Assembly: GCA_009801085.1 (NCBI GenBank)
Contig: VNWV01000001.1
Span: 8,308,001-8,372,000, forward strand
DNA length: 64,000 nucleotides
Source: Lasiodiplodia sp. COLG20
Taxonomy: Eukaryota > Ascomycota > Dothideomycetes > Botryosphaeriales > Botryosphaeriaceae
Direction of reading: 5' to 3'
The notes below the pieces were generated by a model. That model did not search any database, was not told the DNA's origin, and worked only from the letters and a program-made list of their open reading frames with translations. The translations under genes were made by a program, and so were the position numbers. Positions 1 to 64,000 of this stretch are shown here, piece after piece. Within the stretch, counting starts at the first letter, position 1, and each line of letters begins with the position of its first letter.

Positions 1-533
1 TGAAGGTCTGCAAGGCTGCGGAGAGGACCGACGCTGCGTTTTGCGTCTCTGTGACGGTCGACTCCGTGGTAACTGTGACGAAACTCGTCGACACCTCAGG
101 CTCAGGTGAAGACAATGTAGCAGCGATGGTGAAAGTGACTGCTGTCGTCAAGCCCAGGACGTCTGAATGAGGGTCAGCTTCACGTCCAAACTCATTAATA
201 GATCTCCGTACTCACCAGATGTGCCCTCTGAATACAAAGAAGCGGGCAGCGTGCTGAGTACAGACTCTAGGCTTTCGACAACCTGCGACAAGCTCGTGGA
301 GTCAAAGCTGAAGGGATGAATTGTGACAGTTGCGCCAACATCTTCTGTCGGTATGGCTTTCGAACCCAAGAGAACGGGATCAGTCATGAGATTTGGTCCC
401 CATAACGGGTGAGTAGAATGGAATTAACCATACCGTTATTTGCTTCCCGCTTCAACGCCCATGGCCACGCTGCCGTCGGGACAAACACAGCAAACAAGGA
501 CGCCAGCCCCCACGCTCGAATCACGCTGACCAT
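1..533 (-). CDS. Secreted Ser/Thr-rich protein, N-terminal part (cut by window edge)
   Basis: This is the 5' part of a minus-strand gene that continues beyond the left edge. The ATG is at 533. Exons are 434-533, 216-344 and from 162 leftward. The introns begin GTATGG and GTGAGT and end in CAG, and the reading frame stays open through all three pieces to the edge. The first 21 or so residues form a signal peptide (a short polar start, then ASLFAVFVPTAA), followed by a Lys-Arg about 29 residues in that could be a propeptide cleavage site. The rest visible is rich in Thr, Ser and Val with TVTTESTVTE-like runs, as in O-glycosylated cell-wall or secreted fungal proteins. No family can be named from this part. 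The existence of the gene is fairly sure; the first intron is less certain than the second. Confidence 0.6.
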
Positions 534-1525
534 GATGATGGTAAACTGGGAGATGGGTCATGAAATGATTCTGAGCTTAGTTTAGACGGCAGCTCATGGG
601 GTAGCCAATTTGACAGTGAAAACCAAGGGCGAAGAGAGAGCGTCGTCATTGTGGACAAGGCAATTAACAAAAGGAAGCCGAGAGGTGGCAAATCAAGGTA
701 GAGCGGATCGGGAACCTGCAGAAGATTTGTGATGGTTGTTTGTTACGCGAAAGTAAAATCGTGATGGCTATGGTGGTGGTGCGGAAGGTAGTCGGCGAGG
801 ATGATTGGGGAGGCCGATCGCAGGGGCTCGATTACAACGCTTGCTGGCTGTAGTGACCATAGCTAGCCTCCAGTGAAGGGCTCTTGCAACCGTTTGTGTG
901 AAATAGAAAGGTTGCCGATTGTGCTCAGTCGCTGGGCAAAGATACTCTTCTTCACTACGTAGGAACGGCAGGATGGCGTCCACGTCGCATCCATCACATC
1001 ACACTGAGTTAAAATGGCAAGAGTATGCGTGAGATTCATTATACCTTGAGTATCATTGTATTCATCTAAGACCTACGTCATCTGTTGCATCGCATCATCA
1101 CTCATGAACCAAAGACAAGTACTCGGCAAATGACAAATCAGAGACAGCTGACATTAAGCTGCATGACAGCGCCATCTCTGACGAGCGGCGAGACCAAGGA
1201 GATAGTCATCCGAAACGTCGAAGCATCCAGTGCTGTATCGACTTGAGGAGTTCCTATTGAAGACTAATTAGCTTCGGCTCGCAATTAGGTTGCAGAATTT
1301 TCAATGCGAGTTGTGTGTTCGAGATCAGACAGCAGTTGGCAATATCGTTTGTCCTCATTCTGGGTTCAGAACAGGTCTGTTGTGTGAATAGTTCTCATCA
1401 TTCGAACGAAGGGGGTAGTGGTGGTGGTGCAAAAAAGGGAAGATGGTTACTCACATTCTGAGAGGGTCGGATGTACAACCGACATTACGTGGCTGTACAT
1501 CCGTCGGAATCCTGCAGCGTTAGTA
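534..1525. other. Intergenic, no gene seen
   Basis: This holds the upstream region of the left-edge secreted protein and the 3' side of the phosphatase gene. Open frames here are short and protein-unlike. I see no RNA gene or repeat. Confidence 0.6.
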
Positions 1526-2533
1526 TCAGTCGACCCTGCGCCTTTTGAAAAAGGTGTCGATCGACTTCTGCTTTTGGTCATGCTTGGAACTGCCCACTCC
1601 GCCGCCAGTGCGTTTGAGGCCAACCAAGTGTTCCTTGCCATTGATGGTGACAACTTGTGTCGTCCATCCGTGCAGGACATGGCTGGAGCTGCTTGAGGGA
1701 AGCTTCTCCACAGCCATGGCAGGGGCTGGTACAGGAGCGACAGCAACATTGGCGACGCTGGAGGCACCAGCTGTGGTGTCGCGAGCTGCCAAGTGTTTGC
1801 TCGGCGAGGATGCGGTACCAGTGTGACCTGACGCCTTGTCCAACGCTCGTGCGACCGGCGCACCTCTTCTGGCCATGCTCAGCTCAAGGTATCCCGTGTT
1901 GGAGAAGCCGCCAATGCGTTCCAGCGACACGGGTTTGCCAGGAACCAAGATTTCTGGTCGGATGGTGACGCTGTTCGGTGGGAGGCGGCGCAAGATGCGT
2001 CGCCAAAGAACCGACAGGATGATGCCATGTGAGACGATGGCCACGACACATCGCTCCCCCGCTGCAGCCGAGCGCCACAAGGCAGCCAGGTGCTCATCCA
2101 GAAACAAGTCCACGCGCCTCGCCATTGACTCCTTTGACTCGACATCAACGAAGTCGGGCGGTCGCGGCTTGTCGGAAGAAGGGCCTTCCAACCAGCTCTT
2201 GCCTTCGTAGGACCCGAAATCCTGTTCTTGGATGGCTGGCACGCTAGTTACCCTCAGAGCGGGCGACGACTGGGCGTCGAGGATGGCGTGGGCCGTCTTG
2301 CGAGCTCGCTGCAGGGGAGAGGCGAAGATATGCGTGAAGCGGACGTCGGTGCCCCTGAGGTAGCGGGCTAGGCGCTGGGCTTGCTGGAAGCCATGGTTGG
2401 TCAGTTCCGAGTCTTTGCTGCCTGCGCTGCGAGGGTCAGCGTCGATGTCGACGGCGGCGTGCGACAGTAAGTCTCACTAGACTTGGGCGAGGTTGTCCAC
2501 AGTCTCGCCGTGGCGGATGAGAAAGAGCCTCAT
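1526..2533 (-). CDS. Histidine-phosphatase (phosphoglycerate mutase-like) protein with C-terminal PIP box
   Basis: Two exons, 2478-2533 and 1526-2426, are separated by a 51-bp intron (GTGAGA...CGCAG) and encode 318 residues. The N-terminus LIRHGETVDN carries the RHG catalytic motif (His about residue 8) that is phosphorylated in this superfamily. The second catalytic His is in IVSHGIIL, and a Glu lies in the region around QEQDFGSYEG. The catalytic domain ends near residue 215. A Ser/Ala-rich linker follows, and the last 14 residues read QKSIDTFFKRRRVD. Residues 305-312 match the PCNA-interacting consensus Q-x-x-(I/L/M)-x-x-F-F exactly and are followed by a basic cluster that could be a nuclear signal. 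Family members remove phosphates from sugars, proteins or other substrates; the substrate here cannot be told. The tail suggests a nuclear role tied to PCNA, which is an inference. The gene is divergent from the small membrane-protein gene at 2975. Confidence 0.85.
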
Positions 2534-2974
2534 CGTGCCTTGGGCGAGAGTGTGGTGCGGAGGAGGAATGAAGAAGAGAGCGTTGGGAAATTTTTGTACC
2601 AGTGGATTTAGCGTATGCGCTAAGCGATGAGCCCGGGCCTCTTCCTCCGACCCGCCGACTTCCCACCACTCTTGTTCCCGACTTCATGGCTTCACGCTGT
2701 TCATTGTGTTGTGCGATTGATCGAATAAGATTCTGCGCCGTGGATAGTGGAGCGCTGTTGGCGCATTTCTGGATCTTACAACGCTACCACTTCATCACAA
2801 CCACCTGTTCCTGAGGTATATCAAGATTCCTGGTGTTTCGCATCTCAGCCACGGTACAATGACGCTTGAGTGAAGTGCTTTCGATCCGGACTGTCAACTA
2901 GTCTTGACCAGCTTCTGGAACAAACTAACGGGCCTCAACCGCTCTTTCCGTTGAACGTCAGGAAAACACCCACA
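2534..2974. promoter_or_regulatory. Shared divergent promoter region
   Basis: This 441-bp gap lies between the divergent starts of the phosphatase gene (minus) and the small membrane-protein gene (plus), so it must contain both promoters. I see no clear TATA box in either direction. Confidence 0.4.
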
Positions 2975-3229
2975 ATGTCCACCAAGAGTATGACCCCCAG
3001 CGCCAAAGCCAGCCCAAGTCGTCCCAAACCTCCTGCACTCACCGTCTCGAAGATAATCGCAACCATCTTGTCCATTATCCTCGTCCTCATCCTATCCGCC
3101 TACGCTTTTCTCAGCGTGACCTCTATCTCTAATTTCCTCGTCTTGATTGTCATGCCTATGGGTGTTGGCGCTTTGTGGGCTGCAATAATACGCTGGTTTC
3201 AGCGAACTCTTGGTGATGGCTTTTTCTAG
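2975..3229 (+). CDS. Small two-helix membrane protein
   Basis: This single-exon frame encodes 84 residues. I chose the ATG at 2975 (context CACAATGTC) over an in-frame ATG-like start further upstream because the upstream extension has no protein character. A polar, Ser/Pro/Lys-rich N-terminus of about 26 residues is followed by two hydrophobic segments, roughly residues 27-48 (IIATILSIILVLILSAYAFL) and 52-71, and a short amphipathic tail with Trp and Phe. This hairpin layout is typical of small organelle or ER membrane proteins. I recognise no family. It is divergent from the phosphatase gene and may share its promoter. Confidence 0.55.
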   Translation: MSTKSMTPSAKASPSRPKPPALTVSKIIATILSIILVLILSAYAFLSVTSISNFLVLIVMPMGVGALWAAIIRWFQRTLGDGFF

Positions 3230-5335
3230 CAAGTTTCCCCGGGTTGAAATTTGCACAGGCCCAGGCATGAAGGAGGCATGCACGGCGACAGAACACGGAA
3301 GCACAAGATGATCAGCAAATGGTGTGGCACCGATTATGCGTCAAGCGGGCCAGTAACTCAGAACAGGAGCAGACTGGAGAAGGTAGAGGAAGATGGAATA
3401 AGGAAACAGTGGGTTGCACAGAGACTTGTGCGTACAGAGCATTCTCCCCTAATCACTTAGGGTTTACGTTGAATGTTGCTGCACATAAGCTTGACCGCTC
3501 TCTTCGCTGACTACGAAAACAGAAGAGGAAAGCCACCGAGAGAGAGTGCATTCAGCCGCATGCTGATCTGCAGGATCAACGTCTGGCTCGACCCGGCCAG
3601 CCACGTAACCCATGTACACCAACCCAAAAGCGAAATTTTCATTATTCAACTGTATTCCGAACCGATTTATTGCCTTTTATTCTCCTTCAACCTCCGCTTT
3701 CATCTATTCTATATTCGCGCCGCACCCGGGACGACGGAACCAATAATCTCTCACCAATTAGACCAGACCAACCTGCACCGCTCAATACATTCCACACCGC
3801 CAAAGACAAGGCCAGTGCGAAAACAGGCCATCAAGTGCACCTTCCAACACCGCATCCCGTATCCTGAAACTTCCAACATCCCCTTCCCCGCCCTACGCGC
3901 CGGGACAGCACATGCCCACCGGCGCTCAGGGCAGTACATCCTTCCCCCCCTCGTCGATCACCATCCTCACCACAACACGCACCATGCACCCAACAACCCA
4001 CCCCATCGGACAGTCCGAAGCAAACACCACCACCCAAGCCACCTCGTCCGCGTACGCATTTAGAAACATTATATCGCTCCCTTCCCCCTCCCCGAAACTC
4101 ACCGCCGCCCGCCCCCCGAAGCATCCCCGACCCACGGATGTGCGTGCATCTCACAGCCACGCTGTTGGTTGTTATGCACCTGTCCGGGATGATGAGCTGC
4201 ATTACCCGCGATCGGCACCTTGACCGGGAGGAGCGGACCGGAGCCATGGCATTGCGGACGGGATCGACGGGAAGGTCTCACATCCCCTGAACAGTGTGCT
4301 GGGCCTTGGTCGGCCGAGAGAGCAACTGCCATTTCCGACCAAACCCGCCCATCCCGGCTGCGGCGGGGGGCAAGAAATGGTGTTGTGCAGTTACAAGTGG
4401 AGGTGGGTTTGTCGAGCGAGTGTTGCATATGCATATGCATATGCATACAGGTATCCGCAATGTGATGCCGATCTGCGTTGTCTTCGAAGTCTGGTTTTGG
4501 GCGCCTGATGATATCTTTTGTACACCCAGGCTGGCGGTGCTTTGTCTGCGGCTCCTCCAACCCAGCGGCATCACTATGACAGCCCAAGCCGATAATAAGC
4601 ACTGCGAAATAGCCAGAGCCATGGATGAGTACCCAGGCGCATACGTCATTTACCAAACTATCTACACCTGCTTCCTCGAGAGGGTTGGGCAGAGCGAGGG
4701 TAAATGGAGTGAATGTTTAGTTGATAGCAATGCAAAGCCCATTCATTAGCCAACTACGACCTACCAGTAGAGACCCCTACATGCAATACGCCCCGGACAC
4801 TACTTTTCTACCACCGCCAGCGAAAACCACAAAATAACAAACGGGTATCTCAAAAGCGCCAGATACACCAAAAGGAAAAATGCAAAACAACACCATTATC
4901 CTCCCCCTCTACACTTGTCTGGAAATCCAGAAGAAGCCTCCAGAACAAGCACGCTCCCCATCTAGCACCTCTCATGCGTACGCAGACGATGCCTACCGAA
5001 AAAGGAGAAAGGAACCGACGAATCAAGGAGAGCTCCACCGACCTATAACACCCACCTTTTAAACCTTCCTCCTAGAACTTATTCGCACCAAATATTCCCT
5101 ATTCCTTGACTCCGCGCCACAATGGGTCCGATGACGACAACCCCGAGATCCACGGCATCCTATAATCGTCTCTTGAAACGCGCGACCTTTATGCAGGGTC
5201 CGAAAGGCTCCCTCGATGCACGCAGAACCCCCTCGCTCCTTCGGACGCAGAATGATTCGCCGTAGCCTGACACCAAGAAAGAGGCGCAAGAGGATCGAAA
5301 GAGCCAAGGCCGCGCACACGCCGCAAGATGTTCTC
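3230..5335. other. Long intergenic stretch with pyrimidine-rich tract and a short tandem repeat
   Basis: About 2.1 kb without a gene I can support. From about 3640 to 4130 the plus strand is strongly C- and A-rich and keeps several frames open by composition alone; the translations are Pro/His/Thr-rich and do not look conserved. The tract near 3660-3720 could be a promoter or 5' leader of an unrecognised transcript. A GCATAT repeat sits at 4425-4447. Confidence 0.4.
4425..4447. repeat. GCATAT microsatellite
   Basis: Three full GCATAT units plus a partial fourth (GCATA), in non-coding DNA. Confidence 0.85.
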
Positions 5336-5572
5336 TCACGACTCAAATTCCCGCCACAACGATTCGGCATCCTCCTTGCTCACTGGTGGCAAAACCTCGT
5401 AAACCTCGTCTCTTTCTCCTTCTCCTCGCAAGGAGTACCTGGTTCACGACCAGCACCTTCCCGGCAGATCACGCGGCGAGGCGAGGCGGCAACGTGTATA
5501 GTAGAGAGGAGAACAGGCCACCCGGTGGAACACGACAGGTGCCTACTTCTTCAGCTGCGATTTCTCGGACAT
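5336..5572 (-). CDS. Candidate two-exon micro-gene (42 residues)
   Basis: The first exon (5547-5572, nine residues MSEKSQLKK) joins across a 108-bp intron (GTAGGC...AACCAG) to 5336-5438, giving a 42-residue, highly charged product ending EDAESLWREFES. The second exon has the look of a real protein terminus, with balanced acidic, basic and hydrophobic residues and a predicted amphipathic helix, in an area where other frames read as noise. The stop codon overlaps a GTGAGA that could instead be a further donor site (with a CAG acceptor at about 5265), so the gene may have another exon. No family is recognised. This is a low-confidence prediction from pattern alone. Confidence 0.3.
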
Positions 5573-6224
5573 CCTTTATTGCGTGGCTTGCGCATTAATA
5601 TGCTTCCAGCCAAGTCCGGATTGGATTTGCGCCTTGTAAGTGGGCCCCACCGTGCGCGCGCCGCGCTGAATCAGGATCCAGGGCGGCTTTTCACCCACGA
5701 CTCGCGCGCGAAAAATCATGCACACCCGGATGCAATAAATCCGGAGCGCAAGTATTTCCGAGCGGGAGCGGAAAGTCGGTTGCCAGACTTGCGTGCGTAC
5801 GGTGAGATAGCGGTTCGACCAAGATTGATAGGGGAATTGCGTTCGAATGTCGACGTCGTAAAAATCGTGAGCAATAGGCGACCTCCTTTCCCCCAGCTTC
5901 CGATCCTTCTTTTTTGTTTCCCTTTCTCTTGCTGATCACCCCACCCGCCCCATACTCATCTCCCGGCGCCTCCTCTCCACAACGGATTGAGATGGCCTTA
6001 CTCTTCATAGCCAAATCCCAAAAATCAACAGCCCAGTGTAGACCCGAAATCGTCCCAGAGGAGAAGGAAAACCCCGAACTCCGATGCAATGCTTCTTTCC
6101 CGTTTGCGCGTCATTAGATGGTTTCAGGATCGGTCGTACTCGTAGATGATAGGATCTTGCGACTGGCTGAATGGTAGATGGAACTTCCTGTAGAAAAACA
6201 ACAAAATAGAGAAACACGTCAACA
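5573..6224. other. Intergenic, no gene seen
   Basis: This lies between the candidate micro-gene and the 3' end of the rhodopsin-like gene. A pyrimidine-rich patch lies at about 5880-5970. No coding signal is evident. Confidence 0.5.
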
Positions 6225-7981
6225 CTATCGTTCCGGATACCGTGGTTGTTGCGGGCTGTCGTGCCTTGAACCTGATGGGCGGTGCATGCCTGTGAAGAAC
6301 TGCGGAGATGCCGGTGGTTGCTCCTCCTCGCTGCTGTGCTCGCTATTGTACCACGCAGTACTGGTTTGCTGCTCGGCTTGTGGCTGCCTCGTCGTGCTGG
6401 GTTCTCTCGTTCTCGGCGGCGTTTCGTCCACATCAGGGAGGACGCCCATGTGCTCGATCGACGGCAAATCGGTGGTTGTCTCGCGGCTCGCAGGCACTCC
6501 ATAGCTCGTCTCCCAAGTGTGCCATTTGCTGGCTTCCGGATCGTGCAACGCAGTCATGGCGGTCATCGGCGGCGGGGGCAGCGGCTGCTGCAACTCATAG
6601 CCATCAACATCCCACTGTGGCAGTGGCGCGGTGGCATTGATGTTGAAAGGCTCCGGGTCCTCCCTGTTGAGTTGAGAATCCGTCACAGTGTGCACCGACA
6701 TTTTTCGCATCCGATTCGAAACCTTTGAGAAAATTGAGAAGCTGTTTGAATGAGAGTGATCGGTGCGGGCGCCCGAAGAGTACGCGGCGGCTCTGCTGAT
6801 GAAATAGCGCGAAAAGACCGTCAGCGAGCCACCGACCGTGTAAAGCGTGATTTCAATCGAGTTGAACATGATATAAATGCTTTCGGTCCACGTAAGGTCA
6901 TTGATAGCTTGAGCCTCGCGGTTGAGCCAGATACCGTAACATCCGGCAGCCCTGTTCTCCAAGGTCAGCACTGCTTCGGCGTTCATGTGGACTATACCCA
7001 CGTTGCTGCAGTTCCCAGCAAAGTAGCTGCAAATACTGCGCGCAAAACTATCCGCTCATGCCTTAACAACCTTGTGCGCTGCAGGATTGCGATCGGTATC
7101 CAGGTGAGAATGCAGTCGATACCAATTCCGATTCCAGCCCACGCTGGTAATTATTAGCAAAATAGTTAAGAACGTAGCAAGTTTCATGGACGTACAGAAT
7201 CGCGCAGCGTCGATATTCGCACACCATGTAGACTCAACGGTGTAATCGAAATTGCTCATGAAAGGCTCGCACTGAAACGTCCATACTAGCGCTTCAGCAA
7301 TTCCCAAACCCATAATGACAACGCAGAGAAGGTGGACAAGTCGGCGGAACGTCCGAAAGGTGTGCGGCACTTGAAGAAAGCTTGTCAGCTGCGACTGTAG
7401 GTTGGGCGCATTCGAGTTGGCTCGGATACTCACGGATCTCGAGAAGACTGTAACACACGGAGACCTTGACGATGGATACAACGATGTAATAGGACATCCA
7501 CCCAAGGCTCCACTATACCATCTTGTTAGCGCGAGGCGGAACACTAACGGCGTGGATGTACTTACGTTCCAGAAAGGAATCGCGTATTCGGGCGGCACAT
7601 TCTGCACATGCAACCCGCTGCCGTAGTGGTTCGTCAAGACTTGCGACGTCCATAGCGGAAACACGAGGAGAACCTGGCAGCGCAAATGAGCCTATGGAGT
7701 CGCGCAGAGATGGCGACACAGGAAGACGACTCACCGTGGCGATAATTGTTTGCCATTCAACCTTGCGAAAGCGTTTGAACCTCTTCCGCTGCACGATGAT
7801 GCGAGTGATCATTACACATACTTTCCAGGCAGTCAGCACACGGCATGTTCGGCGGGCGAAGTGGCTACTTACGCGAGATGGCGTTGGCGACGCAGACAGT
7901 CGCCAACTCCATGCGCTGGCGCCATCGTATCACCGGCATGTCGGGGTCATACTTTTTGTTGTAAGAGGAGTCGTCGCTCAT
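6225..7981 (-). pseudogene. Fungal rhodopsin-like seven-helix membrane protein with an apparent frame break
   Basis: The order of segments matches the fungal integral-membrane rhodopsin-domain family: an N-terminal tail, TM1 (LATVCVANAIS), a basic loop, TM2-TM4 with an extracellular Trp/Cys segment (FQCEPF...TWCAN), TM5-TM7, then a long polar Pro/Ser-rich tail of about 170 residues. Exons are 7873-7981, 7735-7820, 7566-7673, 7434-7512, 7196-7369 and from 7143 down. The introns are 51-64 bp with GTAAGT/GTGAGT-type donors. In exon 6 the frame that gives TM5-TM6 runs into TAG at 6992-6994. The family pattern resumes one base out of step from about 7001 (VGIVHMNAEAV, then the TM7 region and tail, ending at 6225). 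The only splice that would rescue it is a 44-nt intron that deletes a helix. Either the gene is broken or one base is missing in this assembly. Such proteins are sometimes receptors; no ligand can be proposed. Confidence 0.65.
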
Positions 7982-10257
7982 GATGTAGGATGCGACAGTG
8001 GACCATCAGACCATCGATCGCCGCCGAAGAGAGGCCTAGGGGAGGAGTAGCGAGGAAGCAAGAGCCATTTGAGGACCTGAGGGGAGCCGAGGGACGGCGA
8101 AAGAAAATAGAAAGAAACGTCCAAACAAGCATCTCACAGCCCCTCGCAAATACCCTGGTCATGGTCGTGAAGACGCCGACTAACGGGTTGGGGAAGGTGC
8201 GTCTTTGGGCTCGAGCGTCGTATCGGCAATGCATTGCGCGTGCTGATAGCCGATCATTGGCCAATGCCCGAGGTGAGGATGGAGAGCTGATAAGCTTGTC
8301 CCCAGGAAGAGTCACTGCGGACGGATGCGGACGGTGATCAGGGTCCCTGGCGCTGCATATCCCCAACGGCCTCTCTGCGTCGGGCGGGTTGTGGGCTTGG
8401 GAGGCATGAGAAGCCGGCCGAGATAGGCACGCCATCCAGGTGGCGTAGGCGTCAGAGCGCCCGGCACGGAGCGCGAATCACAGTCGTCGTCCGGGCCGCC
8501 CAGCTTCTGGCCCTGCCATGGCAGCAGCAGTGACGTGCCCAGAGGAGGGCCTTACGGCGGGCCACGTGAGGCACCGCGGGCCGGCCGGCAACGGCAGTGT
8601 CAGGCTGCAGGACGATAGGGAGGCCGCCGAGATTGGGCAGGAGCAGGCCCATGAGTTGCGAGGCGAGGTCTCAAACGGCCGGCCCGGCGCGCTGAGTCGT
8701 GCGGTGACGTTGTTGCTGTCGCGCCGGGAGGCTCAAGATATGCAGCCTCCCGGCGATGAGCGATGCGGGTCCATGCCGAGCAACTCGTGGCCTTCCGTTT
8801 TCGTGTGGAATGCATGGGTCGGGGGCGGAGATGCAGGTGCGGAAGACCGTGCCAGATGCGGAGTGGTGCCGGGCGAAGTGGGGCGGCTGGCAGCGGGCTG
8901 CCGCTACAAGGCAGGAAGGTTGCTTCGCATCGCGTGGCCAGACTGCGGCCAGTCTCGTGGTGGTGAGCGGTGTTGAGATTTTCTGGCGTAAGTGCCGGCT
9001 TCGATGGTGGGTGGTTGACGTGACGGCACAAGGAGAAGGCCGGCCCCCACGCCGTTCCTTGCCCAAAGGCCCGGCTGCCGCCGCAATCGGCCTTCCGAGT
9101 CCCCACCCGCCACGCGCAATCTTCCATCGACCTTCTCTCCTTGTCCACTCCGGAAGCGATTGCCATGGAAATCCGGATGATCGCCGTCGGGATGCGGTCA
9201 CATGTCGCGCAAGGAGAAGCGCAGTCAATTTTATTGGCAGCAAAATTGTCCGTGTGCATCGACGATTGTGCAATTACTCAGCCCTGAACATCCTTCATCT
9301 TAATCTTCACTTCCACAGCACTCTATCAACCTTCATTCCGCTTCTTGCACCCTTTGCCCTCGCTTCCCTTTTTTCCTCGTCAGGACTTTCCCACGGCTGC
9401 AAATCCAGAAGACACACAATCTGCACCTCCCGAGCCCCCGCATGCAGAGATTCCAATTTGCGATTCTTTCTCATTTCCCAGTGCTCTTCAGCTCTAAGGT
9501 TGCGCATATCCTATAAAAGTACTGAAAAGGGTAGCGAACACGAGAGGCGACCACCACAAGATTGAATCGCCCTTGCTGAAACCACATTGGATTGACCCTC
9601 TAAGGGGCACGCGACTGGCAGAGACTATGGGCATTCAGAGGTGAGACTAAGCCCAAACAGGCCTTTTATTCTGGGCAATTACTATATGCGGCTGTTCCTA
9701 CTTCAACACACCTGATAGTCCGTCACGTACTATATTTGAATCACGCAGATAGTCGGAAGCGACGTCCTGATATGCTGCATTGTTCTTGAAGCTCGCATAC
9801 ACACTGAATCATTTGCTTCAACTACCTAAAGGACGCGTCTATATCTTCCCAAATAGGTACCACCCTTTACAACCTACAACCCTGTCATACCCAACTGTGG
9901 GTATACAATACTGGCGACTAAAAATAGCTTTATTGCGTGACGAGCTGAACAGACGATAGCACCTACTACGCAGTGGCCACTACAACTCCTTATTTCTCTG
10001 CACCCAATTACCTACGCGGGATTTCGAAAAGGGCCTACCGCACGTACTTTATTGATTCTGAAGTCATGCCTTCAGCGCCAAGTCTCTTCAATTTAGGCTA
10101 TCGCATTTCAACATCACGAGGACTGTCTCACACCACATACTCGTGCATTCACGTGCCATCTTTCTTCATTCACATCCCAACTATCCCGCTATTTCGCTTA
10201 TCCAAAAGGAAGTATTTACAGAGAACCACGCAAAACCTCTCGTCACATCATCTCCAT
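7982..10257. other. Long intergenic stretch, no gene supported
   Basis: About 2.3 kb. The GC-rich part (8000-9200) has long overlapping open frames on both strands, which is expected from composition; none has family features. The part from 9250 to 9560 is pyrimidine-rich on the plus strand and contains CTATAAAAG near 9510, which could be a TATA box, but no convincing plus-strand gene follows. The last 200 bases are the 3' flank of the AA9 gene. Confidence 0.45.
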
Positions 10258-11157
10258 TTAGTTACCGCTCCAGACAGCCGGGCCAGGGGCCTCGTACGTG
10301 AGCGGGGTCTGGTAGATGTTGATGAGGATGCCAGCATCGTCGGCCTTGTAGGCGCCAGGGAACTTGACGGTCGGGGACGGCGTGGCGCTGCCGCCGCCGG
10401 TGACGGTGACCTGGTAGCAGCTCATGTAGAACTGAGCGCCGCCCTCGCTACCTGCGCTGTGCAGGGCCAGCGCCTCGGCGCGGACGAGGTAGTCGCCCGA
10501 CGGGAGAGAGCTGGGGACTATTTATGATTTCGTCAGCACGGTATGTCCTTTTCTCTTTCCCTCTATTTCTCCAGTCTCGTGGTCGTTCTCTGTGTCTATG
10601 AAGAGGGGGGGTCAAGTCATGGCTTACCGGTGAAGGCGCGCTTGCCGCAGTTGGCGTTGAGGATCTCGGTACCCCAGCTGGCCTCAGTGCCGTTGTAGGT
10701 GTCCTGAGCGACCTTGAACCAGTCGCCGGAGCCATCGGCAGTGGCAGCGTCGTCGACCTTGGACATGTAGATCATGACCGGGCCGAAGTGGTTGCCACCG
10801 ATGGCCTCGTTGTCGCAGCTGCGGTCGTTGGGCTGCTGGTGCATCTCAACCGTCAGGGAATCGCCGGCTGTGGGTTACATTTTCGTTAGCATTCATTCGG
10901 TTTTCAAAAGAGAGGGGACATGAGGATATGCTGTTGGAGGGGCTTTACTAACCGGCAACGGAGCAAGTGGTCGAGGCAGCGCTGGGGCTGGCGTTGCAGC
11001 GGATGTCGTTGGAGGTGACATCAGTGACGGGGCTGTTGCTCTGAGGAAGGCGGATGCAAGTTCCCTCCTTGTCCTCGGTGCCAACCCAGAGCTCCTGCCA
11101 GGTGGCGTGGGCAGAGACGACCGAAGCCGTGGCAAGAATAGCGAAGAGACCCTTCAT
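10258..11157 (-). CDS. AA9 lytic polysaccharide monooxygenase (secreted)
   Basis: Three exons (10953-11157, 10628-10867, 10258-10517) encode 234 residues. Residues 1-16 are a signal peptide whose cleavage exposes His17 (HATWQELW), the N-terminal copper ligand that defines the family. The second ligand is His95 in GGNHFGPV. The second-sphere His168 and Gln177 and axial Tyr179 lie in HSAGSEGGAQFYMSCYQV. Cys residues at 86 and 182 fit the usual disulfide pattern. There is no C-terminal cellulose-binding module, so this is the single-domain form. AA9 enzymes oxidatively cleave cellulose or related beta-glucans outside the cell, using copper and an electron donor. The gene lies about 0.9 kb downstream of a GH5 mannanase on the same strand, a pairing that suits plant-biomass use. 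Regiospecificity cannot be read from the sequence. Confidence 0.95.
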
Positions 11158-12039
11158 GATGGCGGTGGTGACAAGGCCTGAAGTTTGTTTGGGATTATGG
11201 ACAAAAACGGTAAAAAGAGCGAACGGGAGGGCTGTAGGGTTGTTTCGACCAGCGAAGGACTGAAGAAGGTAAAGATGCACAGCGACTGATGGGCAGTGAA
11301 GAGAAACGGATCCTTGACGGCGGCTCAAGGTTCTTATAGAGGGATTGACAACGCAGGCCTGGTCGCGAGACTCTCAAACACCGCCATGGATCCTGCGGCC
11401 GGCATCCCGAGGGATCATCGTCCATCGATCCCGTTGGACGGGATGAAGGGGTGGCACTTTTCGCCGTCTTTCATCTGGGAAAGCGGCTCGAGACTGCCAG
11501 TCAGCGTTGCTTGTTTCCGCTTTTCACTGCTTCAGGCTATAGCCGAGCCAGGTAAGACATGTGTCCCTCGATCGGCGGCCCCTTTGGGCGCTTCGAGATG
11601 CAAGAGTGCATGATGTTGGCACGGGAGGTGCTTAAAGTCGAAACGGCTTGGCGGTGGAACGGTGGTCAGAGCGACGTTTTGAGCCCCGACTGGCCAATGA
11701 GATCACCAGACGCGTAGCCGAGCCTCACGACCGCCTCGAAACAGATCCGCTTTGATGTTTCTCCACAGGTTCGCCCCCCTGTTAATTTGAGGCGGCACGA
11801 CGGCCCTGTATTTCGGGGTGCCGCGGCCGAGTCTCCCACTGCCGCCCCAATAGTAGCGGCTCCGCCCAATCAGAGCGCAGATGGATAAACGCGACTAACT
11901 CAGCCTTCGGAAAGTTGCTTACAATGCCGTCGTGTTCGAGGATGAATCACAAGATATATACGTCATATTCGATATTTTTGTACAAACAAAGTATAGACAA
12001 GAATCCAAGAACACACGCTGGATACGCTGCTTATCCACC
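11158..12039. other. AA9 promoter region and mannanase 3' flank
   Basis: This holds the upstream region of the AA9 gene (including the TATA-like site noted separately) and the 3' end of the mannanase transcript. No further gene is seen. Confidence 0.5.
11333..11338 (-). promoter_or_regulatory. TATA-like box of the AA9 gene
   Basis: TATAAG on the minus strand, about 176 bp upstream of the AA9 start codon. The position is plausible for a fungal gene with a leader of about 140 nt. Confidence 0.35.
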
Positions 12040-13370
12040 TCAGTTGTTGATCTTGGCAACGTGGTTGGTGACCAGACAGGTCCAGTCAGACGTGTCCGTG
12101 AAGATGGTGTTGCCATCGTTGTTGGTCTGGCCCCAGCTGAGCGTCGTGCCGAAATCCCAGAAATTGTCGGCAGCAATTCCGGTGGTGTTGAGGGCTGTGT
12201 CCTGCCACTTGCCCTCAACAGTGCACTTGTCGCTTTGCACACCGTATTCCTCAAAGACGCAAGGCTTGCCAGCATCAACACATGCCTTGCCGTGAGCAAC
12301 CACCCATTCGGAGCCGAACGGGTCGTTGGTTTGGCCCCCTGGAAAAGCGGTCAGTGTGGAGCAATAACTGGGATCCTCAAAAGGGGAACTTACAGGAGTC
12401 GGGGTACAGATGGAAAGTACCATAGTCAAGAGTCTCGATCTCGAGGTTCTTGTTCCAGTCGACACCCTCACCTTGCTGTTTCTTCGTTAGCTTTTCACCC
12501 ATGCGTGACTGGGGAAGAATCCTACCGTGTAAGGGTAGCTGCCGTCACCACCTGAGACTCCGAATCCTTCATCGCCAAGGGTAACCAGGTGGTTGGGATC
12601 AAGGCTCTTGATGTAAGCGCTGGTTTCCTTTGCCCAGTCATAGATGACGCTCTGAAAAGCGTTAGTCTTGTGATTTTATGAAGGATCAAGGCAGGGGTAG
12701 TTACCGTGTTGCAGCCGTTGCAGCGGGGCTCGTTGGCCAGCTCCCAAGAAAACACCGCCGACGAGTTAGAGTAGCGAGAGACGACAGTCTTGATGTACTT
12801 CTTGTACTGAGCCTGAATATCGGCGTTGGCGTACCAGTCTGGGTTCGCCGAACCGCCAAAGCGCTTCATATAGGCAGCCATGCCTCCATAGTCCGTCCAG
12901 TTGTTGACGAAGTTGATCACGAGCTTGATGCCGCGCTGCTCGGCAGACTTGACGACGTAGTCAAGACGCTGAAGGCCGTCGGTACCAGTGTTGATGACGG
13001 GGTCCTGACCATCGACAAACGACTGAAACCAGACGGTGCCTGTAGATATGATTAGCACAATCTTCTGTAAATGCTTCTTCAGAGACAGCTTACCGTCAGT
13101 GGGAACGGTGTTCACATCGTTGAAGCCCCAGATGCGAAGAATCTTGAGGCCCGACTCCTTCAGGCGATCGAGAGCCGTGTCAATGTCATCGTTGCCAGTG
13201 GTGAAAGCGAGCCAGTACGCATTCGTGCCAGCGTAGTACTGGGTCACGCCGTCAATGTTGAACTTCAGGCCATCAACTTTGGCGAAAGTGGAGTTGGATT
13301 GCCTCCTCAGCGGGCTGGCAGCAGCAAGAGAAGTGGCAGCCGCCACACCAAGAACAGTCGAAACCTTCAT
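12040..13370 (-). CDS. GH5 endo-beta-1,4-mannanase (secreted)
   Basis: Five exons (13094-13370, 12705-13039, 12526-12651, 12394-12475, 12040-12338) with introns of 50-55 bp encode 372 residues. The N-terminus is a signal peptide (about residues 1-18) followed by PLRRQ, a likely KR/RR-type propeptide site. The catalytic domain fits the GH5 subfamily 7 fungal mannanases: [12 protein letters not shown] near residue 45, [11 protein letters not shown], the acid/base Glu196 in [12 protein letters not shown], and FHLYPDSWG. The nucleophile is most likely Glu304 in KPCVFEEYG. There is no carbohydrate-binding module. The enzyme hydrolyses beta-1,4-mannan and glucomannan in plant walls, outside the cell. 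It is upstream of, and on the same strand as, the AA9 gene. Domain assignment is firm; exact substrate preference is inferred from the family. Confidence 0.95.
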
Positions 13371-14699
13371 CCTGTGGAATTTCAAAAGAAAGAAGTGTGG
13401 GCGAGTGAATGAATCCGCTGTATGCAGCCTTGGATAATTTATAAGGGACGAGTGCTTGAAGCTGGCCAATGCCCAGAAAAGAACGAGGAAAATCGGGCTG
13501 CGACCGGCGCTGTGGGCTTCACGGGCTTCCTAGGTCCGTTTCTTTCAGAAGGTAGTGCGGGACTTGTATAGTGCGAGGAACAAACGGGTTGGTGGATCTT
13601 CGGACGGACCTCGTGTGCGGCAGCACGGGACAGAAACGCCGTTAAAACACGTCTCAACCAGGGTAGGATATTAAGTGTCAAAGGCCCACAACGAGACGCT
13701 ACGCAAGCATGCATGCGCTCTGGCGCTCGTCTGCAGCACGCAGAAAATCCGGGGAAATTTGGATGAAACACGTTGTCAATCGGACCTTGAAACATTGAGT
13801 TTACCGACTTCGTAGTCTGCGGACAAACATCCGAACACAGTCACCCAATCATATGGGCCGCATATTTATCCAGGGCAGAAAGAAGATCTCGAACTTCGGA
13901 TCAGCTGCGCGGAAGACAAGTGTTGTTCCATTGAATTTTCCGCAATTGAGCGAATAAGGCTTGCTCTACCTAGTTGGCGAAGTCAGCGACATGCCGGAAC
14001 GTTCTCGCAGTGACTAGCGTCCATAGGGGAAGACTGAGCAGAACGCGTGCAAACTCCGTGTTCAAAGTGGAATGGCCTGCCGATCTTGGGCGGCTATCTG
14101 AAGCAGAGTGGAGGTGGCGTGTCACAGATCTCCTGAGCCGGCTATTAGGTTGGGACAAGATCAGCTCTGCAAATACTACATGACAGCCCGCACCGAGACC
14201 TCTTGCTGGTTGCCAGTCGCTGGTCAAAGCCTATCTCGGCCAGTTGTATCCCAAATTTCACGACTGTCGCTGAGGCATCTCTTGTTCAAGTCAGCCTCAA
14301 AGCCATGCAGCAGCTCTGCACCACCTTGACTTTTACCTCCATTTCTGGGCAAGCGGACTTTGAAGGATGGCTGGATGTATGGCGTCGCATTTCAGAAGCT
14401 TGCGCAACTGCCCGGCTATCTGCAAATCCGGGGCCGCTAAGAGTAGCGACCACTTACCTGGCAGGGCGCGCAGTCGAAGCTCATGATCCGCCTCCACCTT
14501 ACCCAAAGCGGCAGTAGTAGTGTGCGGATGGCCCCTCATGCCGGGAGCTCGACGAACGGCAGCGCTTATGCAGCCTAGTCAGATGATCATGGATGGCGCG
14601 TTTACTTGTGTGCTTCGCCGCTTCTAACGATTCTTATCACTCTGCGCACTCCAGCACAGTTCCTCTACTCAAGCAGTTTCAGTCGCCTCGACAACGAAA
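13371..14699. other. Intergenic between mannanase and BLOC-1 subunit, no gene supported
   Basis: Apart from the mannanase promoter, the 1.3 kb holds no recognisable gene. A 68-codon minus-strand frame at 14333-14539 looks mildly protein-like but lacks splice or family support. Confidence 0.45.
13437..13443 (-). promoter_or_regulatory. TATA box of the mannanase gene
   Basis: TATAAAT on the minus strand, 67 bp upstream of the mannanase ATG, the usual distance for a strongly regulated secreted-enzyme gene. Confidence 0.5.
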
Positions 14700-15086
14700 A
14701 TGTCCTCACAATCGCCGTCCCAGACACCGGACGAGCAGCGCGTTGCTGAAGCGCGCGCTGCGGTCACAGCCTCTCTGTCCTCGGTCGGTGGATCGATGAA
14801 CGCCGAGATGCGACAGCGCGCAGGAGACATACACGCAAACGCAGCAGCCATCGAGAAGCAGGAGAAAGAACTGGCCAAGCAGACGGCGGCGCTGGCCAAG
14901 GAGGGCGACAAATGGCAAAAGATGGCGGATCAGAACGTGAAGAAGCTCAATGAAATGGGCGACCTCCAGAACTGGGCCGAGATGATCGAGCGCGACCTGT
15001 TGGTGGTGGAAGAGACGCTCCGGCTGGCGGAGGGCGAAGCCGATCAAGGAAACGCAAGCGGGACAAATGGTTGGACGCGGGGTTAA
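14700..15086 (+). CDS. BLOC-1 complex subunit 1 (GCN5L1/BLOC1S1 family)
   Basis: This single exon encodes 128 residues, the usual size for the family (about 125). Residues 15-110 match the GCN5L1 pattern. They include a run of alternating hydrophobic and charged residues predicted to form a long coiled coil (NAAAIEKQEKELAKQTAALA), then WQKMADQNVKKLNEMGDLQNW and AEMIERDLLVVEETL, which correspond to the conserved WxxMxxxxxxALKEIGDxENWAxxIExD block. In animals the protein is a subunit of BLOC-1 and BORC, which act in endosome and lysosome trafficking; in yeasts the counterpart (Bls1) is in an endosomal BLOC-1. The last 18 residues are Gly/Asn-rich and not conserved. The product is small, soluble and presumably cytosolic or endosomal. 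Confidence 0.85.
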   Translation: MSSQSPSQTPDEQRVAEARAAVTASLSSVGGSMNAEMRQRAGDIHANAAAIEKQEKELAKQTAALAKEGDKWQKMADQNVKKLNEMGDLQNWAEMIERDLLVVEETLRLAEGEADQGNASGTNGWTRG

Positions 15087-16234
15087 ACGGTTGGGAAAGA
15101 GGGAGCTTTTGGGCCCATCTCCAACCACAGCTCGCCGCGTGCGACGGCCGGAGTGCGCGGGGATGCAGCGGGTGGTGCAAGCGCAAGCTGCCTTGTACCT
15201 ACAGGCGACGCGCTCGGCGGGGCCTGGGGCTTCCCGGGCGCGACGGGCGGCTGGCGCCTCGCACGCGTCGCGACGCCCGCTAGCTTTCGCGAATGCCATG
15301 CGCGCCGCCATGGTGCTGATGTTATCTTACGCCTGATTAGTGATGCTTCCTCTCTGTGAACATGCCGTGAGCACCGTCGTCGCGAGTGCTTGTACATACA
15401 TACGTATCAAGACCGTTGAAAGGGCAGCTGTTTTCTGGCGATTGCGCTGCTCGTGCTACGCAGGCTGGGTGTGGATAAACAGCAACCATCGGCCAGCGCG
15501 TGCATGCCGATTCAGCCCAGCAGAGCCCCTCGGACGCCCGAGTCTCATGCAGCCTTTGGTCACGCAATGCTTCAGGTGCTCCATGGTTCGGGGCGCCAGG
15601 GACTGCAGCTGTTCCGCGAAGCTCTCTTCTGTGGGTGGCCCGTGGGCCACATTTCAAACTGAGTAAGCCTGTCGGTGACGTTAGGTTTGCTACCGCCTAC
15701 CTCACGGCGAAGACGCAGACAACCAGCCCAACTTCCTCAGCACCCGCTTCCCCGCCACTCCCTCTCCATCACCCTCCGCCATCGACACGGGCTGGCCTGC
15801 GCACTGCTTCACAACGCCCGCGACACAGACGCAAAAGTCTAACGTGAGGGGACGCCTGCACCGCTCCTCTCTTTTCCGTTGGAACCTTTGCCCTGCGCTT
15901 CCGACAGACCCAATCTCGCGCCTTTTCGCTCAACAGTCACCCGCTGGCCCCGAAAGTCGCTGGTGCCGACCCACTACGCCGCCTTCCAGCTCCAGGCACG
16001 CGCGCCCGCAATTCCGACAACAGTTGCGCCGCCACCGGGCCACTCTTCCGCCCGCACCTCACGCTACCTTTCATCGCCGCGACACCCGCCAAGCCCGCCC
16101 TCCTAAGCCCGCTACTGACTGACCCATCACAGCCGATCACCGCGAACCGCTGTAGAGTGAGGCTTGGAGCTGTGTGAGCTGGATAGCAACACCTGGGCGT
16201 GGGAAGGTCTGCCTTCCAGGCTGTGGTTGCGAAC
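15087..16234. other. Tom1 upstream region
   Basis: 1.15 kb between the BLOC-1 subunit gene and the Tom1-type ligase. The second half (about 15690-16130) is C-rich and pyrimidine-rich, typical of promoters and leaders of highly expressed fungal housekeeping genes. Open frames in it are compositional. Confidence 0.45.
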
Positions 16235-19200
16235 ATGGGGAGGATAAAAAAGGTCGCAACATCCAAGCATGACGCGACTCTGGTATGTGCTCACTCCGCA
16301 TGCTTTCTGAGACGCGGCAAACTCTTGCTAACGTGAATTGATTGTAGTCTCCGTACATCGCGGAGTTCATCAAGGAGACGCTCGCGCTCCCGCTTCACAA
16401 GATACCCGCTCACCTGAGCTCTTTCCCCCGGCGATGGCCTTTCCCTCGTGGTGACCTATATCACTGGATCCCCGTGCTGAACCGTTTCGACCGCGTGCTC
16501 GAGCTGTTCGTCGAGGAATATGCCTTGGCCACCGGTCCTCAAACCCAACCTTTCGGCAGGCGTCTGCTGCTGAAGGGCGATGCGGAGGATGGCAAGCAGT
16601 CGCCGGAGTTGCTGCCCAGCGCTGCTGATCTCGATGCTGCTGGCTACACTGCGGAGGGCGATCAGCAACTCCTTGAGGATATCCTGAGGTTCACCAAGTT
16701 GTTACTGGAGAACTGCGGAAACCGCAGCCTGTACGCTAGCAGCGAGCATCTCAGCAAACTTCTAAACACTACCTCCATCTCGCTGTTGAGGACGACTTTG
16801 CGTCTCACTCTCAGGCTTGCCCAACGCTATCATACCTCGCGTGTACGCATGGGCTCGAGCGCCACCGTGCAAAACAGCCTCCTTCTCAGCCACTACAACA
16901 TCAACCTCGATAACCTCCACAAGATCGCATTGCCCTTCGCAAAGGGCTCCTCGCCGGCATCTGGCAAGGGTAAGGACAAGCTTTCTCTTGGTCCGAGCGC
17001 TGAGGCTCCATCAGACAAGATGCAGGTGGCGGATTTGGTGGGCAAGGTCAAGCTGGAAGAGATTCCGCCTGCCCTTCGTGAGGAGTGGGCTAGCGTCTTC
17101 TTAACCTACTACGATACCACCAAGGACGAAGCCAGCAAGCCCGCACCGCATGAACCGTTCGCTAGCCCTGGCGGGGCGCCAAGTACCCCGACACCCGTAC
17201 GTCGTTCTACTCTCGGTCCCCATTCTACGCCTAGACAAAATCGCACTGCGCCGACTGAACAGTCGCCACGCACTCCCGTGACACCCAATGCTCAGCATGA
17301 TGCAGCTCGTCCTCCGGGTCCAAAGTTTTTGGAAATCCCCTATCGGGAAATCTCTTCTCAGCCTTGTTACGAAATTATGAGGAGCTATGCTCACGACGTG
17401 CCTGAGGAGACCCGCTATGAACTTCTCCATCGCGTTCGTGTTGCGCACTCTCTTGCGTCTGATAGGGCGGCACGCGAAAACATCGTGGCCATCCGGTTGC
17501 TTGCTATTGCTAATCTGGCTTACGTCCATCCCGAGACGACGTTCCATCAAAAGATCGGGCAGCAGGATTCTGATGAGCCTCGTCCACTTCAGCTTGCCTA
17601 CCAGCTTGCCGAGCTGATTCACCCCCCTGCAGACGGTCAGCTCGGTGCCTCTAGAGAGCTCCAGACCACCGCCTTGTGTGCCTTGGAAGCCCTTACTAAG
17701 CACAAGAACAAGGGCGCCGATTTGACATCTGCACTGAGTCTTAACGTCAATCACGGTGTTCTCTTCTACGTCGCTCGGAAGGCCGTTGCCGAACTTACGC
17801 GCGATGATGGGCCCGGGGGCTCTCTAGAGGACGACGAGTGGCGGGAATCCTTGTTCACTTTGCTCACCAGCATTCCGGGACAGGTCAACCGCATGGGCGA
17901 GAGCATGGTTGCGGCAGGTTTGTTCGATATCTTCGTAGAAGTGCTCACCCTTCGCACTCAGAGGTCCGAGCGCTACTACTCTCGCGTCTTGAGCTTCCTG
18001 GACACTTTCGCCTTCAATCTTCGCGATGCTTTCCAAGCTTTTGTACAAGCTAAGGGTCTCGATGCTATCGCTGATCTCGCTGGACATGAGGTTGAGAGTG
18101 CTTTCACACGAGCCGAGCGGGGCGAGGGAATGCCCGATCAATACAAGACCCAGCACACGGACTATAAGATCGCATACTATCCCCAGCAGACCCTTCGCTG
18201 GCTCTTCAAATTCATTAGCCACATGATGACTCATGGAGGCGGTGGTATCGATCGGTTGCTTCGGAACTTGATGGACTCTCCGCGGCTTCTGGCAGGCCTC
18301 CGTACAGTTTTGGCCGAGGCACCCATCTTCGGCAGCACTGTGTGGAGTATGACCGTCAATATCCTCGCCAATTTCATTCACCACGAGCCTACTAGCTACG
18401 CCATCATCGCTGAGGCCGGATTGAGCAAGACTTTCTTGGAAACTGTCACGCAGAAGCCGATTGAAGAGAAAGCTCCCGAGTCGACCACCCAGAGTGTGAC
18501 TGAGACGCCCTCACAGTCAGATGTTCCTGTCACCAAAGAGGAGGCTCCAAAAGATAAAGATTCCAAGGCCGCAACCACTGGTATTCTTCCGGTTGCCGAG
18601 GCCATCGCTGCAGTTCCTCCCGCTTTCGGCGCCATCTGCCTGACTGAGGCGGGTCTCAACCTCTTCAAGAATTCAACCGCCCTTGAGAGCTTTTTCGAAG
18701 TCTTCACCAGCCCTGCACATGTGAAGGCAATCGAAGTGGACTCAGAGACGACGCAACAGCTTGGTACTTCCTTCGACGAGCTCGTTCGCCACCACCCGCC
18801 GCTCAAGCAAGCCATCCTTGCGTCGGTCAAGAAGATGGTTGCAAGGGTTGGTAAGCTCTGCTTCGAGAGGGCACAGCAGAAGGGTGTCGGTTCTAAGCTC
18901 TGGGTTGAGAGCAGCGAAGGTAAAATCCTTGTCTCGGGGGGCCGTAAGGCCCTCTGGGGAAAGGAGGGTGCCCGCCACCAGCACTCTCGCGGGGAACAGT
19001 CGCCAAACCAAGGAGGTGATGTGGAGATGACTGATGCTGACACTTCGGCAGCTTCTGCACAAGCTTCGAATGTCGACGTCTCCATAGATGATGTGGTAGA
19101 GCATGAAGACCCTAAGGACGGCCCTACCACCACCCAGTTCATCACTGCAGCTTGCAAGTTCCTGGAAGGTTTTTTCATCAACGAATCCCTTTGCTCAGCA

Positions 19201-22200
19201 TTCATTGAGGAAGGAGGCCTCGAGTTCGTCCTTGACTTCGGGACTCTACCATGCCTACCGTACAATTTCAACGAGTGGTTTGCTGTGGGAGAGGAGTTCA
19301 GCCGCGTCATTCAACTCATCGTCGATCAGAAACCCCATCTTGCGCTACCTTCTCTAATCAGGCGGTTCCAAGCTGCTTGTGACGAGCTCGAGCCCTTCAT
19401 GCGCAATGATCGCCAGTCTGCTTATCTTGCGGTTTTCACTAGCAAGAATGCTGGTGTGGACCCCGACCCTACCGTCGTCGCTAATGGCACGCGATTTGCA
19501 AAGGCGCTCGTTGTAGTCCTCACCCTGGCCAACGCACTCTCCATGACATTCGAAGGCTCAATGTTCAACCACCGTTCGAGCCACAACATTTTCTCCTTGG
19601 TCAACATGGGCGACATGTACGCTCACCTGATCGATAGCCTTGGCAGGCTTCAGAGGTGTTGCGTGTGGGAGGAGATTCTTCTCCAGAAGGAAATCCCTTC
19701 CGACTGGGAGAAGAGCACAAGAGTCAAGAGCAGTGGCTTTAGCACGGACGAAGCGAACAACATCCTCCGCTTGACAGACCCGCACCACCCAGAAGAGCCC
19801 AGTGAGACGGCGACTACGGACGCATCTGGTCAACAAGCTAGTGGAGCTAACAGCGGCGAGAGCGGTACATCGCAGGCTGGTACATCTCTGGACAAGTCAT
19901 CAGCCCAGTACAAAAACACGAAGATTCTGCGTTATCTACTCAGCCAAGTCCCGACTGCCATCACTCCGTTTTTGCAGGCATTGGGCAGATGCCTTCTCTT
20001 CAGGAGGACTCAGGAGCAGTGGCAGAAGCAGAATGCTTTCGTTGTCGCAGACCAACTCGCCAAACTCGCCATGGATCAACTTAGTTATGAGCTGCCGAAG
20101 AAGAGTGTCGATGCGAAGGACCGTTACGCGTATTGGATCGTCATTCTTACTTCCATTTCTCAAATTCTCATGGAAGGAAGTATGGACCGTAGTCCTCCAC
20201 ACATGCTAACTCTGATCCTCGCTTCCTTCCAAACCCAAGGCGGCCTCGATCAACTGAGCGAAATACTCGACTCGTTCTTCGATGAGGCGAAGGGCATTAT
20301 TGAGAAGAACGACAGCCAGGAACTTCCGGAAGATGTACAAGGGCTGATGAATTTGGCGCTCGGCGGCATCAAGATCATCTTGACTTTGTATGCCAACATG
20401 GTCAACCCGAAATGCGTGATAGACGCGCATCAGACCAATGCCATGAACACGCGCGACCGGAACCGGCCAAAGGGCGATTCCTTCTTCCCCTCACAGTTCC
20501 TAGTCGAGTTACGTATGGCCGTCATCAAACCGGTTGAAAAGATATGGAATTCGGAGCTTATGAACAAGGCTACAACGTCCATCGTCAAGAATCTGGTCGA
20601 GATTCTCCGGATCGTCCTTGATAGCGAGGGTGAGAGCGAGGCATACAAGCGCGCTGACACTCCTCCAGCTCGGCTGAGGTTCACCTACAAGCCGTGGAAG
20701 GCGCGCACCTTCGAGCATGTGGAAAATCTCAAGCGTGACGGCTTCGAAGAAGACCTGGCAAAGGAGGCGCAATACCGTTCTTACGACAACGCAACCTACG
20801 CCAGAGAGTATTGCAACGCAGCAAAGAACGATCCTCGATTCGAGAGGAATTTCGTACCTCCTTATGAAACCGAGCTCCTCAAACAGACCGGCCAAACTCC
20901 ATCGGCTTCTACTACTCCTAGGTTGACAGCCGAGAGTGAGGACGAGTCTGAAGAACCCGGTTCTAAGTCTGTCGTCATGTCTGACGCCCAGCCCGTTTTG
21001 ACGGACCCCGCCACTTCTGCCAGTACTACCGATAGTTCGGTATACATTCCCCACGCCATTCAAAACTCTGCGTGGGGTCGTGGAGCCTCAGCAAGTGATG
21101 CTGGAAGCGCCGAGTATATCCGGGTTGAAGATCTTGAGGACGCGAGATCCGAGATTCGAAAGAACGTCATCGACCGCGCATTGGAAGTCGTTGATGTCCA
21201 CGAGGATGTCACCTTCGAACTTGCGGACCTGATATCTGCAGCTGTCGCTAAGTCATCTGAGGCTTCCAGCATGCGGACCGAGATCGGAGAGACACTCGTC
21301 AATGCGCTCATATCCTTGCAATCTGAGGAGGATCTGAGGCCCATAGGCAAGAAGATTGCATCATACGCTCACCTTCTTGCTCTCATCCTCCAAGAACGCG
21401 AATTTTACAAAGCGACTCTGCCTCAGTTGAAGGAATTTTTCTCTTCGTTGCTCGGATTCATCAAAACATCTCCAGAGCAGCGTGCAGAGGAGTCGTCGCC
21501 TTGGATTGGCCACGTATTGCTTATCATCGAGCGCATGCTTGCCGACGATGCTCAACCCCCACAGATCCAATGGACTCCTCCGCGAGAAGATGATGCTGAG
21601 GACTTGACACTCCCTGCTATCGAGCTCCCTGAGCCGGTTGTGCCCATGGATGATAAGCACGAACTGTTCAACGCCATTGTCGAAGTCCTACCCCGTATCG
21701 GCAAGGACGAATCTCTGGCGCTCTCGGTCGCTCGTGTGCTCGTCATTCTTACCAGGCATAGACCGCTTGCTACAAAGCTGGGAGAGAAGCGTAATCTGCA
21801 GCGCTTGTTTGTCATGGTGAAACAGCTCAGCGGCATCACCAACGAGCGGTTGCAGAGCTCATTCATGTTGATCTTGCGTCACATTGTTGAAGACGAGGAG
21901 ACCATTAGATTGATCATGAGGACCGAGATCAAGGCGCTGTTCAAGGAGAAGGGCAACCGTCCTCGGAACGGTCCTCAGCAGATGGATACTACCGCCTACG
22001 TTCGAGCTCTCTGGAGTCTTGCCAACCGCAGCCCTGAGATCTTCGTGGAGGTCACCAACGAGAAGCTGAGGCTAACTAGCTATGCTCGGGAATCACGTAG
22101 TCAGAATTTCCTCGAGCTCAAGGAGGAAGAGGCTCCTGCCGACAAGAAGCCGGATGAGAAAGCTAGCGCGGAGGGCGAGCAGCCCGCTGACTCTTCCAAG

Positions 22201-25200
22201 ACTGCTGAGACTGTCAAGCCCTCTACTGAAGTGGAAGCCAAGGGGGAGCCGGAAAAGACAAAGCCTGCCGACACTAAGCCTCCGGTCATTGAGAACCCAG
22301 ACGGTGTTATTCATTACCTTCTCTGTGAACTTCTCACCTACAAGGATGTAGACGACAAGGAACCTGCTCCTGCACCTGCAGAGCAGCCGAAGGACACTCC
22401 TGCCGGCGACGTAGAGATGACGGACACTGTAGATCGTACTACTCCCGCAACTCCAGGTAGCACCGCATCTACCCCAGTTCCCGCTCCCGAGCAGCAACAG
22501 AAGAAGAATGAGAAGCCAACGTTCAAGGCTGATCAAAACCCTATCTTCATTTACCGCTGCTTCATCCTCCAGTGCTTGACGGAGCTTCTGACATCTTACA
22601 ACAAGACCAAGGTAGAGTTTGTCACCTTCTCGCGCCAAGCTGATCCTCAAGCCATGACCCCATCAAAGCCGCGTTCGACTGTTCTCAGGTATATGCTTGA
22701 GAATCTGGTTCCCGTGGGTACTTTGGCACATGCAGAAGACATCTCTTTCAAGAAGAAGTGCGCTACCTCCAATTGGGCCATTTCTGTCATTGTAGCCTTG
22801 TGCCAGAAGACAGGCGAGCGCCGGTCCGCCAAAGGTCGCGATGCAAAGGAGGAAGATGAGCCGGAGCTGCTCTTTGTCCGCAAGTTCGTTCTCGAACATG
22901 CATTGAAGGCTTTCAAGGATGCCAATGCCTCCTCAGAGCCGTTGGATATGAAGTACTCCCGCCTGCTCAACCTTGCGGACCTTTTCCATCGCATGCTTTA
23001 TGGCAAGTCCACGAACAACTCCAACAGCTTTCCCGTCGACATGGTCATGGTCTCTCAGAAGCAACTGGCGAGAATCATGTATGAGAAGAACTTCATTACC
23101 ACCTTGACGACCGCCATTGCCGACATCGACCTCAACTTCCCTAACGCTAAGCGGGCTGTCAAGTACATCCTCCGTCCGATCAAGCTCCTCACACAGACTG
23201 CTATCGAACTCAGTTTAAATGCCGAGATCTCGGGTGCTCCGGGTCAAGCTGACGAAGACGAGATCTCCACGGCATCATCAGTGTCAGATATGGACGAGTT
23301 CCGCGAGGAAACCCCGGATCTCTTCCGCAACTCCACTCTTGCCATGTTCGATCCCAGCAGAGATGAGGAAACAGAGTCCGAAGAATCTGATGAAGATGAC
23401 GATGAGGACATGTACGGTGATGAGTATGGCGACGAGATGGAGTACGAGGAAGATATGGAGCACGATGGCGAGGACGTGGTCAGCGACGAAGACGAAGAGA
23501 TCGAGGGCATGGGCGATATCGAGGGCCTGCCTGGCGACGTCGGCGATGATGTGGAAATCGTCATTGAGGGTGAAGATGGAGACGACATGTCCGAAGACGA
23601 TGACGATTCGGCAGACATGGACGAGGACGATGACGATCCCGAAGATGACGAGGACATCGAAGTCATGGACGACATGGACGAGTTGGACGAAGTCACAGGC
23701 GACAACATCAATGACAGTCTCAACGGGGACGAAGATGACGAATGGGCAAGCGAAGACGATGACGAAGGAGACGACTACGATGAAGACGGTGCCGATGAGG
23801 ACCACGGTGCCGCCGGCGGTATCGACAATCTTGTCCGCATTCTGGATGGCCAGGGTGGCCCTGGCCTACTGGAGCACCTCCAAGGCGACATGATGGACAT
23901 GGAGCACGAGGGTTATTTGGATGACGAAATGCAGGAGGATGAAGGTATAGCCGCCCTCCTCCACCGGGCCTGGTCCTCGAACATGCTAACCGCAGTAGAT
24001 GAGGAAGACGAAGAGGAGGACTACGACGAGGACGACATCGCCTACGAGGCTGGACTTGAAGGTTTGATGACCCGAGAGATGCGCCACTTACTCCCGCAGC
24101 GCTTACTGAGAGCGTTAGACGATGAAGATGGCATTCCTGACCCTGCATGGGGTTGGGGTGCTCCTCCAGAGTTCCGTGGGCACCATCACCACCACCATCG
24201 TCATGGTATCATCGGTGTTAACCCTTTCTCGTTTATTCCGCCCGCTACGCTGGATCGTCACCTGGGTAAGTTTGCATCTCTCAACCCATGCTAGTTCACT
24301 ATTGACGTGCCCTAGTTCCTGCGTACCGAGCCCATCGCCCGGCGGGAACTCAGCGTGGTGCAGACGATGGCACGAATCCTCTTCTTCAACGCTCTGGTCG
24401 TCCCTCTTCCGGTGCTGGCGGCGCTGGAGGTCGTCGTGCTGGTTCGAGTGACTGGGTTCATGCCATGGATCCTATGCGGCCCGGTCGTTTCCCCCCTGGT
24501 GGCGACACTCCTGTTTCCTTCATCAGCAACCTTCTCAACATCATGAGCCATGGCTCAGCCACCATTCAACAGGATGGCATCACGGTGACAGTGCAGGGTA
24601 TGTTCCCAGGTGACCCTGGCTTCCCTGACGGTGCTTTCGACCCCTACACCCGTCGTGATCGGCGGGGCCAAGACAGTCACTCTCGTTCATCTCGGGATGA
24701 CCCCGCTCAGGCGGTTTCCTTTGTGTCTGCCCTTACCACTGCGCGTTGGCAAGAAGAAGGCCGTCTCCTCTTTAACGGTCTTGCGGTCGATAAGTCCCTT
24801 CGCCTTGTCAACTCCATTCTCAGGTTGCTGGTTCCTCCCGCGATCAAGGCTACTAAGGAAGCCGAGCGCAAGGAGCGTGAAGAGCGCGAGGCCCGGGAGA
24901 AAGAGCAGCGAGAGAGGGAAGAACGCGAACGTAAGGAGCGCGAGGAGCAGGAAGCTAGAGAGAGGGAGAAGAGAGAGAGGGAAGAGCGCGAAGCCGAAGA
25001 GGCTCGCCGCCTGGAAGCGGAGAGAATAGCCCAGGAACAACCTGCTGAATCCACAACAGAGGACCAACAGATGGCAGATGTTGGGGCTTCCCAACCTGCA
25101 GCCGCTGCTGAGGGAGAAGCTGCCGAAGGTGAAAGCTCACAAGCCCAGGACAGAGTTGTCGCCAACATTCGTGGACGTCAAGTGGATATTACAGATCTTG

Positions 25201-28200
25201 GTATCGACTTGAGTTACCTCGAGGCTCTGCCTGAGGACTTGAGGGAAGAAGTCCTAATGGGCCAGATTCAGAGTCAGCGCGAACAAGCTCGCACTCAAGG
25301 CAACGAGCCGTCGGACATCAGCCGGGAGTTCCTTGATGCCTTACCTGAAGATATCCGTGACGAACTTCTTGAACAAGAGGCTGTGGCCCGTCGTCGCCAA
25401 GAACGTACAGAGGAGAGGAATCGTCAAGGCGGTGCACCTCGTGCTGAAGAGATGGACGTTGCTACTCTATTCGCCTCCATGGATCCCGGTCTTCGTCAAG
25501 CTGTCCTTATGGAACAAGATGACGAAACTCTGCGCGAACTACCTGCGGAGCTCGCTGAAGAAGCCCGCCGTTTGGGTGGAGACCGCCGCCTGAACCATCA
25601 CATGGCTGACATTGGCCGTCTCAACCGCAGTTACCGCCGCCATGATGGTGCCCCACAGGAGGAGGAACAAGCTCAGAGGAAGCAAAAGCCTCGTCCCATT
25701 GTTCAGATGCTCGAAAAGTCTGGCGTTGCAACTCTGCTTAGACTCATGTTCATTCCACAGCAGGGTAGCGCTCGCCAGACTCTCAACGGCATCTTAAAGG
25801 ACGTTTGCCAAAACCGTCACAACCGCGCTGAGGTCATCAGCATCCTTCTATCCATTCTCCAGGACGGTTCCGCGGACATCAACGCTGTTGAGCGCAGCTT
25901 CGCTCAGTTATCCCTTCGTGCCAAGCAGCCTCCGGCCCCACAGCCATCTGGCAACCAGAAGACTCCGCAACCTTTGAGGCGTTCGCTCACTGGTCCGCTC
26001 GCTGGTCAGCAGCTCTCCAGCCATGGTGACATGTCGCCAATCATGGTCGTCCAGCAATGTCTGAGCACTCTCGTCTACCTGGTGTACAACAACCCGCACA
26101 TCGCCTCTTTCTTCCTTGCAGAGCACGAGACGGCAGTGGGTTTCAAGTCCAAGGCTTACCGTAAGGGCAAGGCAAAGGAGAGCAAGGCTCACAAGTACCC
26201 ATTGAATGCTCTGCTTAGCTTGCTTGACCGCAAGCTTATCGTTGAGAGTTCTTCGGTCATGGAGCAGCTGGCCTCTTTGCTAATGAACATCACGAGCCCG
26301 CTTGGTATCCTCCTCAAGAAAGACAAGGAAAAGAGTGAGGAGAAGAAGGATGAGCCCGCTGAGGCTAGCACTTCTGCTCAACAACCAGCGGAGAGCACAG
26401 CCACTGAGACTGGCGAGGCTGCCGCGACGACCGAGCAATCCACAACTCCGGCAGGGACCCCTGCGGCAGCTTCAGCCGAAAAGAAGGACGAGAACAAGAC
26501 CGATGATCAGTCCGATGACAAGAAGAAGGCGCGTGGCCTTGTCCCGCCCGAGGTTCCTGAGTACAACCTTCGCCTCGTCGTCCACATATTGGCCGCCCGC
26601 GAATGTAGTAGCAAGACGTTCCAGAACACGTTGTCGGTCATCAACAACCTCTCTGCTATTCCAGGTGCCAAGGAGAGTTTCGGAAAGGAGCTCATCAAGC
26701 AGGGTCAGGACTTGGCTCAATCGTGCCTTGATGACCTGAACGAGCTCGTCTCCCAAATCACCAAGGCCAAGACGGGTACCGATGTGCAAGGCATGGCTTT
26801 GTCGAAGTTCTCACCAGCCAGCTCTGACCAGACTAAGCTTCTTCGTGTGTTGACCGCATTGGACTACCTCTTCGATCCCAAGCGCTCGGAGACTCAGGAC
26901 AAGCCTGCTTCCAGTGTTGCAGACGGCCTGCCTGCCGAGCAGAAGGCCGATATTCTCACCACGCTCTACGAGAACCCTACTTTCTCATCCCTCTGGCACA
27001 AGCTTAGCGAATGTTTGACAGTGATCCGCGAGCGTACCAACATGCTCAGCGTGGCTACGATCCTACTGCCGCTGATCGAAGTGTTGATGGTCGTTTGCAA
27101 GAACACCACTCTCAAAGATGCGCCGCTTGCAAAGTTGCATGCTAGGGAAGTTGAGCTGTCGAGTCCACCGCCAGAGAACCGCATGGAGAGCTTGTTCTTC
27201 AAGTTCACCGAGGAGCATCGCAAGATTCTCAACGAGCTCGTCCGCCAGAATCCCAAGCTTATGAGTGGTTCATTCTCGGTTCTCGTGAGGAACTCGAAGG
27301 TCCTGGAGTTTGACAACAAGCGCAACTTCTTCACTCGTCGCCTTCACTCTCGCGGTGCGGAGATGCGCCACCCGCATCCCACGCTTCAACTCTCTGTGCG
27401 CCGCGAGCACGTCTTCCTTGACTCGTTCAAGTCCCTTTACTTCAAGACTGGCGACGAGATGAAGTACGGCAAGCTCAGCATCCGCTTCCACGGTGAAGAG
27501 GGTGTTGATGCTGGCGGTGTCACTCGTGAGTGGTTCCAGGTCCTTGCCCGCCAAATGTTCAACCCCGACTACGCTCTCTTCATCCCCGTTGCCTCGGATC
27601 GTACAACTTTCCACCCGAACCGTCTGAGTGCGATCAACCAGGAGCATCTTCTGTTCTTCAAGTTCATTGGTCGTATCATCGGGAAGGCATTGTACGAAGG
27701 TCGCGTGCTTGACTGCCATTTCAGCAGAGCCGTCTACAAGCGCATCTTGGGCAAGCCTGTCAGCATCAAGGACATGGAAACTCTCGACCTAGACTATTAC
27801 AAGTCCCTCCTGTGGATGCTCGAGAACGACATCACGGACATCATCACCGAGACTTTCTCGGTTGAGGCCGAAGAGTTTGGCGTTACCCAGACCATCGATC
27901 TCATTCCGAATGGTCGCAACATCCCCGTAACCGAGGATAACAAGCAGGAGTATGTCCGCCTGATGGTCGAGTACCGTTTGACCGGCTCCGTGCAGGACCA
28001 GCTTTCCGAGTTCCTCAAGGGCTTCCACGACATCGTCCCGGCCGAGCTGATCTCCATCTTCAACGAGCAGGAGCTCGAGCTGCTCATCTCCGGCCTGCCT
28101 GAGATTGACGTGGACGACTGGAAGAACAACACCGAGTACCACAACTACACGGCGGCCTCGCCGCAGATCCAGTGGTTCTGGCGTGCGGTGCGCTCGTTCG

Positions 28201-28460
28201 ACAAGGAGGAGCGGGCGAAGCTGCTGCAGTTCGTGACTGGAACTTCTAAGGTGCCGCTCAACGGTTTCAAGGAGCTCGAAGGCATGAACGGCTTCAGCCG
28301 GTTCAACATCCACCGCGACTACGGCAGCAAGGACCGCCTCCCCAGCTCGCACACGTGCTTCAACCAGCTGGACCTTCCCGAGTACGAGAGCTACGAGGCG
28401 CTCAGGCAGCAGCTTTACACGGCCATGACGGCTGGTAGCGAGTACTTTGGCTTTGCTTGA
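16235..28460 (+). CDS. TOM1: HECT-type E3 ubiquitin ligase, Tom1/HUWE1 family
   Basis: Three exons (16235-16282, 16348-24265, 24316-28460) encode 4036 residues. The start is the short exon MGRIKKVATSKHDATL, spliced to SPYIAEFIKETLALPLHKIP. The N-terminal 1000 or so residues carry the two armadillo-like regions (DUF908 and DUF913) that form the substrate-binding ring of this family. A very acidic Asp/Glu stretch spans about 2357-2587, with a His-rich run shortly after. A highly charged Glu/Arg helix lies near 2830-2900. Two ubiquitin-binding motifs follow (LEALPEDLREEVL near 2951 and LDALPEDIRDELL near 2993). The HECT domain occupies about 3663-4036, with the catalytic Cys4003 in HTCFNQLDLP and the family end EYFGFA. 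Family members act in ribosome-protein and histone quality control, mRNA export and cell-cycle control. This is by far the largest gene of the window. Confidence 0.97.
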
Positions 28461-31452
28461 TCGAGACGTGGACCGGTTTTTCCCCCTCTATTTTCCCTTT
28501 TGCATGGCATACATGCACAACACAAAAACGAAAGATTGATGAGAGCGAATGGTTATGAGTTGTTGCTTTGCTGCATTTCAAAGGCGCTGGCGAAGTGTTT
28601 TCTTTGTTTTTCTTTTTATTACCAAAAAAAATTCCGGAAGATGCAAACCAAGGAGGATAAAAACCTCCGAGTAGATAATACTAGGTGCACAAGTGGGGAG
28701 GAGACGATCTTCTCGATGTTGCAGTTTTGGGGGAAGGAAATGGGGCAGGAGCGATGGATTAACGGTAGTTAGTCCTTTTCTTCTTTCTGGCTTTTTATTT
28801 TCGTCTTCCTTCGATTCACAGCGGCGGACGGGGCTTTGATTTAGCGTTCATTCGTTGTATCATCAGTATGGGGACAGAGACTACTTCTTTCTCTCTCTAC
28901 TACTTTGTGGGAAGAAAGAGGGAACATGAGAGGGTAAAAGACGGAGTGCAGGCCGTTCTTCTCCCTTTCTCGTTTCGTCCTCTCTGCCCCATTCGTTCTG
29001 GCTCGCTGAGTCGTCTTCGTTGTCGGCTTGGACGCGATGAGCCCCTTAGGGGTGAAGGCGGTGGCCATAGTGGCTTCGTAGATAGCTTTTTGCTCTCCTC
29101 CTTTTCTACTTCTTTTATTAGGGCAGAGAGGCAATTTATGCGGCTTAGAAATGATTTGGCATGGTTTTTGAGTGATCGAGTGATCCTGCTTGCTTTCAGC
29201 GATGAAGATATTGTATGCATACGGTCATGGGTCAAGTGAGGTAGGGATCATGGGACTGAAATAGTGGGTTGGGTTTTTGTTAGCATGCGGGAGATGGGGT
29301 GAGGAGTAGCTATTTAAGAATGGCAATTTCGTTGTTGATCCCCTCTCTCAGTTACTATTTACCGGTTCATCAGCACGATGTGTGCCTTGGTGGAACAGTA
29401 ACGAGGACTGGGCCTGATGGGTATTTCGGTGGGAACACTTTGTGTTCGGCTCCTCTATCTCTTATTGTAGTCTCGCGACAGTGACACGGCGTGATTCAAA
29501 GTCAATGGTGATGAAGCTTTTCAACAAGCTTACAAAATAAGGTATATCATTTTATCTTGATGCCGCGCTCTTTTCAGTCAAAATGCAGATACGTGGCAGG
29601 TCGTGGGAAATTCAAATACGATGCATAAATATGACTAGCAAGAACAAACAGCAGAGTGAGCCGCATATGAAGTTACTGCGAAGCAATGGCTGCGTCGAAT
29701 AGATCGCCACCTTGCTTCTACTTCTGCTTCTGTTTGTTGTTCAGGTCGATCAATTTGGTTGAAGGGTGCTGACGCTTTATATCTATAGACTTTTGTGCCA
29801 GTGTGGCTCAAGGCCGCAGCTGTAACCATACCTTAGCCTTTTGCTCGAAAAACAACATATATGGGCATTTGAAGCTATCGTCCGGACAAGAATGTGGAAA
29901 TAAAAATTCTACATTTACGTCCGGACGATAGCTTCAACCACCTATGACATGAGCAAAATGCGAGAGGGGACTGTACGATACTCGTGATAGTAGATTATAT
30001 ACGTTTCAGCCTTTAGTTGTTTTTCTGAATAATCAGGAGAGCGGATTAGAGTTAAAGACAAGGCTGGGGTGGTCCGTGCCAATGTTTGCTCGAGTCAGGC
30101 AAGCGCTGGCGGAAGTGACCCTTTTTAAAGATGACGATCACCGTGAGTATCGAGGGGCGGGCTATTTGATCGCCAAGCCGGGAGCCGGCGTGAGTGGACG
30201 CGTGGAACTCGGTCGAACATGTCAGCGGTCTGTGAGGCGTGTCCCCTATTGCATTTTCCTCTCTTGGAGCAAGAAGGCCAGCGCAACCCATGCCGGACAT
30301 GACGTATCGAAGAATGGCGTGAAGTGGAATGCCACACGGAGCCAATCACGGGTTCTGGCGAGCGGGGAGGGCGAGGGAGACAGAAACCCCTGCCGTGGCG
30401 TTGGAAATTGGGAGACGGTCGGCTCGGCGGACGAGCTAGCAGCCAAGGGAGGGCGCATGTTTTATTCGCCAGTCATGTAGATTGCAAGCCACCAGCCGCC
30501 GTGATCCGGATTTTGAGCCGCAACGGCTGCAGATGTCTGTCGCCCTCTCCGCACACCAGCCACACGTCTCCGCGATGCCGCTCCACGATGCACCGCGACG
30601 CTGGCCTCATTTTGGCCTGGCCCGGGGCGGCAGGTGAGGCGCAGGCGGGGAGGTGCAACGTCGCGGCTAAGGCAGGAAAAGGGGTGGCTCCTGCGTCTCC
30701 GGCTTGACTCTCGCATCGATTAAGGACCGCCCAAGCACGCCGCCTACTTCCGCCTGCATGCGGCGCGCGGTGCACGCTCCGGCGGCTCTACTTCGTGCTG
30801 GCAGCCTTTTTGCTCTGCCTTCCCGGTTGTTTGTGTGCGTGCTACCATCTGAAACTCTAGCACTGGACCCTACAGTTTGACATTTTTAGCAGCGGCAAGC
30901 TAGTAGACACATCGTGGAGTCGGCTGAGATAAAGATCACCGCAAATTCGCCATTCGTCATCGCCTCGTATTTTCGATCCCTTCAACCCCAAATTTGACCA
31001 TCACCCAACGGTCGCTACCGCCCCTGCCTAGGGAAACTGACTAGTGTGTCGTCTATTCTTCTGTCGATAACAAAACCATCACAACGACCGGTCAGGACGC
31101 GTATCAATGAGCAGCGCAGCGGCAATTCCGTGGACCCATTGATCAACTCGTCCACTCACCCAACTGACCGACCGATCGGACAGCGGACGCCTCTGGCGGC
31201 GGCCCCAGCACCTCACAGCAAAGCAACCCGACGCCACGCACGAGCGCTTGCCTGTGCGCAAGCTCCACTACTTGCTCCACGTGGGAAGCTCGGCGTCGCC
31301 GTATCTTGGACGACCTCTCCCCGCCTCGCCTTCGAAGCGCGCCCAGCATTTCCTCCCAATAAAAGGGCGTTGTTTCCTTCCTGATTCCCCGGAGAAGTTT
31401 GCTCGCTGCAAGGGGAAAACAGGGACACAAAAGAGCAAGGGAAAAAGAGAAC
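28461..31452. other. 3-kb intergenic stretch with a long hairpin
   Basis: This begins with the AT-rich 3' flank of the ligase gene and ends with the leader of the membrane-protein gene. The only structure I find is the inverted repeat at 29869-29937, listed separately. The open frame at 30076-30480 has no family features. Confidence 0.5.
29869..29937. repeat. Perfect 19-bp inverted repeat forming a long hairpin
   Basis: TTGAAGCTATCGTCCGGAC at 29869-29887 is repeated in exact reverse complement at 29919-29937. The 31-nt spacer adds an inner stem: AATGTGGAA faces AATGTAGAA with one mismatch, so the total stem approaches 30 bp around a short A-rich loop. It is not next to a stop codon, so it is not an obvious terminator. 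It could be a miniature element or the precursor of a small RNA. Confidence 0.8.
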
Positions 31453-34400
31453 ATGGAGTCCGACAACAGACAACACCCGCGGATAGACACGACCGTCGGC
31501 TCGTCGACCTCCATCACCAACGATGCCGCCACCACAGCCAGCCCCGTCGCCATGACGCCCGCCTCGGCCGCAGCCACGACTCCCACGCCCATCTCGGCCA
31601 CGGTGCTTGCCCGCTCCGGCTCCACCACGTCGCGCTTCTCGCGCATCTCGCAGGGCACGCGCCGCTCGCGCTTCGTCGAGGCCCTCGACGACGACCGCGA
31701 CGACGACCTCGACCAGCACTACGAGACGGGCACCTACCGCGGCCGCAGCAGCATCGCCACTCGCAGCATCCGCTCCGTCGCCTCGTATGCGAGCCTGCAG
31801 CAGCGCCGCCGCTCGCGGTCGAGCAGCCTGGGCATCGAGACGGGCGGCCCAGCGCGGGGGAGCAGCGTGCCCGCCGTTGGTGGAGAGGGAGGAAGTGCTT
31901 CTTCCCGCGGTCTTGGTACCGCCGACGGCGTGACGCCAACGTCCGGGAAGCGCCAGGTTTCGTTTGGCTTCCCGTTGCTGCCGCCGCACAGCGGCTCCGA
32001 TACCACGGGCACGCCAACCACGCCTGGCTTCAACGACCGGACCGGCGGCACTAGCAACCCTTTCTCTGACGTGTACGGCACCGCCGACACGCCGAGGTCG
32101 ATGAACCAGAGCACCGCGAGCTTGGTGAGGGATGTGGACGGCATGGATTACATGGAGGACAGGCCGAAGGGCGGTTTTGACGCCGATGCGAAGGGCGTCG
32201 AGGCCGGAGTGCCGAGCCCCAAGCTGGCGTATTTCTTTGAGAGAAATCCGCAGCAGTATGGTGAGTTGTCTCCTCCTGTGTACAAGGATGAAATGTGGTC
32301 TCGGGAACCGTGGTTGCGTGGAATTGCACCATTTTGCGCCGGCGATTCTACACTATTTCGCACCAAACAACCCATTTTAGGCTCACATTTCCTCTTTGGG
32401 GGAACAACTCGATATCTTTGGCGCAGCCGGCTAATATTTCTGCAGGCTTTAACCCGACCGAGCATTGCCCGGCAAGAAGACACTTCTTCCGAACCAGATG
32501 GGTGACTAGCTCCATCATCCTCATCTCGATATACGCCACCCTCATTTCTGGACTATTCCTCGTCGTTGCTCTCCGTGGTCCACAATGGCCGATGATTCGC
32601 AGCGATGGCTGGCTTACGCCGTCCAACGCATCTCTGCTGGTTGCTGTTCTTGCAAAGACGGTTGAATTGTCATTCGGGTCTTCCATCGTTGCCTTTCTTG
32701 GCCAAGTCCTGAGTAGACGGAGTTTGAGCGTGAGAGGTAGCGGCAGGGGCGTGACTCTTGCGGAAATGAGCATGCGTAACTGGATCGGAGCGCCTGGCTA
32801 CATGGTGGCAAACTTCGAGACAGTGCGCTATGCACTTTTCAGTATCTTGGGAATCGTGAGTTTCATCGCTGCTATTGTTGCAACCGTGTATACGTCCGCC
32901 TCGGATGCTCTTGGTAAGAAAACCCCCGCTCTTCAGCATATGATTGGCTGACAATGTTATGCAGTGCAACCCCAGCTCAAGCTAGGACCCCTGGAAACGA
33001 AGATTGTGAAGGCAAACGTGATGACCAAGTTTGCCAACAATCTGTACCTTGGCTACAAATGCGAAACGCCAATCCCCATCTCGGAAGATGACGTACACCG
33101 CAATGCAACCTGCCTTGACATCTCCTACGCCGCACAAGCGTACCACGACTACCAACGATATGTTGCCGAATGGGATCACTTTGCCCGTAACCACAGTGCC
33201 GGTACTACCAAGGAAACCCGGGTTCCCGCCTTCTCCCAATATCGCTCTGAGATCCAAGTCAACGGAACCTGGATGGATGTTTCTGCCTTTGAGCTGGATG
33301 GCCGTATCATCAACAACGTCAGCTTGGCCATGCCTCACGCTGGTGTCATGAGTGCAGCTACCGACGAACGCAATGAGATCATGCAGCCGAGCGAACTCGG
33401 TGGTTTGGGCGCATACAATCTTGAGGCTTCGGTGCCCAGCCCTGTCATCCACGTTCTTTGCGCGAACATGAACCGCAGCGAACTCGCCCCGCTCGTCTAT
33501 ACCGCATGGAACAACTCAGAAAAGCTAGACGCTCCAACGTGGCCCGACCAGATCAGCAATCTCACTTCCGCTTCGTCTATCAACAAGACTGTCGTCGACG
33601 ATATCTTCGGTTGGCGCAAAAACGGCCAGAATGCCCCCATATTCTCGCGCTTCCCGTCAACCTATAACACAATTCTGAACCAGACATTCTTCTATGGCCG
33701 CGAGTCCATCTACCTGCTGGGCCGCGACGGCGACGAGGACGTAGAGCGTTACTCACTCTGCCAAATGAAGGCGTCGCTCACGCCAAACTGCAGCACTACC
33801 TACAGCGCGGTGCAGGAGGGCTCGACGCTCTCGTCCCGCTGCGATCCGGAGAATGACCCGATGGCGTACATCAACAGCGATCCTACCGCTGAGTCCGGCT
33901 CGGCCACCATCAGCCTCAACTGGCCCTGGGTCGCCACCGAGTGGGCGAACTCCATGTCCCTCAACAACGGCATCACCGACGGCAAGGCCAGCATTGCCCG
34001 ACTACTCACACAGTCCATCGCCAAGGAGCCGAAGCTGCAGGTTGACCGACCGAGTATAGCTGAGGCACTAGCGGTGCTGTCGAGTACCACTTTGCTACTG
34101 GGCACGCAGGACGCGCAGATGGAAATGACTTGGGTAAACACTCCTTCTTATACAACTGTGAAACAACAATTAACCCTTTTGCACTGATAGAACCACGAGA
34201 AAACCATCCTCCTCACCCCCGAAACCGTCAACTTCAACGCCACTCTCCGCGAGCGCATCTACGCCTCGGGCCCGACGGGCGAGCCGCAGAAGCTCTTCTT
34301 CCTCGTCCTCGTCTTCGCCTTCCTGACCAACATCCTGTGCCTCGTCTACTTCATCTTCCATCGCGGCCTCGTCACCGATTTCTCCGAGCCGCCCAACCTC

Positions 34401-35204
34401 TTCTCGCTCGCCGTCAACTCGCCACCCGCGGCATCCATGGCCGGCTCGTGCGGCGGCGGGCCCGCCGGCCGCCAGTGGAACTGCGAGTGGTTCGTCGGCG
34501 AGAGCGGCGGCCACCTGTTCGTCGTCCCCAAGGAGGCCGTCCCGGCCGTCGTCGCCGCCCGCGGCAACATGGGCAACGCGTGGCGCGTCGAGGAAGAGGC
34601 GAGCTGGCCGGTGCAGGAGGGCGACCCCAGTCATCAACAGTACCACCACTACGGCCAGATCCCACAGCATAACGGCCCTGGTGGTGCCCCCGCTCTAGCG
34701 ATTTCGACGGCAACGGCGACGAGGGGTGCCCCTGGCGGCCCTAACGGGCCCGGCGGCGACGGCCTCCTGGCTCGTCTGAAGCAGCGCTTCTCTACCGGCG
34801 GCACCCCCAGCGGCAGCACCGCCTACGCCCGCAGCCCGGATACCCCGTCCAGCGCCACCCGTCTGTATTCTTCCGGCGGCGGCGCCATGCCGCCCAGCAG
34901 CGCGTGGAGCAACCGGTCGTTCGGCGGCGCCGGCACCGGCGGGTACGTCGGGCTCAGCGGTGGCGGTGGAACCGACAGCCCGACGTCGCAGTGGGGAGCG
35001 GAGAGCACCTTGTACAAGACGACGACGAGGGGGACGGCGTACACGGGCGCCAGCGGCGCGTCGGCGTACGAGATGATCGGCGGCATGTCCGGTAGTGCTG
35101 GTCCTGGGATGGGGAGGGCGCAGCAAGAGGGTGGGAGGTTGGCGACGAATAGTCCGATTAGTAGGGCGTATTCGAAGTTGAGTCGGAAGAGGACGTTTTT
35201 GTGA
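31453..35204 (+). CDS. Large four-helix membrane protein of unknown function ('mcm2 3 5'-labelled fungal family)
   Basis: Four exons (31453-32260, 32446-32913, 32965-34133, 34191-35204) encode 1152 residues. Residues 1-269 are disordered, Ser/Thr/Arg-rich and cytosolic by composition. Helices lie at about 289-312, 326-352, 400-420 and 850-873. Between helices 3 and 4 is a domain of roughly 425 residues with many N-x-S/T sites and Cys residues, so it is probably outside the cell or in the lumen. The C-terminal 280 residues are Gly/Ser/Pro-rich, with WNCEWFVGESGGHLFVVP just after the last helix. Proteins of this layout are common in Pezizomycotina and are often auto-labelled as mcm2 3 5 family, but nothing here resembles an MCM helicase. 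No function is known to me. Confidence 0.85.
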
Positions 35205-37865
35205 GGTGGAGTTGGATATGGGTGTTGGTTGTTTGGCTTTTCAGAGCTCTTCTTCCTTTTTTTCCCCCTAGGGAGGCAGCATTGGTGGGGCGTTTTGCTT
35301 TTCTTTTCTTTTTTTTTTTTTTTTTTTTTTTTTTGTAAGTAGGTGGTTCTGACGAAGGACCGGGCGCTCGATACCCTGGAGTGTTGAAAGAATTGATGTA
35401 GGAAAATCAAAGACACGAAGATCGAAGATGGAAGAGGATATCTGCCTTCTTTTGGAGAGAACGCTAGATAATGCAATGCTGGGTGAGAACCTTGTCACTT
35501 TGCTCCATGATTTCATTGAAGTGATGGTGTGAATCATTTACTTATGATGTTGGATCTGATTTTTTGACATTGACTTTGATCGCGGCAACGTCTAATAAGG
35601 CCAGATCTTTTAGAGTTACGCTGGTAGAAAGGAAGAAACCAAGAACAGGCAAAGTTACATCTTAATATCATCAACTTCCCCTTCAACAATGTTCGAAGCC
35701 GCACCTTGTCACCTCAAGATACACGCCCACTTAAATACCATCCACAAATTCTATGCGACTGTGATCAGCCGGCTGCTGAATGCCGATCTCTGTTCACGTT
35801 CTCTTTGCCGCCAGGCGCTCAAGATAGACACGTGGACGTGATTCGCATGACACAGCTGCATGTGCAACCGCCTGGGGCCGAGTCGTCACGAGCTTTACTT
35901 CAAGAAGCGCCAGTGGTGGGATGAATGGCCAGATATTTAAAAGCTCACGCTTCTGTCTTCTCAGGCAGTGGTCACTAATTTGAAGTTAAAGAGATTAAGT
36001 CAATGGACGTACACAAGCGTCACTGCGTTGTGGGAGGTACAGAATAAGGCACCCGAGTTGCAGAGGGCCCGGAGGAGTTGATAAATCCTTGGAGTATCTC
36101 TTATCTGCTTGAGAGATGATTAAGAATAGTCGATAGAATGATTTGTGTCTGGAGCTGCAACTCATGATGATAAGCAAATGATGACTGGCATCATCGTTCA
36201 AATGAACACCATAGAAATAAAGTTGTGTCTCCAACAAAGTCAAGTCAGAAAGTCATTAAGCGCAGAGTGGGGTGGTTCTAGCTGTATGAGAGAAGTATGA
36301 CAGAGGACGGAGTGCGATATCTTCTGGTGAAGCCGGCTGTGTTTGCAGCTTGTGGCTCTTAAAAGCTATTGATGTCATTCTGAACAAGGATTTGAGACCA
36401 GTGCGTGCCTAAAAAGCGCCACCGGGCAGAAACCCTGCATATTCGCGTGAGCCCAAATGCAAGAGGCTGACTTCAGCAAGTCTCCTGCCGAAGTCATGGT
36501 TCCCAGGAATGTGAAAATCTAGTATTTTTAAGACCGCGCCAGTCTCCAGTTCTGGATTGTTCAAGACAGACTTTGTCGTGATCTAAACAAAACCGAGGAA
36601 TACTTATCATCCAGGTCCTGCGAACTGTTTCTTTTGCTTCGCTTCTTGGTGCAGCCATGTCGCCAATTTCCTCCTAAATTTTCCTCATGTAGCAATAGCG
36701 GAAAAGCAAACTGACCACTCATTATATCCTAGTGCTGAATGACACCATAACCTTTCCGCTGTTGAAAATGATCAGCATTTTGTGAGGCTGCTCACCAGCA
36801 TATTTTCGACGTCTGTGTCTTGCGATGCATCCCCCCAAACTTCCAAGCAAGTGAAACATGGTGGATGGAAGACGAAGCAGAGACAGCCGAAAAAAAAGTT
36901 GTCATAATCGTATCCTACTCCGTTGATATATTTCCACTCGACTTCGACCAGCTTCGAGTGAGGTAGAATGATGTGTAAGATAAGGTGGTTTTGCTACTCG
37001 AAGCTGTTTTAAAGGAAAGGCATTGGCGCACGTTCGGGACTACGCCCTGTGACCAACTTGATATTTGGTGGAAAGGCAGTACTAGAATACATGTAGCGTT
37101 CTAGATGACATCGATTGGATGATCATCTGGTGGAGGAGTGGTTTTACCCCGTTTTCAAATGATCATCAAAGCAACATCGAAAGTATATCCCCAACAAGTT
37201 CATGGCAACTCACCGGGGTCACCCGGGCCGAGAAAAGATATGATAAGTTTTTTCAAATAAATATCTATTAGTCTACTTATTTACTCCTTCTTTCAGACCC
37301 AGTCTATAACCCAGCCAGAGCGCTAAACGCCTCGCGTCCCGCCCTGATTACATTATAGATGCTTTTCAGAGATCATCCTGGTCTGTGAGACTAACTTCGT
37401 CTAACTGCGACAGATTTGACAGAGCGTGAGCGGGAAATGGCTACACAAGTCCGATGTCCTGGTTCTGACGGCGGAAAAAGCGTCTGCAGCACTTTACTTC
37501 CTTTCCCCATTCTCGAGGTACCTCTGCACGGGGATTCGCCTGTAGTGGTACAATAATTCGTGAGAGCGCCTAGTCAAAGCATCGAAGGTGCTGTCAAGCA
37601 CCCTCATTCGTGGTGGCCAGGTCGTTTTCAACCGATGAAGCCACCTTCCTCGTCGCTTTCTAGGAACTCGCAGCCAAAGAGTTGAAGTCGCTCCAGCGAC
37701 ATGCGCTGGAGGAGGAGCCATTCGCTTGTCGAAAGCCCCTCGACAAAAGGTGCGGGCTTGCAGATCCACCGGGCGAGAAATTTGTCGGCGGTTTGGCAGC
37801 CGCGTGTTTCGGAGTTGAGCCGCTAGATCGAAACTGCTTTCTTTGCGGAAAAGGTGATCGTGGTC
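35205..37865. other. AT-richer intergenic stretch with a T26 tract
   Basis: 2.7 kb. It starts with the 3' flank of the membrane-protein gene, including a run of 26 T at 35309-35334. From about 36000 to 37400 the DNA is noticeably more AT-rich than the rest and all frames are broken. This could be a decayed repeat, but I can see no transposon domain, terminal repeat or target duplication. Confidence 0.4.
35309..35334 (+). repeat. T26 homopolymer
   Basis: 26 uninterrupted T about 100 bp after the stop codon of the membrane-protein gene, preceded by further T-rich sequence. Its length may be unreliable in the assembly. Confidence 0.9.
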
Positions 37866-39683
37866 TCATATGTGAACCCGCTGATACCTAATACGCTCCC
37901 TGGAGAATCGGGTTGCTGGGAGCCAGCAAGCCCAAACAATGAGGCCAAACGACATGCACGCAAGGAGAGCGAGTAGGAGCTGCAATGCGACAACATCGCG
38001 GTCCTGTATGGGCTTGAACTCGCCGTCGACCTGTTCATCTCATCAGCAACCAAGACGGGGGAATAGAATGGGTTAGGGTCGAACTCACCACTTGCCCAGT
38101 ACTCCGATCCACCACCTCACTCACCTCCAACACGTTACCGCTCCCATCCAACGCCTGCACTTGCACAACCTCCACCCCCTTCTTCCCCACCAAATGCATC
38201 ATGCTCTCAAAACTTTCCTTCTCCACCTCCTCCATCACCACCCACTCCTCATCCTCCACCCCCGCATTCGCCGCACCCATCAACCTCCACCGCCTCACCT
38301 CCGTCGCGCCGTTCCAGCTGACGAAGACCCTGTTCCTCTTCACCGCGACATCCGGCTTCGTCTTAGGCTGGCCCTTCCAATCCGCGCTCTTGAACGCACG
38401 ATACGACTTGACCCAGCCCCAACCGAAGAAGGCAGCGCTGCCGAAGTGCGTGTCGCACAGCACCTCGACCTCGCCGTCGGCGGTGAGCTTGTACTCGGTG
38501 TACGCGGCCGAGTGGCCCCAGCCGACGAAGACGTTGCCGCTGGGCAGGATCTGCACCGAGCCCTGCGAGTGGGCGAGGATGTCCGAGGGGCTGACGAAGG
38601 CGGCGGCGAGGTCGACCGTCATCGCGTCCGTATCGAGCCGCACCATCAGGGCGCGGCTGTGGCCGTGCGGGGTGGCGAGGGCGGCGTTGTTGTCGTAGGC
38701 GCCGTTGTCGAAGATGGTCAGCGTATCGTTGGCGTAGTGCCGCACGTGGTGCTGCCAGGAGAAGTCGGACGCCGCGCCGTCGGCCAGGTCGGTGAAGGAG
38801 CTGCGCTTGCCGCCGAGGCGCCAGAGCACGGTTCCGTTCTCGCCGTGGGGGGAGATGCAGGTGACGGTGTGCATGTAGCGGGAGGAGATGTAGTACAGGC
38901 CTGTGGCGGGGTCCTTGTCGACGCTGTTGATGTGGAAGAAATCCCAGGCATCTGCTTCGCTGCGGCCATGGCCTTTCAGAGGCGCGAAAGACTCATCGAC
39001 GCTGTAGTGGCTCGATGCACGCCATTCGAACACGAGAGCGCCCGTCTCGATATCGATTTCCTGGAACAGGCCGTCGTAGATCCAACCGTCGACAGGACCA
39101 CCGACAGAGCTGAGGTCGGCCGGGATAATCTCGTAGATGGTCATGAGAGCAGTACCGTCTGGCGTTATTTCGAATTCATGAAGGTCACCTTCCAAGCCAT
39201 TGGCGGGGATGACAGTGTGTCTGACCTCATACGCGGAATCGAGCTTTCTCACAATGTTAGTATTACGATGATTAAAAGCAGATCGGAAAGCCTCACCATG
39301 TAGTATATTCCGCGCCCGTGGGTTCCATCGTCGGTTCCCGACCAGAAGGTAAGATACGTCTCTCCCTTGTAGGTTTGAGGCCTGAGGTCCATGACCTCAC
39401 CCCACTTTTTCTCCATATACACGAGATTTCCATCGCCATCAAGGATCATCGGGCCAGGCGTGGAGACTGACCTCCCGCGGGGCTCGAGAAAGATATAGCC
39501 GGGATCACATTGGGTGCTTTCCGACAGGATGTTGACGCGGGGGGAGGCTAGGTCGAACGAGACATACTCACGCCAAGGATAAGCCCCATAGAGGCCTTGA
39601 TCGTACCAAAGCGGGTTAGACTGGCGTGAGGGAAGGGCTTGTGTCAGAAGCGGCAGAGAACCAAAGAGAAATTTAAGCTTCAT
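37866..39683 (-). CDS. Arylsulfotransferase-like secretory protein with C-terminal membrane anchor
   Basis: Three exons (39297-39683, 38089-39243, 37866-38030) encode 568 residues. A signal peptide (about residues 1-17, LKFLFGSLPLLTQA) leads into a beta-propeller-type domain with the features of the fungal Arylsulfotran_2 family: PGYIFLEPRG, GPMILDGDGNLVY, HEFEITPDGTALMTIYE, DGLFQEIDIETGALVFEW, FHINSVDKDPATGLYYISSR, WRLGGKRSSF, WQHHVRHY and SQGSVQILPSGNVFVGWG. The third exon adds VVALQLLLALLACMSFGLIVWACWL, a clear transmembrane helix at about residues 527-551 with a short basic tail outside the domain. Bacterial relatives transfer sulfate between phenols through a His; whether the fungal proteins do so is not established. 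The predicted product is a type-I-like membrane protein with its propeller in the secretory lumen or outside the cell. Confidence 0.85.
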
Positions 39684-41246
39684 GGTACAAGGGCAGGATT
39701 AGGCGGATGCACAGCAATGGCGAGAGGCATGGTAGAAAGTGAACGCGGGGGTTTGTGAGATATTGTATCATGGGTGGGAGGGAGTTACGCGCGTGCTCCA
39801 GCGTTCATGGCGTGGGATGGGCCAAGCGCTGACGAGGCCTATGTGGGCGGGCCAAGGGGGATAGTGGTGAGTTAATCATGGTTCTCTTTCATGGCTTATG
39901 CTTGGCCCGACCGGCTTCTGGTTGCTACAGACCGAGCAGGAGCTTCCCCTGGACGTGGAGACAGCGGCTTGGATCCCTGTCCGGCTCCCGGGTCGGTGGG
40001 AGGAAGGGCTGCAGTTGACGTCGCGGGCGCAACCAGTCTGGGAACGTGTTCGGGGAACGGGCGGCCTGACACCCTTAACCCCGGCAGTCACAAATCCGTC
40101 GTCTCGGGCGTTGCGCAAGGTCGGCTGCATCCCCGGCGTTATGCATGGCCTTGGTACGGTAATAGGCTGGGTCCAGGAACCGACGGATGGGGGATGCACT
40201 CGATGAAAGCCGATCGAGCAGTGGCCCGAATGGTGAGCGGAGGCTTATCACGCTGCACCTACCACCTGGCGGGCCGATGTGGTTTGCCGTAGCGTCTAGC
40301 GTCGCAAAAAGTGTAATCAGCTTCATGAGAGGTTTGCGCGGCCTGAGGCGTTGGCGACGTCAGCGCCGCTGGTCGTGCCCGCCTGTTGGGGAAGTCACCC
40401 ACGCGACCTGCCTTTCCTCCATCGCGGCACAGCAACGCCCAGTATTGATTCTGTTCTCAGAACTCGCTTGGCGTTAATGCAACGGCAATGATATGCACCC
40501 ATCGCATGGCAGTCAAAAACCCTCTCCCTCTGCGATCGAGCTAGCATTGCTAAAAATCCAGTCGTAATCAAGGAAAATAGACCGCCGCCGCACTCATTCG
40601 CGCCCTCTTGTGATACGACGACTTTCCACTATCTGCGCCGCAGTCCACGCGTCCCGCCCATGTGTCTCGGCACAATTCCCTGCCACCCTTCTCTGTTGCT
40701 CCCACGAGCGCATCTGCATCTTTGCTTTCCCATTCCAGACAGCTGCCGTGCCCTAAGAGAAATGATCTTTACTTTTTGAAGTTCGAATAGAGTGTGAATC
40801 TTCGGCTTACTTCTTCCTTCTGTGGATCCCCCGGGGGTTAAGCTGCGAGGCACGGGCGTACTCGTATCGACAATGATCGTGCGTCGAACCAGAAGCCCGC
40901 CCGCTGCTCTCGAGCCTCACGATACCTGCGACACCTGCAATAACCGTCATTTACCGCCCTTGCGCAGAAAGCATGCGTAAGATATCACGTTACCACGTCC
41001 GTACAGCTGTGCCGGAGGTGGCACGACACCAAATGCTCAGCACCCTGAAGAGTGATCACAAAATTGCCTTGTGAAGTGAAGATATAGAAGTATTTCGCAA
41101 TCGGTCACCACTATGCCGCATCTTGTGAGATGGGGCGCGCACGAGACTGCCACCGGAGTGATTTCCGTATCCCACTTTGCGCTGCGCTCTCTGACGAATT
41201 TTGTCACTAAACATAGGCTTTGCAATCAAATTCATTCCTCATCACG
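39684..41246. other. Intergenic between arylsulfotransferase-like gene and tRNA-Phe
   Basis: 1.56 kb. The open frames at 39891-40480 are GC-driven, overlap on both strands and show no family features. I see no repeat or RNA gene before 41247. Confidence 0.5.
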
Positions 41247-41276
41247 GCAGCTTTAGCTCACTTGGGAGAGCGCCAG

Positions 41277-41331
41277 GTTAGCAGTCCTCAATGAATTATC
41301 ATCTATCCAACATTCACTAACCCTGTAATAG
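41277..41331 (+). other. 55-nt intron-like insertion in tRNA-Phe between positions 30 and 31
   Basis: This begins GTTAGC, has CACTAAC 12 nt before its end, and ends AATAG. Length, donor, branch site and acceptor are those of the protein-gene introns in this same window; the AA9 gene also uses a GTTAG donor. Each side is flanked by AG (CCAG before, ATAG at its end). It splits the anticodon stem, where canonical tRNA introns do not occur. Confidence 0.75.
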
Positions 41332-41338
41332 ACTGAAG

Positions 41339-41368
41339 TCCACTTCAGCCAACAGCCATCTGTGCGGT
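41339..41368 (+). other. Canonical 30-nt tRNA intron between positions 37 and 38
   Basis: This sits directly 3' of the base after the anticodon, the fixed site for eukaryotic tRNA introns. It contains CTTCAG, the exact complement of CTGAAG around the anticodon, giving the anticodon-intron pairing expected for tRNA endonuclease substrates. Confidence 0.85.
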
Positions 41369-41447
41369 ATCTGGAGGTACTGTGTTCGATCCACAGAAGC
41401 TGCAAGGAATAACATCCTTACCAGTCTAAGATTGGTTAAGCCTCATC

Positions 41448-41480
41448 TTTTTGCCTTTTTTTTTTTTAAAAAAAAAAAAA
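41448..41480 (+). terminator. T5 then T12-A13 tract downstream of tRNA-Phe
   Basis: T5 at 41448-41452 is a sufficient RNA polymerase III stop. T12 at 41456-41467 is followed directly by A13 at 41468-41480, a self-complementary homopolymer block. The distance of 44 nt from the tRNA end is longer than usual. Confidence 0.5.
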
Positions 41481-41883
41481 TAAAAACCATCCACTTGTCG
41501 CACTTGACTCCCTCTTTCTCTTTCCCTTCATTTCAATCAAGAAAAGGATCTAGCATAGCTGGTAGCGATGTTACCGGCTCTTTTTTCTCTCTCCTGAATT
41601 AGCATGATGCAGTTTACACAATTACTGGACCCGCTACCAACCCCGGCCATCTTTTAAGAATTCTTATGGGGAGAGTAGAGTATTTCTGCTAACAGAAATT
41701 AAGAGTAACCATCCCATTTGCCATATCTGATCTCAGCTAAGAATATCCACTCCACCGCAATATTTCAGGCAACGCAAAAGCAAGTCCTCTCCCGCTAACA
41801 CGAGCGCCCACTCTTCTCCTCTATCTCCTACAAAGATAAAGCTTAAGAAAAGAAAGTATGACCCACAAAATAAACGCTCTCCC
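41481..41883. other. Short intergenic stretch, 3' flank of Zip4/Spo22
   Basis: AT-rich, with no gene or RNA recognised. Confidence 0.5.
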
Positions 41884-44800
41884 TCACTCCCATCTCAGCA
41901 ACCCCTTATACCTGTCCATCAAAACCGCATACAGCCCACGCTCGCGCTCCTCCCCATCACCACGGCCAGTCCTCTCCTCCGCCACTCTCGCCAACCCCAT
42001 CGCCTTCTCAGCCCAGACTTTACATCTCGCATCGTTGCCAGCACAGAAAAAGTCGATGGCCCGGTTGAACGCTGTCGAGGCCAGCCACTCCGCTTCGATT
42101 TGCGGGTAGCAGTGTGAGCCATTGGTCTCATCTTCCTTATCGCCGCCGCCATCATTGCCCCTTTCCCGCCGAGCAACGCCAGCAATCGACGAGGATGACG
42201 AAGACGAGATGACATTTGTTGCTTGCTCAATGCACTGGAGCGGAATGGCGTCCGGGTCATCGAGCGCGTGGCTGTTGTCGATTGATAGCTTGAAAAGGCA
42301 GCGGATCCAGCGGGAAAGATGGACGGTGGCGCCATCGGATCTGCTACCGATAGTACCCCTGCTACAGCTCTGGTTGACTATGCGCTGGAGGACGCCGAGG
42401 ATGCGGGCGCGGTGGGTGGCCGTTGTTGCTGTCGACGTGGAAGACGAAGGTTGAGTTTTTGTTAGATCTGCATAAATTACGAGGGCAAGGTCGGCGAGAG
42501 TTTCAAGGTGGCGGGTGTACCAACTGCCTCCTGTCTCCTTGGTTCCAGTTCCGCTGTCTGAGATGTCGAAACATTCGTCCCAGAGTGTGTCGAGGCTATC
42601 CCAGTCCCTGCGCTTCAGCGCCGCTTCTAGCTCGTAACGGAGAAGCTGTGTCCGTTTCGCGGCAAGATCAGTCTTGGTAGCTGCACCAAGGTCTATCGGC
42701 TGGCTAGTGTTGCCAGACGTGCTATTATTGTTCGTGGTGGTGGAAGCATGCAGAAGAGGAGCAACTGTGGTCCGAAAGCTGCAGGCGTGCCTGGAAACGG
42801 TTGCATATGCGGTCAGTGACTCTGGAACGGAGTCGGTAGACCTCGCCAATACTACAGCCGCACATGAAGCTAAGTAGTGGCATAGTAAGAGTCGTAGAAT
42901 GAGATCCGGTGTGGAAGCACCGCGGCTTGTCTTGGGTGAAGCTTTTTGGAGAAGCCCGATGAACTGAATGCAGTCATCAAGCAGGCACAGAAGGTTCGCT
43001 GGGTGCGTCGAGCCGCAGTACTTGAGCGCAATATTGTAACTGTTTCGCGAGAACCATTCAAGCTCTTTCTCAGTAAAAGTCGGTTCCGACTGATCTTTAT
43101 TTGGGTGCGGCGCCTGATCCCTGGTAGCCTGCACCACTGCTCCTTCAAAAACTTTGCATACTTCCTTCATTGCTGCCTCATTAATATCGGAAGATGCGTT
43201 CAGCTGATTGACAAGAAGTCTAATTGTTGACCGAAGCAGCGCTGGGAGGTGTATTGCAACAGGTGCACCATAGTCGTATTTCTCTAGTGCTTTCTGAAGA
43301 GCAGCAATGGCGCTTTTCTGGTCTCGTAATTCTTGGGCTTCTACAACGCAAGCGTACAGAAGTGTGCAATCGCTGCCTGGCTGCTTACTTATGGCCTCGA
43401 GGCATTCCGCGGCGAACTCCGGCTGCTGGTCTCGAATGGCACTCTTGTACATCAAAAATCGAGTCATTGGGCTGTTCCTTTCCTTCTCAGGCATCTCAAA
43501 AAACACCTTCCGGGCAGTGTTGTGCTCCTGTCTTGATAAAGCACACAGAATGACTTTTCTGGAAATCTTCGCCTTGTTCGACTCTCCAGCCTTGGTGAAA
43601 AGAGGATGAAGTGCAATTTCGCACCAGGCTTCCGATTCAGCATATTTTGCTTCGCTGTACAGGGTCTCGATTTTCTTCCAAAGAATTGTCTGTGAGGCGT
43701 GCGTCGCTGGGGCGTCGAATGGTCGTGAGTTCTGCAGCACAACATTTAAAAGGTCTGTGAGAGATTCTGGAGGTTGGTTGTCTCCTGAAGTGGCGAGGAT
43801 CCATATTTGTGTAACAGCAACCTTCTCGATCCATTGGGGATTCTCATGCTGGAAAAGCTTGTCGTGAAGCAGTTTGTCCAATGCTTTGCAAGCTAATTCA
43901 GGGCTTTTACCTTTGATGATATGGGCGTGGTGCATGATCGTTTTGAAGTTTGTATCGGTGAGCACGATAGACCGTATCATGCGGACCACCACATTGTAAT
44001 ACTGCTCGACTTCCAGTTCTTGATCTGCAGAAATAACATCGAGCTTCAGAAGATGAACCACCATCTTGTCGCCGTGATCCATCTCGAGCAAATCGACGAT
44101 GCCGCGGGCCTTGTCTTGCGACTCTGCAGTGTTCATTTTGAGACAGGCGCGGACCAGGAAGTTAAGAATGGCCAATCGCAGCTCCACGGCATCATGATCC
44201 AGCTCTTCCACATTTCGCTCTCCAATAACGTCGTAAGCGCGATCAAGCCATTTCACAGCGTCCTCATACTGGCTCTTCTTGAACACATCTCTGCCGATCT
44301 CGAACAGTGTATCCGTCAGCATGTCTGCCGTATCAGCCGTAAGCCGGCTCGGCTCGAGGCCGCTTTTCGAGAACATATGCTCCGCGAGGTCTAGGCGTGC
44401 TTGTTTCCAGGCCTGTATAAGTCAAGAAGTCAGCGCAAGCCAGATATTGACAACGTACAGAGTAAACCGCACAAACAGACCCGGGTCCCACTCACATGAA
44501 CCATCCTCAGGATCCAATATTCCGCCCTCAGCCTCCCGGCCACCTCCATCATATCAACATCCATCATTCCCACATCCGCATCTCCATCCCTCTTCACACC
44601 CTCTACTAGCTCTTCCAGCCTCCCCTCCCATCTAGCCGCGCACTCCAACACCCTTAGTAAACCGCCCTCCTCCACCATATCCACCTCAACGCAACACCTC
44701 ACCACCTTCAACGCGACCTTCAACACCCTCACCCCTTTGTCCACTGCCGTCCCCTCCTCTCCATTACCGAGCTTTCCCTTCCCTTTGCCGGGGCTATCCC

Positions 44801-45544
44801 TCCCGAAGCAACAAGCTGCAGCGGCATCCAGCAGCAACACCGCGAAAGCCCGCACCTTGCACAGTACCTTCTTATCCATTCTTGTTTGTCCTTCTGCACA
44901 CTGCTCGCGCTCTCTCCCGAGCCTCGTCGCGGCGTTCCATATCTCGGTAGCGAGGCGGTCGAGGGTGTCGCGCTTGGCTAGGACAACGGCTGTGGGAACG
45001 ACGAGCGGAAAGGTGGCGGTAAGGTGGGTAGAGAGAGCAGGAACGATGTCAGTGAGGCTTTCGGGGCTCTCCTCGTCCCTCGTGGAGGAAGTGGCTGTGG
45101 CTACGGGAGAAGAAAGGTGGCGATGCAGGCGGCGGGAGAGAGTTGTTGCAAAGGCTATGTGGTGTATCAGTGACAGATTAGCCGCAGCACCCAAGAGAAG
45201 GGCAAATAAAAGACTGGAAAGAACAAGGTGCGAGTGTGAGAAAAGTAGGTCTGAGGTGAAAGAAAGCTGAGGAACCAGAGAGTCACGGTGAGGTTTGGGG
45301 GTTTACGGCATGAGCTTAAGGGTGAAATACCGCGCAGAAGACGGAGGATGGCTATGCTGCGATCGGTCATTCGAAGAAAGTAGCAAACCGGCATGGCGCA
45401 CGACGCGATCGGGCGGAAGGACAAAACAATGCAAAGAGAGCCGCTGTACGAAAGGCGAACGATAATTCTTTGGATGATGGACGTACCCACAAGAGCCTCA
45501 ACCTTCCTTTCTCTCTCATGACGGCTTTTTTCGTGTGACATCAT
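41884..45544 (-). CDS. Meiotic synapsis/crossover protein Zip4/Spo22 family
   Basis: Three exons (45487-45544, 44496-45154, 41884-44412) encode 1081 residues. The third exon (843 codons) is typical of the SPO22 family. It begins AWKQARLDLAEHMFSK, follows with helical TPR-like repeats (ADMLTDTLFEIGRDVFKKSQYEDAVKW-type segments, then FVRACLKM, ACKALDKLLHDKLF, NPQWIEKVAVTQIWI), and ends with AEWLASTAFNRAIDFFCAG, the conserved C-terminal signature. The middle exon is linked by a clean GTGAGT...ACAG intron. The first exon (19 codons from MMSHEKSRHERERK) joins across a 332-bp intron to AFATTLSRRL; it fits the family start but is the least certain part. In yeast, Zip4 joins the ZMM group that stabilises crossover intermediates and the synaptonemal complex in meiosis. 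The gene is expected to be transcribed in sexual development only. Confidence 0.9.
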
Positions 45545-46671
45545 GGTGGATGCCAACTCTGCCGTGCAAGCGTTGCGCCGCCGAAAGGCGGTATGTACGA
45601 AGATGAGAGCCGCAGTGACTGCAGGGTGCAGTTTTGGCGCGAATTTCATCAAAATCGAGACGCGGCTAAGATACAGGCAGCCCGGCAGGGGATGTGACGC
45701 GTCAGGACTCCGACTGAATTTTGAGGTGAGGGCGGGGGTGAGGTAGGCGGCGTGGTTGTTAAGGTGCGGGCGTCGCGTTGAACGGGAGCCAGCAGACAGC
45801 TCCACATCCTCCCGCGTACACCCATCCACGCACTTTCGCGGGAAGACTGCTGTATTGGAAGTAGTAGAGTTTTTATGTGCAATAATACTAACGCAATCTT
45901 CAAATGACGACGCTTCACAGATACTGTTGCTTTATCTTTGTCTTCACTCGCTCGCCGCTGCTGTGGGGCAATGGCTACGCTATCAGCCTGCGACTTCCGA
46001 ATTGAAATCACCAGTACAACAGAACACAAAGCCAAACGCATCGTAGAACGACACTGCAAGACAGGGAAAGGAAAAGCAGTTACAGTGACACATTTCCATG
46101 CGCATCGGAGCTGTATCAGATGAAAGCAACGAGAGAGAAAACCACCCGACGCTTTGAAATCAAACGTAGGCTGAACAGAAAAAAATACTGCAGCGTGAAA
46201 TCCGTCCTTTTTTTTCCACACCAATCCTATTCTTGCATATCAGGCTTGTTTCAACCAAGTCAAATCCACTTGGCGCTTATTCAGGCGGTCAGGTAGATAA
46301 ATGGACACGCCACGCATGAGACGTACAGTAAAAGAAACCGACTAAAAACAGCGGGCACTGGAGTTCGCTCCCTCAAGGCCTTTAATCCCGACTTTTTTTT
46401 TTTCATCTAGGTTCTGAGAACCCCTTGAAGATCTTATCTCAAAAGAAGATAGGTAGCAGTGGGGGCGAAGGGATAAAAGAGAATATGTACGTTCGGAGTA
46501 GAGGAGTGATCTCGAATCGATAAGTACGGAGGAAGGTTTCATGGTATATGGACGCGATTATGAGCTTGAGCTCGGGCTGTCATTAATTATGGGCAGGAAG
46601 TTCCCGATAATCAGAGACGGGCTAGCAAATAAATGTTAGTTTCTTACTATCCAGCACAGGCGAAGTGCTAC
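45545..46671. other. Intergenic, Zip4/Spo22 promoter side
   Basis: 1.1 kb between the Zip4 start and the 3' end of the AcuK-like gene. Short frames on both strands are not convincing. Confidence 0.5.
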
Positions 46672-48620
46672 CTACATGTTATGTGCGTCTCTTCGGATCG
46701 TGAAGGAGAAGCAACACCGAATCTCCGGATCCTTCGAGTCCGGGTTCGGGTTCTTCAGCGAGCAGCTGGTCAGAATCGCCTTCTGCGAGCTGTCGAACGC
46801 GATGGCACCGAATTTTTCCCAGTAGCTGACGAGCGACTTTTCCTCGACGATCTCGTGTAGCGAAATCTTACCCTGGTGCTGCTGTTAGCGAGGCGCTCGT
46901 GGGGGGTTAACGATCGACGCACATCGCGCAAGGTCTCGATAGGCACATTCACCAACTCGGCCATTTCCTTGTTTCCGCGAAAAATCTCACCAGTTCTCCG
47001 CCAGCAGCAGGCAGGTATAGCCATACTGGCGAAAACTCGGTCGTATTCCATCAGGCATCGCTCAAACCACATCTCAACACGGACGAGTTCGATATCGGTC
47101 AAGGTCTGTACGCGCTCTCTGAACTTCGGCCTGAACCTGTCCATGCACCGCAGAATCTTCTGTCGTGAGATGGGTGGGAAGTTGCGCTCCATGTATTGGT
47201 ACAGCCGCGCGTAGCCCTTGATGTAATTGAAGGGCTTGAGCATGCCCGCGTCGAACTTGGCCTTCAAAAGCTTGTTCATGCGCTCCTCGGGCGTGTCGTT
47301 CCCTGCAGGGTCAGCAGCCGTCATGTAATAGGCCTCGCGCGCCTTGTCGAGAGGGAAGCCGCTCGTTGGTCGCGAGATGGCGTTGCCAATCGCAGCTTGC
47401 GACGGAGGCAGAAGCTGGTTGTTCTGCTGGTTGCCAGACACCAGTGAGTTCTGTCCGTTGAATGAATTCATCGTGTTAGTGAGTGACTGATCTGGGAAGA
47501 GGCTGTTCATCTCGTCGCCGTTGTACAGAGCGCCGTCGTCCATGAGACTGTTGCTAAACAGATCGTTGAGCAGGTTGTACTCGTTGGATGCCTCGGAAGC
47601 GTTGAACATGTAGGAGGGATGGAAGGCGTGCATGTCCTGGAAAGTATTGGAAGCGCCAAAGTTCCAGTCATTGTAGTTCACGACTTTTCGCGATTAGCTT
47701 CGTGTTAGCAGGCTGTCGTCAGGACTGGAAGGGGGGGACAGAGCAGGGCAGGAGGTATCACGAACATGACTGAGAGTTGCCGGCGAGGTTTGAAGCGTGT
47801 GGCGCGGAGACGGGTGCGGGCTGGGCGATGGGGCCCGGGGTAGCATTGGGGAGGGCGTGCGGCAATGGAGGCGGCGCAAGGGCCCCGAGGGCTGCATCTT
47901 GCGAGCCGTGACGCTGGTCGAGCGGGCCGAGAGGGGTGTCCGTGGGGTCCAGCTTCTTCGCCTGCTCCTCGTCCTGGGCCTGCCCGCTGGGCGGGTCCGT
48001 CTTCTGGCGCTTCGCCGGCTCACGCGGTTCATCGTGGCAGAGATGACCAATATTGCGCTTGATACATCTGGTACATGGCCGCTCCTAATAGCAGGGCCGC
48101 AGCAAGGGCGCATTGTCAGCGCGTGCACCCGCAGGCCCAAGACAGGCGGGCCAGACTTACGAGATCGCATGTCATGTGCTGTAGGCGGCAAGATAGGCGC
48201 AATGGTCAGCATGTCGTGTACCGGTCTTGTACGCCAGTCGCGTGGGCGGGAGTGAGGCGGCTCACCGAACGTCTGCAGTAAATGCAAGCTATCGCTGCCA
48301 GTTAGCCATGCGTCTGCTCTCCTCTTGCTCTTGCCGGACTGATTGGTCTTCTGCGCACCATGATTGACCTTCCGCCGCTTCTTGGGCGGGCTCGCGCTCT
48401 TGTGGGCGGCGCCATCCTTGGCATCGCCAGCAGCCTTCTTGTCGGCGCTCTGCTGCTGCTTCTGCTGCGGCGCCTGCGGCTGGGCCTGCTGTTCCGGCTT
48501 CGGGGGTCTGGAGGCATTGGCGTCGTCGCCATTCTGCTGGGGATCCTTCGACGTCGTCATAACCGGGGGCGCAGCTCCATTCGATTCCTCTGCGGCGGTT
48601 CCTTGTGTAGCCTCAACCAT
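46672..48620 (-). CDS. acuK: Zn2Cys6 transcription activator of gluconeogenesis, AcuK/Ert1 family
   Basis: Six exons (48359-48620, 48266-48288, 48161-48178, 47766-48084, 46923-47683, 46672-46872) total 1584 nt and encode 527 residues. A Gln/Ala/Pro-rich N-terminus ends in a basic patch PPKKRRKVNHA. The zinc cluster then reads C-IY-C-RRSHMT-C-DLERP-C-TR-C-IKRNIGHL-C, with all six Cys present. It is assembled from four exons, one of only 18 nt (HMTCDL). A second conserved region (WNFGASNTFQDMHAFHPSYMF, NEYNLLNDLFSNSLMDDG) leads to a PAS-like domain (KPFNYIKGYARLYQYMERNFPPISRQ...VEMWFERCLMEYDRVFASMAIPACCWRRTGEIF) and the C-terminus SLVSYWEKFGAIAFDSSQKA...IRCCFSFTIRRDAHNM. In Aspergillus, AcuK with AcuM switches on gluconeogenic and iron genes during growth on acetate or amino acids. 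The exon-4 donor is GTTCGT, a weak site. Confidence 0.93.
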
Positions 48621-50200
48621 CGAATGGGGTTATGTCGCTCGGGACGGAGGGGACTGCGGATCGGAACGGCGCATGGGCAGGCGCATTCGCGTCGTCGTCG
48701 TCGGGTAGGCGCGTCAGAGGTTGCGGAGGCATGGAGAGCGTGCGCTCGACATCTGAGGGCTGTGGGTGCGGCCTGCTGGGCGACAGGCGGCGGGCGGACG
48801 GCGGCGCGCGTGTTGTTGTTATGCTGCTGGCCTGCGCTGCTTACCCAAAGCTCGAAGTTCGCACGCGACTGTGGAAGACCCAGTCTTCGCCGCCCCGCGG
48901 TCGCAGGGCGATCCCCGGCCCAGCCCTGCGCAAAGCCGAGGGGCCGCGACCAGCAAACCGTGACAGCCAAAAAAGTATCCGTTGACCCACGGCCCAGCGG
49001 TCAGCAACCCTCGCCTTCAGCCTCAGGCCCGCGCCGCTAGGGCTCGCCGTTTCATCCTGTCCAGCGTCGCCTGCATCGTACCTTGCGCCGTGTCTGCTGG
49101 TACCGCGTCCCAGCTGTTGCTGCCTCGCCCACCGCCGCACACCAGCCTACTCGTATTCGCGCCCAGCTCTCTGACGCAGGGTGCCTGCCCGCACGCTTCT
49201 CCGCCGCCGGCCAATTCCGGAGCACGCGCGCTGTCTTGACTCTACCCCAACTTCCCCGACTGAGGGGTTGCGGGAAATTCAGGAAGCGGGTGACAGGAAG
49301 GAGCAGCGAGATTACAGAGCAGCGCTCGGCCAGACGACACTACGTACTTACTCCGCACTCGGCGCGAGCTTACTGGCGCCGCCGCGCTCGTGGGTGAAGG
49401 AAAACATGCGTTGTGCCCGACTGCCCGATGCGGTAGTTGTGTTCAATATACACAGATGCGCCTTGGCAATACCGATATTATGTACGTGCATGTACTTTTC
49501 TTAGACGCATGCGCATGCTGTGCCAATGCGAGAGGAAAAATAAAAAGCGGAGCACGTTCCAGGCACCGAGCCATTGGGCCCGTCGGTAAGTATTGGATCT
49601 CACGCTGCCTGCTCTGAGACCCGCAGCATCTGCCCGCCATGTGAGACTAAGCTTTACGAGGACCGTTATCGTCAAAACGTGAGGCGCGAGGACTACGCGG
49701 TGGGAAAAGGCGGTCCTCGTTCCCTTTCGGGACTATGATCGCTGCGCATCTTGACGATACGCTGCCGATCAAATCTGGACCCGTGAAGATGGTTGAAGCA
49801 AGGGGGTTGGTTCTAGGAGAAAAAGCTTGTCTTGCAACCCCATCTGTGCGCGAAACGATAGTGCGAATCGCTGCTATCCGACTAGACCACGAGCCATCTC
49901 GAGTCTGATCGTCCTCCGGAGCCAATAAATTCAGATCGCGTGCAGCAGCCTGCATGCCCCCTTGTAGAAAAAGCAAGGTCTTAAGATCCTTGAGCACGGG
50001 TCGCTGCAGTATTCAACCCCTCGAACACACTTCTATCGTTGATCGTAGGCTCTTCTGCACATCGATCGAAAGGAAAGCATCCAGTTTAGAGTAGCTGCCA
50101 TAATACACTACAATAGTTTCCACACCTCGACGGTAAACAAATAAGGGTATCATAAGTGCGTGCAATGCCACAAAACTCCCTACCTCCACCATGACCATGC
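48621..50200. other. Intergenic, AcuK promoter side
   Basis: 1.6 kb. The GC-rich first 800 bases have long open frames on both strands by composition. A 116-codon minus frame at 49647-49997 has a plausible composition but no family features, start context or splice support. Confidence 0.45.
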
Positions 50201-51634
50201 CTAAGAAGACGACATCAGCCCTTCATATCGCTCCCCGCCCAACCTTCCCCTCAAGACTCCGTCCAAAGCGACCCTCGCCCCGTTCATCGCCTCGTCCAAT
50301 CCTTCAACCTGCTCCAAGTTCGCTTGCATTGACTCCAGATGACCTCGTAGCTGCCCCCAAACTGGTGCAAGCTGCTCATCGCTGTCCAACTCCATCTCAA
50401 CATGCTCATCTCCGTCGACCATAGGCCTGCGTTCCCAAGCAGAAACCAGCCTTATCTCATCCGCGCCGTCCTTTTTATGACCACTGCCACTGTCACACTG
50501 CTCATTCCCCGCCCTAAACCTCTTCAGCGCCGGATGCAAACCCCTCTTTCCCCTCTCCCTCCCCCTCCTCTCCGCCTCTCTCGCTCTCTGTTCGAGCACT
50601 TCCAGCCCCTCTCTCTCCTTCTCCAAGACCTCTTCTTCTTTTACCACTGCTTCTTTCAGCAGCTTGACCGCATGAATCGCCGGCGTGAGCTGCGCCTCCA
50701 GCATCCTGTTTCTCTCGACCACCTTCTCCAGCTCGAACACTTCGGCCGCGGACGCCGCGCCTGCCGCTTTCATCGGCGGGAAAGGTATTCTCGGAATCTG
50801 CTTATCCAGCTTTCTCAGAACGCTCGCTAGCGTGGTTTCCGCCTCCGTCTTCCTCTTATCGTACCCATCGCCCATAACGCCACCCTTCGAAGATGAGGTG
50901 GTCGGCGCCCTCCTTCCTGCCGCTTCGACGACCGGTCGCTTAGCCGTGATGAATAATGCGCGCGCGGCAGCCTGCGCTGGCAGTGGCGCAGGCCGCCACT
51001 TGGTCGTGATGACCGACTGTGAGATGTGTCGGGTGCGCGGCTTCAAATGTGAAAACTTGGCCTTGCTTGTCGTCGTCGTCGTCGTCGTCCTCGCCACTGC
51101 TCTTTCCTCTTTTCCCTTGTCTTCTTTTACCCGTTTCCTCGCAGTGCCTGCTGTAGTACTTGAGTCCGCCTCTGCATCGCTACGCCTCTTCTTCCTCTTC
51201 GCCCCACTACCTGCCGTGACATCGCTGCTCCGCTTACTGGCCTTCTTTCTTTTATCCGCAACCCCAGACGCCGCTGAAGGCATCTCCAGCAGCTCATCCT
51301 CCTCCTCGTCATTTTCCTCCTCAATCGCTTTGTCTTCCTCCCACTCATCCTCTTCCCCTTCGCTATCTTCCTCATCCCCTTCTACCTCATCTTCAGCATC
51401 CTCCTCAACATCCTCGGCTCTCCTCTTCCGCTTAGCAGAAGCAACCTGCTCCACGCGCGCACCGTCGTTCTTTCTCCGTGAAGCTGCTGCCGCAGGTCGG
51501 CCAGCCCTGCCATTCCGGCCCGTAGCACCAGCACCAGCACCAGTTTGGACAGCATTCTTGGAGGAAGAAGCGACAACATCCGACGATCTGCTCGGCCGAC
51601 TGCGTCCTTGGCCGCGACCGGTTTTCGGCGGCAT
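50201..51634 (-). CDS. Inner kinetochore protein CENP-Q (Okp1/Fta7 family)
   Basis: This single exon encodes 477 residues; the first ATG in the frame (51634, MPPKTGRGQGRSRPS) is taken as the start. Residues 1-190 are disordered, Arg/Ser-rich, then acidic (EDVEEDAEDEVEGDEEDSEG-like run) and then Lys/Arg-rich with nuclear-signal-like clusters. From about residue 193 the CENP-Q domain begins with FSHLKPRTRHISQSVITTKW. It continues with PLPAQAAARALF, LDKQIPRIPFPPMKA and a long coiled coil (AEVFELEKVVERNRMLEAQLTPAIHAVKLLKEAVVKEEEVLEKE) to the end. CENP-Q is part of the constitutive centromere complex (the COMA complex in yeast), binding centromeric chromatin and linking to microtubule-binding parts. 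A coding GAC/GTC-type simple repeat gives the Thr7 run near residue 180. Confidence 0.88.
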   Translation of the reverse strand: MPPKTGRGQGRSRPSRSSDVVASSSKNAVQTGAGAGATGRNGRAGRPAAAASRRKNDGARVEQVASAKRKRRAEDVEEDAEDEVEGDEEDSEGEEDEWEEDKAIEEENDEEEDELLEMPSAASGVADKRKKASKRSSDVTAGSGAKRKKRRSDAEADSSTTAGTARKRVKEDKGKEERAVARTTTTTTTSKAKFSHLKPRTRHISQSVITTKWRPAPLPAQAAARALFITAKRPVVEAAGRRAPTTSSSKGGVMGDGYDKRKTEAETTLASVLRKLDKQIPRIPFPPMKAAGAASAAEVFELEKVVERNRMLEAQLTPAIHAVKLLKEAVVKEEEVLEKEREGLEVLEQRAREAERRGRERGKRGLHPALKRFRAGNEQCDSGSGHKKDGADEIRLVSAWERRPMVDGDEHVEMELDSDEQLAPVWGQLRGHLESMQANLEQVEGLDEAMNGARVALDGVLRGRLGGERYEGLMSSS

Positions 51635-52436
51635 TTGCTGGCTTCTTTTGGTATACGTTGCACGCACCGCACAGCCTGTGTACTTGTCCCTAGTATTCGT
51701 GGGAGCGAGAGAAGGTGAAACCCTTAAGCTACGTGTCCCGTCTTTTGTGTTCTCTGCTTAGGGCTGCCAAAGACCTCGTGAATCTTGCGCCGAAGTTAGG
51801 CAAGGAAGTAGAGAGATGGCAGGCTAATCGGTAGGTGGGCAATAGCGGTATGCGCAAATGTTCGATCTATGTATTGTGTGCGGTGGAAGGAGAGGTAGCG
51901 TGCTCGGAGGTTCCTTGGGATCGCTTTGGAGACGCGTCGCGCGTATTGTATTCCGGAGCTCGGGATGCGGTGAATGCTCTTCAATTGGTGAGCCGAGCAA
52001 GAATGAAGCTCGTCCTAGTAGTAGTCTTGGTGCCAGAGGAAGGTCGCGCGAAATAACGCAAACGTGTGGGCGGGGTTGAGCGTGGACACGGCTAGTTTGT
52101 GGAGGGGAACGATACACTATCGACCGCGGCGGTCGCGTTCGGTGAGATCATCACTGTTGACGCGCCGGACCAAAGTCGTGGCCGTCAAAGCGCTCGGACT
52201 TCACGCCCGACATAAACACAGCCGAGGGAAGGCACAGCAGGAGTCATTCATTTGTATAATACAACTTACTCCAGTATCTATTAGGTAGGGATTCTAGGTG
52301 TCTAGGTAACGCGCCCCATTTTAAGCATACAGCGAAACCACTGCTGCGGTAGGAACCCCAATTTGAGCCGCCAGTCTACTAATAATGCCACCAAACGCCC
52401 ATAATTGAGGCCGCAAGCTTTTCCCTTTTACATCGC
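51635..52436. other. Intergenic between CENP-Q and GH63 genes
   Basis: 800 bp containing the CENP-Q promoter and the 3' flank of the glucosidase gene. No gene is seen. Confidence 0.5.
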
Positions 52437-53912
52437 TCAGGCACCATCCAGCTGAGTCTCAAGCTCGTCACCTACACCTTCACCTGCAGAGTCGTGGCTC
52501 CTCATCCGTGAGAGTTTGTTGGACACGTACTCCGCCACCTGCTCATCAATCTGCCTCTTCTTCTCAAGCGCCTCTGCGTCAAAATAGCCAACCGAGTTGA
52601 CTCTCTTGAAAGGCTTGACTGGCTGCTCACTTTCTTCCTCGTCCACGGCATGGCCGTTCGCCGCCTTCGGAGGTTCAACATCATCGGCCCAATCAGGGCG
52701 GCCGCCAATGGATCGGCTGGTTGAAGACCTGCGAAAGCTAGGCTTACGGATCTTGTACTTGGTAAAGACATCGTCGAAGTAGTGCGCAGCAGTTGTGGAC
52801 GGAGTGCGCGGCGTCTGGGGCAGACGGCAGCGGATGCCAGTGTCGTGGATCATCTTCGCAATCAACCCGGTCCAACCGCACTGGTGGCTGGCGCCAAGAC
52901 CTCTGCCAGTGTCTCCATCGAAGAATTCATGGAACCACATGTAATCCTTCCAATTGGGATCGTAGTCAAGCATCTCGTTTCCAGCGTTGATGGCGCGACG
53001 TCCGTCATCCCCGCGCGCGAAGAGGTGTTGCAGCCTGTGTTGGATTTCCTCGGCAACATGGCCCAGATGCATTTCGTCACCAGAACCGGTCGGGCACTCA
53101 ATCTTGAAGGTGTTGCCGTAGAACATGTAGAATCTCAAAAGAGACTCCACAAGTAGGAAGTTCACAGCAATCCAAATAGGACCACGCCAATTGCTGTTGC
53201 CTCCGAACAAACCGCTATCAGAATCACCCGGAATATAGGCGACCTGGAAACGTTGTCCGTTCACATCCATGGAGTAAGGGTGGTCCTTATGGTACTTTGA
53301 CAAGGATCGAATACCATGGTCTGCGAAGAACTCGTCTTCGTCAAGCATCCTCGTCAGGATCTTCCTCAAGCGATCTTCGCTAACCAGCGAGAGAAGGATC
53401 CTGTCACCCTTTCCACGGCGGCTCATACTGGCTAAATTGCGATCAGCCAAGTCGGAACGGTTATCAATGAACCAATTGAGACGCTTCTTGAATGAAGGAA
53501 GCTTGTCAATGACCTCAGGTTCCAAAGTCAAGGTCGCGTAAAGCGGAATAAGACCGACCAACGAGCGGACGGGCATCTGCTGGCTCCAGGGGCCACCCCA
53601 GGAAATGGCATCATAGTAGAAGCCATCCTCGTCGTTCCAAAGGGACTTCTCCTCGCCGCCGGAACGGTACTGCATAGCATCGCTGATGAGGATAAAATGC
53701 TCGAAAAACTTCGATGCGATATCCTCGTAAATGCGGCGATGCTTGGCCAGCTCCAAGGAGATGTTGAGCATGCACAAGCAGTAGAAAGCCATCCATCCAG
53801 TACTGTCGGCTTGCTCCAAGACACCCCCAGTGGGCAGAGGATCGGAGCGGTTGAAAAGTCCAATGTTGTCCAGGCCCAGGAAGCCGCCCTCGAAGATGTT
53901 CTTGCCGTCAAA

Positions 53913-53945
<33 letters not shown>

Positions 53946-55811
53946 AAGCAGCTTCTGGAACACACGCTCGAGGAAGTCAAGATCCTCGCGCCCGTACATC
54001 TTCCGCTCAATCTTGAACGTTCTGAACGTAGCCCAAGCGTGGACTGGAGGGTTGACGTCACCGAAATTCCATTCGTAGGCAGGCAGTTGACCGTTCGGAT
54101 GCATGTACCACTCGCGTGTGAACAGATCCATCTGTTTCTTAGCGAAGTCGGGATCAATCATGGCCAACGGAATACAATGGAAAGCACTATCCCATGCAGC
54201 GAAGAAGGGATATTCCCACGAATCAGGCATCGATAGGATGTCGTCCAGGTACATGTGTTTCCAGTGCTTGTTGCGGATCTCCTTCCTACTCGCCGGAGGA
54301 GGGGGCATTCCGGGGTCACCGTTCGCCCACTCGTCCCAGATGAAGTGGTAGTACTGCTTGCACCACATCATGCCCGAGAAGGCCTGGCGCTGGATGTTGC
54401 GAAGATCCTCGGCCATTGGCAAGGGGTTGATGCGGTAGTAGAACTCATCGGCTTCGATTCTGCGTTGCTCGACGATGTCGTCAAAGAGCTCCTCATCAAG
54501 GTAACCGTCATTTCTCCGAGAAAGTCTGAAGCGGACGACAGCGCACTCTCCAGGCGGGACTCCATCACCTTCGTCAAAAGCAAACCAGGCAGCTGCCTTG
54601 GTTCCAACGTTCTCGGGATTAACAGCGGCCACATTGTCGTCGCAGATGCGCTCATGGATACCATCTTTGGTGTACGCAGTCTTGTTCTCCGTTCCCCAAA
54701 GCTTCTTGAAATTGGTGTCGTTGTCGGTGAAAAGGAGCTGTGGCTGGACGTCTTCGCTCTCTGCACCGTAGCCTGGAGAAGGCGACAACTGGAAATATCT
54801 CTCGCCGAGCTTGTGATGGCTGGACTTGGCAGTTGTATCGCCAACCTTCCGGATGCTCGGCTTCTTGTCTGGCGTCTCACGTCCCCACGCCCAGGTGTTC
54901 CTGAAGAAGACATGGGGCACAATGTGGAGTGGTGCAGCCTCGGGACCACGGTTGTAGGCCGTGATTCGGAAGAGAAGCTCTTCCTCATCGTCGGCTTCCT
55001 TCGCCGTTTCAATGAAGATATCCCAGTATCTGTCATCATCGAAAATACCAGTGTCCACGATGTTGTATTCGCGATCGAGTTTACCGCGTCTCGCGTTCTC
55101 CTTGATGAGGTCGTCGTATGGGAATCGGCGCTGGGGATACTTGTAGAGGAACTTCATGTAAGAGTGCTGCGAGAAATTAGCTTCCTGTCGCTTCTCGGGC
55201 CTGTATCCGGAATGCCTACAGTGGGTGTGTTGTCCAGGTGAAAATGCGCCTCCTTAACCGACTCGCCATGGTTTCCCTGAGGATTCGAAAGGCCGAAGAG
55301 TCTCTCCTTGAGGAAATCACTACACTAATCAGCACAGTTCGGAATCCGTTTCATCTTGTAACGTACTCCTTCTCGTTCCAGAAAGCAAAGGTAATGTTCT
55401 GGAGGCCGTGGGTGTCGGAAACACCGGCGATACCGTCTTCACCCCACCGGTACGCGCGGGAGCGAGACATGTCGTGGGAAAAATCTTGAAAACAACGTCA
55501 GCAGAAGCCAATTGAGGTGAACTGGGTTGACACTCACGGCTCCATGCATCTCCATCTTGGCTGTAGGCCTGAGGTCAGCGAGCGATGTCAATCTTCCGTG
55601 GGGAACAAACTCACGAGTAGTCCTCACGAACTGCGGCAAATTAGCTGAGATTCGAGTACGAACGGTGGCTCAATGGATGCTTACCGGTAGCCCATTGCCT
55701 CTCGGCAACGTAAGGGCCCCATTTCTTCCAGTAGCGCTCGCGTTTGCGGTCCTCTTTCAGACGCTTCTCCTCTTCGCAGAGGTACTCTTTCTGTCCGTCG
55801 ACGATGACCAT
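52437..55811 (-). CDS. GH63-type glucosidase, cytosolic form
   Basis: Six exons (55685-55811, 55615-55630, 55538-55560, 55367-55484, 55220-55319, 52437-55166) encode 1037 residues. The second exon is just 16 nt and the third 23 nt; all junctions restore a continuous reading ([35 protein letters not shown]). There is no signal peptide or membrane helix, unlike ER processing glucosidase I of the same fold. The catalytic (alpha/alpha)6 domain occupies about 330-900. It includes [104 protein letters not shown] and the end [23 protein letters not shown]. The C-terminal 100 residues are charged and disordered. The family cleaves alpha-glucosidic bonds; the substrate of this soluble fungal branch is not established to my knowledge. 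Confidence 0.9.
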
Positions 55812-57373
55812 GGTTGCGGGCGGGAAGAATGCAGGTGTTCGAGGTTACGAGTACAAAGACTGGCGGCAATTGAAAGCGGTGGGCGGTGAAGCGTTGGCAG
55901 GCGAAACAAGAGGCAGCTAGCTCAAGGAAGGTGGGCGCTGATCTAATGTGCAATGCAAGCGAGATATGGACAAGAGTGAAGGAAGTTTAGTGTAGAATAT
56001 ACTGCCAGAGCGCAAGATGCCTGGAGGAGGGGTTGCTGCTGGGAGCGTGAAGGAGTTGGGTGAGAGAAGATCAAGCGGCGCTGGCGGCGGCGACGACGCT
56101 TTTGTTGCATGCAGGAACAGTAGTAGCGAAGCGGACTAGCATGACGGTGGCTTCCTTATCGCAAGCAGGCTGGAAACCAGAGCAGCGCCGGTTGTCAGCA
56201 TGCGCCCGTGCAGCTGCCAGCCAGCGCGGGGAGGCAATGGCGACCCAGCATGTGTCAAAGCGCGGTAAGCGTCCCGCAGACGCGAACAAGGCGGCGGAGC
56301 CTGTCGTCGCACACCTTTTTCTCGCGCGACGCGCGCCCGCCAACAACAAACGCCTCGCGCGAAATGGTTGAGAGCGGTGGGCTCGCATGTGCAGCATGGG
56401 CGATTGACAGTCTCGACAACGGTTGATCAGCAGGGAGTCCGAGCGCTCGGCGCAAGAGCCGCCACTGCATCACTGCCCACCCGCCCCTCCGCCCGCAAGC
56501 ACCGCAGTGTGCCCGCAGCTCGCGCCCCAGAGCGCGCACTCGCTCTCCAGACCTCCAAGTCTCCACCAAACGTTCCCCGCCCTGCTGTGTTGTCCGCGCG
56601 CGACCCGTACACGCCGCGGGCGCGCCGAGACGATCCAAAGCACCCGTGGACTTCTCTCCTGCGTTTTGGATTCGTGTCATAAAGGCCGGTGGCCCCAATG
56701 GGTGCATGTTGGCCGGTCTTCCGCCCCGTGTTGTGTGTTTTCCTGACCGCCTGCGCCTGGCATGCTGCATCTGGTATCAACATGAATCGCGTGGTGTTTT
56801 GTGTGTAGCTAGCGCTGCTCCTGGGCTGGACTCCGATTAAAATTTGATGGCGATTTAATCGGGATGGGAATCGCGATGAGGTGCTTCACCTGCGGGAGTG
56901 CCGGTGAACTAACTTTAGCTTCGGCGCGCGCTACGCAGTAAGTCGCGCCGTGGCAGATGACGTAGCCAATGAGTTTTCCTCCGTTTTTTTTTTTCTGCAC
57001 CTCTACACGTGTGAACACATGGCTCTGCATCCATTCCCAAGGGTTCCCCGCATGTCTTAGGTGGGTCTCAAGCGGTCACATTGCAACCTGGAGTATTTTC
57101 ATGTCCAGCAGATGGCATCTCAAGCGCCTGTGAATTTGACCCAAACCCATCGCCGAAAGCCCACCATGTAAATTAAGTATGCACACAAGAACGGAAAAGT
57201 TGCAAGAAAGACCAAAAGCCAACCAAGTACTAAACCATGCCCGGTAGTATGCATCCGCCATTGCCCTTAACCTGCCATGTTCACGCGCCCGAAAACGCCC
57301 CAGAAAAGGCCCTGTCAATATGCCTAGTTGAAGTCGGGAAATCTGCCGAAACGTAAAGTTACGCCGCTCCTGC
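55812..57373. other. Intergenic between GH63 and Mob1 genes
   Basis: 1.56 kb, GC-rich in the first half with compositional open frames on both strands. No gene is supported. Confidence 0.45.
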
Positions 57374-58719
57374 TCAATCGCTCTTGAGCATGCTCTCAAC
57401 AAGGTCGCCCAAAGGTCCCCAGTAATCCCTGCTTCCCTGGTTCAGCTGATGCTCGTCGACGAACAGGACGTAGTGCTTGAAGCTGGTGTTGAGATGCGGC
57501 TCAAGACCGAGAGCGATGATGACAGGGTAGTGGTGGCAGTAGATGTGCGCGTAGACGCGGTAGAGGCGCTTGAAAAGCTGACGGATCAACGCCGGGAACT
57601 GCTTGGGGAAGGCGACGCCAATGCGAGAGGGGAACATGGACTCGTTATCGATGTTGGACTGGACCCAGGCCATCAGGTGTTCAATGTATTCTGGGGCGGG
57701 CATCTTGGTCGGCTTCTTGTAGTTCTCAGAGTCTTGCCAGAGATACTCGAACCTAAAAAAAATAAGTCAGCGAAGTCAGTACAATCAAGGGTCGCTCGAG
57801 CGTACTCGTCGGTAGCCTTCATCTCAGGACAGCTCTGCGGCGAGCAGAACTCCGTTATGGCGCCATAGATCAGGTTGATCTGGTTGTAGAAATCGACAAC
57901 TGCATAGTGCGCAACAATCAGTATCGCTCCACACCAATTATTGCCGCAAGCCCTTTCCCGGGTATTGAGCAACGTACCATTCACCGCCAGCCACTCGCCC
58001 AAATCCTCTCCCTCCGGCAGCTGTACTGCCTTGCGCAGACTGCCACTTCCCAGGGTTGCCTCGGCGAACTGCTTTAGCTGCCATGAGCTGGTGCCGCGCT
58101 TACCCTCCTTCGCGCGGAATGCGGCTGTACCGCCATTGCCAGTACGGCCAGCTCTGTTGTTACTGCTACCCAGGAAGAGAGTATTAGCATCGCCATTCCC
58201 GAACTGATTTACAACGTGCGTGTGCGGCCGCTTTGGGTTGCGTGAGCTCTTGAGAACCCCCCGGCGAGGCGAGGGATTTTCATGTGCGCGCATAGGGATG
58301 CGAGATTGCATGTCGGGCGCCGGCTGTGGGATCGAGCACAAGTTGGGCGGAGCGGGAGCTTGGGGTGCGAGCAGCGCATGAAGGTTGCTGCGAAGAGCCT
58401 CGCCAAACGCCTTTTGTAGCGGGCTGGTGTAAACACCGCCAGGCAGTGTGGGCGGGGTATATCCCAGGTGCGCCCGGTGCCAATATGCGTCGTCCCAGCA
58501 GCCGGCATCGCGGCGCACCGGCACACCGCTGTCGGGCCCTCCAAACACGCAATCTTGCTGATCGGCACGAATGCACGGCTCGGGAGCGGATGGAGGGAGG
58601 GTGAAAACGGGAGGAAGGGGTTTCGGATCGGAAGGAAATGAGGGGAACGGGCTGTAGTGGAACGATGGCTGTGACGCAGAAGGGGTATGGACGAACATTG
58701 TGGTAATGAAAGAAGTCAT
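57374..58719 (-). CDS. MOB1: Mob1, NDR/LATS-kinase activator
   Basis: Exons 57978-58719, 57806-57899 and 57374-57752 encode 404 residues if read as they stand. The last 200 are a complete Mob domain: [31 protein letters not shown] start, [27 protein letters not shown], the zinc ligands Cys in [10 protein letters not shown] and His in [12 protein letters not shown], then [17 protein letters not shown]. Mob1 binds and activates the Dbf2/Sid2 kinase in the mitotic-exit or septation network. The first 210 residues are unusual: after MTSFITTM the sequence is Pro-rich and unlike any Mob1. It contains GCTAATAC about 27 nt before AACAACAG at about 58156, so a spliced start that removes roughly 540 bp in frame is quite possible and would give about 225 residues. 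Confidence 0.9.
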
Positions 58720-59798
58720 ATTGCTCGCGCGGCGGGCGCGGAAGGGCGACTATATGCAGGTCGACGAAGAACGATCTGTGGACTGGGGTTGTGTTAGCAT
58801 TCCAAAGGTTACCATAGCCGGGCCCATAAGGCAGCGAGAATGGAGGGGCGGCTGCTCTACCAGCGATGGGGGCGCAGGGCGCGACGCAATAAGCGGGAGC
58901 TGTTTCCGTGCCGTAGACGCGGTGCAGGTGACGGAAGGGCTACAGCAGTTGTGGAGCCTAGGGTGCTGGAGGGAGGAGGATGTTGAATGGGTTCTGGAGC
59001 AGCGCCGGCATTGGGCGTAAACAACGCTAGCGCGGGCGGTGAGACCGTCAGCCTGGCGCCATCGTGGGGCAATCCAGGCTCCGATCCTCTAGCGGATCGC
59101 CCGCGCAAACGGCCCTCGTCAGCGTGCGCAAGTATAGCTGAGCTCTTCCGCTGCGTTTCAGCCCGCACCTCCGTTTTCATCACCACGTCCACATCCGCGA
59201 TTGGCTCGTCGAACGCGAATCCCTCGATCGAGACCGCTCTCCGCGCCCTCCACTCGTCACATTAGTCTAAATTTATCTTTCACATGGACAGGCAACGTAA
59301 TTGAAACAGTAGTTTAATAAAGGCTAATTTTTAGGGCTCCCCAACAGCCTTGCGGTTGCAATGGCAGAACCTCGTAGAAGCGACCAATACCAGGGACCCG
59401 GTGCAATTGCCAGCCAGTAGAAACATTGAATTTCAGTGTTCGCACCTCCCACGGGCGGTAATCCCGGGGGCAATCATTCAAATACCAGCACTAGCCGGGG
59501 AGGAACATCAGAAGCTTTTGCACAAAGACGGTTGCAGAGGCTTGACTCAAATACTCATTGAAAATAAGGTATTCACATGTCCAACCACGGCTCAGACCAA
59601 GAAAAAAATGGCCCTCTCCACATCGCAACCCGATCAGGTCGTCGCCATGCCGAGCAGGGGGTATCAAATCGTTGAAAGAGAGAATATCGACCACAGCATC
59701 AACAAGGAGACCACATCGGAGAGATCGTTCTACGTCCACCTCCAATTAGGCGCTCTCAAATCTTCTCCAGGCCCGCAATTCATACCGTGGCACAGTGT
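58720..59798. other. Intergenic, Mob1 promoter side
   Basis: 1.1 kb holding the Mob1 promoter and the 3' flank of the transporter gene. No gene is seen. Confidence 0.5.
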
Positions 59799-61912
59799 CT
59801 ATGTGCCGTTACGGGTCTCTCTAACCTTGGATCCCGAATCCGTGTCACCAGCGAGGTCCTCGGGGTCACCACCAGCGTGGACATCCTCTACCTGGTACAG
59901 AATCTCAGGCTCAACCTTTCGTCTGAAGATGTAGCGGTTGATAAAGTACGGAACTTGACGAGCGCCGTAGGCAGCATGCTTGCTGGTGGGCACACTGAAG
60001 ACTTGGTCAAGTTCTTCGAGGGTTTTTCCCTTGGTCTCGGGCATGAAGAAGAGGACGAGGAAGAAGCCGACGACGTTCCATGCAGCGTACCAGCCAAACG
60101 CACCCTGAGGTGTGAAGGCAGCTTGAAGCGAAGGCCACGTAATCGAAAGGACGAAGTTGAAAAACCACGTGGTAGCCGTCGCAAGCGACATTCCGTACGC
60201 ACGCACATACAGCGGGTACGCTTCAGCAGAGTATGTGAATGGTACCGGACCCTCACCGGGGGAGTAGACGATACCGAACAGATAGATACCCAGAGCAATC
60301 AGGCCGACACGAACCTTGAGGGCCGAACCTTCGTTGGAGATGAAGAAGCACATGCCCGTGAAGAGCAGGAAAATCGCCATGAGCGGGAACGTCGTGAGCA
60401 GAAGATTACGGCGTCCAAAAGTATCGATGGTATAGATGGCAGGTATGGCGAATAGGAAGTTTATGATTCCGAATCCGAGGGATGCAGCAAGCGCGGATAT
60501 CGAGGAGAAACCGCTATCGCGGAAGATCGAGGACGAGTAATAAGCGATGACGTTGACTCCACAGAACTTTTGAACGTTAGCCTTTTCTTTGCTACTTCGA
60601 GCGAGAGGAATCCCACCTGCTGCATGAACATGACAATCTCCGAAGCAATCATCGCACGTCTGTTGCGAGGCACGGTAATGATTTCCATGATCTTGCTCTG
60701 GCCAATCTTCATGCCCTCTTCAGCCTTCAGGAGCTCAGCCATATAGAACAGATCGCGAGCCGCCTGGACCTTGTTGTAGCGTAGTTGACACATGGCGTGG
60801 TAGGCGGCAGCGTGGCGGCCCTTGCTGAGATACCAACGAGGCGACTCAGGACATAAGAAGACGAAGCAGCAGACGACGACAGCTGGAAGCATTGCAGACG
60901 CCATCATCAAACGCCAGTTCAATCCGGTGGCGACAGCAGTATCCGGGACTTTGTACAGCGCAAGATCAGCAACGTAACCAAGCATGATACCGAATGCGGT
61001 CCACTGCACGGTTGTTAGCACCAGAATATCTCCGGACCTTTTGATGTTCACAAACCATTTGCCACTGCATGACCAGAGCACCACGAATTGCCGGAGGGGT
61101 GCATTCTGCCGCGTAGATTGGGACCGTTGCGGATTTAGGGCCAATACCAAAGCCGAGCATGAAACGTGCCACGAACATGTGCCACCACGTGTTGACAAAG
61201 CCCTGCCAGAAACAGGCAATCGCAGAGAACAGACAAGTGATGAAGATGGTGCCACGACGACCGAACCAGTTGTTGTACGGAACAGTCAACCAGCAGCCGA
61301 TGAACGCGCAGCAAAGATACGGGGCCGAGTTGCAGAGACCAGTCAACCAAGTTGAGCGCGCCTCGCCTTCGTTGGCAATGCCGAATTGCGGGGTGTAGAA
61401 GAGTTGTGCACCATTGACGACAGTCTCGTCTGCAACAGGTCAGTCAACCAGCCGCTCGACAGCTTGGATTACGTACCCATTCCCTGGACTGCAGCGCAAA
61501 CGGAACAGCAAACAATGACAATATACAGGGTCTTCGGCTGGGACCATTTGTTGGTAAATTCATGGTACAGCGTTGAAACCTCCTCCTCTGAAAGGGTATC
61601 GGTGCCCAGGCGATCGTAGGCCAATGGGTCCTGAGCGAGGATGGCGCCGATTTCGAAAGCGCGGATGTCCTCGGGTTCGGCCAGCGCATGTTGTAGTGCA
61701 TAGTCTCGTCCCATCTTCTCCAGCTGGGGACGGCTGTACCCAGACAGAGGGTTGGCGAGTTTGGCGTTGGCATTGCGGCGAGCACGGTCCGCGGCCGACA
61801 TGTGAGTACTACTGACCACGGAGGCATTGCGAGTGCCCCTGCTATGGCTGCGCTCGGCGTCTTCCTTAAAGGCAGCCCCGCCTTCGGAAGAGCGCTTGTC
61901 TCCAGAAGCCAT
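59799..61912 (-). CDS. MFS sugar/polyol transporter with long N-terminal tail
   Basis: Four exons (61477-61912, 61056-61429, 60617-61003, 59799-60566) encode 654 residues. The N-terminal 115 residues are cytosolic and charged, then twelve helices follow with sugar-porter signatures. These are QGMDETVVNGAQLFY after helix 1, NNWFGRRGTIF in loop 2-3, FMLGFGIG, PESPRWYLSKGRH after helix 6, FMQQFCGVNVIAYYSS in helix 7, DTFGRRNLL in loop 8-9, YSAEAYPLYVRAYGMS and PETKGKTLEELDQVF at the end. The extended tail and the missing QQLSG-type spacing resemble the fungal polyol/myo-inositol-like transporters rather than hexose carriers; the substrate is unproven. Just upstream, GTAAGTTGC at 62059 and CCACAG at 61971 mark a probable 89-nt intron in the 5' leader, and the ATG at 61912 is the first in the frame. 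Confidence 0.93.
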
Positions 61913-64000
61913 TCTGGGCAAGCTTGGCGGACAAGACACCCAATGGGTATGTTAGAGAGGCTTGATCGTCCTGTGGAAATCTATTTAGTATCTGCGGACA
62001 ACTGCTACCATCGGTTATCGTGATACCGGCGGCGCGCAGAAGGTGAGGAAGCAACTTACCGTTACGTTGTCACAGGCAGCGTTGTCCACAACTGGCCAGG
62101 AGAAGTGTGGATCAGGCGAGAATGGACATAGGAGGGAGGCTCGGAACGCGGTGCCGGGAGGATGAGCAAAAGACGGGGACAAGACGCCGCGCCGCGGGGA
62201 AGCGTTGCAATAAGAACCTCAAGCAATGCATGGCGGAGAAGACGGCTTACTGCGGCAGGCGCCGCTGACGGGCTCAGGCTGGAGCTGTCAACAGGAGCCG
62301 GGGTTCGCGCTGCTTCCCCGCGACAAACCTAGCACCAATTATCCGCGAACGACAGACGATCGCCCAAGCCATGCCCACCCACACTCCATCTGCCGCGTCC
62401 TCCAACTGCCAGTCGACGGCTAAGGAGACGGCTGCCCGTCGGCGCGGCCAGCAATGACATCAGCCGGGGCGCGATGCCCAGCGTCTCGATGCCCTGCTCG
62501 TCTGCTGACTCCCGCCGCGCCCAGGCGGCACACAGCACGAATCCTTCCAGCAGCGGGCGACGCCAAGGCAGACTGCACGGTAGCAGTGGGGGCTCATGAT
62601 AATCCTGGGCCAATTCGAGGTGATTGGCAGGTCTCTGCGGTGTTTGGTTTGCCTGGTGCGCACGGTGCTCCCACTCCTCCCCAGCAAGCGGCCAAGTCCG
62701 CTTCTCCACACTCGAGTCAGCGGGGGTGAGACATGGAGAAGCCAATGCCGGCTTCGACACAGGTTTCCGCGCCTCCGGTTGCGCGGCGCGACGCCGGTGA
62801 GCAGGCAGCGAATGTCTTCGCGCTCCCATGCCGGCGAGCACCGATGTAGGTAGCCTCGTGGCAGCGGGTTGCACAGTCGCGCGAAACACGCGGCATTCCA
62901 GAGCGTGGAGGTTGCAGCGACAAGCGATCGGCCGTTATGGCTTGCGGCGTGGCTTGCCCTTGGCAGTCAGCCGAGGCGCCTCTTTCGTCATGGGCAGGGC
63001 TGGCTATGACAGCTGCCGAGACGTGAGCAGGGGTGAAATGCCTCGCCTTGAGCTCTGAGGTCGGTCGTTGCAGATGGCTTGAAGTCCCGGTAGGCGGTAA
63101 GTTGGGCTCGGTAGTGCACTGTAAGCCGAGCGCAAAACCCGGGCCTAGGGCTCCCCGCGATGGGGACGACTGCAGTGGGGAGGCGCATCGTGGAGACAAC
63201 CTCTTCGCATCTCCTACCCTTCTGCCCCAATTCGCCGTCATGTCAGCCTTGCAGTTGGCCACCGCTACGCCGCACGCCGCGTTGGGCCTTCCTCCGCGTC
63301 TTCTCCGCGCCAGTTGCCTTCTCCGCTTCCGCCCTGCCGCCTAGCAGGTTGCGTGAGATTTGCAGGCCTGAATGCACCATCACGCTGGCGGCCGGGGTTC
63401 CGCCAGACCAATTGGGAACCATCGCCACCACCTGCACGTCTCCGAGCACCGGTCGCCTGGATTCTCCTAGGCTCTGCCTTCGCTGCCTGGACACATAGAA
63501 CCTGCGTCGGGGCGCACCGCAGTCACTGCCTCGTCGCACGGCTTAGCCGCACTAGACCGCTGCCCGCAGCCTGTGGCCTGGCAGCTGACTTGTACCGCTG
63601 CACCGAATTCCTCCTCTGGCCATGTTCAGCATCATAATTGTCCTCCGCGCCCAGCTGGGCGCAGCCGTGCGCTCGTAACCGCGCCTCCGAGATCGCCTTG
63701 TCTTTTTGTTCATGACGACGCCCGAGCCAGGGACAAGATTTGTAACCCCAGTGTACCAAGACAAATCGCTTGGGCCTGGCGCCCCCAACACCTCTTGTCT
63801 TGACCGCAGACCAACGCCGCCTGAGTCAAGATACATGCGTTCTACAGATCGATCGGCCGCCCATTCCGCCACCTTAGTGCCACTCTAAACGCCAAAACCG
63901 CCCCTAATGTACGCCGTTGTTCTGCACGACGATTCGACTTCACGTACCTCAGGATTAAAGACAAAAGGTGAAGATGCTGGTCGCCGCTGGGAGAGCAATT
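61913..64000. other. Right-end intergenic stretch
   Basis: 2.1 kb to the window edge. The first 150 bases are the transporter's leader with its probable intron (61971-62059). The rest is GC-rich with overlapping frames on both strands (for example 62329-62889 minus and 63243-63539 minus), none of which has family features. A gene may start beyond the edge. Confidence 0.45.

Follow-up and report, generated by a model that had tools for sequence, protein, structure and literature searches.

Nuclear tRNA introns are, in the textbook view, removed by a protein endonuclease and a ligase, and spliceosomal introns belong mainly to Pol II transcripts. A tRNA-Phe(GAA) gene in a 64,000-nucleotide stretch of the Lasiodiplodia sp. 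COLG20 genome (the window, whose own numbering is used below) raises the question of whether an intron of the second kind can interrupt a tRNA. A first-pass annotation had read this gene as split twice, by an ordinary 37/38 intron and by a 55-nt piece with spliceosomal-type ends inside the anticodon stem. Its coordinates proved exact, and the gene and its flanks are laid out as follows.

41247..41276, + strand: tRNA-Phe(GAA) bases 1-30, identical in 6/6 copies
41277..41331, + strand: spliceosomal-type GT-AG intron of 55 nt between bases 30 and 31 (GTTAGC..CACTAAC..TAG), present in 6/6 tRNA-Phe genes found
41315..41321, + strand: putative branch-point motif CACTAAC, in which the A at 41320 is the candidate branch base; it lies 11 nt upstream of the intron's 3' end, with the same spacing in 6/6 copies
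41332..41338, + strand: tRNA-Phe bases 31-37, with the anticodon GAA
41339..41368, + strand: ordinary 37/38 tRNA intron of 30 nt, in which CTTCAG is complementary to CTGAAG
41369..41404, + strand: tRNA-Phe bases 38-73, with the B box GTTCGATCC (exon 41369-41403, discriminator A 41404)
41404..41437, + strand: 3' trailer with the potential for two hairpins, the first starting at the discriminator base
41448-41452 and 41456-41467, + strand: two T-runs, read from the sequence as a probable Pol III terminator

When the 55-nt piece was removed in silico, ARAGORN returned a tRNA-Phe(GAA) with the 30-nt 37/38 intron and a fully paired cloverleaf. In the unspliced window, ARAGORN with bacterial settings detected no tRNA gene; with long introns allowed, it read the unspliced gene as having a single 85-nt intron and the anticodon AGC. 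An Rfam search of the window at the gathering score gave no match.

The intron in all six tRNA-Phe genes

The genome (88 contigs, 43.5 Mb) was searched for tRNA-Phe both with a D-arm pattern, allowing up to two mismatches, and with a whole-genome DNA search, and the two approaches yielded the same six nuclear genes. All six carry the 30/31 intron beside an ordinary 37/38 intron. The first-pass annotation had proposed looking for copies that lack the 55-nt piece, and this search found no uninterrupted nuclear copy. Three D-arm matches with two mismatches were set aside: one on contig C47, which is rich in organelle-like tRNAs, does not read as a nuclear tRNA-Phe; another is a tRNA-like locus (L109/L016) that does not read as nuclear tRNA-Phe; and the third (L015) by eye has no Phe anticodon arm. 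One further locus (L124) was labelled tRNA-Phe by ARAGORN at an implausible place and has the anticodon TAT when read by hand, and was hence left uncounted. Three of the six genes, at C34:2700556, C56:519942 and C67:2535665, lie within ~1 kb of an Arg(ACG) or Ser(AGA) tRNA gene.

Exon 1 does not vary among the six copies, and elsewhere in the mature sequence a single copy departs from the others, at one base. Mean identity is 99% for exon bases 31-72 and 86% for the 37/38 intron. For the 30/31 intron, which is 54-60 nt long, mean pairwise identity is 57% (range 45-71%), and for the 60 nt upstream of the genes, which are poorly alignable, it is 37%. The elements conserved in the 30/31 introns are the 5' GTTAGT/C, the CACTAAC motif and the 3' YAG, and in each copy the candidate branch A stands 11 nt from the end. 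Judged on these alignments, kept signals around a diverged interior are the pattern expected of a spliceosomal intron on which selection for splicing acts. Part of this conservation could also reflect a hairpin, because GTTAG can pair with CTAAC: the two are complementary in the six Phe introns, and no such complement occurs in the ten introns of other isoacceptors described below. Among those ten, the Ser(TGA) intron also starts with GTTAGT, yet it has no complementary partner.

The 3' trailers of all six genes have two potential hairpins before the T-run, with two-sided changes kept at 3/12 pairs.

The window copy had been suspected of decay, in part from its combination of C15 and A48. The combination is real, but it is identical in all six copies and therefore gives no indication of decay. 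The idea of a lone decaying copy was rejected, given six copies with conserved mature exons and no uninterrupted nuclear tRNA-Phe found.

Interrupted genes of other isoacceptors

T-arm plus T-run searches gave 131 and 142 matches, often several per gene. Since a selection from about a hundred listed matches of each search was examined, the number of interrupted full-length tRNA genes is at least 16; these fall in six isoacceptors and at eight positions. Besides the six Phe genes they are:

Initiator tRNA-Met, four genes: intron at 24/25, 4/4 found interrupted
Arg(TCT) L082: intron at 13/14
Arg(TCT) L038: intron at 11/12
Ala(TGC) L108: intron at 9/10
Ala(TGC) L133: intron at 55/56
Ala(AGC) L106: intron at 57/58
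Ser(TGA) L118: intron at 53/54

The first initiator gene to be found was called Lys by ARAGORN; read by hand it is an initiator tRNA-Met (iMet) with GTAAGC..CACTAAC..TAG between bases 24 and 25. A DNA search brought the iMet genes to four, in two subfamilies that differ in their acceptor and T stems and are paired in each. On the unspliced Ser(TGA) locus ARAGORN was blank, and its identity was recognised on hand re-inspection. Interruption affects every Phe and iMet copy found and some of the Arg and Ala copies, and Ser(TGA) was met once. A T-loop intron is present in one of the four full-length Ala(AGC) copies (L030, L042, L106 and L110), and the Arg(TCT) genes L071-L073 have a 37/38 intron only. 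Two truncated or degenerate genes with T-loop introns, L107 (Ala(AGC)) and L134 (Ala(TGC)), stand outside the 16.

With the GT-AG piece removed in silico, ARAGORN produced a cloverleaf of the expected isotype for 16/16 genes, both Ala(TGC) genes having one acceptor mismatch. When the same 16 genes were given unspliced and long introns were permitted, seven received a wrong call and nine received none. A standard tRNA finder, as seen here with ARAGORN, misses or mis-calls genes split this way.

Several observations from the census stand by themselves. Both full-length Ala(TGC) genes, L108 and L133, have an unpaired T6/T67 in the acceptor stem. L107 and L111 are 3' halves of tRNA-Ala(AGC), and the expected 5' half is not upstream in the examined stretch (for L107, none within ~3 kb). 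Two tRNA-like loci, L109 (C18:151530-151900) and L122 (C56:1869270-1869640), have a T-arm and an anticodon part that is not readable, and may hide further insertions. ARAGORN returned no tRNA on L086, L120-L123 and L125, and no Pro or Trp tRNA gene was identified in the census of selected loci.

Splice signals, controls and mRNA introns

All 16 introns begin with GT, finish with AG and are 50-60 nt long. The branch motif is CTAAC or CTGAC in 14/16, the weak matches being TTAAC, found in one of the Ala(TGC) genes, and the CTAAG of Ser(TGA), and the candidate A lies 10-12 nt from the end in every one. The 5' splice sites are GTTAGT/C, GTAAGC, GTAAGT, GTATGT and GTGAGT. Intron boundaries can slide by 0-4 bases; there is no slide in Arg L082 and Ala(TGC) L133, and both are exactly GT..AG. 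With flat base frequencies and equivalent boundaries allowed, the joint chance of GT..AG at seven unrelated insertion sites is ~7e-16, where the Phe copies count as one (with the slide of the window copy), the iMet copies count as one and the later-found Ser gene is excluded. This estimate was made after the fact and is a guide rather than a test, since it was in part these signals that drew attention to the further genes.

The 37/38 control set consisted of 81 distinct ARAGORN predictions at the examined nuclear loci, including some misreadings of split genes. Ordinary 37/38 introns are very common in it (65/81). None of these 65 predicted introns has GT..AG in any equivalent register. Strict bulge-helix-bulge (BHB) geometry, with a full 4-bp central helix, was found in 0/15 split-gene introns (the Ser gene being outside this set) versus only 4/59 ordinary 37/38 introns, and does not discriminate because it fails in 55/59 of the ordinary introns too. 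A loose intron-motif count, window against shuffles, was uninformative (plus strand, 4 vs. a mean of 8.3; minus strand, 19 vs. a mean of 9.45 and a maximum of 19). The Phe intron signature found no match in the viral and genome contig collections in which it was sought. Group I and group II introns are far longer than 50-60 nt.

For comparison with protein-coding genes, mRNA introns of the same window were modelled by a small protein-to-genome aligner that demands GT..AG, so these ends are not independent in the modelled introns. Five introns were modelled in the GH63 gene and four in the GH5 mannanase gene, and all were kept; these nine, unselected, are 47-55 nt long with CTRAY 9-14 nt from the end. 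In Spo22, coded beside the window tRNA-Phe, six introns were modelled with P0123 and one (83 nt) was kept, those dropped being three of 218-292 nt and two, of 59 and 48 nt, that lack CTRAY near their 3' end. The models with P0122 gave four introns (139-293 nt), none of which was kept. The tRNA-gene introns (50-60 nt) match the ten kept mRNA introns (nine of 47-55 nt and one of 83 nt) in length and signals, and GTTAGY is the 5' site in none of these ten. By these sequence features the tRNA-gene introns are ordinary for this genome in length and signals, GTTAGY excepted. The window GH63 protein is 98% identical over its whole length to a Lasiodiplodia theobromae protein, with the next named matches in Diplodia, and the best named matches of the Spo22 protein are in Diplodia and Lasiodiplodia.

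Pol III promoter elements

A B box is present in contiguous DNA in 16/16 split genes, and two of the introns, at 55/56 and 57/58, interrupt the B box that belongs to the tRNA itself. In L106 (Ala(AGC), 57/58) the sequence GTTCGAATC starts at intron base 13, and in L133 (Ala(TGC), 55/56) GTTCGATCC starts at intron base 5; a full B-box match occurs in none of the other 14 introns. The Ser(TGA) intron (53/54) separates G53 from the T-loop, and the intron's last G rebuilds GTTCGAATC. The intron of the truncated L107 has GTTCGAATC, as in L106, and that of L134 has GTTTGATCC. Such B-box-like strings can arise by chance, since the intron of one iMet gene (iMet-C4), which is not in the T-arm, has a near match by eye, ATTCGAATC. 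We infer that the intron may supply the promoter element where the B box is split.

The Ala(AGC) gene L106 has an additional B-box match in its trailer, which could serve in place of the intron copy. By eye, the Ala(AGC) trailers (L030, L106, L107, L110, L111 and L112) have a T-arm-shaped hairpin of 5 bp with a 7-nt loop, and a trailer B box, GGTTCAATTCC, is present in L106, L107 and L110. The idea that trailer B boxes are confined to T-loop-split Ala genes was dropped, as the unsplit L110 has one. The Ala(TGC) T-loop intron begins with GTAAGTTCGATCC and the downstream exon reads CGATCC, as if the B box had been duplicated.

Among the 15 split genes other than Ser(TGA), a strict A-box pattern fits six; the six Phe copies fail at base 15, and the intron lies within the A box in three. 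A TATA-like match starts 34-45 nt upstream in 9/15 genes, with a loose pattern that admits CATAAA and TTAAAC.

Discussion

The first-pass annotation had asked whether a spliceosomal intron could reside in a Pol III gene. The same intron in 6/6 tRNA-Phe genes and similar introns in five further isoacceptors speak in favour of this at the level of the genes. We consider it very probable that the 55-nt piece is a U2-type GT-AG intron in a working tRNA-Phe gene, that the other split tRNA genes carry introns of the same kind, and that the intron supplies or restores the B box where this is broken.

From the gene anatomy, conservation, signals and controls, the following route can be proposed. The tRNA-Phe precursor made by RNA polymerase III would contain both introns. 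The spliceosome would first remove the 30/31 intron in the nucleus, letting the anticodon stem form, and the tRNA endonuclease and ligase would afterwards remove the 37/38 intron, where present. The iMet genes and some Arg(TCT), Ala(AGC), Ala(TGC) and Ser(TGA) genes would follow the same route, and a gene with a split B box would still recruit TFIIIC through the copy replaced or restored by the intron. The GT-AG intron breaks the anticodon stem in Phe, the D-arm or the step into it in iMet, Arg and one Ala, and the T-arm in two Ala and one Ser. Endonuclease recognition is thought to rest on the tRNA arms; because these are the arms that the GT-AG introns break, the spliceosome would be expected to act before the endonuclease.

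Could the endonuclease do all the cutting? This has been proposed for the ectopic tRNA introns of Cyanidioschyzon merolae and of the Guillardia theta nucleomorph, and excerpts of PMC4090602 and PMC3978253 describe introns away from 37/38, including a two-intron tRNA-Phe, in the nucleomorph and the red alga. The possible pairing of GTTAG with CTAAC in the Phe copies would also suit endonuclease cutting. However, an endonuclease would have no need of GT..AG, found in 16/16 introns, or of a branch-like motif at a near-fixed distance, and GT..AG occurs in 0/65 of the predicted 37/38-type introns here. The interiors are not conserved, and the positions are not that of the 37/38 class but 9/10, 11/12, 13/14, 24/25, 30/31, 53/54, 55/56 and 57/58. 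Cutting by the endonuclease at these sites is improbable. It is very improbable that the loci are pseudogenes or relics, with the working tRNA-Phe and iMet genes in unassembled sequence: the six Phe mature sequences are identical save one base despite diverged introns and poorly alignable upstream DNA, the two iMet subfamilies have acceptor and T stems paired in each, and the 37/38 intron core and the trailer pairing are conserved. What relics would explain are L107 (Ala(AGC)) and L134 (Ala(TGC)), which have the same introns and are truncated or degenerate, and the 5.8S rRNA gene was not found in the assembly, which suggests that the assembly is incomplete.

ARAGORN itself, with long introns allowed, offers another reading of the unspliced Phe genes, in which a single 37/38 intron of 84-93 nt interrupts a gene that decodes a non-Phe amino acid. 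We reject this as almost inconceivable. The resulting anticodon varies by copy (AGC in one, AGT in three and CGG in two), bases 31 and 39 have to form a G-U pair, and the genome would be left with no nuclear tRNA-Phe. Conservation of the GAA loop and of its CTTCAG complement would serve no purpose, and the D-arm and T-arm introns would go unaccounted for. A separate matter, compatible with spliceosomal removal, is whether the introns stem from a single mobile, introner-like family or from duplication in place, instead of from unrelated gains, which we regard as rather unlikely. The start of the Ala(TGC) T-loop intron, GTAAGTTCGATCC, together with the downstream exon CGATCC, fits a B-box duplication. 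An introner-like element had been suggested from the window copy, but introns at different positions have only splice signals in common (by eye, unscored), and a shared introner body was rejected.

Returning to spliceosomal introns as the preferred explanation, it is probable that this fungal lineage has admitted them into several tRNA genes, including every Phe and iMet gene found, that its translation is spliceosome-dependent, and that the introns supply or complete broken promoters. If so, one cell applies both splicing systems to the same tRNA molecule, protein synthesis in this plant-associated fungus has a direct need for spliceosomal processing of Pol III transcripts that carry no cap, and the machinery of mRNA splicing may be required for some of its tRNAs as well. 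It would then be testable how the spliceosome recognises introns on RNA that has no 5' cap, whether splicing is limiting for the supply of tRNA-Phe or initiator, which of the two splicing systems acts first, and by what route genes with internal promoters gain introns.

Comparison with known systems

To our knowledge, no spliceosome-spliced tRNA is known, and we found no report of spliceosomal introns in nuclear tRNA genes among the titles and abstract beginnings of the open-licence papers listed by our searches. A close likeness is to the nuclear pre-mRNA (U2-type) introns of this same fungus, which share the GT..AG ends, a CTRAY-like motif ~10 nt upstream of the end and a length of ~50-55 nt; they differ in having protein-coding hosts, whereas the hosts here are tRNA genes that end in T-runs and contain B boxes. 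A Pol III transcript can serve as a substrate for the spliceosome, as mRNA-type introns occur in the U6 snRNA genes of some yeasts (S. pombe). These introns likewise combine a Pol III transcript with the spliceosome, but U6 is itself a spliceosomal RNA. The single U6 gene found in the present genome matches the family model in one piece. Spliceosomal introns are also known in ascomycete rDNA, and these too sit in a structural RNA gene of filamentous fungi, unlike the tRNA introns in that they belong to a Pol I transcript and to rRNA. A paper on mRNA-type introns in 18S rDNA is, by its title, among the references of PMC11782384.

Cyanidioschyzon merolae and the Guillardia theta nucleomorph are similar in having several introns per tRNA gene, outside 37/38 and with tRNA-Phe included. 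In the excerpts of PMC4090602 and PMC3978253, their introns are treated in connection with BHB motifs and the splicing endonuclease, many of the Guillardia theta ectopic introns form no defined BHB, and, in contrast to the introns described here, no GT-AG ends are described. The ordinary eukaryotic 37/38 introns are also present in many of these genes, but they follow no GT-AG rule (0/65), occupy one fixed position, and are processed by the endonuclease and ligase.
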